A stretch of 54,170 nucleotides of DNA from a bacterium (GTDB taxonomy: Bacteria; Bacillota_I; Bacilli_A; Izemoplasmatales; UBA1188). The notes under the pieces are model-generated. The model did not search any database. It was not told the DNA's origin and saw only the letters and a list, made by a program, of their open reading frames with translations. How positions within the stretch are numbered: position 1 is the stretch's first letter; each line of letters begins with the position of its first letter. The stretch is from positions 1-54,170 of the forward strand of contig JAFXYB010000025.1 of assembly GCA_017541975.1 (NCBI GenBank). Direction: 5' to 3'. Shown here in pieces: positions 1-54,170 of the stretch. Position numbers and translations under genes: made by a program.

Positions 1-85
1 ATTTTTCTTGTAGATCGCCGAGAGAAACGCCTTTATCGATGTGCTCTCTAATAATTTCTAATTTTTGTAATTTGTTATATCTCAT
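1..85 (-). CDS. IS3-type transposase OrfA, N-terminal fragment (partial)
   Basis: Starting at the ATG whose complement is at 83-85, the minus strand reads MRYNKLQKLEIIREHIDKG and then continues out of the window after about 28 codons. The basic start followed by an 'LEIIREHIDKGVSLGDL' helix-turn-helix pattern is typical of the first HTH of IS150/InsJ-like OrfA proteins, which bind the element's own ends. The AGGGGAC just upstream could serve as a ribosome-binding site. It is a real fragment only if the reading frame continues beyond the window; catalytic OrfB would also lie outside. Confidence 0.55.
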   Translation of the reverse strand, partial: MRYNKLQKLEIIREHIDKGVSLGDLQEK

Positions 86-134
86 ATAAAAAGTCCCCTA
101 TTTATTGTACCATTTGGTCCAACTTTTGGGGACA
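1..134 (-). mobile_element. End of an IS3-family (IS150-like) insertion sequence, cut by the window edge
   Basis: Read on the minus strand, the element begins TGTCCCCAAAAGTTGGACC, which resembles the terminal inverted repeats of IS3/IS150-type elements (TG start, CCCCAAAAGTT core). About 50 bases inside lies the start of a small helix-turn-helix ORF, as expected for orfA. Only one end is in the window, so neither the partner repeat nor the target-site duplication can be checked. The end lies 13 bases from the 3' CCA of tRNA-Thr. The family call is from resemblance only. Confidence 0.6.
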
Positions 135-147
135 ATTTCATCTATAG

Positions 148-221
148 TGGTGCCTCGTGGCGGAATTGAACCACCATTTCAGCCTTACCATGGCTGCGTT
201 ATGCCATTTAACTAACAAGGC
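148..221 (-). tRNA. tRNA-Thr (anticodon GGT), CCA encoded
   Basis: The minus strand folds into a full cloverleaf. The acceptor is GCCTTGT/ACGAGGC with discriminator A and an encoded CCA at 148-150. The D stem is GTTA/TAAC, the anticodon stem is CAGCC/GGCTG with loop ATGGTAA, and the T arm is GGTGG-TTCAATT-CCGCC. The loop places GGT at positions 34-36, which reads Thr ACC (and ACU). Confidence 0.95.
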
Positions 222-224
222 AGA

Positions 225-250
225 AAAGGGCCTAACCCTTTTTTTATAAT
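225..250 (+). terminator. Hairpin with T-run 5' of tRNA-Thr
   Basis: AAAGGG-CCTAA-CCCTTT forms a short hairpin followed on the plus strand by a T-run. On the minus strand it would separate the upstream DUF1016 remnant from the tRNA. The stem is short, so either direction of action is uncertain. Confidence 0.4.
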
Positions 251-345
251 TTTAACACATAGTTAACATTTTATGATATTAGATTATTTTCTCTTCAATA
301 TATTAAATAGTTCATTTTGAACTTTTCAATAATTTTGAATAGTTC

Positions 346-390
346 ACAAAAATAAAAAAATTGTGATAGATTTCTCGTATCACAATTCTA
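346..390 (-). terminator. Rho-independent terminator downstream of the DUF1016 remnant
   Basis: ATTGTGATA and TATCACAAT (360-386) form a 9-bp stem around a 9-base loop. Read on the minus strand the hairpin is followed by TTTTTTTATTTTT, an intrinsic terminator for transcription coming from the DUF1016-type gene. Confidence 0.8.
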
Positions 391-423
391 GTTCTTTTAT
401 GTATAAAAAATATAATGTTATCT

Positions 424-475
424 AAATAAAAAGAGCCTTACTCACAAATCAATAAATGAGTGTGCGGCTCTGATT
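424..475 (-). terminator. Hairpin overlapping the end of the truncated DUF1016 ORF
   Basis: On the minus strand AGAGCC ... GGCTCT pair, with an inner ACTCA/TGAGT helix, and are followed by TTTTTATTT. The last 12 codons and the TAA stop of the ORF lie inside this structure, so it probably arrived with, or formed, the new 3' end of the truncated gene. Confidence 0.6.
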
Positions 476-815
476 TACCAACTCCTAAAAGTAGCAAATA
501 ATGTGACCAACTCAATTTTCCAGACAGTGTTTGGAATTTTTGATTTTCAAGAAATAGTTTTCGCATTGAAAACAAATTAGATTTTGAAAAGCCTTTTCCA
601 TATTCTTTTGTTAATTCTTTAGAAAATGTAACAAGCAACTTTGAACCATATTCTGCTTTTTCATTGCCTTTTTGTTCTTCTTCAACAATTCTTTTTCCAA
701 TACTCCAATACGTTTGAAGCATTATAGTATTTACATTTTTAACAACAGTTCTTTTTGATTCTTCAATTATTTGCTTAATATCTTTAATAATACCAGTGCT
801 AACAATATCTTTCAT
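438..815 (-). pseudogene. Truncated DUF1016 / YhcG-type PDDEXK-nuclease-family gene (N-terminal domain only)
   Basis: Encodes 125 aa. Residues 1-110 (for example IMLQTYWSIGKRIVEEEQ, EYGKGFSKSNLFSMRKLF, LSGKLSWSHYLLLL) match the DUF1016 N-terminal domain of YhcG-like proteins. Those are normally about 350 aa with a C-terminal PD-(D/E)XK nuclease domain and often accompany restriction or mobile loci. Here the match stops at 'SHYLLLL' and is followed by 15 unrelated residues (GVGKSEPHTHLLICE) coded by a hairpin. The nuclease domain is therefore absent. The start has a good ribosome-binding site (AAGGAG, about 8 bases upstream). It could be a decayed gene or a free-standing N-domain; decay is more likely. 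Confidence 0.7.
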
Positions 816-963
816 AACAAAAACTCCTTACTCAATCTATTATAATTAGATCATTAATTGACTATTTTTACAAGATAAAGTAGACATTTTATATTTGATA
901 AAAATAAACAAATAACATCATTTATATGTAAATTTTATACATTTTTTCTAAAATTTTAATAAA

Positions 964-1003
964 AAAGACATTCTGTATAAAAACAAAATGTCAACTTTAT
1001 TAT
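964..1003 (-). terminator. Terminator 3' of tRNA-Ser
   Basis: On the minus strand GACATTTTGT ... ACAGAATGTC form an imperfect 10-bp stem followed by TTTTTTATT, a few bases after the tRNA 3' CCA. Confidence 0.75.
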
Positions 1004-1005
1004 AA

Positions 1006-1096
1006 TGGCGGAGCAGGGGAGGTTTGAACTCCCGCACCGGTCTCCCGATCTACACGCTTAGCAAGCGCGCCTCTTCAACCACTTGAGTACTGCTCC
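1006..1096 (-). tRNA. tRNA-Ser (anticodon GCT), CCA encoded
   Basis: Class II tRNA on the minus strand. The acceptor is GGAGCAG/CTGCTCC with discriminator G and encoded CCA. The D stem is CTC/GAG. The anticodon arm CGCGC-TTGCTAA-GCGTG gives anticodon GCT (Ser AGC/AGU). A long variable arm and a GGGAG-TTCAAAC-CTCCC T arm complete the fold. Confidence 0.95.
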
Positions 1097-1146
1097 AAAC
1101 GCATAATTATTTTATACTAAAAGATTAAAAAACGCAAGAATAATTG

Positions 1147-1175
1147 TTGGGAAGAGATATTTATTCTCTTCCCAA
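1147..1175 (-). terminator. Terminator hairpin 3' of tex
   Basis: TTGGGAAGAGA and TCTCTTCCCAA form an 11-bp perfect stem with a 7-base loop, 7 bases after the tex stop. The T-tract on the minus strand is weak (CAACAATTATT), so termination may be partial. Confidence 0.6.
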
Positions 1176-1182
1176 TATTTTA

Positions 1183-3372
1183 TTACTGCTCGTTAGGTTT
1201 TAAAAGTGATAAGGCAATACGTCTTCTATCTAAGTCTACAGATATTACGTATGTCTTAACAATTTGACCAACCTTGAGAATTTCACTTGGATGTTTGATT
1301 CTCTTTGTGCTCATTTGTGAGATATGGACAAGGCCACTTTCTTTAACACCAAGATCGATAAATGCACCGAAATCAGTGATGTTTCTTACTGTTCCTTCAA
1401 GTTCCATATTTGGTCTTAAGTCTTCTAAATGAAGGACATCACTCTTTAGGATTGGTTGTGGGAGTTCATCACGAGGATCACGCATTGGTGCTACAAAGGC
1501 TTTTAGGATATCTTCTAATGTGATTGGGTTGATATCTAGAGCTTTTGATATTTCATCTAAAGATGTTTTATCGATTTTATCGATTAATGCTTTAGAGCCT
1601 AAATCTTCTTTAGTGAAACCTAGATATTTTAATACTTTTTCTGCGATATCGTATGACTCTGGGTGAATAGATGTTTTATCTAGTGGGTTAGATGATTCTG
1701 GAATTCTTAAGAAACCAACGCATTGTTCGAAGGCTTTATCACCGATTTTTGGTACTTTTTTGATTTCTCTTCTATTTTTGAATTCACCATTTTCTTCACG
1801 ATACTCAACGATTGTTGAGGCAGTTGCCTTATTTAAGCCTGATACATATTGTAGAAGTGATTTAGAGGCTGTGTTGATGTTTACACCGATTTGGTTAACG
1901 GCTTTTTCTACAACGAAATCAAGGGTATCTTTTAATTTAGATTGTGTAACATCATGTTGATACTGGCCAACACCGATTGATTGTGGGTCGATTTTAACGA
2001 GTTCTGCGAGTGGGTCTTGAATTCTTCTTCCAATTGAAACGGCACTACGTTCTTCTACATGGTAATCTGGGAATTCTTCTTGAGCGATTTTAGATGCTGA
2101 ATAGACAGATGCACCAGCTTCTGATGTGATGATGTATTTACATGGTAGATCATATTTTCTGATAGTATCTGCGATGAACTTCTCTGTTTCTCTTGATGCG
2201 GTACCATTACCGATTGAGATGATATCAATATTGAATAACTTTACGAATTTTCTAATTTTGAGTTCAGCTTCTTGAATTCTTGATTCAGGAACTTTTTCAT
2301 CTGGGAATTTTTGGTTTTGATAGATAACATCTTTGCCGAGAACTTTTCCAGTTTTATCGAGGGCAGCTATTTTACAACCAGTTCTAAATGATGGGTCAAC
2401 ACCTAGTACATTCATTCCTTTAAGCGGAGCTGATAAAAGGAGGTGTTCGAGATTATCACCAAATAATTTGATGGCGTTATCTTCAGCTTTCTCTGTGAGG
2501 ATATTTCTTACTTCCCTTTCAATTGATGGGAAAATTAATCTATCATATGAATCTAGGATTGCTTCTTCGACAAGATAACTTACTGGTGATTCAGGTTTTT
2601 TGATATTTTTTCTATTTAAATATCTGATGTGTTTTTCTTTATCTGGTTCAATAGTAACTGTGATTACTTTTTCAGTTTCTGCACGATTTAGAGCGAGAAC
2701 TCTAAATGATTTTTGAAATTGAATTCTCTCACGATATTCGTAGTAATCTTTATATGTTTCTCTTTCATCGACAGCATTTTTCTTTTTAGCTGATGAGATG
2801 AAGCCTCTTTCAAGAATATCTTCTCTTATGTATTCACGGTAATCTTTATTATCACTGATGATTTCAGCGATAATAAATTTAGCACCTTCTAATGCTTTGT
2901 CAGCATCAGGAACATTTTCGTTGATATATTTCTTAGCTTCTTCTATGATATCGATATCCATTGGGAAAGAAAGAATGAGTTTTGCGAGTGGTTCAAGACC
3001 GTTTTTGATAGCTTCTGTAGCTTTAGTTTTCTTCTTTTCTTTAAATGGGCGATAGATATCTTCTAGTGTAATGAGCTTAGTTGCGGCTTCAATCTCCGCT
3101 TTTAGTTCATCAGTGAGAAGACCTTTTTCATCGATTAAACGGATGATATCTTCTTTTCTTTTATTGAGGGCAAGACCGTATTCGTATTCTTTAGAAATAG
3201 CACGGATTTGTTCCTCGTCGAGTGAACCTGTGACTTCCTTTCTATATCTTGCGATAAAAGGAATAGTGCCACCTTCTGAAAGGAGGTCTAATACTGCCTT
3301 AACTTGATATTCTTTGATATTTAGAGTTGATGCGACTTCTTTTATTAAGTCTTCGTTTATATATTCTGCCAT
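1183..3372 (-). CDS. tex: Tex-type RNA-binding transcription accessory protein
   Basis: At 729 aa it has the usual Tex length and domain order: an N-terminal helical Tex_N region, a YqgF/RNase H-like domain starting near residue 320 (GVDPSFRTGCKIAALD), tandem helix-hairpin-helix motifs around residues 480-560 (SGLNKATASTIVEYREENGE), and a C-terminal S1 domain from about residue 655 (VRNITDFGAFIDLGVKESG). Tex binds nucleic acid and affects transcription in other bacteria; its exact role here cannot be read from sequence. The start is supported by AAGAGG upstream of the ATG. It is flanked by terminators on both sides, so it is probably monocistronic. Confidence 0.96.
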   Translation of the reverse strand: MAEYINEDLIKEVASTLNIKEYQVKAVLDLLSEGGTIPFIARYRKEVTGSLDEEQIRAISKEYEYGLALNKRKEDIIRLIDEKGLLTDELKAEIEAATKLITLEDIYRPFKEKKKTKATEAIKNGLEPLAKLILSFPMDIDIIEEAKKYINENVPDADKALEGAKFIIAEIISDNKDYREYIREDILERGFISSAKKKNAVDERETYKDYYEYRERIQFQKSFRVLALNRAETEKVITVTIEPDKEKHIRYLNRKNIKKPESPVSYLVEEAILDSYDRLIFPSIEREVRNILTEKAEDNAIKLFGDNLEHLLLSAPLKGMNVLGVDPSFRTGCKIAALDKTGKVLGKDVIYQNQKFPDEKVPESRIQEAELKIRKFVKLFNIDIISIGNGTASRETEKFIADTIRKYDLPCKYIITSEAGASVYSASKIAQEEFPDYHVEERSAVSIGRRIQDPLAELVKIDPQSIGVGQYQHDVTQSKLKDTLDFVVEKAVNQIGVNINTASKSLLQYVSGLNKATASTIVEYREENGEFKNRREIKKVPKIGDKAFEQCVGFLRIPESSNPLDKTSIHPESYDIAEKVLKYLGFTKEDLGSKALIDKIDKTSLDEISKALDINPITLEDILKAFVAPMRDPRDELPQPILKSDVLHLEDLRPNMELEGTVRNITDFGAFIDLGVKESGLVHISQMSTKRIKHPSEILKVGQIVKTYVISVDLDRRRIALSLLKPNEQ

Positions 3373-3392
3373 ATGAACCTCTTTTTTATATT

Positions 3393-3416
3393 AAAAAGGC
3401 CCGAGTGGGCCTTTTT
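3393..3416. terminator. Symmetrical terminator between the thioredoxin-like membrane gene and tex
   Basis: AAAAAGGCCC-GAGT-GGGCCTTTTT is a perfect 10-bp stem with A/T tracts on both sides. It ends transcription of the 200-aa membrane protein gene and isolates tex. Confidence 0.85.
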
Positions 3417-3428
3417 AATGTTAATCAA

Positions 3429-4031
3429 TTATTTTGAAAAATCGAAATATGCTTCACCCTTAATGAGTTTCTCGATTACATCGTTTGTATTCTTAGTAAC
3501 GATTTGATCTTGAGTAGATGTTACTTCACCATTCTTCATGAAAATTAAATAGCCAGTTTGAACTTCCATTCCAAATGCTGAGGCAAGAGCTGTTTTGTAT
3601 TCAGCTTCACCAGATTCATCATCTTCTTCGGCATTATCGAATTTATCGTAGTCGAGAAGGAACATTGGAGTAGTGAGTTTCTTTTTAGCGTCAGTTTCAT
3701 CTTTAGAAGCAAGGTACTTGTCGATGTATTCCATTACTTTTGAGTTAGAATTGTCAGAGTTTGTTGAATAAACATAAATATAATAGTTATAATCTGATTT
3801 TTCGTCTTTCGCTATATTTCTTAAACCTGATTTAGAGTATGAGCTAGTTGGGATTTCATATTCTGTGTATGGAGATACTGTGAGATTGTGAGTACTATAA
3901 TCTCTAAGTCCATTAACAATAGCTACAATTCCTATTGCAAGAGCTATTGTAAGAACAATCGCAACCGCTAAAATAATTAAGTTTCTTGTATCAGATTTTT
4001 TTCTCTCATATCCTTGAGCGTATTTTGCCAT
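3429..4031 (-). CDS. Membrane-anchored protein, possibly a cysteine-less thioredoxin-fold domain
   Basis: This 200-aa protein has a charged cytoplasmic N-terminus, one membrane helix at about residues 18-41 (LIILAVAIVLTIALAIGIVAIV) and an exported C-terminal domain. That domain opens with a hydrophobic strand (NYYIYVYST) and ends with GYLIFMKNGEV near residue 160, a pattern like the last strands of thioredoxin folds. I see no cysteine in the protein, so a redox role is unlikely; a thioredoxin-like scaffold is an inference from weak similarity. It has its own promoter (TTGAAA-17-TAGAAT) and lies downstream of whiA and a second small membrane gene. Confidence 0.7.
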   Translation of the reverse strand: MAKYAQGYERKKSDTRNLIILAVAIVLTIALAIGIVAIVNGLRDYSTHNLTVSPYTEYEIPTSSYSKSGLRNIAKDEKSDYNYYIYVYSTNSDNSNSKVMEYIDKYLASKDETDAKKKLTTPMFLLDYDKFDNAEEDDESGEAEYKTALASAFGMEVQTGYLIFMKNGEVTSTQDQIVTKNTNDVIEKLIKGEAYFDFSK

Positions 4032-4054
4032 AATATTTTACCTCGTCTTTATAT

Positions 4055-4083
4055 ATTCTAAAGTAAATGAATGTTTTTTTCAA
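4055..4083 (-). promoter_or_regulatory. Sigma-A-type promoter for the 200-aa membrane protein gene
   Basis: On the minus strand TTGAAA (4083-4078), a 17-base spacer and TAGAAT (4060-4055) precede the gene at 4031 by about 25 bases. Confidence 0.6.
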
Positions 4084-4115
4084 GAATTAAATTTTTGATA
4101 TTATAAATTATAAAT

Positions 4116-4487
4116 TTATTCCGCCTGAAGAATTAAAATTGTGACTATTGCGAGAATAATTGGGAATAGTGTCAATACTATTGAACTTATAAGGCCGACA
4201 ACTGAATATGTTTTAGTTGAAGGTTTTTCAGTAGTTTTTATCATTCTTGAGAAAAGTGTAATATTTATTATTCCAGGTATAAGTTGGAATGCTGCAGCAG
4301 CTAAGAGTGGAACAATAAGAATAATTATTGCGAAGACAACACCGAGTGCATCTCCAGCATCTTCAGTTTCAGTATTTGCGGCATCAATTAGACCTACTGA
4401 TACTAAAAAACTGATAAAAGCGATTAGTATCATAAAGATAAACATTATTGACGTTGCAATTATTTTATTTCTTTCTTTTTTATCCAT
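4116..4487 (-). CDS. Small integral membrane protein (three helices), unknown function
   Basis: A 123-aa hydrophobic protein with predicted helices at about residues 9-31, 45-77 and 90-119, separated by short acidic (NTETEDAGD) and basic (RMIKTTEKPSTK) loops. I do not recognise a family. Its ATG overlaps the end of whiA by 8 bases, so it is almost certainly translated from the whiA transcript; this supports it as real against the opposite-strand ORF of similar length. Function is unknown. Confidence 0.7.
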   Translation of the reverse strand: MDKKERNKIIATSIMFIFMILIAFISFLVSVGLIDAANTETEDAGDALGVVFAIIILIVPLLAAAAFQLIPGIINITLFSRMIKTTEKPSTKTYSVVGLISSIVLTLFPIILAIVTILILQAE

Positions 4488-5436
4488 TGTTTTTACTCCT
4501 TTTTTCTAATATTTCTTCATAGAGATTATGGATTTCTCTAAATCTATGATTTAAAGCTGATTTAGAGATGGATTTTCCTAATTCTTCTTGAGAAAAACTT
4601 GCAAGTTCATTTAAGTTTTCTTCTGGGTGATTGGTTCTTAAAATGATTGCATCAGTTAGAGTAGATTTTAGTTTTGAACCATAATATGATGATACAACTT
4701 CTATTTCTTTTAGTTGTCTCTTTGCTGCAAGTTGAGTTTTCTTTTCGTTGGCGATTTCGCAGTTCATTACTCTATTGATTGAATTGGAAATGTCCTTTTC
4801 AATTCTTTCATCTTCAAATTTGAATAATCCTTCGGTAGAACCGAGGATTCTAATGAAGTAACCAATCTTTTCTGAACTCTTAAGATATACAATATAGCCT
4901 CTTCTATTTTTAGATATTTTAGCATTTAGTGAATAAGAATTCATTAAATCCCTTAGGATATAGGCGACATTTGAGGAAAAAGTTTGAATTTCTAAGTGGT
5001 AGGTGTTGCTTGATGGATCGTTCACAGAACCACAGGCAAGAAAGGCACCTCTTAGATATGCAAGTCTTTCTTCTTCAGTTTGAAGTTCTTTTTTGAGGTT
5101 GTATTCTTTACTTTCTTTAGCTTTAATGATGTTTAAATCACCTAAAACATAGTGAGCACTTTGTTCAATACGTGTATAGAAAACTTCTTCTTTATTAAGT
5201 CTAACTTCTTTAGTCATTAAGAAGGTAGGTTCTAGTTGATAGAATTTCTTTATTAAGTTATAGACTTCCAGTGCAACCTTTTCATTTTTACTCTTGAAAT
5301 CGAGATATAGTCCAGATGATGAAAAGTTAATTGATGCGTTTACTTGAAGAAGTCCCATAAGCATCGCTTTTAATTCGCTATCGCTTTGGTCTAAGGATAC
5401 TAGTTCATCCTTCAGTAGCATAGAAAAAGATGACAT
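4480..5436 (-). CDS. whiA: DNA-binding protein WhiA
   Basis: At 318 aa it has normal WhiA length. The N-terminal and middle regions have the LAGLIDADG-like fold features of the family (YLRGAFLACGSVNDPSSNTYHLE near residue 130). The C-terminus carries the WhiA helix-turn-helix (NHPEENLNELASFSQEELGKSISKSALNHR). WhiA is a DNA-binding protein tied to division and chromosome segregation in Firmicutes and sporulation in Streptomyces. It starts 4 bases after lgt stops, in the pcrA-ligA-uvrA-lgt-whiA gene string. The usual partners rapZ and yvcK are not in this window. Confidence 0.95.
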   Translation of the reverse strand: MSSFSMLLKDELVSLDQSDSELKAMLMGLLQVNASINFSSSGLYLDFKSKNEKVALEVYNLIKKFYQLEPTFLMTKEVRLNKEEVFYTRIEQSAHYVLGDLNIIKAKESKEYNLKKELQTEEERLAYLRGAFLACGSVNDPSSNTYHLEIQTFSSNVAYILRDLMNSYSLNAKISKNRRGYIVYLKSSEKIGYFIRILGSTEGLFKFEDERIEKDISNSINRVMNCEIANEKKTQLAAKRQLKEIEVVSSYYGSKLKSTLTDAIILRTNHPEENLNELASFSQEELGKSISKSALNHRFREIHNLYEEILEKRSKNNG

Positions 5437-5440
5437 GTTA

Positions 5441-6556
5441 TCACTTCACTTCCACAACTTCTTCTGTGTCTTCTTTTTTCATTGAAATTTCATTCTCACG
5501 TTTTACTCTTTCAAGAATATCGACATAGTTGTCAGTCTTTTTGATGAAATAGATATAAATCATAATTAAGATACCGAGAAGTATCATCACAATTGAAGTT
5601 ACTTGGGCTAATTTTAGTTGAGTACCAGGAAGGTATAATGAATCAGTTCTAATGATTTCAATAAAGAATCTTACTACTCCATACCAAATGAGATAGAATC
5701 CTGCGAAGAAACCACTCTTAACGAATTTCATTCTTCTAAGAATAAAGTAGATAATTAAACCGATAGTATTAAGAAGTGATTCATAGAGGAATGTTGGATG
5801 GAAAAAGTTCGATCCATATAGCGTTCCATATGATTGAACACCATCCACTATTCCATAGTAATATGATGATCCACCTTCATTCATATACATATAATTAGCG
5901 ATGAATTTTGGAATATGGAAGTCATTTGTGAGTCTTGCGTACTGTTCAGTTACGGTGAGATTTGGAATAAGTTCTTTGGTGGCTTCATTTAATGTCCAAC
6001 CACCAACTACAATGCCGTGGGCTTCTTGGTTAAAGAAATTGCCCCATCTACCGAAGATTTGACCGAAGAAAAATCCTGGAGCTACTAAATCACTGATGAT
6101 AGATATTTTCCATTTTTTCCATTTTGAACAGATGATAGTCATGATTGCCGCTACAGTTACACCACCATGAATCGCAAGACCTGCAAGACCACTATAGTAG
6201 TGGGCAACTGGATTATAACCAACTGTATAGAGGATGGTATACCAGATGGCAGTAAAGAAACCATAATCATCCATATAGTCTTTAAATGTTGGAACACCAT
6301 CACCAAGTAGGTACCAAACTCTAGCACCGAGAATTGAAAGAGGCACTACAAATGTAACACATACAAGGATGTCGTCAGGGTTGATACCAAGTTTCTTTCC
6401 TTCAGCTGTGCAGACAAAATATGCGATAACCATACCGATTAGGATGCATACTGCGTATTTTGCGATACCAAAGAGAAATTCGGTGCTGTAAAACCAATCT
6501 ACGAATGCGCTTGACCTATCGATGTCCCAAGCTTCTGCGAGTAATAACTCAAACAT
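5441..6556 (-). CDS. lgt: Prolipoprotein diacylglyceryl transferase
   Basis: A 371-aa multi-helix membrane enzyme that moves a diacylglyceryl group from phosphatidylglycerol to the lipobox cysteine of prelipoproteins. The diagnostic signature GRWGNFFNQEAHG is present near residue 170, and the HGG motif (LAIHGGVTVAA) near residue 130. It is longer than typical Lgt (about 270-300 aa), because of an insertion of roughly 50 residues after the signature and a charged cytoplasmic tail of about 30 residues. Two probable substrates are in the window: the HtrA-like lipoprotein and the BspA-like lipoprotein. The stop is TGA, followed at once by TAA. Confidence 0.96.
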   Translation of the reverse strand: MFELLLAEAWDIDRSSAFVDWFYSTEFLFGIAKYAVCILIGMVIAYFVCTAEGKKLGINPDDILVCVTFVVPLSILGARVWYLLGDGVPTFKDYMDDYGFFTAIWYTILYTVGYNPVAHYYSGLAGLAIHGGVTVAAIMTIICSKWKKWKISIISDLVAPGFFFGQIFGRWGNFFNQEAHGIVVGGWTLNEATKELIPNLTVTEQYARLTNDFHIPKFIANYMYMNEGGSSYYYGIVDGVQSYGTLYGSNFFHPTFLYESLLNTIGLIIYFILRRMKFVKSGFFAGFYLIWYGVVRFFIEIIRTDSLYLPGTQLKLAQVTSIVMILLGILIMIYIYFIKKTDNYVDILERVKRENEISMKKEDTEEVVEVK

Positions 6557-6570
6557 TTCATGCCTCCTTA

Positions 6571-9390
6571 TTAATAGTTTTCTCCAAAGTCAAGCATCTC
6601 TTTTAAGAACTTGCCTGTATCGGATTTTTCATTTTCTTTCAGTTCATATGGTGAACCAGTACCGATTATATATCCACCCTTGTCACCACCAGTTGGGCCA
6701 AGGTCTATGATATAATCAGCAGTTTTAATCATATTTAGATTGTGTTCAATGATGACGATGGTTGAACCAGCTTCTCTCATCTTTTCGAAACAATCTAATA
6801 ATTTCTTAATGTCGTCTTGATGAAGACCAGTTGATGGTTCATCAAGTATATAGAGGGCTTTTGATGATATCTGATGGTTTAGTTCATAGGCAAGTTTAAT
6901 TCTTTGGGCTTCACCACCAGATAGAGTGACAGAATTTTGACCGAGTTTGATATATCCAAGTCCAACATCATTCATCGTTTTAAGCTGACGATAGATCTTT
7001 GGTTGGTTTTTAAAGAATTCTAAAGCTTCTTCAACAGTTAAATCTAAGACATCAGCGATAGATTTACCTTTGAATTTGATTTCTAAGGTGTCTTGGTTGT
7101 ATTTCTTACCATGACAGATTGGACATTCAACATAGACATCTGGGAGGAAGTTCATCTCAATTCTTGTGACACCATCTCCAGAACAGGCTTCACATCTACC
7201 ACCATAGACATTGAAACTAAATCTTGATTTATCGTATCCTCTCGCTTTAGCTTCTGTCGTTTCACTAAATAGAGCTCTTATTTCATCAAATACACCGATG
7301 TAGGTTGCAGGATTAGATCTTGGCGTTCTACCGATTGGTGTTTGATCGACGATAATGAGTTTTTCAATTCCTTCTACTTCGAGGCTATCGAATTCGCCTG
7401 GGACAACCTTTCTATTTAGGACGTTTTTGGCAACGCCTTTTGCGAGGCAGTCGTTCACAAGCGAACTCTTGCCTGAACCAGATACGCCAGTGACATAAGT
7501 CACAAGACCTATTGGGAATTTAACATTTAAGTTCTTTAGGTTGTGGCATCTTGCACCTTTAAGTTCTATAAAGCCACGAGTTGGTTTTAGAGGTTCTTTT
7601 CTCTCTTCAATTACTAAATCACCTCTTAAGTATTTTGCGGTAAGGGTATTAGATGATTTCATCATCTCATCTAAAGTACCGCTAAATACTACTTCACCAC
7701 CGTGAACTCCCGCTCTTGGACCGAAATCTACAATATAGTCAGCATTCTTGATGGTATCGATATCATGTTCAACGACAAGGAGTGTGTTTCCGAGATCTCG
7801 CATCTCTTTTAAAGCACCAATTAGTTTTTGATTATCTCTTTGATGAAGACCGATTGATGGCTCATCGAGAACGTAGATGATGCCCGTGAGTTTTGAACCG
7901 ATTTGTGTGGCGAGTCTTATACGCTGTGCTTCGCCACCAGAAAGGGTTCTACTTGGACGCATGAGTGAAAGATAACCGAGTCCTACGTTAGAGAGGAACT
8001 CTAAGCGAGTTTTGATTTCATTGATAATCATTCTCGCAATCTTTTCATCTCTTTCACTTAGTTTTAGTTTATTTATTGTATCTTTGAGTTCATCGATAGA
8101 CATCTCTGATAAGTCATCGATGTTATATTTATCCACAAGGACTGAAAGGGCTTTTTCGTTTAATCTCTTCCCTTGGCATTTTGGACAGAGATCGTCAACC
8201 ATATATTGTTCAAGCCATTCACGGATGAATCTTGATTCGGTTTCTACATATCTTCTCTCAAGATTTCCAACTACACCTTCAAATGTTGAAGAGGCGATTT
8301 TGTAGACTGAAGCTGTAGATTTAGATCTGTATGTGTAACTATATGGGTTTTTTGAACCATATAGAATTAGGGATTGTTGTTCTTTGGTTAGTTCGTTATA
8401 TGGAATGTCGTTTGGAATATTGTTGGCCTCCATAAAGGAAAGGAGGGAAATCATTGACATTGTATCTTCTTTTGCCCATTTTCTGAGGGCACCTTCTTTT
8501 ACTGAAAGATGAGGTTCTGGGATTAATAGATCTGGATTGATGTGTCTATTATAGCCAAGACCACCGCATTCTTCACAAGCACCTACTGGTGAATTGAATG
8601 AGAAGAGTTTTGGATCTAAATCTGGGATAGTGAAACCACAAATAGGACATGAGTGTTTGGTTGAGAAGGTGATTTCTTTATCATCTGTCTTTAAAATCGC
8701 AAGGCCAGATGACATGGTGATTGCGAGTTCAAATGAATCGACAAGTCTATTTCTATCTTCCATATCGATTACTAGTCTATCAACCACAACTTCTATCGTA
8801 TGTTTAACAGTTTTCTTTAAAGAGATATCATCCTCTAGAGTTTGTTGAACACCATCTACGATTACTCTTGTGTAACCTTCATGGCGCAAGTGTTCAAAGG
8901 TGTTTTCAAATGTTCCCTTTTCACCTCTTACGATTGGAGATAAGATTAAAGCTTTTTCACCTTCATATTCCTTTACTTTTTCAATTATCTCATCGATAGA
9001 CATTGGTTCAATTGGAATATGATGGTTAGGGCAATATGGTTTACCAATTCTCGCAAAGAGTAAACGTAGGTAGTCAGCGATTTCTGTGACTGTACCAACT
9101 GTTGAACGAGGGTTCTTTGAACCACTCTTTTGATCGATAGAGATGGCAGGAGATAATCCTTCTACGCTATCGACATCAGGTTTACCCATATCACCTATGA
9201 ACTGTCTTGCGTATGATGAGAGAGAATCTAGGTATCTTCTTTGGCCTTCTCTATAGATTGTATCAAAGGCAAAAGAGGTCTTTCCTGAACCAGAAACACC
9301 AGTTAATACAACTAATTTATCTTTTGGAAATACGCAATCTATATCTTTTAGGTTGTTTTCTCTTGCGCCTTTAACTTTTATGTAATCCAT
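6571..9390 (-). CDS. uvrA: UvrABC system protein A (excinuclease ATPase)
   Basis: At 939 aa it is a complete UvrA, the damage-recognition ATPase of nucleotide excision repair. Two ABC modules are visible, each with a Walker A (GVSGSGKTSFAFDT near residue 31; GVSGSGKSSLVND near residue 640) and a signature (LSGGEAQRIRLA; LSGGEAQRIKLA). Two zinc-binding modules are present (CPICGF...CEECGG near residue 255 and CEACSGDG...CPICHG near residue 740). It lies 1 base after ligA and 14 bases before lgt, in a DNA repair/replication operon. uvrB and uvrC are not in the window. Confidence 0.98.
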   Translation of the reverse strand: MDYIKVKGARENNLKDIDCVFPKDKLVVLTGVSGSGKTSFAFDTIYREGQRRYLDSLSSYARQFIGDMGKPDVDSVEGLSPAISIDQKSGSKNPRSTVGTVTEIADYLRLLFARIGKPYCPNHHIPIEPMSIDEIIEKVKEYEGEKALILSPIVRGEKGTFENTFEHLRHEGYTRVIVDGVQQTLEDDISLKKTVKHTIEVVVDRLVIDMEDRNRLVDSFELAITMSSGLAILKTDDKEITFSTKHSCPICGFTIPDLDPKLFSFNSPVGACEECGGLGYNRHINPDLLIPEPHLSVKEGALRKWAKEDTMSMISLLSFMEANNIPNDIPYNELTKEQQSLILYGSKNPYSYTYRSKSTASVYKIASSTFEGVVGNLERRYVETESRFIREWLEQYMVDDLCPKCQGKRLNEKALSVLVDKYNIDDLSEMSIDELKDTINKLKLSERDEKIARMIINEIKTRLEFLSNVGLGYLSLMRPSRTLSGGEAQRIRLATQIGSKLTGIIYVLDEPSIGLHQRDNQKLIGALKEMRDLGNTLLVVEHDIDTIKNADYIVDFGPRAGVHGGEVVFSGTLDEMMKSSNTLTAKYLRGDLVIEERKEPLKPTRGFIELKGARCHNLKNLNVKFPIGLVTYVTGVSGSGKSSLVNDCLAKGVAKNVLNRKVVPGEFDSLEVEGIEKLIIVDQTPIGRTPRSNPATYIGVFDEIRALFSETTEAKARGYDKSRFSFNVYGGRCEACSGDGVTRIEMNFLPDVYVECPICHGKKYNQDTLEIKFKGKSIADVLDLTVEEALEFFKNQPKIYRQLKTMNDVGLGYIKLGQNSVTLSGGEAQRIKLAYELNHQISSKALYILDEPSTGLHQDDIKKLLDCFEKMREAGSTIVIIEHNLNMIKTADYIIDLGPTGGDKGGYIIGTGSPYELKENEKSDTGKFLKEMLDFGENY

Positions 9391-9391
9391 T

Positions 9392-11398
<2,007 letters not shown>

Positions 11399-13516
11399 TT
11401 ATTGATCTAATTTCTTAAGGAATGGGTGATTGACAATAACCTTTTTAGGGGCATTAGAATTATCAAATCTGATGATATAAAAACCTTCTATTTGACCGAG
11501 GACAGTGCCTTCTTTATACATTTCATGGTAAACTCTTTCACCGGTTTTTATATCACCTACTACAGTTTTAACTGGTTCTCTTCTTTGGGCAAAACTGCGA
11601 TAGTTTTTATCTTTTTCTGTCTTGGTTTCAATATCTAATTCTTTTAAGAATCTTGATGGAAGTGATGATTCCATTGAACCAAATTTATATCTAGATGATG
11701 AGCAAGATACAAAGAGGTGTTCCATCGCTCTTGTGAGACAGACATAGAGGAGTCTTCTTTCTTCTTCAAATTCTTTTTGTGATGAAGAATGTGTGCCTGG
11801 GATGATATCATCTTCAAGGCCAACTGCGAAGACGTTTTTATATTCAAGACCTTTGGAGCTATGCATTGTGATTAATGATACGTGATTTGCGTCTTTTGAT
11901 TCCATATCAAGATCAGTGATAAGCGATACACTTTGTAGGAACTCTGAGAGGGTTTCTTCATTAGATGAAAGTGATTCTATTTCACTGATGGCATTTAATA
12001 ATTCATCGATGTTTTGTTTCCTAGAGAGTTGTTCATCACGATCTTCTATTTCGCTTATGAATTTCTTGTATCCTGTTTTTTCATATACTTCGGTAAAGAA
12101 ATCACGGATAGTGAGCTTTTCAATTCTTTCTTTGAGGGATAAAATCATCGCCATAAAACCGTTTAGGGTTTCACGAGTTGATTGATAAAGGTCAGAGAAA
12201 TTGATGGCATCTTGAATGTTGTGGGTTGCGTCATAGGCCTTTTCAAGCTTTTTAATTGTGGTATCGCCGATACCTCTTTTTGGTGAATTGATTACTCTTC
12301 TAAAAGAATGGAAACTATTTGGGTCGATGACGAGTCTTATGTATCCAAGCATATCTTTGACTTCCATTCTTTTATAGAATGAAAGACCACTATATACTCT
12401 ATATGGAACACCTTTAGAGATGAGTTCGTTTTCAAAGTTACGTGAAAGGAAGTTATTTCTATATAGGATTGCGTAGTCTTTATAGGTGTAATTGCCATCC
12501 TTTACATTTTTCATTATTTCTTCTACGACGCCTCTTGCCTCAGCTTTATCGCTATCGTATTCAAAGAGATACACGCTATCTCCATCCTTGTTGTCAGTCC
12601 AAAGAGATTTTTCTATACGTTCCTTGTTGTGCTTAATAAGGGCATTAGCGCATTTTAAGATTTCTTTGGTTGAACGATAGTTTTGATCGAGGATATGTTC
12701 GTTATATCCATCAAAATCTCTCATAAATTTTCTGATGTTTTTGATGTTTGCGCCACGGAATGAATAGATTGATTGATCTTCATCGCTAACGATAAAAACA
12801 TTCCTGTATTTGTTTCCAAGAATGGAAATTAAATCATATTGGATGTTCGATGAATCTTGGAACTCATCGACTAATATATATCTAAATCTATCTTGATATT
12901 TTTCAAGGATATCTGGATGTTTTTCGAGGATTTCAATGGTGATGAGGTTTAAATCATCAAAATCAAGGAGATTGTTTTTGATGAGGGTATCGTTATAGAG
13001 ATTCATAATCTTTTCGATTCTCTCACGATAGAAATCGCTATAATTATTTAATGTTTCAATTCTCGCTTTAATCATGGAAATACTATTCGCAATTGGTTTT
13101 GGTTTAATTACTTTTGTATCCATTTCAAGCTTAATCATGCATTCTTTGACTAGTGCTTCTGATTCATCATCATCAATGATTTCAAAATCACGCTTTCGGT
13201 TTTTCAGGATGGTGATTTCTCTTCTTAAAAACCATGCACAAAATGAATGAAATGTTTTACAAGTGATATGTGATGCATTTATTTCACCAACGAGGTTAAT
13301 GAGCCTATCATTCATCTCTTTCGCAGCTTTATTGGTGAATGTAATCGCAAGAATATTCGATGGTGGTACCTGGCATTCATCGATTAGGTAAGCAATACGA
13401 GATGTTAGAACACGAGTTTTGCCACTACCAGCTCCAGCAATAATTAAAGAAGGACCTTCGGTGTCCTTACATGCTAATAGTTGTTTAGAATTGAGCTTTT
13501 TTAGATATTCTTTCAT
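11399..13516 (-). CDS. pcrA: UvrD/PcrA-type ATP-dependent DNA helicase
   Basis: A 705-aa superfamily 1A helicase for repair and for removal of recombination intermediates. Walker A AGAGSGKTRV is near residue 28, Walker B/motif II DEFQDSS near residue 222, motif III GDQ-like DEDQSIYSFRG, motif V ITMHSSKGLEYKNVF near residue 550, and motif VI EERRLLYVCLTRA. The C-terminal tail (GERVYHEMYKEGTVLGQI) is the PcrA RNA-polymerase-interacting domain type. The start MKEYLKKLNSKQ fits the family N-terminus. There is no Shine-Dalgarno; the -10 element sits 6 bases before the ATG, so the mRNA is probably leaderless. It is the first gene of the ligA-uvrA-lgt-whiA operon. Confidence 0.97.
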   Translation of the reverse strand: MKEYLKKLNSKQLLACKDTEGPSLIIAGAGSGKTRVLTSRIAYLIDECQVPPSNILAITFTNKAAKEMNDRLINLVGEINASHITCKTFHSFCAWFLRREITILKNRKRDFEIIDDDESEALVKECMIKLEMDTKVIKPKPIANSISMIKARIETLNNYSDFYRERIEKIMNLYNDTLIKNNLLDFDDLNLITIEILEKHPDILEKYQDRFRYILVDEFQDSSNIQYDLISILGNKYRNVFIVSDEDQSIYSFRGANIKNIRKFMRDFDGYNEHILDQNYRSTKEILKCANALIKHNKERIEKSLWTDNKDGDSVYLFEYDSDKAEARGVVEEIMKNVKDGNYTYKDYAILYRNNFLSRNFENELISKGVPYRVYSGLSFYKRMEVKDMLGYIRLVIDPNSFHSFRRVINSPKRGIGDTTIKKLEKAYDATHNIQDAINFSDLYQSTRETLNGFMAMILSLKERIEKLTIRDFFTEVYEKTGYKKFISEIEDRDEQLSRKQNIDELLNAISEIESLSSNEETLSEFLQSVSLITDLDMESKDANHVSLITMHSSKGLEYKNVFAVGLEDDIIPGTHSSSQKEFEEERRLLYVCLTRAMEHLFVSCSSSRYKFGSMESSLPSRFLKELDIETKTEKDKNYRSFAQRREPVKTVVGDIKTGERVYHEMYKEGTVLGQIEGFYIIRFDNSNAPKKVIVNHPFLKKLDQ

Positions 13517-13522
13517 ATAATA

Positions 13523-13531
13523 ATTATATCA
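13523..13531 (-). promoter_or_regulatory. Extended -10 promoter of pcrA, probably giving a leaderless mRNA
   Basis: On the minus strand TG-A-TATAAT (13531-13523) is followed by TATTAT and then the ATG of pcrA (13516-13514). Transcription would begin at about the start codon. No good -35 is visible. Confidence 0.65.
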
Positions 13532-13588
13532 TAGAACAGTTTATATTGCTTAACTAAAAACTCATAAAAGTTTTTATTTTTGCGATAT

Positions 13589-13630
13589 AAGATGAAAAAT
13601 GCTCACGAGGGCACGTGAGCATTTTATCTT
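13589..13630 (-). terminator. Terminator of the tsaE-glnS operon
   Basis: AAAATGCTCACG and CGTGAGCATTTT form a strong 12-bp stem around the loop AGGGCA (13596-13625), extended imperfectly by AAGAT/ATCTT. It starts at the glnS stop codon and on the minus strand is followed by a short T-run. Confidence 0.85.
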
Positions 13631-15257
13631 ATTTGAATGATTGTTTGAGAGAAACAGTTCTATTTACGATAATATGATCTTCTTTTGAGTCATAATCGTT
13701 AGAATAATATCCATTTCTCATGAGTTGTGATTTGAATTCTGGTTCCCACTCGTAACAGTTTTCTACAAAGCCATAGACAACTTGTTTAGAATCTGGATTA
13801 AATTTATCTTTTAATTCATCATCTGGGTTTGCATCATTCTTGATTAGGGTATCAAATAATCTGAATTCTGCCTTTTTAGCGGTAGATGCATCGACATATT
13901 GAATGGTTCCTTGAGGTTTTCTTGCGTTGAAACCTGAACCACTTAATGTCTCTTTATCATAGGTGCATAGTACTTCTACTACTTCTCCGTTTTCATCTTT
14001 TATTACTTCGTTAGCTTTGATGAAATAAGCACCCATGAGTCTTACTTCAGCACCGAGAGAAAGTCTTTTATATTTGTTGTTTGGTTTAACTTCAACGAAA
14101 TCTTCTTTTTCAATATAGAGATGTTTAGAGAAAGATATTTTTCTTGAACCTAGTTCTTCGTTTTCTAAGTTGTTAGGGAAATCTAAATATTCAACCTTTC
14201 CTTCATCATAATTGGTGATTGTAACTTTGAGTGGATTTAAAACTGCCATTCTTCTAACATTTTTAAGTTTTAAATCATCCATTAGGAAGTGGTCAAGAAC
14301 GTTTAGAGGGATTTCAGAATTGATTCTAGATAGGCCTGTAGATAGAACGAATTCTTTGATTGATTCTGGAGTGAATCCTCTTCTTTTAAGACCTACTAAT
14401 GTTGGCATTCTTGGATCGTCATAATCATCTACTAATTTTGATTCAACGAGTTCTTTTAAATATCTCTTTGATAGGATAGTACCTTCAATATTTAATCTAC
14501 CGAATTCAATCTGTCTTGGAACTGACATTGGTTTAGTGTTTTCAATAACCCAGTCATATAGAGGGCGGTGTTCAACGTATTCAAGTGAACAGAGAGAATG
14601 AGTAATATATTCTTCTGCATCTTGAAGTGGATGAGCGTAGTCATATAGTGGGTAGATATTCCATTTGTCGCCTGTATGTGGATGAGGTTTCTTGATGATT
14701 CTATAGATGGCAGGATCTCTCATGTTTAGGTTTGAAGACTTCATATCGATTTTTACTCTTAAAGTCTTTTCACCTTCATCAAATTTACCTTCTTTCATCT
14801 CTTCAAAGAGTTTTAAGTTTTCTTCAACTGAACGATTTCTATATGGAGATTCCTTACCTGGAGTATCTAGGGTACCACGGTATTCCCTCATTTCATCTTT
14901 GGTGAGATCATCTACATAAGCCTTCCCTTCTTTGATGAGGTTTATTGCGAAGGCATAATCGTCATCAAAATAATCGCTACCAAATGTAACTTTATATGGA
15001 GTGTAGCCAAGCCATGCGATATCATTTATGATGGCATCCATAAATCTCTTTTCTTCTTTAGCTGGATTTGTATCATCAAATCTTAGAATTGTTTTACCAT
15101 TAAAACATTTAGCGAGTTCAAAGTTGGTCACAATCGCTCTTGCGTGTCCGATGTGAAGGAAAGCGTTTGGTTCTGGTGGGAATCTTGTGATTATTTCACT
15201 ATGCTTTCCGCTCGCAAGATCTTCTTCCATGATTGTTTTAATAAAATTTGAAATCAT
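13629..15257 (-). CDS. glnS: Glutaminyl-tRNA synthetase
   Basis: A 542-aa class I synthetase. The HIGH motif appears as PPEPNAFLHIGHARA near residue 27, which is the GlnRS form (PPEPN.YLHIGHA) and not that of GluRS. The KMSKS-equivalent is TILSKRYL near residue 260. The C-terminal third (LNPLKVTITNY onwards) is the two-barrel anticodon-binding region of GlnRS. It charges tRNA-Gln directly; many Firmicutes instead use GluRS plus GatCAB. It has a good AGGAGGG site and starts 13 bases after the 512-aa membrane protein gene, closing the tsaE operon. Confidence 0.96.
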   Translation of the reverse strand: MISNFIKTIMEEDLASGKHSEIITRFPPEPNAFLHIGHARAIVTNFELAKCFNGKTILRFDDTNPAKEEKRFMDAIINDIAWLGYTPYKVTFGSDYFDDDYAFAINLIKEGKAYVDDLTKDEMREYRGTLDTPGKESPYRNRSVEENLKLFEEMKEGKFDEGEKTLRVKIDMKSSNLNMRDPAIYRIIKKPHPHTGDKWNIYPLYDYAHPLQDAEEYITHSLCSLEYVEHRPLYDWVIENTKPMSVPRQIEFGRLNIEGTILSKRYLKELVESKLVDDYDDPRMPTLVGLKRRGFTPESIKEFVLSTGLSRINSEIPLNVLDHFLMDDLKLKNVRRMAVLNPLKVTITNYDEGKVEYLDFPNNLENEELGSRKISFSKHLYIEKEDFVEVKPNNKYKRLSLGAEVRLMGAYFIKANEVIKDENGEVVEVLCTYDKETLSGSGFNARKPQGTIQYVDASTAKKAEFRLFDTLIKNDANPDDELKDKFNPDSKQVVYGFVENCYEWEPEFKSQLMRNGYYSNDYDSKEDHIIVNRTVSLKQSFK

Positions 15258-15270
15258 AAGTTATCCCTCC

Positions 15271-16809
15271 TTAGTAGATTTCATTCATATAATTATACAC
15301 TACACTATTACTTTTTAAAAAGTCTTTTAGTGCAAAAAAGTAAGATTGTTTAAGTTCATAACTTAAACTTTCAAATGATGATATGAGGTTTTCTTCACTA
15401 TCGTACTTTAGTGAATCATCAACTAGAGATGATAAATTAGATTTAAATTCATCGCTATAAATAGCTTCTTTTATGGTGTTTATTATTTCTTCATCTTCTG
15501 TGAATGATAGGGTTATATCATCATTATTTATTGATAGGCTGTAGCTTTTAATGGAAATTGGTTTTAGAAGTGAAGATATGGTAATTGATTCTGTGATGAG
15601 ATCGGTATCAAAACCAATATCTCTTAGAAGAATTAAGAATTTTTGTTTAGAGCTGGTTGAAGAGAATTTAAAATAATCTGATTCGGTTTCACCTTCATCC
15701 TTTCCCATTTCCACATAATTTAAAACATAATTGTTTCCATTTTTGATGAAAGAATAATCGATGATGGATATTTTATTATTGGTGTTTATTACAAGCGATA
15801 TGATGAGTCTATTGTCTGATAAAGCATAATCGATGGTTTTAAAACTTATAAAATGTTTATTTTCATCATCGATGTTTTCATCAAATATTTGATACATCAT
15901 CGCGGCTTTTAAATCATCTTTCGATAATTTTGTGCTTTCTAAACCTAGGAATTCTTTAAATAGGATATCGTATTTTGATGATTTGATTCTATCAATAGTA
16001 AAGCAATCATTATTTCTATCGATATTTACGAGTTTTGAATACTCGATTATTAGGTTGAGAGAATCTTTTATTCTTAAATCTACTAGGTCATTACTGAAGA
16101 GGGTTTCTGTGTAGGTTGCGGCTAGAGTTGAGAGTGCTTTTTTATCTTTAAATATTAAACTACTTATTACACCACTTTCAATTTCGTTTATGAGATAGTT
16201 CTTATATATTGATAATTCAAGGGTGTTTTGATCATAGGTACCAACTGGGATTGATTTTAAGAATTCGGCAAGTGCGCTACCTAATGATCCAACCTCACGG
16301 TTTTTTAAAACTCTTTCAACAATTCTAGGTGGAATGATGATAGCGCCAATGTTTATTGAATTGAGTTTTAAAACATAGGCCATGTTTGTCTCAATATATT
16401 CCATCTTGATTTTAATTTTTGTATCATATTTAATTACTCTACTATATGTAATATAGAGGTTTAAGGTTATTTCATTATCTTCGATTGAGAAATTATAGCC
16501 TTTTATTGTATAGTTTTTTGTTTTAAATATGACACCATCTTTGATGTCATCCGCAATCATAAGATAGAATGTTTGATCGATGAATTCATCATCAAAATCA
16601 ATATCTAAGATGTTAAGAATGGATGATTTTGTGAGCGCATCATTTAGATAATCTACCAAATATGTTGAGGTTTCTTCTTTAGTTTTGGTGTTTTCATATT
16701 TAGATTTATCGGTTAAATCAAAGGTTAAAATGAAAACAAAAAAAAGCACTATAAAAATAGACAACAAGATGATGGTTAAATTTTTTAGGGCTTTTCTTTG
16801 TTTCTTCAT
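15271..16809 (-). CDS. Membrane-anchored exported protein of unknown function in the tsaE-glnS operon
   Basis: This 512-aa protein starts with a basic segment and one membrane helix (residues about 9-30, LTIILLSIFIVLFFVFILTF). The rest, about 480 residues, would face outside. It is rich in Ile, Ser, Asp and Lys with alternating beta-strand-like stretches (DNEITLNLYITYSRV, DNRLIISLVINTNN, NDDITLSFTEDEE), which suggests repeated beta domains. I recognise no family. It is packed between tsaD (3 bases) and glnS (13 bases), so it is co-expressed with tRNA-modification and aminoacylation genes although its location suggests an envelope role. Confidence 0.75.
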   Translation of the reverse strand: MKKQRKALKNLTIILLSIFIVLFFVFILTFDLTDKSKYENTKTKEETSTYLVDYLNDALTKSSILNILDIDFDDEFIDQTFYLMIADDIKDGVIFKTKNYTIKGYNFSIEDNEITLNLYITYSRVIKYDTKIKIKMEYIETNMAYVLKLNSINIGAIIIPPRIVERVLKNREVGSLGSALAEFLKSIPVGTYDQNTLELSIYKNYLINEIESGVISSLIFKDKKALSTLAATYTETLFSNDLVDLRIKDSLNLIIEYSKLVNIDRNNDCFTIDRIKSSKYDILFKEFLGLESTKLSKDDLKAAMMYQIFDENIDDENKHFISFKTIDYALSDNRLIISLVINTNNKISIIDYSFIKNGNNYVLNYVEMGKDEGETESDYFKFSSTSSKQKFLILLRDIGFDTDLITESITISSLLKPISIKSYSLSINNDDITLSFTEDEEIINTIKEAIYSDEFKSNLSSLVDDSLKYDSEENLISSFESLSYELKQSYFFALKDFLKSNSVVYNYMNEIY

Positions 16810-16812
16810 ATT

Positions 16813-17802
16813 TTATAAATCTAATCTTGACTTAGGCGAAAGAGATATATCATCAATTTCACCTTTCTTTATTTTATAATAGGCAGAAATGCCGATCATA
16901 GCTGCATTATCACCACAGTATTTCATCGCAGGGAATGTGATGATGGCATCTTTGATGCCTTCAGTTAGGGTTTTTCTAATAACGCTATTAGCCGCAGAAC
17001 CACCGACAACTACTACTTCTTTAATTCCAAATTCTTTTACCGCTTTCTTTGTCTTTTCAAGAAGAACTTCTACTACAGCTTCTTCAAAGCTTCTAGCGAT
17101 ATCTTTTATTTCATATTTAGTATTTGTCTTTTCTAGGTTTTCCACAAGGTTTAGTGTTGCGCTTTTGAGTCCTGAGAAAGAGAATGAATAGTCGTTTGAG
17201 TGAAGAACTGGTCTTGGAAGGTTATAAAGAGGCTCTCCTTCTTTTCCGATTTTATCGAGAAGAGGTCCACCAGGATATGGGATACCGATAATTCTTGCGA
17301 CCTTATCGAATACTTCACCTACGGCATCATCCTTAGTTGAACCGATTCTATTAAAATCATAGTGATTCTTCATTACAACTAGTTCTGTGTGACCACCAGA
17401 AATTACGAGGGCGAGGCATGGGAATAAAACATCATGTTCAATCATTGCTGCATAAATATGACCTGATAGGTGGTTTACACCAACTAGTGGTTTATTGTAG
17501 TTTAGGGCTACTATTTTAGCTGCGTTAATACCAGTTAAAAGAGATCCGATTAGTCCTGGGCCTTCGGTTACGGCGACATAGTCGATATCATCCATAGTTA
17601 GATTTGCATTTTTAAGCGCACTTAAATAGGCATATGTAATGCCTTTTACGTGCTCACGTGATGATATTTCTGGGACAACACCACCGTATTCTTTAAAAAT
17701 ATCTATTTGCGATAAAACCTCATTAGAGAGGACGTATTTACCATCTTTAGTTACGGCTACACTTGTTTCATCGCAAGATGATTCAAAACTTAAAATATAC
17801 AT
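16813..17802 (-). CDS. tsaD: tRNA N6-adenosine threonylcarbamoyltransferase
   Basis: A 329-aa ASKHA-fold protein that, with TsaB and TsaE, transfers the threonylcarbamoyl group to A37 of ANN-decoding tRNAs. The N-terminal SFESSCDETSVAV, the metal-binding HLSGH near residues 109-113, LVISGGHTELV and the C-terminal CGDNAAMIG motif are all present. It lies in one operon with tsaE, tsaB and rimI, the common Firmicutes arrangement. tsaC/tsaC2 (YrdC/Sua5), needed for the first step, is not in the window. Confidence 0.98.
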   Translation of the reverse strand: MYILSFESSCDETSVAVTKDGKYVLSNEVLSQIDIFKEYGGVVPEISSREHVKGITYAYLSALKNANLTMDDIDYVAVTEGPGLIGSLLTGINAAKIVALNYNKPLVGVNHLSGHIYAAMIEHDVLFPCLALVISGGHTELVVMKNHYDFNRIGSTKDDAVGEVFDKVARIIGIPYPGGPLLDKIGKEGEPLYNLPRPVLHSNDYSFSFSGLKSATLNLVENLEKTNTKYEIKDIARSFEEAVVEVLLEKTKKAVKEFGIKEVVVVGGSAANSVIRKTLTEGIKDAIITFPAMKYCGDNAAMIGISAYYKIKKGEIDDISLSPKSRLDL

Positions 17803-17806
17803 AATC

Positions 17807-18223
17807 TTATCCTATTATTAGTTTCATTAAGATGGCATCAGTGATTCCATCATAATAATTCTTTCTAATTCCTATTTCATTAAAGCCCACTTTCTTATAT
17901 AGATTATAGGCAACTGTATTATCTTTTCTTACTTCGAGTACTATTTCTTTTACATTTAGTTTTTTTAGTTTTTCGATGGTCGCATTAAGGAGATTCTTTC
18001 CGTATCCATTTCCACGTTTACCACTATCGATATAGATATAGAGTAAATCTACTGTATCAAGTGGATATGAATAATCAACTTCTCCAATTATTTCATCATC
18101 TAATATGAACACATAATTTAAGTTGTTGTTTGAAGAGATATATTCATATTTAGAATACTTTAACTCTTTATCTATGGCAGAAGGAATTAGTTCTCTTCTT
18201 TCTTTTAAAAGAATAATATCCAT
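17807..18223 (-). CDS. rimI: RimI-like GNAT N-acetyltransferase
   Basis: A 138-aa GNAT-fold protein. The acetyl-CoA-binding motif A is visible (KRGNGYGKNLLNATIEKLKK near residue 75), followed by VKEIVLEVRKDNTVAYNLY and KVGFNEIGIRKNYY, the RimI-type ending. RimI acetylates the N-terminus of ribosomal protein S18 in E. coli; in Gram-positives the substrate is less certain. It lies between tsaB (one-base overlap) and tsaD (4 bases), exactly where rimI is found in many Firmicutes, and this supports the name. Confidence 0.88.
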   Translation of the reverse strand: MDIILLKERRELIPSAIDKELKYSKYEYISSNNNLNYVFILDDEIIGEVDYSYPLDTVDLLYIYIDSGKRGNGYGKNLLNATIEKLKKLNVKEIVLEVRKDNTVAYNLYKKVGFNEIGIRKNYYDGITDAILMKLIIG

Positions 18224-18816
18224 TATTTTAACCCCATCTTAATTCGCTCTGCCTCGACAAGTTGAAGATAGTTAGGTGAAAGAGAATTTACATCTTCTAC
18301 GAGTGATACGAGGTTACTTTCTATTAGTTTTATTGGATTTGGTTTTGATTCTTTAATGATGAGTGATTCATCGATACCATTAAAATATTCACTAACATTT
18401 ACAACTGAATCTTCACTTAAACGGATGATTTTACCATCTACATAGTTGAAATGTGCAGTGTATGCGTTTCCTCTTCTACAATCAACAAACGCATAACACT
18501 CATGAGATATATTAGAAATGAGTGATGCTAAAGAGGAAAATTTATAGAGTTTGATGTTGTTCATGACCGCAAGCATTTTACCAATTACGACAGCGATTCT
18601 AACACCAGTATAACTTCCAGGGCCAATTCCTGTATAAACCTCTTCTATCTCTTTGAGGGTTATATTTAGTTCTTTTAATGTAGTCTCAAGTTTTGGAAGA
18701 AGGGTTTCTGAATGATTGTTTTTGCCAAGGTCATATGACTCATATAATATTTTATTGTTTTCTAAGATGGCTAGATATGAATAATCAAGCGCTGTATCCA
18801 TTACTAATCTATACAT
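18223..18816 (-). CDS. tsaB: tRNA threonylcarbamoyladenosine biosynthesis protein TsaB
   Basis: A 197-aa ASKHA-like partner of TsaD. The N-terminus MDTALDYSYLAILENN and the motif GIGPGSYTGVRIAVVIGKML near residue 65 are typical. At 197 aa it is slightly short of the usual 220-230. It forms the TsaB-TsaD-TsaE complex that makes t6A. It overlaps tsaE by 13 bases and rimI by one base, which suggests translational coupling. Confidence 0.95.
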   Translation of the reverse strand: MYRLVMDTALDYSYLAILENNKILYESYDLGKNNHSETLLPKLETTLKELNITLKEIEEVYTGIGPGSYTGVRIAVVIGKMLAVMNNIKLYKFSSLASLISNISHECYAFVDCRRGNAYTAHFNYVDGKIIRLSEDSVVNVSEYFNGIDESLIIKESKPNPIKLIESNLVSLVEDVNSLSPNYLQLVEAERIKMGLK

Positions 18817-19232
18817 AAGTCACCTTCTATTATTAATTCTCTTACATTGTTCTCTTTTACGATTATCTCAATCTTGATAGCATCTTTAAAGAGACCTTCA
18901 TCATCTAAGTAGTTATACCATTCGATAATTCTAATGGCATTTTCATCAAAAATGTAATCATCTAGAATAGGATCATATCCAAGGTTCTCAAGCCTATAGC
19001 AATCTATATGATAGAGTGGTCCTTTTATTGAATCATAGACTTTGATTATATTGAAAGTAGGAGAGATTATATCTTCCTTAATTTTTAATGCTTTTGCAAT
19101 ATATTTAGTTAAAGTTGTTTTGCCTGCACCAAGTGGACCTTTTAGTCCAATAAGTTCATTTCCTTTTAGTGCATTTCCTATCTTTAATCCAAAGTTTTCT
19201 AATTCTTCTAAGGTTTTAAGTTCTACTTTCAT
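18804..19232 (-). CDS. tsaE: tRNA threonylcarbamoyladenosine biosynthesis ATPase TsaE
   Basis: A 142-aa P-loop ATPase with Walker A GPLGAGKTTLTKYIAKAL near residue 32, SPTFNIIKVY (the usual SPTF motif), and the HIDCYRLENLG motif near residue 78. It resets the TsaB-TsaD complex by ATP hydrolysis. It is the first gene of the tsaE-tsaB-rimI-tsaD-unknown-glnS operon, about 30 bases after an extended -10 promoter. Confidence 0.95.
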   Translation of the reverse strand: MKVELKTLEELENFGLKIGNALKGNELIGLKGPLGAGKTTLTKYIAKALKIKEDIISPTFNIIKVYDSIKGPLYHIDCYRLENLGYDPILDDYIFDENAIRIIEWYNYLDDEGLFKDAIKIEIIVKENNVRELIIEGDLCID

Positions 19233-19260
19233 ATTACACCCTACTTATATTTACTCTAAA

Positions 19261-19269
19261 ATTATAACA
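19261..19269 (-). promoter_or_regulatory. Extended -10 promoter of the tsaE operon
   Basis: On the minus strand TG-T-TATAAT lies about 28 bases before the tsaE ATG. No convincing -35 is seen 17 bases upstream. Confidence 0.6.
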
Positions 19270-19410
19270 TATTTTAGAGTTTATTTTTGAATTTAGAGGG
19301 GACAAGATGTGAATAAAGATAAAAAAACTTTAAAACTATACAGAATAATCAAAAAAACATCACAATTGAGTTTTATAATATATCTCGTTAAAAGAGAGGA
19401 AACAAACGCT

Positions 19411-20862
19411 ATGAAAAGGAATATTATTAAAAGAGTATTATCATTTATATTAATATTAGGTGTTGTATTCAGTCTTTGTGCATGTGGACTTAATGCCGTA
19501 GGATATTTAAATAATGAAAACGACACAAGTAACACAAAAGGAAATACAACATTAATAGATAGCACAACAACCACTTCAAATAATGATACTACAACTACTA
19601 CTGAAGAAGTTAGAGAAAAGAATGCTTATGAAATCGCTGTAGAGAATGGTTATGAAGGTTCTCTAGATGAATGGCTAAATGATCTTGTGAAGAATAATGC
19701 ATATTCATCTATCTATGATCTTGCGAAAGATAATGGAATATTTGATGGAACACTTGAAGAATTCATCGCATCACTTAAGGGTGAGGCTGGTTCATCTAAT
19801 ATTCAAGAAGGTACTTCTTATGGAATAAATTCAGTTGTGAGTGTATATTGTAATTTTACTGTCACAACTACTTATAGAGATTTCTGGAGCGGTAAGATAT
19901 ATACAGAATCTACAGAAGCTAATAGTGCTGGATCAGGCGTAATCATCGCTGATGATAAAGAAGCTGGTGAAGCATATATCGTAACTAACTACCATGTTAT
20001 ATATTATTCTAGTGCGGATTCTCCAATTTCAAATGATATCTATATCTATCTATATGGTATGGAACAAAGTAAATACAAAATCAAAGCTACATATATAGGT
20101 GGATCATCTAACTATGATATCGCTGTATTAAAGATTAACTCTCCATTATATACATATAGCGGTGCTTATAAAGCTACAATAGCTGATTCTTCTACTCTTC
20201 TTGTCGGTGAACAAGTTATCGCAATCGGTAACCCACAAGCAGAGGGTATCAGTGCTACATATGGTATTATATCTGTCGTAAATGATTCAATTTCAATGGG
20301 TTCAACTGGAAGCAGCGCTTCTGTAAAATATCGTGAAATTAGAATTGATGCGGCTGTAAATAGTGGTAACTCTGGTGGTGGATTATTTGATGTACTCGGT
20401 AATTTAATCGGTATCGTCAATGCGAAATCAGTTGATACTTCTATTGAAGGTATGTGTTATGCAATTCCAATCAATCTAGCTTATGCAGTCGCAAACAAGA
20501 TTATTAATACTTGTGATGGTGTTAATACAACTACTATAAGAAAGAACTTACTTGGTATTCAAATTGAAGTTAACACAAGTAAATCTGTCTATGATAAGAT
20601 TGAAAAGACTACAAGAATCTATCAAGAAATTGCCGTAAATAGTGTTACAGAAGGCGGAGTAAGTTCAGGTAAGTTACAAGTTGGTGATATCATCGTTAAT
20701 GTTACTTATGATGGTGTTACATATGCAATCAATGATTTATACGCAATTGAAGATGTGCTTTTAAAGACAAACTTAAATGATACTATCGAACTCTATATTA
20801 AGAGAGGTAGTAACTACGAGACAGTTCAGTTAACTCTAACAAGTGATACTGAAATTCAATAA
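19411..20862 (+). CDS. HtrA/DegP-like serine protease, lipoprotein
   Basis: I take the start at the ATG at 19411 (483 aa): an AGAGGAAA site lies just upstream and the product then begins with a lipoprotein signal peptide (lipobox LCAC, Cys near residue 24). An in-frame ATG at 19309 would bury this signal. A Thr/Asn-rich linker and two tandem repeats (NAYEIAVENGYEGSLDEW and IYDLAKDNGIFDGTLEEF) precede a trypsin-like domain with the triad in NYHV, YDIAVL and GNSGGG. A PDZ-like domain follows from about residue 385. It probably degrades or refolds misfolded exported proteins at the membrane surface. It is monocistronic with its own terminator. Confidence 0.93.
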   Translation: MKRNIIKRVLSFILILGVVFSLCACGLNAVGYLNNENDTSNTKGNTTLIDSTTTTSNNDTTTTTEEVREKNAYEIAVENGYEGSLDEWLNDLVKNNAYSSIYDLAKDNGIFDGTLEEFIASLKGEAGSSNIQEGTSYGINSVVSVYCNFTVTTTYRDFWSGKIYTESTEANSAGSGVIIADDKEAGEAYIVTNYHVIYYSSADSPISNDIYIYLYGMEQSKYKIKATYIGGSSNYDIAVLKINSPLYTYSGAYKATIADSSTLLVGEQVIAIGNPQAEGISATYGIISVVNDSISMGSTGSSASVKYREIRIDAAVNSGNSGGGLFDVLGNLIGIVNAKSVDTSIEGMCYAIPINLAYAVANKIINTCDGVNTTTIRKNLLGIQIEVNTSKSVYDKIEKTTRIYQEIAVNSVTEGGVSSGKLQVGDIIVNVTYDGVTYAINDLYAIEDVLLKTNLNDTIELYIKRGSNYETVQLTLTSDTEIQ

Positions 20863-20865
20863 AAA

Positions 20866-20890
20866 TAAAAGAGGCTATGCCTCTTTTTTT
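20866..20890. terminator. Bidirectional terminator between the protease gene and birA
   Basis: AAAAGAGGC-TAT-GCCTCTTTT forms a 9-bp stem with a T-run in each direction, and serves the convergent htrA-like and birA genes. Confidence 0.9.
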
Positions 20891-21611
20891 ATACGTGAAA
20901 TGTGATTTCTCCAGAAAATAAATTATATGTTTTATTGTTTGATTCTACTTTGATTGAATTATCGTCGTTTATGTCTATTACTTTTGATAATACCTTTTCA
21001 TTATCGATGATGGCATAAACCTCTTTATTCTTTAAGTAGTTATTCAATCTTATGGTAGAAAGATAGCCCGATTTACCTTCTTCGAGTTTTTCAAGTTCTT
21101 CCATAAGACGATTATATATTTTTTCTTTAAGTTCTTTTAGATTGATATCCTTTTTTAGTTTTATGGACATTGATGTAGCATTATCATTCATAAATTCTTT
21201 TTGATTTACATTTAATCCGATTCCAAGGACTATACATTCTAAGTTTTCTGAAGTGGAGATAGATTCTAAAAGAATACCACATACCTTTTTATCATCGATA
21301 TAGACATCGTTAGGCCATTTTATCATTACATTATCAATATTATATTCTTTTAAAACTGAAAGAATAACGGTGGATGAAAGAATTGAGATTGATGAATAGA
21401 GTTTTAGGAGTGTTTTTTTCTTTATTAAAAGAGAGAATAGTAAATTCTCTCCTTTATTGCTTTCCCAAGATCTATCCATTCTTCCCTTGCCACTTGTTTG
21501 ATAAAGGCTTGATACGAATGTGAAATCTTTAAAGGCTATATAGTTTTCTTTTAGATACTTAGATGTTGAATCGATTGAGTCAAAATCTAAGATAGAACCT
21601 ATTTTATTCAT
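20889..21611 (-). CDS. birA: Biotin-[carboxyl carrier protein] ligase, catalytic domain only
   Basis: A 240-aa biotin protein ligase without the N-terminal repressor helix-turn-helix (group I type). The ATP/biotin-binding GKGRMDRSW near residue 42 and KWPNDVYIDDKKVCGILLE near residue 99 are clear. A short C-terminal SH3-like domain closes it. It is the last gene of the pckA-oad operon, 1 base after oadB, so its likely job is to biotinylate the carrier protein made by the same transcript. With no DNA-binding domain it cannot be the biotin repressor. Confidence 0.95.
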   Translation of the reverse strand: MNKIGSILDFDSIDSTSKYLKENYIAFKDFTFVSSLYQTSGKGRMDRSWESNKGENLLFSLLIKKKTLLKLYSSISILSSTVILSVLKEYNIDNVMIKWPNDVYIDDKKVCGILLESISTSENLECIVLGIGLNVNQKEFMNDNATSMSIKLKKDINLKELKEKIYNRLMEELEKLEEGKSGYLSTIRLNNYLKNKEVYAIIDNEKVLSKVIDINDDNSIKVESNNKTYNLFSGEITFHV

Positions 21612-21612
21612 T

Positions 21613-22857
21613 TTATAAGAATATTGACATTAAGATACCGGCCGCAATTGCGCTACCAATTACACCAGCGACATTTGGACCCATCGCATGCATTAAAAGG
21701 AAGTTTGATGGATCTTCTCTTTGACCTTCTTTTTGAACTACTCTCGCAGCCATTGGTACGGCAGATACTCCGGCAGCACCAATCATTGGGTTTACTTTAC
21801 CATGTGTTAGTACACACATAAGCTTACCACCTAAGAGTCCAAAGATAGCGGCTATCATAAATGCGAGAATACCAAGTCCGAAGATTAATAATGTTTCAAG
21901 TGTTAAGAAGCCAGGACCATATGCAGTTGCACCAACTGATAGGCCAAGACCGATTGTGCAGATATAAAGGAGTGCATTTGATACAACGTGAACGAGATTT
22001 GGAACGATTCCTGTCTCTTTAATTAAATTTCCAAGCATTAGGCAACCGATAAGTGGAGTTGCGGCTGGAACTATTAAACATACGACGAGAGTTACGATAA
22101 TTGGGAATAATATCTTTTCTTTCTTTGATACATCTCTTAATTGTTCCATATGAATCATACGTTCTTTTTTTGTTGTCATGAGTCTGATGATCCAAGGGAA
22201 GATTACTGGTACAAGAGCCATGTATGAATATGCAGCAAGAGCGATAGGTGCTTGATAGTTCATCGATGCACCACCACTTTTTGATAAGAAAAGACTAGAA
22301 ACTAAGATTGCGGTAGGGCCATCTGCACCACCGATAATACCGATTGAACCAGCTTCATAAAAATTAAATCCGAGGAGTAATGCACCAAAGAAGGCAACAA
22401 AGATACCAACTTGTGCAGCTGCACCAAGAATCATTGTCTTCTTATTAGCGATTAATGGTCCAAAATCGGTTGTAGCACCAATTCCAAGGAAGATTAAGCA
22501 AGGATAGATTTCATATTTAACACCATAGTAGAGATATCCAAGAAGTCCTGAATATCTATAATCCACTATTTCTGATAGATTATGACCTTCAAGGATGGCT
22601 CCATGACTATCAGTGATAATATTTCCAAGAGCATCTACCCCTTCTTTGATAAAGACATCTACACCTGGAAGGTTCGATAGAATAATTCCAAAGGAAATAG
22701 GAATTAAAAGATACGGTTCAAATCCTTTCTTAATCGCTAGGAACATAAAGAGGAAACCAATAAGAATCATTATTAAGTTCATCCAGCCACCATTTTGGAA
22801 GAAGGCAGCTATTCCAGTCGATTCTAAGAAGGAACTGATTAACTCAATTATCTTCAT
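21613..22857 (-). CDS. oadB: Na+-translocating decarboxylase beta subunit
   Basis: A 414-aa polytopic membrane protein of the OadB/GcdB/MmdB family, which decarboxylates carboxybiotin and exports Na+. Family hallmarks are present: LGIGATTDFGPLIANKK, the re-entrant loop GGADGPTAILVSSLF near residue 175, and HAMGPNVAGVIGSAIAAG at the C-terminus. Substrate cannot be told from the beta subunit alone; the neighbouring carboxyltransferase and pckA point to oxaloacetate. It lies 5 bases after the biotin carrier gene. Confidence 0.95.
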   Translation of the reverse strand: MKIIELISSFLESTGIAAFFQNGGWMNLIMILIGFLFMFLAIKKGFEPYLLIPISFGIILSNLPGVDVFIKEGVDALGNIITDSHGAILEGHNLSEIVDYRYSGLLGYLYYGVKYEIYPCLIFLGIGATTDFGPLIANKKTMILGAAAQVGIFVAFFGALLLGFNFYEAGSIGIIGGADGPTAILVSSLFLSKSGGASMNYQAPIALAAYSYMALVPVIFPWIIRLMTTKKERMIHMEQLRDVSKKEKILFPIIVTLVVCLIVPAATPLIGCLMLGNLIKETGIVPNLVHVVSNALLYICTIGLGLSVGATAYGPGFLTLETLLIFGLGILAFMIAAIFGLLGGKLMCVLTHGKVNPMIGAAGVSAVPMAARVVQKEGQREDPSNFLLMHAMGPNVAGVIGSAIAAGILMSIFL

Positions 22858-22862
22858 AAGAA

Positions 22863-23189
22863 TTATCCTATTAGTACTAATACGTCCTTATTGTTTACTT
22901 GACTAGACTTAGTAACTTTAATTTCTTTAACTTCGCCATCAAATGGTGATACAACTTCATTTTCAAGTTTCATAGCTTCGATTACGACAACTACTTGACC
23001 TTTTGACACATGGTCACCAACACTAACCTTAACTGACACAACTTTACCGGCAATTGGGGCAACTATTTGATTTAGTTCAGTTGGTTTTTCTTCTTTTGAT
23101 GGTTCTTTGATTTTATCGTTTGTTTCACTTACAGCTTCAAGTTCTACTTCGTAGACTTTGCCGTTTACTTTAACTTTATAAATTTTCAT
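22863..23189 (-). CDS. Biotin carboxyl carrier protein of the decarboxylase
   Basis: A 108-aa protein with a variable linker and a C-terminal biotinyl domain. The biotinylation motif is EAMKLENEV near residue 70 (Lys of AMK is the attachment site; the usual AMKM is AMKL here). The preceding VAPIAGKVVSVKVSVGDHV is the typical half-barrel. It shuttles CO2 between OadA and OadB. It is a separate gene here instead of being fused to OadA, as in Gram-positive glutaconyl- or methylmalonyl-CoA decarboxylase systems. Confidence 0.95.
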   Translation of the reverse strand: MKIYKVKVNGKVYEVELEAVSETNDKIKEPSKEEKPTELNQIVAPIAGKVVSVKVSVGDHVSKGQVVVVIEAMKLENEVVSPFDGEVKEIKVTKSSQVNNKDVLVLIG

Positions 23190-23193
23190 GAGA

Positions 23194-23532
23194 CTATAAC
23201 TCCTTTACATTTACTAGTCTAACATCTTTTTTAATTTCATTTTGATAATCGATTGAGGCAACAAGTACAGCTACCATCATATCTTCATCTTTAATATCAA
23301 CGTTTGGTTTTTCTACTTCGGTTTCTTCTTCTTTGTATCCACCAGTTTTCTTATATTCATCGATTTCTTTTTTCATTTCAAATAAACCGATGGCTTTAAA
23401 TATTAAGGTGGTAATACCGATGATAATTAGAAGAATTACGAATACCATGAGGATAGAAATGAGGGTTACAAGTGCACCATCAGAAAGGTTTCCCACTTGG
23501 TTTCCATCGATAATTGCATAAATATTATCCAT
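23194..23532 (-). CDS. OadG-like small membrane subunit of the decarboxylase
   Basis: A 112-aa protein with one membrane helix (about residues 20-46, LVTLISILMVFVILLIIIG) and a charged cytoplasmic tail. This fits the OadG/gamma (delta) subunit that holds the soluble carboxyltransferase at the OadB membrane pump. Sequence similarity is weak, as usual for these subunits; the call rests on topology and on its position between oadA (9 bases) and the biotin carrier (4 bases). Confidence 0.85.
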   Translation of the reverse strand: MDNIYAIIDGNQVGNLSDGALVTLISILMVFVILLIIIGITTLIFKAIGLFEMKKEIDEYKKTGGYKEEETEVEKPNVDIKDEDMMVAVLVASIDYQNEIKKDVRLVNVKEL

Positions 23533-23541
23533 ATATACCCC

Positions 23542-24942
23542 CTATATAACAATATTAAAGGAGATAACCTCATCAGAAGGTTTTTCTTCTTCTTTTACAT
23601 CTTGAGTTTGATATTTCTTCTCTAAGAATTCACTTGCGACAGATTCGAATAGAGCGAGAGATAAGACATCTTCATCGGATCTTGCGATATCCTTATATTT
23701 TTCTTTTAAAGATTCAAATTCTGGCTTTAAAAGATCTGCGGGTCTTTGGGTGATGATTTTATCATCACCGATAATCTTTTTTGAGACTTCAGGATTAACT
23801 GGTGCAGGGAATTTGCCATACTTACCATGGAGGTAATCCTTTATCTCATTGACAACCATTTTGTATCTTTCACCGAGAAGAACATTTAATACTGATTGTG
23901 TACCGACCATTTGTGAAAGAGGTGTTACAAGTGGTGGATAACCCATATCTTTTCTTACTCGTGGGATTTCTTTTAATACTTCATCATATCTATCCATCGC
24001 ATTTTGAGCTTTTAATTGGTTCATCAAATTCGATAACATGCCACCAGGAACTTGATATTTGAGGATGTTTGGGTTAACGGAGAGGGCTTTTGGATTTAAA
24101 AGTCCATTTGCGAGATATTTAGCTTTAACCTTTTCCATCACTGGTTCGCATTCATGAAGAGCATCCACGTTTAGTGCTGGATCATATTTAGTACCTTTTA
24201 GAACGGTATTGAATGCTTGAGTTGATGGTTGTGCAGTTCCTCCTGAAAGTGGAGAAAGGCAGGTATCAATGATATCACAGCCAGCTTCAATCGCTGCCAT
24301 ATAAGATAGTTCACATACTCCCGCAGTTGAATGTGAATGGAGTTCAATAGGGAGTTTTGTGTTTTTCTTGATGGCTGTGATGAGTTCTCTTGCATCATTT
24401 GGAAGGAGAACACCAGCCATATCTTTAATGCATATCGAATCTGCGCCTAGTTTTTCAACTTCCTTAGCAAGATTTGTATAATATTCAATTGTGTGTACTG
24501 GAGATGTTGTATATGACAAAGCAATCTGACATTCTCCGCCATATTTCTTTGTCGATTCAACAGCTTGTCTTAAGTTTCTAAGATCATTTAGAGCATCAAA
24601 CACTCTTATTATATCGATACCATTTTCGATACTCTTCTTGCAGAACATATCGACAACATCGTCTGAATAGTGACGATAACCAAGGATGTTTTGGCCACGG
24701 AATAACATTTGGAGTTTGGTTTTCTTACAAACCTTTCTTACTTCTCTTAATCTTTCCCATGGATCTTCATTTAAGAATCTCATACAAGAATCAAATGTAG
24801 CTCCACCCCATACTTCCATCGCATAGTATCCAGCATTATCTAAGATTTTTGCCATAGATACTACTTCTTCAGTTGTCATACGTGTTGCGAAAAGTGATTG
24901 ATGTCCATCTCTTAATGACGTTTCAACAATTTTTACGCCCAT
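23542..24942 (-). CDS. oadA: Oxaloacetate decarboxylase alpha subunit (carboxyltransferase)
   Basis: A 466-aa HMGL-like TIM-barrel carboxyltransferase of the pyruvate carboxylase/OadA family. It starts VKIVETSLRDGHQSLFATRM (metal- and substrate-binding LRDGHQS), followed by LFRGQNILGYRHY, CIKDMAGVL (catalytic Lys near residue 176) and the metal ligands ELHSHSTAG near residue 200. The C-terminal PYC_OADA helical domain is present; the biotinyl domain is on a separate gene. It moves CO2 from oxaloacetate to biotin, releasing pyruvate. It starts 16 bases after pckA. Confidence 0.95.
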   Translation of the reverse strand: MGVKIVETSLRDGHQSLFATRMTTEEVVSMAKILDNAGYYAMEVWGGATFDSCMRFLNEDPWERLREVRKVCKKTKLQMLFRGQNILGYRHYSDDVVDMFCKKSIENGIDIIRVFDALNDLRNLRQAVESTKKYGGECQIALSYTTSPVHTIEYYTNLAKEVEKLGADSICIKDMAGVLLPNDARELITAIKKNTKLPIELHSHSTAGVCELSYMAAIEAGCDIIDTCLSPLSGGTAQPSTQAFNTVLKGTKYDPALNVDALHECEPVMEKVKAKYLANGLLNPKALSVNPNILKYQVPGGMLSNLMNQLKAQNAMDRYDEVLKEIPRVRKDMGYPPLVTPLSQMVGTQSVLNVLLGERYKMVVNEIKDYLHGKYGKFPAPVNPEVSKKIIGDDKIITQRPADLLKPEFESLKEKYKDIARSDEDVLSLALFESVASEFLEKKYQTQDVKEEEKPSDEVISFNIVI

Positions 24943-24958
24943 AATAACACCTTTTATA

Positions 24959-26644
24959 TTATTTTAGTGAATTTGCTTCTTTGACTACTTTTTCTATTGC
25001 ATCTAAGGCATCAGCTGGTAATTTATCAAAACCACCTTTGAATGTTTCTCTTGATTTAACAAAGTTAACTCTATCTTGCATTCTTGCCTTAAGTTCTTTG
25101 ATATATTCTGGGTCTTTTAGGTTTGGAACGAATCCTTCCCATTCAAAAATTTCAATATCTGAGAATGGTCCCCATTTAGTGAATTTAGCTCTTCCTTCAA
25201 CAACGGCCTCAATTACACCTAGTGTATCTTCTTTTTTAACTTTCTTGCCCATGAATTCACCAGTATTGATGATGTAGCAAGCAACATTCTTTTCTTCAAC
25301 TAACTTTTTAAATTTTAGGTAGTCATTTACTAGTGGATATGTTCTAAATGGGTTAGCGTATGGTTCAACAACTAGTGCATTTGGATCTACTCCAGCGGCT
25401 AGACGTTCAGCACTTGAACGTTTAGTTGCGAGGGTTGCACCCATTACTGATGCGAGTGATGCGCCTTTTAGTTTTACGATTGGTGGAAGAGTTGGATCTT
25501 TCATAATCCAGAATATTGCGTTAACTGGTGAATCGATTTTATCAACTCTATTTGGACTCCAAAGTTTAGATTTGATGGCACGACCATTTCCATTTCTAAT
25601 ATCTTCTGTGACAAGAACTATCTTACCATCACTATCTTTAGTTGCGCTACAGTTTTGAGCTGTGAGGAGGAACTTATTGTCTGGGCATCCTGTAGGATAG
25701 TCTGCGGTTTTATCGAAATATGTTGGTTCAAGAGCGATTGATGCGCAAGTATCACTATTGATAATGAAGGCATCATCATGGAGTACTTTTACGCCATATT
25801 TACCATCATGTTTAGCATGAGTGATTGTAGATTTGCCTGATCCTGATAGGCCATATACACTTGCGACAAATTTAGAACCGTCTTTGAGTGTGTATTCTTT
25901 TTGTCCACCATGACAAGATGCATAACCATTTCTATTCGCAATTGCCCAGGCGATGGTGAGAGTTCCTTTTTTATGTTCACCGAAATATCTCATACCAAGG
26001 ATTGCAGCACAGTTTGTCTCAGTTGAGAAATAACATAAGCACTTAGGGTCGCATACTTCACTTCCTGGTGCGCCTACCCACTGTGGATCACTGAAGATAT
26101 AGATGTCTGGTTCATTACCATCGCCAACCGGTTTAGAGTTTTTATACATATCATTATAGTAATCAGTTGGGAATTGGAAGTTAATGAGCCAGTTATATAG
26201 TAAGTTTTCTTCTCCTTCTGGGATTAAGAGATGAGCTTTAACGATAAATTCAGGATCGAGTCCAATGTAGGCTGTCGCATGATACATCTTCTTATATCTT
26301 GTGTCGTAGACTGCGTCCATTAGAATCTTATCTAATTTGTCGTTATCGACATTTGGTTCACCTTGGATTCTTCTTGCGGCTGCATATCTTCCAGTGATTG
26401 AGCCATCGTTAAATAGTAAGACTTTACTGTCTTTATCTAAACCTAAGTGTTCAGGTTTATAGATAGGCATATCAGTAACTACTGTGCCAGGGCTATTCTT
26501 CGCAAGTTCATAAGCTTCTTTTAATGATTTAATTTCTACAACATTATTGCCATAGAATGCAGCTTCAATGATCGATCTTGTCTTAGAAAAACCAACCTTT
26601 CCTTTACCAATTTCTTCTGTTTTGTAAAAAGCTTTTGTCGACAT
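24959..26644 (-). CDS. pckA: Phosphoenolpyruvate carboxykinase (ATP type)
   Basis: A 561-aa PckA-family enzyme interconverting PEP + CO2 + ADP and oxaloacetate + ATP. The kinase-1a P-loop GLSGSGKSTITHAKHDG is near residue 268, with kinase-2 LHDDAFII downstream and RSAER, a conserved Arg site. GSGK replaces the more usual GTGK. It is the first gene of an operon that continues with every subunit of an oxaloacetate decarboxylase pump. In fermenting anaerobes the enzyme often runs towards oxaloacetate and ATP, and the context fits this. AAGAGGTG precedes the ATG. Confidence 0.95.
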   Translation of the reverse strand: MSTKAFYKTEEIGKGKVGFSKTRSIIEAAFYGNNVVEIKSLKEAYELAKNSPGTVVTDMPIYKPEHLGLDKDSKVLLFNDGSITGRYAAARRIQGEPNVDNDKLDKILMDAVYDTRYKKMYHATAYIGLDPEFIVKAHLLIPEGEENLLYNWLINFQFPTDYYNDMYKNSKPVGDGNEPDIYIFSDPQWVGAPGSEVCDPKCLCYFSTETNCAAILGMRYFGEHKKGTLTIAWAIANRNGYASCHGGQKEYTLKDGSKFVASVYGLSGSGKSTITHAKHDGKYGVKVLHDDAFIINSDTCASIALEPTYFDKTADYPTGCPDNKFLLTAQNCSATKDSDGKIVLVTEDIRNGNGRAIKSKLWSPNRVDKIDSPVNAIFWIMKDPTLPPIVKLKGASLASVMGATLATKRSSAERLAAGVDPNALVVEPYANPFRTYPLVNDYLKFKKLVEEKNVACYIINTGEFMGKKVKKEDTLGVIEAVVEGRAKFTKWGPFSDIEIFEWEGFVPNLKDPEYIKELKARMQDRVNFVKSRETFKGGFDKLPADALDAIEKVVKEANSLK

Positions 26645-26709
26645 ATATTATTCACCTCTTTAAAGTTTATTATTAAATTAATCATATTTATAATATGAAT
26701 TTCCAAATT

Positions 26710-26718
26710 ATTATAACA
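26710..26718 (-). promoter_or_regulatory. Extended -10 promoter of the pckA-oad operon
   Basis: On the minus strand TG-T-TATAAT (26718-26710) lies 66 bases before the pckA ATG, leaving an AT-rich 5' leader of about 60 bases. No clear -35 and no operator palindrome stand out. Confidence 0.55.
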
Positions 26719-26811
26719 TTTTTATCTATTTAATGTGTGAAATATAGTAAATTTCAAATAAAAAAATCGTAGGTGCAATATTATTGCGAAAGAATGAAAT
26801 TATCTCTTTTG

Positions 26812-26820
26812 TGGTATAAT
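26812..26820 (+). promoter_or_regulatory. Extended -10 promoter of the short-chain dehydrogenase gene
   Basis: TG-G-TATAAT lies about 33 bases before the ATG at 26854, with GAGGTGG as ribosome-binding site. It is divergent from the pckA promoter in the same 208-base gap, which holds nothing else recognisable. Confidence 0.6.
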
Positions 26821-26853
26821 ACCCGTATGAAGTTTAATATGTGAGGTGGTTAT

Positions 26854-27630
26854 ATGAAAATTACACTAATTACTGGCGGTTCTGGTGGACTTGGAAAAGA
26901 ATTTGCTAAACTATTCTTAAAAGATGGTAATAATTGCTTATTAGTTGGATCTAATAAAGAAAGATTAGAAAATGCTAAAGAGGAATTAAAAGATATCAAT
27001 AAGGATATGATAATCGATACATTTGTATGCGATTTATCTAATCCAAGTGAATATAAAAATATTAAAGAATATACTGATAGCAAGGGATACTTCGTTAATT
27101 ATCTCATCAATAACGCAGGTACTGGTGATCGATGTGATTTTATTGAAATGGATCCAGATAAACAAGTTAGAATCAACAATCTAAATATCAATTCTGTCGT
27201 ATATCTTACAAAAGTATATTTAGATGATATGGTTAAAAATAATGAAGGTCATATCGTAAATATCGGTTCTATTGCTGGATATGTACCAGGCCCTTATATG
27301 TCTACATATCATGCATCAAAAGCTTATCTCGTAAACTTTGGAGAAGCTGTTGCTTATGAACTTAGAAAAACAAATGTGCATCTCTTCACATATAACCCTG
27401 GACCATTTGAATCTAATTTTGTGAATGTTGCCCATAATGATTATACTTTTAGTAAGATTAAACCAATGAAAGTTGATAAAGTTGCTGAATATGGTTACAA
27501 AATGATGAATAAAGGAAAGGTAAGAAAGATAATTGGCTTTAAAAATAAACTAACTTGTTTCGTGCCAAGATTCTTCCCAATTAGATTTGTGACTAAGATT
27601 AGTGCAAGTCAAATAAAAGGTAAAGAATAA
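26854..27630 (+). CDS. Short-chain dehydrogenase/reductase (SDR)
   Basis: A 258-aa classical SDR with a Rossmann fold. The NAD(P)-binding TGGSGGLGKEF is at residues 7-17, NNAG near residue 87, and the catalytic Ser-Tyr-Lys set is NIGSIAGY and YHASK near residue 152. The substrate is unknown; the basic C-terminal tail (CFVPRFFPIRF) resembles the membrane-associating end of DltE/YqjQ-like SDRs. Its last 80 bases are repeated, with changes, at 32444-32527. Confidence 0.9.
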   Translation: MKITLITGGSGGLGKEFAKLFLKDGNNCLLVGSNKERLENAKEELKDINKDMIIDTFVCDLSNPSEYKNIKEYTDSKGYFVNYLINNAGTGDRCDFIEMDPDKQVRINNLNINSVVYLTKVYLDDMVKNNEGHIVNIGSIAGYVPGPYMSTYHASKAYLVNFGEAVAYELRKTNVHLFTYNPGPFESNFVNVAHNDYTFSKIKPMKVDKVAEYGYKMMNKGKVRKIIGFKNKLTCFVPRFFPIRFVTKISASQIKGKE

Positions 27631-27631
27631 A

Positions 27632-27665
27632 ATTAATAGGGTCACCAAGCGGTGGCCCTATTAAT
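27632..27665. terminator. Bidirectional terminator between the SDR and BspA-like genes
   Basis: ATTAATAGGGTCACC-AAGC-GGTGGCCCTATTAAT forms a 15-bp stem with one G-T wobble, 2 bases after the SDR stop. Confidence 0.8.
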
Positions 27666-27683
27666 TTATATAACTTTATTGTG

Positions 27684-30600
27684 TTAATCCCATATCTTTG
27701 GGGACTCATCTAAATAATGCCAATAATTACCAGATACTTCTGGTTTTTGTTCAGAATAGAAATATATATCGTAGTTCATAGATTCTGAAAGCAGTTCAAT
27801 TGATGATGATTGGCTTTCCAATCCCAAATAATATATTTTAATGTCTGCGTGAAATGGTGCACTTTCAATTTTTTCTATGCTATTTGAAAGTACTACATAA
27901 TCTATTAGTTCACAATTAGAAAACGAAAGTGACCCAATTTTTTTAATACTACTTGTCATTATAATTCTTTTTAGATTTAAACAACCATTGAAGGCAGATC
28001 CGCCTATTGATTCTACACCATCAAGAAACCTAACAGATGTTATTGAAAAACAGCCAATAAAAGCATAATTATTTACCAAAGAAACGCTCCCTGGAATAAC
28101 AAGTTCGGTTACTAATTCATCATTTAAATAAAGATTATTTGCATAACTCAATGGATTTGAAGTTGAATTGCAAAAATCTATACTGCACCATGATTCAATG
28201 CTTGAAATGATTACTTTGTTTAATGATATACAATTTTGAAATGCATATTCACCTACTGATTCAATACTATTTGGAACAACAATGGTTTCAAGCGATGAGC
28301 AATTATAGAAGGCAAGATCTTCTATTGACGTAATGCTATTTGGAATAACGACAGATTTGAGCGATGAAAAACTATAAAATGCAAAATCTTTTATTGTGGA
28401 AATCCCGTTTGGAATAATAAGATCAGTTATTAATTTATCATTTAAGTATAAATTGCAATCATTACATAATGGATTTGAATATCTATTTTCAAAATCTATA
28501 TTAAGCCAAGATTCAATGCTTGAAATATTGACTCTACTTAAAGACGATTGATTAATGAAAGCATTGTTTCCAATTGATACAATGCTGTTTGGGATAGTAA
28601 TAGTTTTAAGCGATGAGCAATAATAAAAAGCATGTGTTCCAATTATCGAAATATTGCTAGGAATAGATACAGATACTAAAGGAAGTTTATAGAAGGCATA
28701 GTTACCAATAGATGTAATACCATTTGGAATAGTTATTATAGTGTTATTACCAATATAAGAAACTAGTTCCACATTATCTTCACTTGTGTATACCACATAT
28801 TCATTTGAAATTATAGATTGTTTAGACTTGGATTCATCATCTATTACTTCTTTTGCATAATATGCTACATATCCATTATCAGTTGAGCCGATAGTTAAAT
28901 CTAAACTAGATTTATTTATTACTTCTACAAGTCTAAAGCAAACATTAAATGCTTCTTTTCCTATATATGTTATATTCTTCGGAATTAATATTGATGTTAA
29001 AGATGCACAATTATAAAATGTATACTGTTCAATTCTAGTTATTGCATCTGGTATTTTCATGTTCTTTAAAGAATAGCAACCATAGAACGCATAATCACCA
29101 ATTGCTTTAACACCACTTAGAAGACCGAGAGAATCTAAGGATTTACAATTAAAAAACGCATGCGAACCAATAGAGATTACGCTATCAGGAATAATAATAT
29201 TTTTTAGCAATAAGCAATTAGAAAATGCATAATTTTTGATGGTTGTAACACTGGTAGGGATAACAACAGATTCTATTGAACAGCCTGAAAACAAGCATTT
29301 CTCAATCGTCTCTATGCCTTCTGGAATTATGATATTACTACATAATTCATTATTTATGTAAAGATTATGAGCCGATAATAAAGGATTTGCACTTTCATTA
29401 GCAAACTTTAAATTAAGCCACGATTCCAAACTCGATACATTTACTCTCTCTAAACATGTACAGTTCACAAAGGCATATTGTTTTATTGACAAGATGTTTG
29501 AAGGAAGTGTTAAATCAGTTAATAATTCACCATTTAAATACAAATTTTGTGCGTAGTAAAGAGGATTTGACACCGAACTTTCGAAATCAATATTGCACCA
29601 TGATTCCAAGCTTGAAATATCAACTCTTTTCAATTTTGAACAATCATAAAAAGCACTTATTTTAATTATATTTACATTACCTAGCATATTTATTGACTCT
29701 AGGTGGTTACAATGGTAGAATGAATATTCACCAATTGATGTTATATCGTGGGTAATGCTTATTGATATTAATGGCGAATACTCATAAAAAGCATAATCAT
29801 TTATCGTTTCTATACTTTCTGGTATTTCTAAATTTGTTATTAATTCATCGTTCAAATAAAGAGCTTTAGAAAATGCAATTGGGTTTGAACTAAGATCAGC
29901 AAACCTTATATTTAACCACGATTCTATGCTTGAAATATCAACTCTTTTCAATTTTGAACAACCATAAAAAGCGTTGTTACCTATTGAAACAACATTATCT
30001 GAAATATAGATTGATAAAATGCTGTTGCATCTATAAAATCCAGATTCCTTTATCTTTTTTACTGGCTTATCGTTGTAGGATGTTGGAATAACGATTTCTT
30101 CATATTTATAGTCTTTTTTTCCTGAAACGATGTAATATGACTTGTCTTCTGATAATTCAAATACAAGGCCATCAATATATGAAAGTGAATCTATTATTTC
30201 TTCTTCTTTGTGACCACATCTTGAACATATTCTTTCTCTTTTACCATTATTAGTATCAGTAGGTTCATTAACTGTAACCCATTTAGAATAGTTGTGTCCT
30301 AAAGCTTCAATACTTCTTGTTTCACTTTCTCCACATGAACATATTCTTTCTTCTACTCCATCCTCTGTGCAAGATGGATTCTTTGTAGTATGCCATGAAC
30401 CATATTCATGTATATGTTCTGTGGTTATATTCTCTTGAGTTGTGGTAATTATTTCTTGTGTAGTAGTTGGTTTGTTGTAGGTTGTAGTAGTTGTAGGAAT
30501 ATCCTCTTTTGTATTAGTTATTTCTTTATTAGATGTTGTACTGCTACTATTGTTATCTATTGTTGTAGTAGTTGCACTATCTTTAGTCGTAGTTAAAGAA

Positions 30601-30686
30601 GTTGTACTAGTAGTATTATCGTTTGTACAACCAATGATTATTAGCAATAAGGATAGAATTAATACCATTATTCTTGTGTGTTTCAT
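27684..30686 (-). CDS. BspA-like leucine-rich-repeat surface lipoprotein
   Basis: A 1000-aa lipoprotein. The signal peptide has lipobox IIIGC (Cys near residue 19), followed by a Thr/Ser-rich spacer of about 70 residues. Two tandem small Cys modules follow (HEYGSWHTTKNPSCTEDG and HNYSKWVTVNEPTDTNNG, each with a CxC or CxxC pair), then LRR_5 repeats to the C-terminus. Five longer blocks of the form SSIESWLNIDF...NPL...LYLNDELVTDLIIP recur between about residues 245 and 870. Such proteins bind host or polymer surfaces in gut and oral bacteria. It follows the hydrolase by 13 bases and so shares its transcript. Confidence 0.93.
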   Translation of the reverse strand: MKHTRIMVLILSLLLIIIGCTNDNTTSTTSLTTTKDSATTTTIDNNSSSTTSNKEITNTKEDIPTTTTTYNKPTTTQEIITTTQENITTEHIHEYGSWHTTKNPSCTEDGVEERICSCGESETRSIEALGHNYSKWVTVNEPTDTNNGKRERICSRCGHKEEEIIDSLSYIDGLVFELSEDKSYYIVSGKKDYKYEEIVIPTSYNDKPVKKIKESGFYRCNSILSIYISDNVVSIGNNAFYGCSKLKRVDISSIESWLNIRFADLSSNPIAFSKALYLNDELITNLEIPESIETINDYAFYEYSPLISISITHDITSIGEYSFYHCNHLESINMLGNVNIIKISAFYDCSKLKRVDISSLESWCNIDFESSVSNPLYYAQNLYLNGELLTDLTLPSNILSIKQYAFVNCTCLERVNVSSLESWLNLKFANESANPLLSAHNLYINNELCSNIIIPEGIETIEKCLFSGCSIESVVIPTSVTTIKNYAFSNCLLLKNIIIPDSVISIGSHAFFNCKSLDSLGLLSGVKAIGDYAFYGCYSLKNMKIPDAITRIEQYTFYNCASLTSILIPKNITYIGKEAFNVCFRLVEVINKSSLDLTIGSTDNGYVAYYAKEVIDDESKSKQSIISNEYVVYTSEDNVELVSYIGNNTIITIPNGITSIGNYAFYKLPLVSVSIPSNISIIGTHAFYYCSSLKTITIPNSIVSIGNNAFINQSSLSRVNISSIESWLNIDFENRYSNPLCNDCNLYLNDKLITDLIIPNGISTIKDFAFYSFSSLKSVVIPNSITSIEDLAFYNCSSLETIVVPNSIESVGEYAFQNCISLNKVIISSIESWCSIDFCNSTSNPLSYANNLYLNDELVTELVIPGSVSLVNNYAFIGCFSITSVRFLDGVESIGGSAFNGCLNLKRIIMTSSIKKIGSLSFSNCELIDYVVLSNSIEKIESAPFHADIKIYYLGLESQSSSIELLSESMNYDIYFYSEQKPEVSGNYWHYLDESPKIWD
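28080..29945 (-). repeat. Five intragenic copies of the 'SSIESW...NPL...LYLNDEL' block
   Basis: Within the BspA-like gene, blocks encoding about 45 residues (starting SSIESW or SSLESW and ending in LxIP) occur five times: near 29940-29805, 29610-29480, 29430-29300, 28520-28395 and 28205-28075. They alternate with ordinary 23-residue LRR_5 units. Protein similarity is high and DNA similarity moderate, so the array could recombine. Confidence 0.75.
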
Positions 30687-30699
30687 AATTTATGAACCT

Positions 30700-32346
30700 C
30701 TATGAGTTGTTGTTCAAGAAGTTTGATAAGGCTGTGTAATAAGCTTGAACATCTAGATGATTTGAATCATTGAAATCTGACAAGTGACCCATATCAGAAT
30801 GTGATAGATAATTAATTTTCACAAATGAAATTAAGTTATTCGTATCGTTAGAGATGGTATTACATTCATCACAATTATCGTAACATGTAAAATTATCCTT
30901 AGATAATTGGTATAATTTACATCCATGATTAATAGTTACAAGTTCATCATATTTTGAATACACTAACAATGTTTTTGTTATTGAATGAACAGGATTGCTA
31001 ACATAATAATACGGTGATATTGCGTTCAAATCATTATCATTTGCACTATTAGTGCCAGTAGCAAGATGATTTATAACATAGGTTGAATCACTTGGAATTA
31101 TATAACTATTAAAAAGTGTCGGGCCGGCTTCAGATATTACTCCAATAACATCATTTGAGTTCTCTAATAATTGAGAATAGTCAAGGTTCTTATATAATAG
31201 AGAAAGATGGCCCCCGGCACTATATCCCATTAAATAAATAGTGCAACTAGTAATCATATTTTTGATATATCCAACCACATCATCTATGTCTTGAAGCATT
31301 TCAACATATGAACTAGCCACCAAAGTACTATTTGTATTTCCAAAAACAAGCAGTCTATAATCTATATCAACATATATACAATTATTTAAAAGTAGAAACA
31401 CACCAGTTCCTTTATCTGTATATTTTCTTTGATTATAAAAAGGTTTATTATCATTTTCAGAATCTAAACTTGTTGTCCAACTTCCTCCATGCACAAAAAT
31501 CACAACATTATAGTGGTTTTCAGCGTTGTAACCTGCAGGATAGTATATATCAAAGAGAAATGGATAATGAAGATAGTCTTCATTAAGAACCTCGCCATTG
31601 TATGGCACATTTTCAATACCGTTACAAACGTATACTTGTTTATTTTTTGTCTTTGTAGTAAAACCTTCGGTGTATGAATACGTTATAGAATACGCACCAT
31701 TTATTTGATTGTTGAAGAAACCTGTTTGTATACATTTCGTTGTGCAGAGGTCTAATTCTATATCTTCATTTTGATCATTTTTATAGATCCTTTTTGCTTC
31801 TCTTATTATCAAGCTTTGATTAGTTAAAACAATATTATTTATCTCGACTATAATTGCATGCAATTTTCTATATGTAATAACATAATAAGCATTGCTCATA
31901 TCCAATAAAGTATAATTTCTTGGATCTTCACCTGCTATCCTTAATTTGAATATTGCGTAACCAGTGTCTAAATATGATAAATCTATCGGATTACTGGTAT
32001 TGGTATTGTCGATAAGTGGCACACGATATAAACTATTTTCCATAATTAGTTGTATAGGTGATGAAGTATTATTAAAAGGGACTACATCATATAGTCCAAC
32101 ATTAACTGTGCCAGGAATTAATAAATTTAGAGAAAGAATCGTACTTTTATCCAAATTTGTAACTTGAGATATTATTGAATTTACATTTATACTTGCACAA
32201 AATTCATATATTGTGCCGAAATTTAATCCAAATCCAGTTAATGAAGGATCACTTATTGGAGTAGAACTATTTTGAATACAAGTTTCATAGCTTGCCTCAG
32301 TGGAAACTGAAAATTGTTGAGATTCATAGTTATTTAAATTGGACAT
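30700..32346 (-). CDS. Alpha/beta hydrolase (esterase/lipase type) with a large N-terminal domain
   Basis: A 548-aa protein. The C-terminal half is an alpha/beta hydrolase: oxyanion motif VIFVHGGSW near residue 285, nucleophile elbow GYSAGGHLSLL (Ser near residue 375), acid candidate VYSKYDELV, and His candidate HSDMGHLSD near the end. This matches BD-FAE-like carboxylesterases. The N-terminal 240 residues look beta-rich (GAYSITYSYTEG) and are not recognised. No signal peptide is seen, although the downstream co-transcribed gene is a surface lipoprotein. AAGGAG supports the start. Its coding strand looks less purine-rich than its housekeeping neighbours, consistent with transfer. Confidence 0.85.
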   Translation of the reverse strand: MSNLNNYESQQFSVSTEASYETCIQNSSTPISDPSLTGFGLNFGTIYEFCASINVNSIISQVTNLDKSTILSLNLLIPGTVNVGLYDVVPFNNTSSPIQLIMENSLYRVPLIDNTNTSNPIDLSYLDTGYAIFKLRIAGEDPRNYTLLDMSNAYYVITYRKLHAIIVEINNIVLTNQSLIIREAKRIYKNDQNEDIELDLCTTKCIQTGFFNNQINGAYSITYSYTEGFTTKTKNKQVYVCNGIENVPYNGEVLNEDYLHYPFLFDIYYPAGYNAENHYNVVIFVHGGSWTTSLDSENDNKPFYNQRKYTDKGTGVFLLLNNCIYVDIDYRLLVFGNTNSTLVASSYVEMLQDIDDVVGYIKNMITSCTIYLMGYSAGGHLSLLYKNLDYSQLLENSNDVIGVISEAGPTLFNSYIIPSDSTYVINHLATGTNSANDNDLNAISPYYYVSNPVHSITKTLLVYSKYDELVTINHGCKLYQLSKDNFTCYDNCDECNTISNDTNNLISFVKINYLSHSDMGHLSDFNDSNHLDVQAYYTALSNFLNNNS

Positions 32347-32391
32347 TATTTTCTCCTTAAATATCTATTGAAAGATTACATTCTTAATTAT

Positions 32392-32420
32392 ATTTTACAA
32401 TATTTTTGATATATTGTAAA
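32392..32420 (-). promoter_or_regulatory. Promoter of the hydrolase-BspA operon, overlapped by a perfect 10-bp inverted repeat
   Basis: On the minus strand TTTACA (32420-32415), a 17-base spacer and TAAAAT (32397-32392) form a sigma-A promoter. TTTACAATAT and ATATTGTAAA (32394-32403 and 32411-32420) are perfect inverted repeats with a 7-base spacer. They span the interval from -35 to -10 and are a plausible operator for a dimeric repressor. Confidence 0.6.
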
Positions 32421-32443
32421 CTTAAACAATTTAATAAGAATAG

Positions 32444-32527
32444 GTAACTTGTTTCGTGCCAAGATTCTTCCCAATCAGATTTGTGACTATGTGTAGTGCC
32501 GGTCAAATAAAAGGTAAGGCAAAATAA
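32444..32527 (+). pseudogene. 3' remnant of a second SDR gene copy
   Basis: The plus strand encodes VTCFVPRFFPIRFVTMCSAG and continues QIKGKAK then stop. It matches the last 27 residues of the SDR at 26854-27630 (TCFVPRFFPIRFVTKISASQIKGKE), with matching frame and stop position. By eye about 64 of the first 70 bases agree. A TAG lies directly before it in frame, and no further SDR sequence is upstream. It is followed by its own terminator. It is a gene tail left by rearrangement, and not a functional ORF. Confidence 0.88.
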
Positions 32528-32551
32528 AAACCAGCTTATGCTGGTTTTTTT
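32526..32551. terminator. Bidirectional terminator after the SDR remnant
   Basis: AAAAACCAGC-TTAT-GCTGGTTTTT is a perfect 10-bp stem. It ends the minus-strand gene at 32553 and was presumably the original terminator of the lost SDR copy. Confidence 0.9.
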
Positions 32552-32552
32552 A

Positions 32553-32993
32553 TTATTTATCTCCGTCTTCGCTATCGAAGTCACATTGATATTCGTTAAG
32601 ATTGTCTTTAATCTTCTCTCTTGCCTCGTCAATGTATCCTTCAGGAGTGTTATTACTTTTGAAGATATAGTAGATTGGGATAGTTAGGAATAATACCCAT
32701 AGTGGATGCCATAGAGATATTCCGGCAGTTTGAAGAATAATACAAAGCACAACATAAAATAGTGCAATAAATACTGGATATGAGATAGTGAATTTCTTTA
32801 AGCCTACTATTACATATTCGAATGGTATTACTAGGAATACTAAAAGAGATATAAGATAAGGATGTTCTACTGATTCAACAAAGTTATCTAGAATATAGGC
32901 GAGAATGAAATATATGATTACGCAGATGGTTGGAATAGCCGCAACCCATTTGTATTGAAGCCTTCTTTTGGCTTTTTCTTTTTCGTTTAACAT
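32553..32993 (-). CDS. Small membrane protein with four predicted helices, unknown
   Basis: A 146-aa protein with a basic N-terminus (KEKAKRRLQYK), hydrophobic segments at about residues 16-34, 43-65, 70-90 and 93-110, and an acidic C-terminal tail (CDFDSEDGDK). It resembles generic small 2TM/4TM proteins and I assign no function. It has a strong AAAGGAGG site and starts 13 bases after the degenerate GGDEF-EAL protein gene, as the last gene of the rdgB operon. Confidence 0.7.
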   Translation of the reverse strand: MLNEKEKAKRRLQYKWVAAIPTICVIIYFILAYILDNFVESVEHPYLISLLVFLVIPFEYVIVGLKKFTISYPVFIALFYVVLCIILQTAGISLWHPLWVLFLTIPIYYIFKSNNTPEGYIDEAREKIKDNLNEYQCDFDSEDGDK

Positions 32994-33006
32994 AAAAGTC
33001 CTCCTT

Positions 33007-35784
33007 TTATAGTTTCTTTATTTTTTCTTTTGTGTACACTTTATAAGTGCTTCTGAATGATAATGTTTTATTTATATGGCTACCTTCAGTGATGATTATT
33101 TCTTTTTTCTTATAGGTGATGAGACCATTTAATAGGTATTCTATATATTTATCATCATCTTTGTTTGATATAAATATTATATCATATTTATCATAGCTAG
33201 ATAAATCAGAGAAGGATTCAAAGGTTGTCGCAAGTTTGATACCGAGGTTAGTAATCGATGCGATTCCTCTTAGGTAGTCGTGGTTCTGTTTAGACTCAGT
33301 ATAGAATATAATCCTATTTCTCATCGGATAGTTTTTGTATAATGATTGAAATTTTTTGATGAAATTTGGATTTGTGATACTCTCTTTATGTACTGGGATG
33401 ATAAAACGAAGATTCTCGTTGAAAGTTTTCGCATCAGCGAATACTTTTTCAAGAAGAATCGTATCCGCTCTTGATTCTAAATCAGACATCAAAAGAATTC
33501 TTTCGTAGATACTATATGGAATATCATATGGAAGAGTGAGTTTAGGGAAGAAATAGTGGATACTGTTTTCTTCTTCATCGATGATTGGATAATAATCTAC
33601 TTCAAATGAACCGCTTTTTAATCTTCTTTCTATTTCATATGAATATGTTTTAAATACTGCATAGTCTTTCTTTTCTTCATTATCTAGAATGATAAAATCA
33701 TTCTTGATAGTTGAGAATAAAAAGCCATATTCGATGATATCTTTTATTTCAGTGAAGGTTTTGTTTTTTAGAGATTTTGAGGCAAAACCTGTGATTTTAT
33801 TTTCTCTTAGAGTATATGAATATTTATATAGTAGTTTGATTTTATCAGCTATTCTTTTATAGAGTGATTCAATAGTTCTTTTATCTACAGAATAAAGGAG
33901 ATATAGAAAATGGTTTTCGCCAAGATAATAGAGGATTGAGCTCTTTGATTCTTCTTGAAGAAGATTATAGAGTGATTGAAGTTTATTATCGCGTCTTGAA
34001 AGAGAGTCCCCATCTTCAATGATAGAGATATTTAAGCCCATACAAGCGAAACTATCATCTCTTTTTTCTATTTCATCTTTTAGATGATTGATATTTTTAA
34101 ATGAAAGACCTGAGGTGTTATAGAATGATGTGTATAATTCTTTTTGTGCTTCTCTTTCACCAACATCACTTATTTTGATATAGATGACAGAATCATAGAT
34201 GAATACTTTGAATTCTATTTCTTTTCTTGTATCACCGACTAGAATTGGGATTATTTTTGATTCTATAGATAATAATTCATGAGGGTAGATTGGTGTTATG
34301 AAGAATTCAATGAAATCTTCATACTTTATGATACTATCTTTGATATCAAATAGTTCTTTAGCATATTTGTTTAAAAATTCTACATAGCCGTTTTCTATTT
34401 TGATATAACCTTCTTTATCTTTTGATAATGAATCTAAGATAGCGTTTGTGGAAGCGCTTGCCTTAACGATTATTGATAATTTTTCAAACATTTCAGTTAA
34501 AGCATCTTTTAATGCTAGATATGCTTTATCGTATTTTGCGCTATAACTTACGATGAAATAACCATAGTTAGTATTTACCGATTTCATAACGTAAGCTTTT
34601 ACTTTATGGTTTATTTTTTCAAGTTTATTTGAATAATAATAATCGAATTCTGTATCTTCATTAATATCGAAGAAAGTTAAAAGATTATTGGTTTTTAAAT
34701 AATCGAATGATAGTTCTTTTTCTTTGAGTTGTGTGTTATTGAAGATTGAATAAAGGTATCCGCTACTTCCTCTTTCAATGAAGATTAGTTCTTCTTTTTC
34801 TATAGTGTTTAAAAGTTTAAAGAATTTATTGGCGATATTTTTATTCTTATCATATTTAGTAAGAGGATAAGAAAGAGATGCCATAATTGATTGAATTATA
34901 GCGAATAGTTCGTTTTCTTTTTTTCTAAAATATGTTGGCTTGATTGATTCAAGAGAACTATTGATATCGATTAGTTCATCTTCTTTACCCATTTCCTTTA
35001 GCAAAATTGATACAGCTTTTAGGAAGTTGTATCTATTTTGGCTTGATAGTCTTAAAGATGGTTTATCAATGAATTTGTGGTAAAAATTATAGGCCTCATC
35101 ATATCTTTTAAGTTTAATGTTGATGAGGATATATCTATCGAGGTATTTGTATTTGTTTACACTCTTTAGGAAGAATGATTCAAATGAACTTAAAGCTTCT
35201 GTGTATTTTCCACTATTATAGAAGAGGTCAGATTCTACTAAGAGGAAGATATCGTTCTTGTGAGAATGATCAACCATTGATGCATAGTCATAGGCATCTT
35301 TGGCTTCCTTGTATTTATCTACTTTTAGATATAATAGGGCGAGTTTTAAGTATTTGTTGATGAGACTATATCTTGAGATATTATCAACGATTGACTCTAG
35401 TGCTTCGATTGCTGGTGATATTTCATCTAAAGCTTCAAGAGCGATAGCTTTATAGAAAAGAATATTGGTTTTTTCTGTATCGCTAAGATTTGGAATTTCA
35501 CTCTTGATTTCTATTGTCTTTAAGAGTTCGTTATATTCTTCTAGTTTTAAAAGAGATGAGATCTTTTTATTGATTACAAAGAGTTTATCTTGATTGTTGG
35601 TGATTGAATCATAATATTCATCGATTACTTCTAAAATTGATTTGTAGTCGCCATCGCTTTCAAATTCTTGGATTAGCAAAACAAGAGATTTGAAAATCTC
35701 TTCTTTATTGTCATCCTTTTTGCCTTTATTTAAGGCGTCGATGGATTCTTCAATTTTAGATTCATCTTTGATTAATTCTTCCAT
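33007..35784 (-). CDS. TPR-GAF-PAS protein with degenerate GGDEF and EAL domains
   Basis: A 925-aa soluble protein. Residues 1-300 are TPR-like helices (YLKLALLYLKVDKYKEAKDA), about 310-450 look GAF-like and about 455-560 PAS-like (YIKIENGYVEFLNKYAKELF). Residues 590-700 align in pattern with GGDEF but have YYLGENHFLYLLY where GG(D/E)EF should be. Residues 715-925 follow an EAL fold (RRLKSGSFEVDYYPIID, as in RRLERGEFELYYQPIVD), but FFPKLTLP replaces the EAL/LLRW motif and the DDFG metal site is TTFE. It probably neither makes nor cleaves c-di-GMP; it may bind a ligand or partner. It overlaps the phosphoesterase gene by 13 bases. Confidence 0.75.
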   Translation of the reverse strand: MEELIKDESKIEESIDALNKGKKDDNKEEIFKSLVLLIQEFESDGDYKSILEVIDEYYDSITNNQDKLFVINKKISSLLKLEEYNELLKTIEIKSEIPNLSDTEKTNILFYKAIALEALDEISPAIEALESIVDNISRYSLINKYLKLALLYLKVDKYKEAKDAYDYASMVDHSHKNDIFLLVESDLFYNSGKYTEALSSFESFFLKSVNKYKYLDRYILINIKLKRYDEAYNFYHKFIDKPSLRLSSQNRYNFLKAVSILLKEMGKEDELIDINSSLESIKPTYFRKKENELFAIIQSIMASLSYPLTKYDKNKNIANKFFKLLNTIEKEELIFIERGSSGYLYSIFNNTQLKEKELSFDYLKTNNLLTFFDINEDTEFDYYYSNKLEKINHKVKAYVMKSVNTNYGYFIVSYSAKYDKAYLALKDALTEMFEKLSIIVKASASTNAILDSLSKDKEGYIKIENGYVEFLNKYAKELFDIKDSIIKYEDFIEFFITPIYPHELLSIESKIIPILVGDTRKEIEFKVFIYDSVIYIKISDVGEREAQKELYTSFYNTSGLSFKNINHLKDEIEKRDDSFACMGLNISIIEDGDSLSRRDNKLQSLYNLLQEESKSSILYYLGENHFLYLLYSVDKRTIESLYKRIADKIKLLYKYSYTLRENKITGFASKSLKNKTFTEIKDIIEYGFLFSTIKNDFIILDNEEKKDYAVFKTYSYEIERRLKSGSFEVDYYPIIDEEENSIHYFFPKLTLPYDIPYSIYERILLMSDLESRADTILLEKVFADAKTFNENLRFIIPVHKESITNPNFIKKFQSLYKNYPMRNRIIFYTESKQNHDYLRGIASITNLGIKLATTFESFSDLSSYDKYDIIFISNKDDDKYIEYLLNGLITYKKKEIIITEGSHINKTLSFRSTYKVYTKEKIKKL

Positions 35785-36287
35785 TTATTTTTATTCTCTT
35801 TTAATTCTTTAATTACTTCGTATGTTTCAGCATTAATTAGTTTTAATGTGACTGTGCTCTCATCTATTTCCATAATGATTGCGGTTGGATATGATGGACT
35901 ATAAGGGATAGTTAGAGAGCCAGGATTTCCGATAATAAGGTTATCGACTTCGCTGATATGGGCAACGTGAGTGTGCCCATAGAATACGATATTAACTTTG
36001 TTTTCTAATGCAAATAGTTTAAGGCTTAAGATACTGCCTCTAACACTATGGGTGTGACCATGTGTTAAAAGGATTTTAATACCATCGATTGAAAGAAATC
36101 TATCGATTGGGAGGTCTGGGTCAAAATAGCTATTGCCAGCTACACCTACTATGTTTCTATAGTCGAGATCAAATTCAGATACTTCAAAATCACCAAGGCC
36201 AAATATTCTATCAGGACTGTAATGTTCAATAAGATCATCAAGAAGTGATAATGATCCATGAATATCAGAAAAGATTAATATTTTCAT
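35772..36287 (-). CDS. YfcE/MJ0936-type metallophosphoesterase
   Basis: A 171-aa calcineurin-like phosphoesterase. Metal-binding motifs FSDIHGS (residues 5-11), GLGDFE, LTHGHTHS and YGHTHV are present. The third motif, normally GN(H/C)(D/E), reads GNSYFD, so one residue is altered while the metal-binding Asn stays. It is a likely phosphodiesterase with an unknown natural substrate. It overlaps rdgB by 4 bases (ATGA) and the TPR/GGDEF-EAL-like gene by 13, so the three are translationally coupled. Confidence 0.9.
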   Translation of the reverse strand: MKILIFSDIHGSLSLLDDLIEHYSPDRIFGLGDFEVSEFDLDYRNIVGVAGNSYFDPDLPIDRFLSIDGIKILLTHGHTHSVRGSILSLKLFALENKVNIVFYGHTHVAHISEVDNLIIGNPGSLTIPYSPSYPTAIIMEIDESTVTLKLINAETYEVIKELKENKNKWKN

Positions 36288-36865
36288 TTCTTTAATTCCT
36301 CGATGAGTTTAATTAGAGCGTTATGTCTATGAGATATTTTATTCTTTTCCGCCTCAGGTAGTTCGGCAACGGTTTTACCATATTCTTTTAGATAGAATAT
36401 TGGGTCATAGCCAAAACCATTATCTCCTCTTTCTTCTAAGATTATTTCGCCTTCAACTGTGCCTTCGGTTTTGATTATTTTTTCATTATCGATATATGTT
36501 ATATCACAAATGAACCTTGCGGTTAAAGGTTTATTTATTTTTGATAATTCGTCTATTAGTTTTAAACGATTTGATTTATCGGTTGCGCCTTCTCCGCTAT
36601 ATCTATGAGAATATACCCCTGGAAGACCATTTAGCGCATCCACTGATAAACCTGAATCATCAGCGATAACTGCTTCATGGAATTTATCAAATATTGTCTT
36701 TGCCTTAATGTATGAGTTTTCACTAAAAGTGGTACCAGTCTCTTCTATTTCTTCAAAATAATTTAGATGAAATAAAGAAATAGCCTCGTATCCAAGAGGC
36801 AGAAGCATATCGCTAAATTCTTTGAGTTTATGTGAATTATGAGTCGCTATAATAATCTTTTTCAT
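36284..36865 (-). CDS. rdgB: XTP/dITP diphosphatase (non-canonical purine NTP pyrophosphatase)
   Basis: A 193-aa HAM1/RdgB family enzyme that removes dITP, XTP and related deaminated nucleotides. IATHNSHKLKEF (residues 5-16), EETGTTFSENSYIKA, ADDSGLSVDALNGLPGVYS near residue 68 and GFGYDPIFY near residue 150 are all present, with SHRHNA at the end. The stop TGA overlaps the next start (ATGA). There is no Shine-Dalgarno; the -10 lies 6 bases before the ATG, which suggests a leaderless transcript. It is first in a four-gene operon. Confidence 0.96.
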   Translation of the reverse strand: MKKIIIATHNSHKLKEFSDMLLPLGYEAISLFHLNYFEEIEETGTTFSENSYIKAKTIFDKFHEAVIADDSGLSVDALNGLPGVYSHRYSGEGATDKSNRLKLIDELSKINKPLTARFICDITYIDNEKIIKTEGTVEGEIILEERGDNGFGYDPIFYLKEYGKTVAELPEAEKNKISHRHNALIKLIEELKK

Positions 36866-36871
36866 ATAAAT

Positions 36872-36880
36872 ATTTTAACA
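36872..36880 (-). promoter_or_regulatory. Extended -10 promoter of rdgB, probably giving a leaderless mRNA
   Basis: On the minus strand TG-T-TAAAAT (36880-36872) is followed by six bases (ATTTAT) and then the rdgB ATG. The spacing is the same as at pcrA. Confidence 0.6.
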
Positions 36881-36974
36881 TAATATTTATATTTTATGCA
36901 TTATTTATCTGATAAACTAAATATTGGTAAATGTGTTTTTTTGTGAAATGTATTATTATTATTGAGATAATATG

Positions 36975-36983
36975 TGATATAAT
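36975..36983 (+). promoter_or_regulatory. Extended -10 promoter of the CPBP protease gene
   Basis: TG-A-TATAAT lies 19 bases before the ATG at 37003. The predicted start of transcription is near the AGGAGG, so the leader is very short but keeps a ribosome-binding site. Confidence 0.6.
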
Positions 36984-37002
36984 TTTCTCGAGGAGGATCA
37001 AT

Positions 37003-37740
37003 ATGGACGAATATAGTACAATAATTATAGATGAACCAGATAAAAAGTTTAAGTTAATACCTCTTCTTATTTTCTTAGGATTACAAGTTCTAGAAGCGAT
37101 TGGAACAGTTATTGTGGCCGCTCTTATCGGACAAAGCCATGAATACTTCTTTTCACTAACCTGGTTCAGTGGCAAATTAATTACTCTTGTGGTTGCGATT
37201 GCCGTGTATCATAAAAGCTTTGCGAGCGATGCGAAAAGTGCAGTAAAGAACTTTGGAAAATTTATTGCATTCTCATTAGTGTCATTTATACTCTTTTATG
37301 TGTTTTCATCAGGGCTAACTTACTATGAAGCATTAATAGATAAGTGGTTCGATCTTGGTGAGGCAGCAAATCAAGAGGGCATCTATGAATATATTAAATC
37401 ATCAACTGATATCGTTCATTATATTCTTCTTGGAATAACAATAGTTATTCTGGCGCCAATACTTGAAGAATTTGAATTTAGAAAACTGATATTCGACTCG
37501 TTCCCTGGATGCCATTTCCTTATTCCTGCAATAGTATCTTCCTTAATATTTGGACTTGCACATATGGCTGAATTTGCCTGGACTGAATTGTTATTCCTAC
37601 CTGTGTATGTTCTTCCTGGCTTCTTCTTTGCCTTAGTATATCATTATTCTAGAAATAATATGTATGTGTCATTCCTAGTGCATATGACTTCAAATTTAAT
37701 AAGTTTCGTAATGATAATGGCAAACTTAGATTCAATATAA
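37003..37740 (+). CDS. CPBP-family intramembrane metalloprotease (CAAX protease-like)
   Basis: I take the start at 37003 (245 aa) because AGGAGG lies 7 bases upstream; the in-frame ATG at 36931 is upstream of the promoter. Membrane helices occupy most of the protein. The three family motifs are present: EEFEFRK (E-E-x-x-x-R) near residue 159, FGLAHMAEF (F-x-x-x-H) near residue 188, and a C-terminal HMTSN (H-x-x-x-N) near residue 229. Bacterial members process membrane or bacteriocin-related peptides; the substrate is unknown here. It is monocistronic. Confidence 0.92.
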   Translation: MDEYSTIIIDEPDKKFKLIPLLIFLGLQVLEAIGTVIVAALIGQSHEYFFSLTWFSGKLITLVVAIAVYHKSFASDAKSAVKNFGKFIAFSLVSFILFYVFSSGLTYYEALIDKWFDLGEAANQEGIYEYIKSSTDIVHYILLGITIVILAPILEEFEFRKLIFDSFPGCHFLIPAIVSSLIFGLAHMAEFAWTELLFLPVYVLPGFFFALVYHYSRNNMYVSFLVHMTSNLISFVMIMANLDSI

Positions 37741-37769
37741 AAGCTTTGAAACGAATTCAAAGCTTTTTT
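37739..37769. terminator. Bidirectional terminator between CPBP protease and EamA transporter genes
   Basis: AAGCTTTGAA-ACGAA-TTCAAAGCTT is a 10-bp stem followed by a T-run on the plus strand, between convergent genes. Confidence 0.85.
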
Positions 37770-38737
37770 TATTTCATATAGATGAGCCTCGTTATAGCAT
37801 CTATGGATGCTTCATCCATTCCTTCTACTATACCAAGGATAATTATTCCGATTACGACAAGACTCACGGCAAGGTACTGTGGAACTGTGAGTTTTTCTTT
37901 TAAGAAGATTCTTGCGAGTATCGCTGAACATACACAATATGATGCGATGACAGGAGCGGCAACTATGCCGTTACCAGAAAGGGCATATACATAGGTGAAC
38001 TGACCAGCAGTCTCAAAGATGGCAGCGAGAAGTCTATCTTTTTGTTTTGGAAGTTCGATTTTTTCGCGTTTAATTAGTCTTACAAAGATAAAGAGGAAGA
38101 CTGCAACAATTAAGAATGTGAGTTCATATGAGATATTGGCGACATCTTCAAACGTTTCTTCAGTTACATTAATAAGTGGAGTAGTCTCAATATCATCTAG
38201 ATAGATTCCATCAAAGAAAGTACCTAGTGAATCGATGATGCAATAGAAAATTGGGAATAGGAAGGCGATAAAACCAATTTTATATTTTTTATTCTCTGTT
38301 TTCTCATAATCATCTTCTTTTTTCTTTTCAAAGACACCGAGAAGAATTACACCTACTGTGATTACACAGATAGCGATTATTGATAAAGTATCAGGTATTT
38401 CTTTTAGAACAATAATTAAAAGTATAGCAGTTACTGCACCAGATGCATTTTGAATAGGTGATGAAACCGATAGTTCAAGATATCTTAATCCAAAATAACC
38501 TAAAACCATCGATAATATATACATAAGGGATACAGGAAGATAGATTAAGATATTTCTAAAGTCGTAGTCAATTCCCTTAATTATTATTGTCAGGATTGCG
38601 GTGATTCCCATTACCAATCCTACAAATATGGATGTCTTAAGGTGACTATACTTTTCGTTTTCTACATTGCCTTTTTTATAGAAGAGGTCGGCGATTCCCC
38701 ACATAAGGAAGGTGCTAAGCGCAAATAGAAACCACAT
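37769..38737 (-). CDS. DMT-superfamily (EamA-like) transporter
   Basis: A 322-aa membrane protein with ten predicted helices in two EamA halves. The N-terminus FALSTFLMWGIADLFYKKG and the helix-4/5 segment LSVSSPIQNASGAVTAILLI in the first half are echoed by GNGIVAAPVIASYCVCSAILA and LKEKLTVPQYLAVSLVVIG in the second. A long charged loop separates the halves. Drug/metabolite exporters of this type have varied substrates, and none can be assigned. AAAGGAG precedes the start. Confidence 0.88.
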   Translation of the reverse strand: MWFLFALSTFLMWGIADLFYKKGNVENEKYSHLKTSIFVGLVMGITAILTIIIKGIDYDFRNILIYLPVSLMYILSMVLGYFGLRYLELSVSSPIQNASGAVTAILLIIVLKEIPDTLSIIAICVITVGVILLGVFEKKKEDDYEKTENKKYKIGFIAFLFPIFYCIIDSLGTFFDGIYLDDIETTPLINVTEETFEDVANISYELTFLIVAVFLFIFVRLIKREKIELPKQKDRLLAAIFETAGQFTYVYALSGNGIVAAPVIASYCVCSAILARIFLKEKLTVPQYLAVSLVVIGIIILGIVEGMDEASIDAITRLIYMK

Positions 38738-38856
38738 GATGGCACTCCTTTCTCGATAATTTACTTTTTTATTTTATACTCTTTTAATCATTTTTTAAAA
38801 TATTTTTTAATATATTTTGAAAAATGTAGTATCCTATTTTTGTGGAGGCATCTCTT

Positions 38857-40113
38857 ATGATTGAATCTATTGATAGTAAGGTATTAGAATTAGCGAAGAA
38901 ATCTGAAGAAGATTTAAAAGAGATATTTGAAAGAGTTGATGATATCTGTATGAAGAATTCAGATAGGGTTATTCAAGCATTTATCGAAAATAATGTTCAA
39001 TATTCTGATTTCACAGATATAAATGGATATGGTAATTTTGATACCGGAAGAGATAAGATAGAAAAGATATTTTCGAAGGTACTCGGGTGTGAAGATGCGC
39101 TTGTAAGACCACAGATAATGAGTGGTACAAATGCGCTTTATCTCGCTTTTTCGGCACTACTTAAATACGGAGATACTCTTGTTTCTATTACTGGTAAACC
39201 ATATGACTCACTTCAAGAGATGGTTGGAATAATTGGAGACTCAACACAGTCTTTAAAGGCCTATGGTGTAAAGTATGAAGAAATAGATCTTCTAAATAAT
39301 GAATTTGATAAAGATAGAATTATTCAAAGATTGAAGAAAGGCAATGTTAAAGTTCTCGCAATTCAAAGATCTCGTGGTTATTCTAGTAGAAATTCAATTT
39401 CTGTGAAGAAAATCGAGGAAATCGTTAAAGAGATAAGAGAGGTTGATAAAGATGTGATTATCTTTGTCGACAACTGTTACGGAGAGCTTGTAGAAGAGGT
39501 GGAACCAGGACATGTTGGATGTGATATCGTGGTTGGATCTTTAATGAAGAACCTTGGTGGTGGTATTGCCTCAACTGGTGGTTATATTGCTGGAAGGTCA
39601 GACTTAATTAAAATGGTGGCTGATAGACTAACTGCCCCTGGCATCGGTAAAGAACTCGGTGCGAACTTTAATACAAATATAAATGTGCTAAAGGGCATGT
39701 TTATGGCGCCAAGCGCTGTAAAGAATGCACTAAAAACTCAAATTTTCGCAGCATATATGCTTGAAAAGATGGGTTTTAAAGATATATCACCTAAATATAA
39801 TGAAGAAAGATGTGATATTATTCAGACTGTTTGTCTCGGTTCAAAAGAGAATTTAGTTCAATTTGCGAGAGGCATTCAAGCATCTTCTCCTGTCGATTCA
39901 AAAGCTTATATTGAACCATCACCAATGCCTGGATATCCATTTGATGAAGTGATGGCTGCGGGATGCTTTACACAGGGTAGTACTATAGAACTATCTGCGG
40001 ATGCACCAATGGTTCCACCATATACTCTTTATATGCAGGGTGGGCTTACTTTTGAATATGGGAAACTGAGTATCATGCTTGCCTTAAGCAAGATTCAAAA
40101 TAAGATGAAATAG
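38857..40113 (+). CDS. PLP-dependent enzyme of the methionine gamma-lyase / aluminium-resistance family
   Basis: I prefer the ATG at 38857 (418 aa), which has GGAGG 8 bases upstream; a GTG at 38842 would start before that site. It is a fold-type I aminotransferase-like enzyme of the family annotated as methionine gamma-lyase or aluminium resistance protein (YnbB-like). Markers are LVRPQIMSGTNALYLAFSAL near residue 88, IIFVDNCYGELVEE (PLP Asp) and VGSLMKNLGGG (Lys, Schiff base) near residue 230, and the ending PYTLYMQGGLTFEYGK. True substrate unknown. It is monocistronic with its own terminator. Confidence 0.92.
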   Translation: MIESIDSKVLELAKKSEEDLKEIFERVDDICMKNSDRVIQAFIENNVQYSDFTDINGYGNFDTGRDKIEKIFSKVLGCEDALVRPQIMSGTNALYLAFSALLKYGDTLVSITGKPYDSLQEMVGIIGDSTQSLKAYGVKYEEIDLLNNEFDKDRIIQRLKKGNVKVLAIQRSRGYSSRNSISVKKIEEIVKEIREVDKDVIIFVDNCYGELVEEVEPGHVGCDIVVGSLMKNLGGGIASTGGYIAGRSDLIKMVADRLTAPGIGKELGANFNTNINVLKGMFMAPSAVKNALKTQIFAAYMLEKMGFKDISPKYNEERCDIIQTVCLGSKENLVQFARGIQASSPVDSKAYIEPSPMPGYPFDEVMAAGCFTQGSTIELSADAPMVPPYTLYMQGGLTFEYGKLSIMLALSKIQNKMK

Positions 40114-40142
40114 AAAAAGAAATCCAGTTGGATTTCTTTTTT
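40114..40142. terminator. Bidirectional terminator between the PLP enzyme and the fabG-like gene
   Basis: AAAAAGAAATCC-AGTT-GGATTTCTTTTT is a 12-bp stem with T-runs, and serves convergent genes. Confidence 0.9.
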
Positions 40143-40902
40143 AACTTCCGTATTGTCCGCCATCAATTCTTATGACGGTGTTATTTATATAACTCGCTTC
40201 ATCACTTAGGAGGAATCTTACGAGATTAGATACTTCTTCTGGTTTACCAGGTCTTCTTAAAAGGATCTTACTGATTTCTTCTTCGATGAATTCTTTGTCA
40301 TAGTCCATGAGTTCAGCTTCTGTGCCAATAAAACCTGGGGCAATTGCGTTTACAGTTATATATGGGGCAAATTGGATAGATAGATTGTGAGTAAGTGAGA
40401 TTAAGGCAGCTTTTGAAGCATCATATTCAAGGCACATTGGATAATAGGTATTGATACCATTTGTCGATGAGATATTGATGATTCTTCCCCATTTATTCTT
40501 TAACATGAGTTTAGAAGCTTTTCTTGATACAATGTATGCACCAATTACGTTGACATCCATAACTCTCTTGAAGTCTTGAGTTCTTTTTGATTCAAAGACT
40601 TTTGGAATATCTATTGCAGCGTTATTGATTAGGCAAGATAAGTTTCCAAATTCTTTTTCTATGATTTTAAACATTTCATCAACTTCATCTTCTTTGGAAA
40701 TATCGGCTTTTATCGCAATAGCTTTGACGTTGTATTTTGAGGTAACTTCATCCCTTAGGATATATGCAGCTTTTTCTGATGTATGATAATTGATTACACA
40801 ATCGTAGCCGCATTTAGCTAATTCACGAATTATTGCGGCACCAATTCCTCTTGCGGAACCTGTGACTAATACTACTTTTTTATCGTTTTGGTTAGTTCCC
40901 AT
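40141..40902 (-). CDS. 3-oxoacyl-ACP reductase-like SDR
   Basis: A 253-aa classical SDR. TGSARGIGAAII binds NAD(P) near residue 15, and NNAA, the catalytic Ser (INISSTNG) and YDASKAALISLTHN near residue 160 are present, with the C-terminal RIDGGQYG. FabG is the closest well-known relative, but no other fatty-acid genes flank it, so another 3-oxo substrate is possible. AAGGAGG precedes the start; CYTH lies 9 bases upstream, so the two are co-transcribed. Confidence 0.88.
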   Translation of the reverse strand: MGTNQNDKKVVLVTGSARGIGAAIIRELAKCGYDCVINYHTSEKAAYILRDEVTSKYNVKAIAIKADISKEDEVDEMFKIIEKEFGNLSCLINNAAIDIPKVFESKRTQDFKRVMDVNVIGAYIVSRKASKLMLKNKWGRIINISSTNGINTYYPMCLEYDASKAALISLTHNLSIQFAPYITVNAIAPGFIGTEAELMDYDKEFIEEEISKILLRRPGKPEEVSNLVRFLLSDEASYINNTVIRIDGGQYGS

Positions 40903-40911
40903 AAGACCTCC

Positions 40912-41448
40912 TTATCCAAAATATTTGATTAGATTACTATTTTTATATCGATTATCGAATGTAACATTTTCGAAAGAGATATTTAGTTTATTTAAGATAG
41001 CCTCAATTTTTGATATATCTTCTTCTATGTTTGTTTCAGTTTCGAGTTCTACTTCTAGAGTGATTAGTTTGATTTTGAGATTTAGATATTCATCAAATTC
41101 AAATTTATAACTATCAATTAATTTTATGTATCTGTTTTTTATGATTTCAGATTCAATATCTTTATTCAAGAGGTTATATGTTTTTTCATCAATTTCTATT
41201 TCATATTCATCTCTTGAATAATTAATGCCTTTTGATTTTAGAGTTAATATATAGGTGGTTTTATTGTTTTTTGTGATAGTTCTCAAGCGGAAAGTGTTGA
41301 TGGTATTTAAATCGATATCTTTAAATAATGATTTTAAATATTCTTCTTTTCCTTTTGGATTAAAATACTTTTGATCTATATAGATTTCTTCATTGAAGTT
41401 TTCTGGAATCTTAGAAACTAGATATTTTAATTCTATTTCTTTACTCAT
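40912..41448 (-). CDS. CYTH-domain protein
   Basis: A 178-aa CYTH-fold protein. The signature EIELKYLV (E-x-E-x-K) is at residues 4-11, followed by TFRLRTITKN, YILTLKSKG and DEYEIEID strands, with charged ends facing the tunnel. CYTH enzymes bind tripolyphosphate groups (thiamine triphosphatase, inorganic triphosphatase, class IV adenylate cyclase); triphosphatase is most likely, but the substrate is unknown. No Shine-Dalgarno is seen before the ATG. It follows the efp terminator closely. Confidence 0.88.
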   Translation of the reverse strand: MSKEIELKYLVSKIPENFNEEIYIDQKYFNPKGKEEYLKSLFKDIDLNTINTFRLRTITKNNKTTYILTLKSKGINYSRDEYEIEIDEKTYNLLNKDIESEIIKNRYIKLIDSYKFEFDEYLNLKIKLITLEVELETETNIEEDISKIEAILNKLNISFENVTFDNRYKNSNLIKYFG

Positions 41449-41458
41449 ATTAAATAAT

Positions 41459-41482
41459 AAAAAAGAGCTTTTTAAGCTCTTC
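41459..41482 (-). terminator. efp terminator, overlapping its last codons
   Basis: On the minus strand AAGAGCTT-AAA-AAGCTCTT followed by TTTTATT. The last two efp codons and the TAA stop form the 5' arm and loop. Confidence 0.8.
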
Positions 41483-42029
41483 CCCAGTATTTGCCATCAG
41501 ATGTATAGACAAGAATCTTCTCGCCTTTCTTGATGAACATTGGAACTCTTACCATTAAACCTGTCTCTGTCCAAGCTTCCTTAGTATCGTTTGATGATGC
41601 ACCACTAACTGGGTCAGTAGTATCAACGATTGTAAGAGCCATTCTTTCTGGTAAATCTAATGATAAGATTTCATCTTCAAAGAACTTAGCAGATACGATT
41701 TGACCATCTACAATAAAGTTTTTAGAGAATCCTACTTGTTCATCGCTTAATTGATACATTTCAAATGATTCCATATCCATGAAGAAGTAGAAACCATCAG
41801 CGTTGTATGAATATTGTAAATCTCTCTTTTCAATGATTGCTTGATCAAATCTTGTGGTTGTATTAAAACTTTGTTCCATGATACCACCAGTTCTAAGATT
41901 TTTAAGTTTAGTTCTTAGGAAGGCAGCACCCTTTCCAGGTTTTACATGTAGGAAATCTAGTACTTGATAGATTTCACCATCGATTAGTATTGTTAATCCA
42001 GTTTTAAAATCTCCAGCTTCAATTGGCAT
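41472..42029 (-). CDS. efp: Translation elongation factor P
   Basis: A 185-aa full-length EF-P that relieves ribosome stalling at polyproline stretches. The N-terminal KOW-like domain has the loop HVKPGKGAAF with Lys33 at the usual modification site. The two OB domains end with the family signature DTTDPVSGASSNDTKEAW and GLMVRVPMFIKKGEKI. A canonical promoter (TTGACA-17-TAAAAT) lies upstream, so it is transcribed apart from hup. The modification enzymes are not in the window. Confidence 0.98.
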   Translation of the reverse strand: MPIEAGDFKTGLTILIDGEIYQVLDFLHVKPGKGAAFLRTKLKNLRTGGIMEQSFNTTTRFDQAIIEKRDLQYSYNADGFYFFMDMESFEMYQLSDEQVGFSKNFIVDGQIVSAKFFEDEILSLDLPERMALTIVDTTDPVSGASSNDTKEAWTETGLMVRVPMFIKKGEKILVYTSDGKYWGRA

Positions 42030-42066
42030 AAATAATTACCTCTTTTTCTATATAATTTACTTTTTT

Positions 42067-42095
42067 ATTTTACTAATTTTATTAGTATATGTCAA
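42067..42095 (-). promoter_or_regulatory. Promoter of efp
   Basis: On the minus strand a consensus TTGACA (42095-42090), a 17-base spacer and TAAAAT (42072-42067). The spacer holds the inverted repeat ACTAAT-AAA-ATTAGT. It is the strongest -35 seen in the window. Confidence 0.75.
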
Positions 42096-42099
42096 CATT

Positions 42100-42150
42100 G
42101 TTTTCATAAAACAAAACGTCATACGAGATGACGTTTTGTTTTATGAAAAC
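42100..42150. terminator. Very long perfect hairpin between hup and efp
   Basis: A perfect 23-bp inverted repeat (42100-42122 and 42128-42150) around the 5-base loop ACGAG. It starts 5 bases after the hup stop. The stem contains CAAAACGTCAT and its complement. It probably ends hup transcription, but it is much longer than a normal terminator and lacks a following T-run. Confidence 0.7.
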
Positions 42151-42154
42151 CACT

Positions 42155-42427
42155 TTATCTTACTTTTTCTTTTAAAACTTTACCAGGTTTAAAAGTGGCA
42201 GCTTTAATTGACGGAATTTGGATAATTTCTTTGCTTCTTGGGTCGTGTCCTTCGCGGGCTTTTCTTGTCTTAACTTCGAATGTTCCAAACCCAGAAATAA
42301 CTACTTTTTCTCCTTCAGCAAGTGAATCTATTAGGATATCAAATAGACTATCAAATGCTTTTTCTGCTTCCTGTTTAGTTAATCCCGCTTTTTCAGCTAA
42401 ACTAGCAACGATTTCTACTTTATTCAT
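42155..42427 (-). CDS. hup: HU family DNA-binding protein
   Basis: At 90 aa it has exact HU length. It starts MNKVEIVASLAEKAGLTKQEA with the usual helical dimer domain, then VVISGFGTFEVKTRKAREGH and the DNA-binding beta arm with DPRSKEIIQIPSIKAATFKPG. It is a nucleoid-compacting protein. It has its own promoter and AAGGAG site, between der and efp. Confidence 0.97.
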   Translation of the reverse strand: MNKVEIVASLAEKAGLTKQEAEKAFDSLFDILIDSLAEGEKVVISGFGTFEVKTRKAREGHDPRSKEIIQIPSIKAATFKPGKVLKEKVR

Positions 42428-42450
42428 ATAAAAACTCCTTGTTTGATTTG

Positions 42451-42479
42451 ATTATAAAAAATATTTCTCTAAAAATCAA
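42451..42479 (-). promoter_or_regulatory. Promoter of hup
   Basis: On the minus strand TTGATT (42479-42474), a 17-base spacer and TATAAT (42456-42451), about 24 bases before the hup ATG and just after the der stop. Confidence 0.7.
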
Positions 42480-42483
42480 TATC

Positions 42484-43794
42484 TTATTCTCTTTTTCTTA
42501 AAATTAATTTGATTGGAGTTCCTGTAAAATCGAATGATTCCCTTATTTTATTTTCTAAATAACGATAATATGAGAAGTGAATACATTCGGTATCATTCAC
42601 AAATAAAACAAAGGTAGGAGGGTTTACAGCAACTTGTGATGTGTAATATATTTTTAGTTGTACGCCTTTGTATTCTTTTGGTTCGTTTAAGAGAACTGCA
42701 TCAACGATGCAGTCGTTGATGAGAGCTGTCGTAATACGTTTATTGATGTTTTCAAATACTTGGTCGATGATTGGAAAGAGATTTGATACTCTTTGTTTAG
42801 TGAGGGATGATACAAAGAGGATTGGAGCGTAATCGATGAATCTAAATTCATCTTTTACTTTCTTTGTCCATTCATTCATTGTGTTTTGATCTTTTTCGAT
42901 TAAATCCCATTTGTTTACTACAAGGATTAGACCCTTACCAGCATCTTTAGCATAGCCAGCGATGTGAGTATCATTTTCAAGGATACCTCTTTCAGCATCA
43001 ATGACGATGATACAGATGTTCGCTCTTTCGATAGCTTCGTAAGCTCTTAGTACACTATATTTTTCGATAGATTCAAAGATTTTACCCTTCTTGCGCATTC
43101 CTGCAGTATCGATGATGGTGTATTTCTTATCATTTCTTATGAAGGTTGTGTCGATGGAGTCAGTAGTTGTACCTTCCTTGTTTGAGACGATGACACGTTC
43201 TTTGTTGAGCATGGCATTTGTGAGACTTGATTTACCAACGTTAGGTCTTCCTATGATGGCGATTTTTATTGAATCATCATCTTTTAGTGGATCGTCTATT
43301 ACTTTTGGAAAATGGGATACCACAGCATCTAACATATCACCAATGCCGATAGAATGGATGCCAGATACGGCGAATAATTCATCAAAACCAAGAGAATAGA
43401 ATTCATAAAGATTCATCATCAAATCTTGATTGTCAGCTTTGTTTAAAGCGAGTACTACTGGTTTTTTAGAGTCTCTTAAAAGTTTTGCGATTTTTAGATC
43501 GTCATCGGTGATTGGGGTTCTAATATCGAGGGCAAAGATGATGACATGTGCTTCTTTGATGGCGATTTCTACTTGCGCTTGGATTTCTTTTTGGAAGGTA
43601 GTGTTTTCAATTTCAATGCCACCAGTATCGATGATTTTGAATCTTCTGGTGTTCCATTCAGCTTCGCCGTAGATTCTATCTCTTGTGAGACCATAAAAAT
43701 CGTCAACTATTGATTGACGTTGTCCAACGATTCTATTAAATATTTGGCTTTTACCAACATTTGGTCTTCCGACGATTGCGACTACTGGAAGCAT
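42484..43794 (-). CDS. der: Ribosome-assembly GTPase Der (EngA)
   Basis: A 436-aa protein with two tandem GTPase domains: G1 GRPNVGKSQIFNRIVG near residue 8 and GRPNVGKSSLTNAML near residue 185, with DTGG and DTAG G3 motifs and NKAD/NKWD G4 motifs. The C-terminal KH-like domain starts near residue 350. It acts in 50S subunit maturation. It lies next to rpsA and hup, as in Bacillus. The rpsA terminator sits between the der promoter region and rpsA. AAGGAGG precedes the start. Confidence 0.98.
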   Translation of the reverse strand: MLPVVAIVGRPNVGKSQIFNRIVGQRQSIVDDFYGLTRDRIYGEAEWNTRRFKIIDTGGIEIENTTFQKEIQAQVEIAIKEAHVIIFALDIRTPITDDDLKIAKLLRDSKKPVVLALNKADNQDLMMNLYEFYSLGFDELFAVSGIHSIGIGDMLDAVVSHFPKVIDDPLKDDDSIKIAIIGRPNVGKSSLTNAMLNKERVIVSNKEGTTTDSIDTTFIRNDKKYTIIDTAGMRKKGKIFESIEKYSVLRAYEAIERANICIIVIDAERGILENDTHIAGYAKDAGKGLILVVNKWDLIEKDQNTMNEWTKKVKDEFRFIDYAPILFVSSLTKQRVSNLFPIIDQVFENINKRITTALINDCIVDAVLLNEPKEYKGVQLKIYYTSQVAVNPPTFVLFVNDTECIHFSYYRYLENKIRESFDFTGTPIKLILRKRE

Positions 43795-43814
43795 GATAAT
43801 CCTCCTTAGAATAA

Positions 43815-43837
43815 GAAAAGGCCTAGTGGCCTTTTTT
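43815..43837 (-). terminator. rpsA terminator
   Basis: AAAAGGCC-TAGT-GGCCTTTT is a perfect 8-bp stem with T/A tracts, between rpsA and the der ribosome-binding site. Confidence 0.85.
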
Positions 43838-43857
43838 ATTGAATGTGAATAAATATA

Positions 43858-45213
43858 TTATTTATCTTCTTTGATTAAGTCTTCAATTGAAGATGAAGAT
43901 GAAACATTTTGATCGATGTATTTATTTACATATTCTCTTGTCTTAGCTTCTTCAATTGAACGAATTGAGAGAGTGAGTAACCATCTTTGTGGGTTAACTG
44001 CCATAACTTCAGCGTTTACTACGTCTCCAACTTTTAATACTTCTTGAGCTGGTTTGCCTGTTTCACTTGCGTCTCTATTAGCGAGGAAACCTTCAACATT
44101 ACCAACTTTGATAATAGCGCCAGTGTTTGTGAATCTATCAACTACACCACTTACTATTTCATGAGTCTTTAGATGAACATCTTGCCAAGGGTTGTATTCG
44201 AGATGTTTCTTAGATAAAGTCATTCTATTCTTTTCTTTATCCATATAAGTGATTTGGAGATCAACTTTATCGCCTTCTTCTACAGTTCCAGCGAAGTTAT
44301 CATCGATGTTCCATGAATAATCACTTTGGTTTAGAATACCCATTATGTCTCTTTCAGGAGAACATAACATGTATTTTTCACTCTTCTTAACGATTGTGCA
44401 GTTTAGGATATCGCCAACCTTGTGAGCTTCACAGAATAATTCCCATGGAGTCTTTTCAAGGGCTTTGATTGAGAGATGAATCTTAGTTTCACCTTTCTTG
44501 ATTACTTTAACTTTAACTGTTTGACCTACTGTTAAGAATTCATTTGGATCTTTAGTTCTGTAGTGAGAAATCTCAGATAGATGGCATAAGCCTTCAACTT
44601 TGTTGAATTTGATGAAAGCACCAAAATCAGTTATTCTTGTGACAGTACCTTCTAATTCATCACCAACATTGATTGAAGCGAATTCTTCTTCTTTAGCCTT
44701 TCTATCTTCGTTGTATTGAATTTGTTTTCTTGAAACGATGAGTCTAGTTCTGCCTCTATCATCTGTATCACTCTTAACGAATAATACTCTTTGTTCAGTA
44801 CCGATGATTGAATCCTTATCAAAATTAGGATCTAAGTCAACGTAGTTGTCTGGAAGATATACGTTAACTCCATCCTTATCAAGGATGTATTCGTTGTTTT
44901 TGTTTTTACCAGTTACTTTAGCAGTAAATGGTTTTTTGTTCATAACTTTACGAACAACTTTGTCTCTTCTATCTCTTTCTTCCATTTCAAGACGAGAGAG
45001 GAGGATAAGGCCATCAGTAATTTTCGATACTTGAACTTTAATCTGATCTCCTTCCTTTAGGATGCCTTTTAAAGACTTTACTTCTTTGTTAGATGTAAAG
45101 TACTCTAAATACATACGACCCTCAGATTTTCCTCCAACACCGATGTAGGCGAGATTATCCTCAACTACAATGACTGTTCCGGTAACAATGCTACCAACTT
45201 TTAAATTACTCAT
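43858..45213 (-). CDS. rpsA: Ribosomal protein S1-like protein
   Basis: A 451-aa protein with five S1/OB-like repeats. They start near residues 5 (VGSIVTGTVIVVEDNLAYIG), 92, 190 (VGDELEGTVTRITDFGAFIK), 273 and 360 (HEIVSGVVDRFTNTGAIIKV). The third and fifth are the best conserved; the second is weak. Firmicutes versions are shorter than the six-repeat E. coli S1 and probably help mRNA binding. It overlaps the end of cmk by 8 bases, so the two are coupled. Confidence 0.93.
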   Translation of the reverse strand: MSNLKVGSIVTGTVIVVEDNLAYIGVGGKSEGRMYLEYFTSNKEVKSLKGILKEGDQIKVQVSKITDGLILLSRLEMEERDRRDKVVRKVMNKKPFTAKVTGKNKNNEYILDKDGVNVYLPDNYVDLDPNFDKDSIIGTEQRVLFVKSDTDDRGRTRLIVSRKQIQYNEDRKAKEEEFASINVGDELEGTVTRITDFGAFIKFNKVEGLCHLSEISHYRTKDPNEFLTVGQTVKVKVIKKGETKIHLSIKALEKTPWELFCEAHKVGDILNCTIVKKSEKYMLCSPERDIMGILNQSDYSWNIDDNFAGTVEEGDKVDLQITYMDKEKNRMTLSKKHLEYNPWQDVHLKTHEIVSGVVDRFTNTGAIIKVGNVEGFLANRDASETGKPAQEVLKVGDVVNAEVMAVNPQRWLLTLSIRSIEEAKTREYVNKYIDQNVSSSSSIEDLIKEDK

Positions 45214-45871
45214 GACTTAGCTCCTTAAATAAATGCGTTATTTTGTTTACTACTTCTTCTATAGATAAGCCTGATGTATCGAGTTCGATGGCATCATCAG
45301 CTTTTCTTAGTGGATTATGTTTTCTTGTTGAATCATAGGTGTCTCTTCTAATGAGGTCAGCTTTGACTTCTTCGAATGTCATATTGCTGATGCCCTTTTC
45401 TTTTTGTTCAAGATACCTTCTTTCTGCCCTTACATCAACAGTGGCAGTTAAATAGATTTTGAGATCGGCATCGGTTAGGACGTTTGTGCCGATGTCTCTG
45501 CCATCCATAACTACGTTACATCTTTTAGCCATTTGTCTTTGTAGATCAACTAAAGCTACTCTAACGTATTTTAGGGATGAAACTAGAGAAACGTTTTTTA
45601 CAATTTCTTCAGTTCTGATTTCTTTAGATACGTCGATTCCATCCATTGTCATTTTAGAATCGACAAAGTCTAAAGTGGTGTCTTTGATGAAAGTATAGTT
45701 ATTTTCATCACCCAAATCCTTAATCTTAAGATTTAAGGCTTTTAAAGTGATAGCCCTATACATAGCGCCTGTGTCAATATATGTAAAACCTAGTTTCTTA
45801 GCGATAATCTTAGCGACAGTTGACTTACCACTGCCAGCTGGACCATCTATTGCGATTGCTTGATAGTTCAT
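45206..45871 (-). CDS. cmk: Cytidylate kinase
   Basis: At 221 aa it is a typical Cmk making CDP/dCDP from CMP/dCMP and ATP. The P-loop IDGPAGSGKSTVAKIIAKKL is at residues 8-27, then YIDTGAMYRAITL, CNVVMDGRDIGTNVL near residue 118 and the lid RRDTYDSTRKHNPL. It forms the usual cmk-rpsA pair. It has an extended -10 promoter and AAAGGAAAG before the ATG. Confidence 0.97.
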   Translation of the reverse strand: MNYQAIAIDGPAGSGKSTVAKIIAKKLGFTYIDTGAMYRAITLKALNLKIKDLGDENNYTFIKDTTLDFVDSKMTMDGIDVSKEIRTEEIVKNVSLVSSLKYVRVALVDLQRQMAKRCNVVMDGRDIGTNVLTDADLKIYLTATVDVRAERRYLEQKEKGISNMTFEEVKADLIRRDTYDSTRKHNPLRKADDAIELDTSGLSIEEVVNKITHLFKELSHE

Positions 45872-45892
45872 AACTTTCCTTTCTAAAATGGT

Positions 45893-45901
45893 ATTATATC
45901 A
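45893..45901 (-). promoter_or_regulatory. Extended -10 promoter of cmk-rpsA
   Basis: On the minus strand TG-A-TATAAT lies about 22 bases before the cmk start, in the 94-base gap after rluB. Confidence 0.6.
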
Positions 45902-45965
45902 TAATATTAAAAAAATATACTATTTTTTATTTTTTTAACCATAAAAATCTTGAAAAGAATGTGGA

Positions 45966-46709
45966 TTACTTCTTAATTTTTCCAAGAGCGAGAAGTTTGA
46001 GAAGTTTTACTTCGTGTGGCTTTAAAGGCCTAAAAGTACCATTCGGAATATCTAAATAGAGATTTCCTATTCGTGTTCTTTTGAGAGATTTTACTTTATG
46101 GCCTACAGCCCCAAAGATATTTCTTACTTCTCGGTTTTTACCTTCTTTTATGATGATGTCAAGGATTGTGGATGTTTTTTCATCGTTATATTCAACATTT
46201 AGAATTCTTGCAGGTTTAGCCTTATATTCGGTTAGATCTATTCCTTTTTCGATTTTTTTAGATTCTTCTTTTCTGAGAAGACCTTCCACTTTTACGTGAT
46301 ATTCTTTTTCAATTTCAAAAGAAGGTTTTTCTAAGAGGGTTTTGAATTCAGAATCATTAGTCATAATAAGAAGACCTGATGTATCGTAATCAAGTCTTCC
46401 AACAGGATAGATTCTCTCCTCTACATGTTCCATAAGCGACATGACCGTTTTCCTTCCTTTATCATCTTTGGTTGTGGTGATATAGGCAGTTGGCTTATTT
46501 AACATGTAGTAGACTTTGTTTTCTTGTTTGGTGAGCTTTACACCATCTACTTCTACTTTATCTTTTTCAGTTACTTTTGTTCCAAGCTCCGTAACTACTT
46601 TTCCGTTAACTTTTACTTCTCCATTTATGATGAGCTTTTCGGCTTCTCTTCTTGAGACAAGACCGGATGCGCTTATATATTTTTGTAGTCTTTCTTCCAT
46701 ATTATACAA
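45966..46709 (-). CDS. rluB: RsuA/RluB-family pseudouridine synthase
   Basis: A 247-aa enzyme with an N-terminal S4 RNA-binding domain (EERLQKYISASGLVSRREAE) and a synthase domain with the catalytic Asp in YPVGRLDYDTSGLLIMTND near residue 105, ending with GKNREVRNIFGAVGHKV. The order S4 plus this motif points to RluB, which modifies 23S rRNA helix 80. Its start overlaps the stop of the methylase-like gene by 8 bases and no promoter is seen between, so the two are translationally coupled. Confidence 0.95.
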   Translation of the reverse strand: MYNMEERLQKYISASGLVSRREAEKLIINGEVKVNGKVVTELGTKVTEKDKVEVDGVKLTKQENKVYYMLNKPTAYITTTKDDKGRKTVMSLMEHVEERIYPVGRLDYDTSGLLIMTNDSEFKTLLEKPSFEIEKEYHVKVEGLLRKEESKKIEKGIDLTEYKAKPARILNVEYNDEKTSTILDIIIKEGKNREVRNIFGAVGHKVKSLKRTRIGNLYLDIPNGTFRPLKPHEVKLLKLLALGKIKK

Positions 46710-48387
46710 GGAGTGAAAGGAAGTTGTCTTTAAACTTCTTTTTAAAACCTTCCCTCATTTCTTTTTCAACTTCTTTAACTTCTTGAATGTTTTGGAGTTT
46801 AAATTTATAACTTGAAGCTATTGTTGATTGACGAGTGAATGTTGGGAGTGGAACTAAGAGGTTTTGGAGTTTCGTAGGGTTTAGGGAGAGGATGGAAGCG
46901 CCTGTCTGAATGCTTCTTAAAGCCTCATTACCATTTTTAGAATCTAGGAAAATCTTAAGATAGGTAGGATCGATTAATTCTTTATTTACTCTTATGACGA
47001 TTAGGGAACCAGTTGAGATATAGGTTTCGTTATAAGGGATGTTTATTACGGCAGTTTTAAAGGCTTTGCCTTTACAACTTATTACTAAATCTCCATCTTG
47101 AAGTTTATAGTGAGTCATTCTTCTATCGACAACTTTTAATGATTGGAGACTATCTTTCATTACATAACCATCTTCTATATCAGATAGAGTTAGTAGTTTT
47201 ATCTTTGTCTTTTCATCGCTGATGCATTCATCCAAAAGGTCAGATGGGATTTGGAATCCTCTGAAGATTGCCTCAGTCACATCTTTGAGTGGTGTTGGGT
47301 TAATGAAGTTTGTTTGAATTGATTCGACAAATCTATGTGGCGTGAAATCAAAGTCATGACTTTCGATGTATTCATAGTTCATGAGTGATACAGCACCTTC
47401 AATTTGTCCTGAAAGAGCTCTTATTATCTTTTCTGAATCAAAGTTTATACCACGTCTTATATTTTGGGCAAACTTTCTTGCATCAGAAATAGTGACATCT
47501 TTTTCTTTTGTCTCAGTGAGGACAGCCATTGAAAGAGGGAATGGAATGATTTGAAGTCTTGGTAGTTCGATAATTAGTTTTAGTTTTCCTTTTTCAACAA
47601 CTCGTTTTTTATAGTTGATGTCGGCTGTTTTATTTAGAATACCAGTTGAAACTAAGGTAATCATTATTCCTTTAGGTTTAAGATGCTTTAGGTATTTTTC
47701 AATGATTATATATTCGAATGAGACAGAACCATATTGTGATAGCTTTTCTCTTCTTCCGATTTCAGTTAGAATACCAGGATATTTATATGGTGGGAAATAT
47801 AAAATTGTGTCATATTCTTGAGCGGTTGGCATTTCTCTTGTCGTAGTGTTTATAAATCCGTGTGGAATATCTTTGATTCTAAAGAGGATTTCAGCTAGTA
47901 AGTTGATATCTGAGTTATAGAAATCATAGGTGATATGCGATACATTCATAGATCCATCATATAGGAATCTCTTCATGTTGAGTGAAGAAATGAAGACATT
48001 TCCTAAATCTTCTTTTAATAGATATTTATTGAGCTTTTCAACATCAACATCGATGATTTTATTATCTATCATGTAATCTTCGATGAGTTCAATTAAGAGT
48101 TCTTCTAATTCTTCTTCTGATAGTTTAAATAAATATGTGAAGGAATTCTCAAAGGCGTTATTGACGAAAGATTGAGGAATCTTATCTGTGAGATTCTTCA
48201 TGAATGTGTCTTTATTGGCAATGATAGATGATCTAGTTAGAAATTGAGCATATGAAAATTTAGACATATCTGGATAAACCTTTTTAAGGGCGTATATGTC
48301 ATAAATATAGAAAATTAGTATTATTTCTTCAGATTGTATTTCTCTTAAAAGATATGGATTCTCTTTTATTATTTTTTCTTTCATCAC
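46702..48387 (-). CDS. Type I-like N6-adenine methylase fused to a specificity (TRD) domain, catalytic motifs degenerate
   Basis: A 561-aa protein. Residues 1-120 resemble the helical HsdM N-domain and about 130-345 the methylase core (LNMKRFLYDGS..., GIMITLVSTGILNK, KLKLIIELP). The SAM-binding DPxxGSG motif I is missing and the catalytic (N/D/S)PP(Y/F) reads YFPPYKYPG near residue 197. Residues about 350-561 look like one HsdS target-recognition half: FRGFQIPSDLL, LQDGDLVISCKGKAFKTAV, QTGASILSLNPTKLQNLLVPLP and a coiled-coil end. No hsdR or second specificity gene is nearby. It is probably a DNA-binding protein without methylase activity; a role at the ribosome operon is unknown. Confidence 0.82.
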   Translation of the reverse strand: MMKEKIIKENPYLLREIQSEEIILIFYIYDIYALKKVYPDMSKFSYAQFLTRSSIIANKDTFMKNLTDKIPQSFVNNAFENSFTYLFKLSEEELEELLIELIEDYMIDNKIIDVDVEKLNKYLLKEDLGNVFISSLNMKRFLYDGSMNVSHITYDFYNSDINLLAEILFRIKDIPHGFINTTTREMPTAQEYDTILYFPPYKYPGILTEIGRREKLSQYGSVSFEYIIIEKYLKHLKPKGIMITLVSTGILNKTADINYKKRVVEKGKLKLIIELPRLQIIPFPLSMAVLTETKEKDVTISDARKFAQNIRRGINFDSEKIIRALSGQIEGAVSLMNYEYIESHDFDFTPHRFVESIQTNFINPTPLKDVTEAIFRGFQIPSDLLDECISDEKTKIKLLTLSDIEDGYVMKDSLQSLKVVDRRMTHYKLQDGDLVISCKGKAFKTAVINIPYNETYISTGSLIVIRVNKELIDPTYLKIFLDSKNGNEALRSIQTGASILSLNPTKLQNLLVPLPTFTRQSTIASSYKFKLQNIQEVKEVEKEMREGFKKKFKDNFLSLLV

Positions 48388-48418
48388 TCTATGTTTCTTC
48401 CTTTTTCATCCTAAAATA

Positions 48419-48447
48419 ATTCTACAATAAAAAGGATTATTTATCAA
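48419..48447 (-). promoter_or_regulatory. Promoter of the methylase-like/rluB operon
   Basis: On the minus strand TTGATA (48447-48442), a 17-base spacer and TAGAAT (48424-48419), about 31 bases before the ATG; the -35 directly abuts the epimerase stop codon. Confidence 0.65.
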
Positions 48448-49395
48448 TTATAAATAATATTCTCTAAACCAAGAAACTGTTTCTTTGATACCCTCATCAA
48501 AATCAGTAACAGAATATTGAAGATCTAATTTAGCTTTATCGCATCTATAATCATCGTTTTCTCTAACAACGGATAGAGAAAATGATGTTAGATATTTTAC
48601 GAATGGAATCGCGAGATAAGCTAGGAAGAATGGAATTGTATGAACCTTCTTATTGTTTTCTAATGTTCTATTGATTGATTCATATAATTCTTTGATAGTT
48701 TTATGAGTGCCAGTTAATAGATAGTGGCCTTCCTTATCTAGTCTTGCGATATTATAGATTGCGTTTGAGATATCTTTAACGTTCACAAAACTATAATGAC
48801 CATTTACAGAAAATTCTTCTTTTTCTTTTAGACAGTTTACGAAGATGTTTCCAAGCTCTGATGGTTTATAATCGTTTTCGCCATAAACGCAACCAGGATA
48901 AACGACTGCGAGATTGAAATCTGGATGAGTATTTTTAAAGGACATTAGATAGTTGGTGGCACTTGCCTTGCTTATGGCATAATAACTTTTAAGTTTAGAA
49001 ATATCGATTAGTGATGTTGGTTCTACTATCGCACCAGTTTTTTCTTTTGGGATAGCCTCTGTGGAAGACGCGAAGATAAACTTCCTCGCTTTTAATTCAT
49101 AAGATATTTCTGCGATAGTTTTGGTTCCTTTGATGTTGATTTCATCAAAGACTTGCCAGTTTTTATTGTGAAAATCTAAATGTGCAGCAAGGTGGATGAC
49201 AATATCACCAGGATTAATAGCTTCTCTTAAGATAGCTTCATTGGTAAATGAACCAATGATATATTCAACATTTAAATCCTTGATAGATTCATCTATCTTT
49301 CTTACTATTACTTTTACTGTTTCACCTTTTTCAAGTAATAATCTAACGAGATTGTTTCCGATGTGCCCTGTTGCACCAGTTATTACGTATGCCAT
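48448..49395 (-). CDS. NAD-dependent epimerase/dehydratase family protein (extended SDR)
   Basis: A 315-aa extended SDR. The Rossmann motif ITGATGHIGNNLVRLL is at residues 4-19, HLAAHLDF near residue 70, and the catalytic YAISKAS (Y-x-x-x-K) near residue 140. This resembles the dihydroflavonol-reductase-like or 3-beta-hydroxysteroid-dehydrogenase-like subgroup and is not clearly a UDP-sugar epimerase. The substrate cannot be assigned. GAAGGAAA precedes the ATG. No terminator is seen before the next operon's promoter. Confidence 0.9.
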   Translation of the reverse strand: MAYVITGATGHIGNNLVRLLLEKGETVKVIVRKIDESIKDLNVEYIIGSFTNEAILREAINPGDIVIHLAAHLDFHNKNWQVFDEINIKGTKTIAEISYELKARKFIFASSTEAIPKEKTGAIVEPTSLIDISKLKSYYAISKASATNYLMSFKNTHPDFNLAVVYPGCVYGENDYKPSELGNIFVNCLKEKEEFSVNGHYSFVNVKDISNAIYNIARLDKEGHYLLTGTHKTIKELYESINRTLENNKKVHTIPFFLAYLAIPFVKYLTSFSLSVVRENDDYRCDKAKLDLQYSVTDFDEGIKETVSWFREYYL

Positions 49396-49475
49396 ATTTA
49401 TTTCCTTCTTTTTATCATTTATTATACTATTAAGACAAAGATTTTTAAATAAATATTTATTTAAATTTTAGATAT

Positions 49476-49484
49476 TGGTATAAT
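49476..49484 (+). promoter_or_regulatory. Extended -10 promoter of the phosphopantetheinyl transferase gene
   Basis: TG-G-TATAAT ends 10 bases before the ATG at 49495, and no Shine-Dalgarno lies between; the mRNA is probably leaderless or nearly so. Confidence 0.6.
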
Positions 49485-49494
49485 AAACTATGGT

Positions 49495-50028
49495 ATGGAT
49501 AAAATAATCATCAAAACTTATCAAAATAAAGATCATGAAGCATCGAGGGATTTATTAAAGGAAGTGTTATCTATCGATGAAGAAAATCTTGACTATAATG
49601 AAAGAGGAAAGCCATATTTAAAAGATGGTTCTTTATTTTTTAACATATCTCATTCGAGAGGTATAATTGGCATTGCGATATCAAGTAAAGAGGTTGGTTT
49701 TGATTTAGAAAGAGTTAAAGATGTATCTCCAGATACATTAAAAATGCTTTCAGAAAAAATATATAATGATAGTGATAGACGCAATAATGCCTGTGATATT
49801 GCCTCTATACAAAAGGTGTTTACTATAAAAGAGGCTTATCTTAAATACCTTGGGATTGGACTTGTGATGAATATCAATAAAATTATCATTGATTATGATA
49901 ATAAAACAATAAAATATCAGGATTATCGTGAAGGTCACTATAAAACATACGAATATTGTGATATACTATTTTCGGTAGTTTCTAGTGAAACTAATGAATA
50001 CGAAATTATATACAAGGACTTGAACTAA
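49495..50028 (+). CDS. 4'-phosphopantetheinyl transferase (Sfp type)
   Basis: A 177-aa enzyme that attaches the phosphopantetheine arm to carrier proteins. RGKPYLKDGSLFFNISHSRG near residue 37, VGFDLERV (metal-binding Asp) near residue 72 and VFTIKEAYLKYLGIGL near residue 108 are the three family motifs. It is shorter than Sfp (about 224 aa) because the N-terminus is compact. It shares a transcript with the zinc-ribbon membrane protein 1 base downstream. Whether it is the general AcpS replacement is unknown. Confidence 0.92.
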   Translation: MDKIIIKTYQNKDHEASRDLLKEVLSIDEENLDYNERGKPYLKDGSLFFNISHSRGIIGIAISSKEVGFDLERVKDVSPDTLKMLSEKIYNDSDRRNNACDIASIQKVFTIKEAYLKYLGIGLVMNINKIIIDYDNKTIKYQDYREGHYKTYEYCDILFSVVSSETNEYEIIYKDLN

Positions 50029-50029
50029 T

Positions 50030-50452
50030 ATGAAATTTTGTAAGAAATGTAATAGAGTTTTCAATGATACAGCAATATATTGCCCTGAGTGTGGTGATAA
50101 ACTAACTGAACCAGCTGAATATGATATTTTTGGAGAACCACTAAAAGAGGAATCTACACCAAAAGATGATGGTGTAGTTTTAGATAGATTTGGAAATCCT
50201 ATAAATAAAAAGGAAGATACTATTACAACTATAAAGAATAAATCTGGTGAAATACTGGCGCTTTTATCTGTCGGCTTCTTCTTAATTCCTATTTGGGGAC
50301 TTGGAGAGTGTATAGCAGCTATAATTCTTAATTCGAGTGAACAAAATAGAACAAAGAGAGGGTATTTAATCTTAAGTATCATCACTACAATTCTTTCTGT
50401 TGTCTGGCTTGTGGTGGTTCTAAAAAGCGGAATATTAAATGAAATAGCATAA
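50030..50452 (+). CDS. Zinc-ribbon membrane protein
   Basis: A 140-aa protein. Residues 1-24 hold a zinc ribbon (CKKCNRVFNDTAIYCPECG, CxxC-x11-CxxC), then an acidic linker of about 45 residues, then two membrane helices (about 82-104 and 115-136). This is a common small protein layout with no defined function. It starts directly after the phosphopantetheinyl transferase stop. Confidence 0.82.
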   Translation: MKFCKKCNRVFNDTAIYCPECGDKLTEPAEYDIFGEPLKEESTPKDDGVVLDRFGNPINKKEDTITTIKNKSGEILALLSVGFFLIPIWGLGECIAAIILNSSEQNRTKRGYLILSIITTILSVVWLVVVLKSGILNEIA

Positions 50453-50484
50453 AAAAATCGGGTTTTAAAAACTCGATTTTTTTA
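50452..50484. terminator. Bidirectional terminator after the zinc-ribbon gene
   Basis: AAAAATCGGGTTTT and AAAACTCGATTTTT pair, with one G-T wobble, forming a long stem with A/T tracts between convergent genes. Confidence 0.8.
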
Positions 50485-50500
50485 TACATATAGGTTATCT

Positions 50501-50851
50501 TTATAATTCAACAATCGTGATACCTTGATTAAACCCGCCATAACAGTAGCTTAAATCTGGGTAGGTATTAATTAAGTATCTTGAATCAGGATCATACATT
50601 TCAAACTTTTCACCATAAACAACGAGTTTTATCTCTTTGTTTTTGAGTTTGTCTCTTAGATATGATCTTGTACGTCCTTTTAGAGTGCCACCAACACCGC
50701 TACTTCCGTATCCATGCACGATAACAAGGCATTTAACTTTACTCTTTTTGCCATTTCTAATTTCTATATCTAGGATTGATTTAGCTTCAATCCAAGTTGG
50801 TCTATTTTCTTCTAGTAGTATCTCTTTTACAATCATATGTATCTCCATCAT
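50501..50851 (-). CDS. Stand-alone Smr-domain protein
   Basis: A 116-aa protein. The core VKCLVIVHGYGSSGVGGTLK near residue 48 is the Smr HGxGxG nuclease/nucleic-acid-binding motif and is followed by RTRSYLRDK. The N-terminal LEENRPTWIEAKSILDIEI fits the first Smr strand and helix. Smr domains usually cap MutS2; short free forms bind or nick nucleic acids. The ATG overlaps the DUF5131 stop (ATGA), so they are coupled. Confidence 0.85.
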   Translation of the reverse strand: MMEIHMIVKEILLEENRPTWIEAKSILDIEIRNGKKSKVKCLVIVHGYGSSGVGGTLKGRTRSYLRDKLKNKEIKLVVYGEKFEMYDPDSRYLINTYPDLSYCYGGFNQGITIVEL

Positions 50852-51663
50852 TCTTCAATATCAAAATCAAATGATAATTGATTAGTATCTACTTTTGCTT
50901 TCCCAAATTTGATTCTTTTAGATCTTAGATAATCTATATTGGCTTTTTTAGCTTGAGAATGTTGAAATTTGCGTTGAATGTTATAATGCACTCCATCTTT
51001 AATGAATTTTTTACCGGTTTGGTGGAAAGAAAAATGAACGTTTTTTCTTTCACATTGATCTCTAAGTGATTTAATCCAATCAAAATTTAGTGGCCTTGCG
51101 TTTGGGCCAGATTCTCCTCCTGCAGTAACTTCTTCTATATCATCTCTTAAGTATTTTTCAATATCAATTTCTTCAAGCATAGGTTCAATAACTATCATTC
51201 TATGCTTCATTGGGATATTCATAAATATCGGTAGTCTTTCATCGGCTCTTTTTTGGTTTTCTACTGTCACCCCTATTTCTAGGTTATCATAACCATCGTT
51301 CCAATCTTCTGGAAGGAATTCTTTTAATCTTTCTGGTCTTTTGGTGAAGAATACGAAGAAGCAATCGCTTCTCTCCTTTATCATTTTGAAACATTCACTT
51401 CTCCATGGATCAGCATCTTTTATTAGAAAGTCAGACTGAAAACAGGTAAATATGACTTTACCTGATGGTATTTTATAATTTCTTTTTTTGTCTTTTTTGA
51501 TTGGTAGATCATATTGTAGGGTTCTTTTACAGATGGATGCTTCTCTTTCACGTCTTGCATCGCCTCTATATACATAGCAATTCAAACAACCTTCACTTTT
51601 TTTAGTGCATCCATGCCATGGGCTCCACTCATATGAACTTTTTTCTTTCTTTTTTGAATCCAT
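50848..51663 (-). CDS. DUF5131 (phage Gp37/Gp68-like) family protein with a three-Cys motif
   Basis: A 271-aa protein. The N-terminus YEWSPWHGCTKKSEGCLNCY, with spacing C-x6-C-x2-C, is the hallmark of the Gp37/Gp68-like family. The body has strands typical of a radical-SAM-like TIM barrel (FVFFTKRPERLKEFLP, NLEIGVTVENQKRADERL, MIVIEPMLEEIDI, VTAGGESGPNARPLNFDW). The biochemical function is not established; an iron-sulfur or zinc site at the three cysteines is an inference. It is often found on phages and mobile DNA. It lies between a GNAT gene and an Smr gene in one transcript. Confidence 0.88.
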   Translation of the reverse strand: MDSKKKEKSSYEWSPWHGCTKKSEGCLNCYVYRGDARREREASICKRTLQYDLPIKKDKKRNYKIPSGKVIFTCFQSDFLIKDADPWRSECFKMIKERSDCFFVFFTKRPERLKEFLPEDWNDGYDNLEIGVTVENQKRADERLPIFMNIPMKHRMIVIEPMLEEIDIEKYLRDDIEEVTAGGESGPNARPLNFDWIKSLRDQCERKNVHFSFHQTGKKFIKDGVHYNIQRKFQHSQAKKANIDYLRSKRIKFGKAKVDTNQLSFDFDIEE

Positions 51664-51664
51664 A

Positions 51665-52105
51665 TTATAGAATCTTTTTATATATTCTCACTTGTTTTAG
51701 TTTTGGATATAAGTCACTTGTTTCTGGAACATCTTTAATTTCTATAAATTCACAGCCTACACTAAGACATGTTTTATATGATGAAATGTTATCTACACCA
51801 CAAGCGATTATTACATATTCGAGTCCGTGTCTTTTAGCGAGTTTAAAGAGAAGCTCGCAAGCTCTTGCGGCATAATGATGTCCTCTATAAGCTTCACTGA
51901 TTCTATAGCCAATGTTTCCACCTATGTAGGTTTTTTCGTTATGACCGATCCTTAAATCGCAAGCCCCAACGATTGTGCCATTTAAAAGGCAAATATCAAA
52001 AAAATATGCTGGAACATATTGCTTTGTTGGGATTTCCTCGCAAGTTATTGCGAGTTTCAATACTATTTCTTCATCGTATAAGTCATCAGTTCTATAGAAT
52101 ATCAT
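51665..52105 (-). CDS. GNAT-family N-acetyltransferase
   Basis: I prefer the start at 52105 (146 aa). It gives the family-like N-terminus MIFYRTDDLYDEEI, and an AGAGGAG site lies about 12 bases upstream. A longer frame from 52210 would run through the likely promoter. The acetyl-CoA loop is YRGHHYAARACELLF near residue 84, followed by EYVIIACGVDNISSYKTCL and GCEFIEI, as in RimJ/RimL-type enzymes. Substrate unknown. It opens the GNAT-DUF5131-Smr operon. Confidence 0.85.
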   Translation of the reverse strand: MIFYRTDDLYDEEIVLKLAITCEEIPTKQYVPAYFFDICLLNGTIVGACDLRIGHNEKTYIGGNIGYRISEAYRGHHYAARACELLFKLAKRHGLEYVIIACGVDNISSYKTCLSVGCEFIEIKDVPETSDLYPKLKQVRIYKKIL

Positions 52106-52125
52106 AGGGGTTTTATGCTCCTCTA

Positions 52126-52140
52126 CTACTATAATAACAT
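52126..52140 (-). promoter_or_regulatory. Possible extended -10 promoter of the GNAT-DUF5131-Smr operon
   Basis: On the minus strand TG-T-TATTAT lies about 28 bases before the chosen GNAT start at 52105. It is weaker than the other promoters listed. Confidence 0.4.
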
Positions 52141-52230
52141 AATTAAATAAATAATCCATAGATATGAATGAAATAATTGATAATCGCAATTTATTAATAT
52201 TTATTCGCAAGATGTTGCGAAATAGGTTTT

Positions 52231-52263
52231 ATAATAATAATGCACTTTTCGGTGCATTATTAT
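52231..52263 (-). terminator. Hairpin after the DUF3592 membrane protein gene
   Basis: AATAATGCAC and GTGCATTATT form a 10-bp stem around TTTTCG, 10 bases after the stop codon. The T-tract on the minus strand is weak. Confidence 0.6.
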
Positions 52264-52271
52264 CTAAATTA

Positions 52272-53297
52272 TTATCTTGCGAGTGGTTGTTCAACTTGAG
52301 TTAGAATAAACATTAATAAGAATACATTTTCTATATTGTTTTCATCTATCCAAGCTCTATAGTAATACTTATTTGGAATGTTGATTTTATGATTTTCTTC
52401 GTCTTCTTCATGAACATACATAGAGCTTGTTTCAACTCTTCCAATAAAAGATCCACGATTTGATACATTATAAACTAGCTTTGGGAGTTTACTTGTGAAG
52501 TCTGTTTGTACTCTTAATCCTTTAGAATGGAAGTAATCCCAACAATTTGTACCATCAAATTTGAAGTATGAGTTTGTAGAGAATAGTTCATTGTTATATT
52601 CTGATGTTGTGGTATGACCAATCTTATGTTCTGTTTTAGTACCGTATTCATGATTTGTGAATTCATAGATACATGGTCCTATTAGATTAAATTTAGTCAT
52701 TCTTGCTTCATATACTGGATTTCTATCTTTATCTTCCAGAATGAAGGCCATTTTAACGCCTTTACCAACATATCTGAAATAGTATTCTTGATTTTTCTTA
52801 GCTTCTTCTTCAGTTTTGGTTTCGGTTTTAAATTCTCTTCCTTCTTCTACTGGACCATTATAATCTAGTGCTTTATCTTTCTTGATATTCTTTACTGCTG
52901 AATAGATGCCACCTACAATTAGTACTGCACCAGCAACAATTAGAATGATGCCAACTAGATTGGAATCTTTCATGTTGCTAATTACATTTGGATCAGATTC
53001 GCTATAATATATCTTTATTTTATCTCCTACTGAAATAGTGGTATCAGATAGTGAAAGAGTGTTATTGTGTATTACACCATCAACTTCAAATGTAATATCT
53101 AAATTGTTTTCTACTTCGTTGTTGATGTTATAACTTATATCTGAGTTTGTGACAATCGCCTCAGTTTCTATCATATCGTTTGGCGATAACAAGAACATAA
53201 TTATACCAAAAATGATAATGAATAGTCCTGCTGGTACAAGGAATCTTGCAGGACCAGTGTTTCTAAAAAATCTAATTAACTTATTATCAGTATTCAT
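52272..53297 (-). CDS. DUF3592-like membrane protein
   Basis: A 341-aa protein. A first helix (about residues 18-36, FLVPAGLFIIIFGIIMFLL) is followed by an exported DUF3592-type beta domain (TEAIVTNSDISYNINNE, GDKIKIYYSESDPNVISN) and a second helix at about 112-134 (LVGIILIVAGAVLIVGGIY). A cytoplasmic C-terminal domain of about 200 residues follows (FRYVGKGVKMAFILEDKDR, GPCIYEFTNHEYGT). That domain resembles lipid-scramblase-like (tubby-type) folds only vaguely. Function unknown. It has an AGAGGGG site. Confidence 0.8.
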   Translation of the reverse strand: MNTDNKLIRFFRNTGPARFLVPAGLFIIIFGIIMFLLSPNDMIETEAIVTNSDISYNINNEVENNLDITFEVDGVIHNNTLSLSDTTISVGDKIKIYYSESDPNVISNMKDSNLVGIILIVAGAVLIVGGIYSAVKNIKKDKALDYNGPVEEGREFKTETKTEEEAKKNQEYYFRYVGKGVKMAFILEDKDRNPVYEARMTKFNLIGPCIYEFTNHEYGTKTEHKIGHTTTSEYNNELFSTNSYFKFDGTNCWDYFHSKGLRVQTDFTSKLPKLVYNVSNRGSFIGRVETSSMYVHEEDEENHKINIPNKYYYRAWIDENNIENVFLLMFILTQVEQPLAR

Positions 53298-53309
53298 ATA
53301 TCCCCTCTT

Positions 53310-54170
53310 TTAATTTATGGTTATTTCTCCTCTTAAGTCTTTTTCCATTTCTATTTTTACTTGTTCAGCTGAATAGCCACAGCTGAATAGATAATATAGT
53401 TTTGATACAGCGGCTTCCGTCGTAAGATCATATCCACATACTGCACCAGCTTCTTTAAGCTCATTGGATGTTTCATATGTTCCAAGAGATACAGTTCCCT
53501 GCGGGCACTGTGAACAAACTACTAAGACAGTACCATTTTGATATGCTTTTTGGATTATTGAAAGGAGTGCGCTACCATAGCTTGGAATATTACCATTTCC
53601 AAATGTTTCAATAACAATTCCTTTCAGATTTTCAACTATCATAGATTCAAAAAGTGAGAATTGAATTCCTGGGAATACTTTTATTACGCCAATAGGAATA
53701 TTGTTTAGTAGATGTAGTTTGAGTTTTTCATCAGTCTTTTTGATGAGGGCTGGTGTGTTATATTTGATTCTTATACCTACTTGAGCAAGAAGTGGATAGT
53801 TTGGCGATGTGAAGGCAATTAAATCATCAGATGAATATTTTGTAGCTCTATTTCCTCTTAGTAAACTGCCACCAAAATATAGACATACTTCATGAACTCT
53901 TTTATCTGACGCGATTAATAGTGATGTGATGATATTATCTGCACCATCACTCCTAAGTTCTAATAGTGGTATTTGAGAACCTGTTAGAATTACTGGTTTT
54001 GATAGATTTTCAAGCATGAAGGATAGGGCTGATGCAGTATATGCCATAGTATCGGTTCCATGGAGTATGACAAATCCATCATATTCATCATAATTATCAA
54101 AGATAATCTTTCCTATTTTATTCCATTCATTAACTGTCATATTAGATGAATCTATGAGTGGAAGCATTTC
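53310..54170 (-). CDS. ansA: L-asparaginase (type I, cytoplasmic), 5' end outside the window
   Basis: Residues of the last 287 codons match the body and C-terminus of AnsA-type asparaginases: LPLIDSSNMTVNEW, FVILHGTDTMAYTASALSFM (the second Thr-Asp active-site motif), KPVILTGSQIPLLELRSDGA (catalytic Lys region) and RGNRATKYSSDDLIAFTSPN. The N-terminal catalytic Thr motif (TGGTI) lies beyond the edge, as the frame is open to the last base (Glu before the first Met seen). No signal peptide can be judged. It converts asparagine to aspartate and ammonia. It lies 12 bases before the DUF3592 gene. Confidence 0.95.
   Translation of the reverse strand, partial: EMLPLIDSSNMTVNEWNKIGKIIFDNYDEYDGFVILHGTDTMAYTASALSFMLENLSKPVILTGSQIPLLELRSDGADNIITSLLIASDKRVHEVCLYFGGSLLRGNRATKYSSDDLIAFTSPNYPLLAQVGIRIKYNTPALIKKTDEKLKLHLLNNIPIGVIKVFPGIQFSLFESMIVENLKGIVIETFGNGNIPSYGSALLSIIQKAYQNGTVLVVCSQCPQGTVSLGTYETSNELKEAGAVCGYDLTTEAAVSKLYYLFSCGYSAEQVKIEMEKDLRGEITIN

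Follow-up and report, generated by a model that had tools for sequence, protein, structure and literature searches.

A solitary HsdM~HsdS-like fusion without methylase motifs, kept beside rluB throughout one bacterial genus

Gene X and the domains of its product

The stretch of DNA analysed here, referred to as the window, is 54,170 nucleotides long and carries on its reverse strand a gene, designated X, that is directly followed by rluB. X and its parts are located as follows.

46702..48387 (-), gene X, an HsdM-like~HsdS-like fusion of 561 aa (open reading frame, profiles, fold and start alignment)
48013..48384 (-), N-terminal helical region, aa 2-125, in an HsdM_N-like position (predicted structure)
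47353..48012 (-), degenerate N6-methylase Rossmann-like domain, aa 126-345, motif I lost (model, PF02384, fold match)
47785..47796 (-), motif IV position, F198-P199-P200-Y201 (YFPPY; alignment)
46840..47295 (-), single target-recognition domain (TRD), aa 365-516 (profile matches)
46708..46833 (-), long C-terminal helix, aa 519-560, a candidate dimerisation helix (two low-confidence models)

Translation of X probably starts at the ATG at 48384, as a comparison of starts shows that its relatives begin at the second codon. The predicted model places helices at aa 2-123, with pLDDT values mostly between 64 and 91, and for aa 1-340, Foldseek against the PDB pairs the predicted fold with the HsdM crystal structures 3lkd and 3khk (E about 1e-10). 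A Pfam search with the X protein itself (P0001) gave no match in the N-terminal part; PF02384 (N6_Mtase) scores above cut-off in three orthologues, those of G001 (28.2 bits), G003 (26.4) and G002 (24.9), the seven genomes of the genus being numbered G000 (that of the window) to G006. The C-terminus of X is recognized by the PADLOC Specificity_I profile (3e-18, aa 360-551), and PF01420 exceeds its cut-off in two orthologues, from G001 and G006. PDB sequence matches of the C-terminus comprise EcoKI S and other S chains, and the best structural-sequence match is 8vsr (‘Esub1’). The best NCBIfam match is MAD5 (aa 331-543, 1.6e-14), at 53.6 bits against a curated cut-off of 400.

By profile matches, X carries one TRD and not a tandem pair, and its layout is that of a single-chain methylase with a TRD and a C-terminal helix, the helix being drawn from low-confidence models. 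The models of the recognition domain and helix have pLDDT values from below 50 to about 70, in a region where sequence homology is clear, and modelling the C-terminal half alone did not improve them. The order given in a preliminary description of the locus, an HsdM core followed by one HsdS-like half, is thus borne out by the profiles, the PF02384 scores of the orthologues and the HsdM fold match.

Conservation within the genus and pairing with rluB

X has been found in all seven genomes of the genus, with 40-80% identity (E <= 6e-122), and every copy is an open reading frame. A second collection returned the same six genomes besides that of the window, and close homologues of X nowhere else. 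The assemblies of the genus, among them Yak_Rumen, RUG448, UBA1188 and Reindeer, are of rumen or animal-associated origin; all are metagenome assemblies, some of them incomplete. In the tree, the genus copies form a single clade (support 100/100) on a stem of 1.6 changes per site.

The dN/dS ratios of X (Nei-Gojobori) are 0.072 for G000-G005, 0.111 for G000-G004 and 0.121 for G001-G003, the last being the only pair with unsaturated dS (0.58); for this pair, rluB gives 0.071 and cmk 0.087. The range of 0.07-0.12 answers the question of constraint raised in the preliminary description, indicating that X is under purifying selection, and together with the conservation in 7/7 genomes it rules out a recent lesion or pseudogene. 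When deep branches of the genus are compared, identity in the recognition domain is 62-69%, against 57-64% for rpsA and 66-68% for cmk; it falls to 33-49% in the methylase-like part of X and to about 20-30% in its first 130 aa. The TRD is also better kept than the methylase part in some sporadic relatives outside the genus (72% vs 59% for L087/L089, 63% vs 45% for L087/L091). On these identities, the stronger conservation of the TRD is partly a family trend, and not proof of one conserved target.

The junction with rluB and the region upstream of X contain the following features.

45966..46700 (-), rluB, starting 1 nt after the X stop (start aligned with relatives; adjacency kept in 7/7)
48419..48447 (-), promoter-like site TTGATA-17-TAGAAT upstream of X (consensus match only)
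46718..46740 (-), imperfect inverted repeat AAGAAGTT-N7-AACTTC at the 3' end of X before rluB (in 6/7 genomes)

X lies directly before rluB in each of the seven genomes, at a distance of -1 to +7 nt. The 8-base overlap of the two genes described earlier holds only if rluB starts at the TTG at 46709, and not with the aligned start, the ATG at 46700; as judged from the aligned starts, the tight X-rluB coupling is conserved, though the overlap itself is not. The placing of X upstream of cmk-rpsA also stands in part, as cmk follows in six of the seven genomes and alaS takes its place in G002. The conserved pair is X-rluB, which is kept even in G002, where cmk is elsewhere. The view of X as the first gene of a unit with rluB agrees with the tight spacing and with the promoter-like site directly upstream, which is the best such site of the region and is found before X in G005 as well. 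The inverted repeat before rluB has a fold z-score of -3.8 in G001 and weak scores in the other genomes; as a hairpin it was rejected despite its presence in 6/7 genomes, its covariation being no higher than that of shuffles.

Across the genus, X is neighboured by rluB/cmk and by an epimerase or other genes, with no cognate hsdM or hsdR. In sister families, a different gene precedes rluB, of a membrane/CBS type (UPF0053-like, by eye). Replacement of scpAB by X at this position was considered and rejected, given this membrane/CBS-type gene and no ScpA or ScpB over cut-off in the order. ScpB (PF04079) had no match over cut-off in 61 genomes of the order, and ScpA (PF02616) none in 21, most control genomes being positive, and the order may either do without ScpAB or possess very divergent forms.

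The RsuA-family signature GRLDxxTxGL is canonical in the rluB of the window and in the sister-family copies that were read. It is altered, with the Asp kept, in four genomes of the genus, where GELDPYERGL, NKLDFEDTGL and DYLDYDSEGL are found; RluB activity may be altered in this half of the genus, to judge by the signature. The four genes are listed here.

L028:7404-8144, rluB with altered signature (G001)
L027:7655-8356, rluB with altered signature (G002)
L029:1535-2266, rluB with altered signature (G003)
L030:7625-8338, rluB with altered signature (G006)

Other genes were recognized by eye. The window contains a small Smr-domain-like protein directly after a phage Gp37/Gp68-like (DUF5131-type) gene (50501-51663, (-)) and a 125-aa fragment of a DUF1016/YhcG-like nuclease gene (438-815, (-)), of which a longer copy of 462 aa lies upstream of X in G001 (L028:3737-5125).

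hsdR was detected in only two of the seven genus genomes, G000 and G006, and a strong HsdM besides X in the same two only. The remaining PF02384 matches of the genus, read from sequence, are X, methylases of the release-factor or tRNA type, and unrelated solitary methylases. The statement that no restriction gene stands beside X is true within the window; elsewhere in the genome, contig C20 carries a type I system. The presence of X in 7/7 genomes, the kept synteny, the purifying selection, the 100/100 clade and the restriction of type I R and M to 2/7 genomes support the earlier suggestion that X has been domesticated.

The parent family and the loss of motifs I and IV

A class-wide search covering about 390 genomes besides those of the genus identified full-length relatives of X in 17 of them, in a scattered distribution. 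These proteins form what is defined here as the pseudo-M~S family, on the basis of full-length homology and a non-canonical motif IV, both of which X displays. Most relatives stand first in a type I operon with the order fusion, often a partner of ~175 aa, hsdM, hsdS and hsdR (G010, G042, G067, G119, G134, G206, G208, G225, G376 and G069:C38), while hsdR comes first instead in the operons of G170 and G356. Pseudo-M~S genes also head plasmid type I operons in Lactococcus cremoris pJM2A (WP_081196204.1) and Salimicrobium pSJ25 (WP_008591562.1); a relative on the Paenibacillus plasmid pPC03 has no type I genes listed beside it. L078 and L079, found in two different families, are 95-96% identical, an identity from which recent transfer of some relatives is concluded. 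X differs from its operon-heading relatives in being solitary in 7/7 genomes.

The pseudo-M~S relatives are annotated only as ‘N-6 DNA methylase’, and no curated family describing X or the parent fusion was matched. No relatives of X were found in phages and viral contigs, and a search of the open-licence literature, which is weak evidence of absence, returned no paper that describes a catalytically dead HsdM~HsdS fusion or the domestication of an HsdS. A target shared between the fusion and the cognate HsdS of the parent operons was rejected, the BLAST similarity being just at fold level. Two further pseudo-M~S genes, L107 (G137) and L108 (G069:C83), also stand alone, with no type I genes beside them, and the G137 copy was dismissed as a second independently fixed one, as it is not conserved in its family or genus.

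In many operons, the gene for the conserved ~175-aa partner separates the pseudo-M~S gene from the type I genes, as at the following five loci.

L022:9475-9990, ~175-aa partner
L076:2711-3256, ~175-aa partner
L079:2721-3242, ~175-aa partner
L082:2250-2807, ~175-aa partner
L085:3015-3542, ~175-aa partner

Searches of Pfam, NCBIfam, PADLOC and the PDB gave no significant match for it, and it is absent from six of the seven genomes of the X genus. The single copy, in G001 (L096, G001:C73), precedes at a contig end an AIPR-like gene, recognized by eye, and not type I genes.

The absence of a DPxxGSG motif and the Phe in the catalytic slot, both reported in the preliminary description, have been confirmed: motif I is absent from X and motif IV reads FPPY. 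The alignment shows no SAM motif I (DPxxGSG/GxG) in any of the seven genus orthologues, and at motif IV, the genus variants FPPY, LPPY, VPY or APY begin with F, L, V or A, while P200 and Y201 are invariant. The loss is thus conserved in relatives, both motifs being missing in 7/7 genomes. Close homologues with intact motifs I and IV, which would mark the copy in the window as a recent lesion, were sought in the seven genus genomes and, for motif IV, among 29 family members, and none was found.

No aligned family member, near or far, has the canonical [NDS]PP[FYW] (0/29); the position reads, for example, HFPF, NYPF, YPPL, EVPF, SPPL, DPPA, FPPF, DAPF, NFPF or VPPF, while the HsdM proteins of the same operons, serving as positive controls, read NPPF. 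A GxG motif I (LCSGYG) is kept by many distant relatives and lost in the X clade. It is also missing in a separate clade, L087-L092, in which the gene downstream of L087, L089 and L092 is ADP-ribosylglycohydrolase-like (DraG-like) by eye. On this alignment, the methylase-motif lesion of X is not recent. As motif IV is non-canonical across the whole family, catalysis is judged to have been lost before domestication and to have been a trait of the parent family already, and the loss of motif I, by its distribution in the tree, came after domestication, on the stem of the genus. The lack of a canonical motif IV in all 29 members, the position at the head of operons and the NPPF of the adjacent HsdM together identify the parent, at the level of sequence and context, as a hitherto undescribed, non-catalytic M~S component accessory to type I systems.

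Proposed role of X and comparison with known systems

We consider it probable that X is a type I-derived protein, detached from its system and fixed in the genus, which acts as a non-methylating, dimeric, sequence-specific dsDNA-binding protein, with a role that is probably regulatory or architectural. Sequence, profiles and gene context show descent from the non-catalytic HsdM~HsdS fusions that normally head mobile type I operons. In the ancestor of the genus, one copy of such a fusion settled before rluB and lost its type I partners, subsequently becoming a vertically inherited housekeeping gene, as its distribution, synteny and selection show. Two copies of X may pair through their C-terminal helices, as in the homodimeric gamma-methylases and half-S subunits, which would bring their identical recognition domains onto an interrupted palindrome and let the dead methylase domains clamp the DNA. 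The output, the least certain step, would probably be the regulation of transcription or the local organization of the chromosome, with X produced in fixed proportion to RluB.

A reader kept and a writer lost point to sequence-specific DNA binding without methylation, which is the most likely property of X; this binding, its target and the part that X plays in the cell are all inferred. The Pro-Tyr pair of motif IV, which is invariant, could still accommodate a flipped base, in which case X may read methylation and not write it. Domesticated methylases usually retain activity. That X is instead an active, unusual methyltransferase, with a noncanonical motif IV and SAM bound without motif I, is very improbable. 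The retained fold and the invariant P200-Y201 would suit such an enzyme, but motif I GxG is missing from every orthologue, the catalytic N/D/S is replaced by F, L, V or A, and the canonical motif IV is missing family-wide and present in the neighbouring HsdM. The disappearance of both methylase motifs could also be read as the decay of a functionless restriction remnant, a reading that is virtually discounted by the open frame in all seven genomes, the dN/dS of 0.07-0.12 and retention with synteny.

The earlier suggestion of a DNA- or RNA-binding factor holds as to type I ancestry; as to the ligand, the case for DNA is much stronger than that for RNA, since the C-terminus has no detectable relatives other than dsDNA recognition domains. 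It is accordingly improbable that X has moved to RNA, acting with RluB on ribosomal RNA or ribosome assembly. Adjacency to rluB in 7/7 genomes, even where cmk lies elsewhere, is consistent with such a role, as is the changed rluB signature of G001, G002, G003 and G006, where both genes may have changed together; shared expression by itself, however, accounts for the adjacency. Somewhat less remote, but still unlikely, is a continuing part in defence, with X serving in trans as an extra specificity protein for type I M and R or binding phage DNA alone. Its relatives head type I operons, and the genomes of the window and G006 have a type I system elsewhere. Yet X is kept in the five genomes with no detectable type I R and HsdM, neither its location nor its recognition domain shows diversification, both being conserved, and its own methylase-like region would occupy the place of M. 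A non-methylating DNA-binding protein thus remains our preferred reading of X. In a broader and more tentative proposal, which we would hold with less confidence, the type I operons of Bacilli contain an unrecognised dead-methylase~TRD part, often with the ~175-aa partner, which in the genus of X escaped and was fixed as an rluB-coupled, sequence-specific chromosomal DNA binder. Its counterparts, by analogy, would be METTL14 and DNMT3L, which are dead methyltransferase cofactors.

X is of interest as a recognition protein that stems from restriction, has no catalysis left, and is retained by the genus in linkage with a gene for ribosome modification. If the preferred reading is true, X shows how parts of mobile defence systems can become resident DNA-binding proteins. 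The parent fusion may be a regulator or sensor of type I restriction that has so far escaped study. From automatic annotation one would expect a methylation that X and the proteins of the parent family very likely cannot perform. Half-S subunits and fused homodimeric methylases are each already known singly.

M.XmnI, M.DrdI and M.XcmI, in which a methylase is fused to one TRD and a C-terminal helix, act as homodimers on interrupted palindromes, and motif IV forms the catalytic slot that holds the flipped base (PMC3874165). X likewise combines, in one chain, a gamma methylase-like part, one TRD and a C-terminal helix, and would by this likeness have an interrupted palindrome as its target. Unlike these enzymes, it has neither motif I nor an N/D/S in motif IV nor a linked endonuclease, and its homodimer is proposed by analogy. 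The half-S forms EcoR124I HsdS delta-50 and NgoAV show that dimerisation allows a protein with just one TRD to read a palindrome (PMC3874165). The recognition domain of X is homologous to that of HsdS, including the half-S forms; unlike HsdS, it is fused to a methylase-like domain and has no cognate hsdM or hsdR at its locus. With the sporadic pseudo-M~S proteins, X shares architecture, full-length homology and the loss of motif IV. Those proteins, however, are mobile and accompanied by hsdM-hsdS-hsdR, and a GxG motif I is usually still present in them, whereas X is solitary, fixed and devoid of motif I. The MADS system, with its MAD5 S subunit and MAD2 methylase, resembles X in that MAD5 is the best NCBIfam match, but X scores below the MAD5 cut-off and its locus has no MADS genes.
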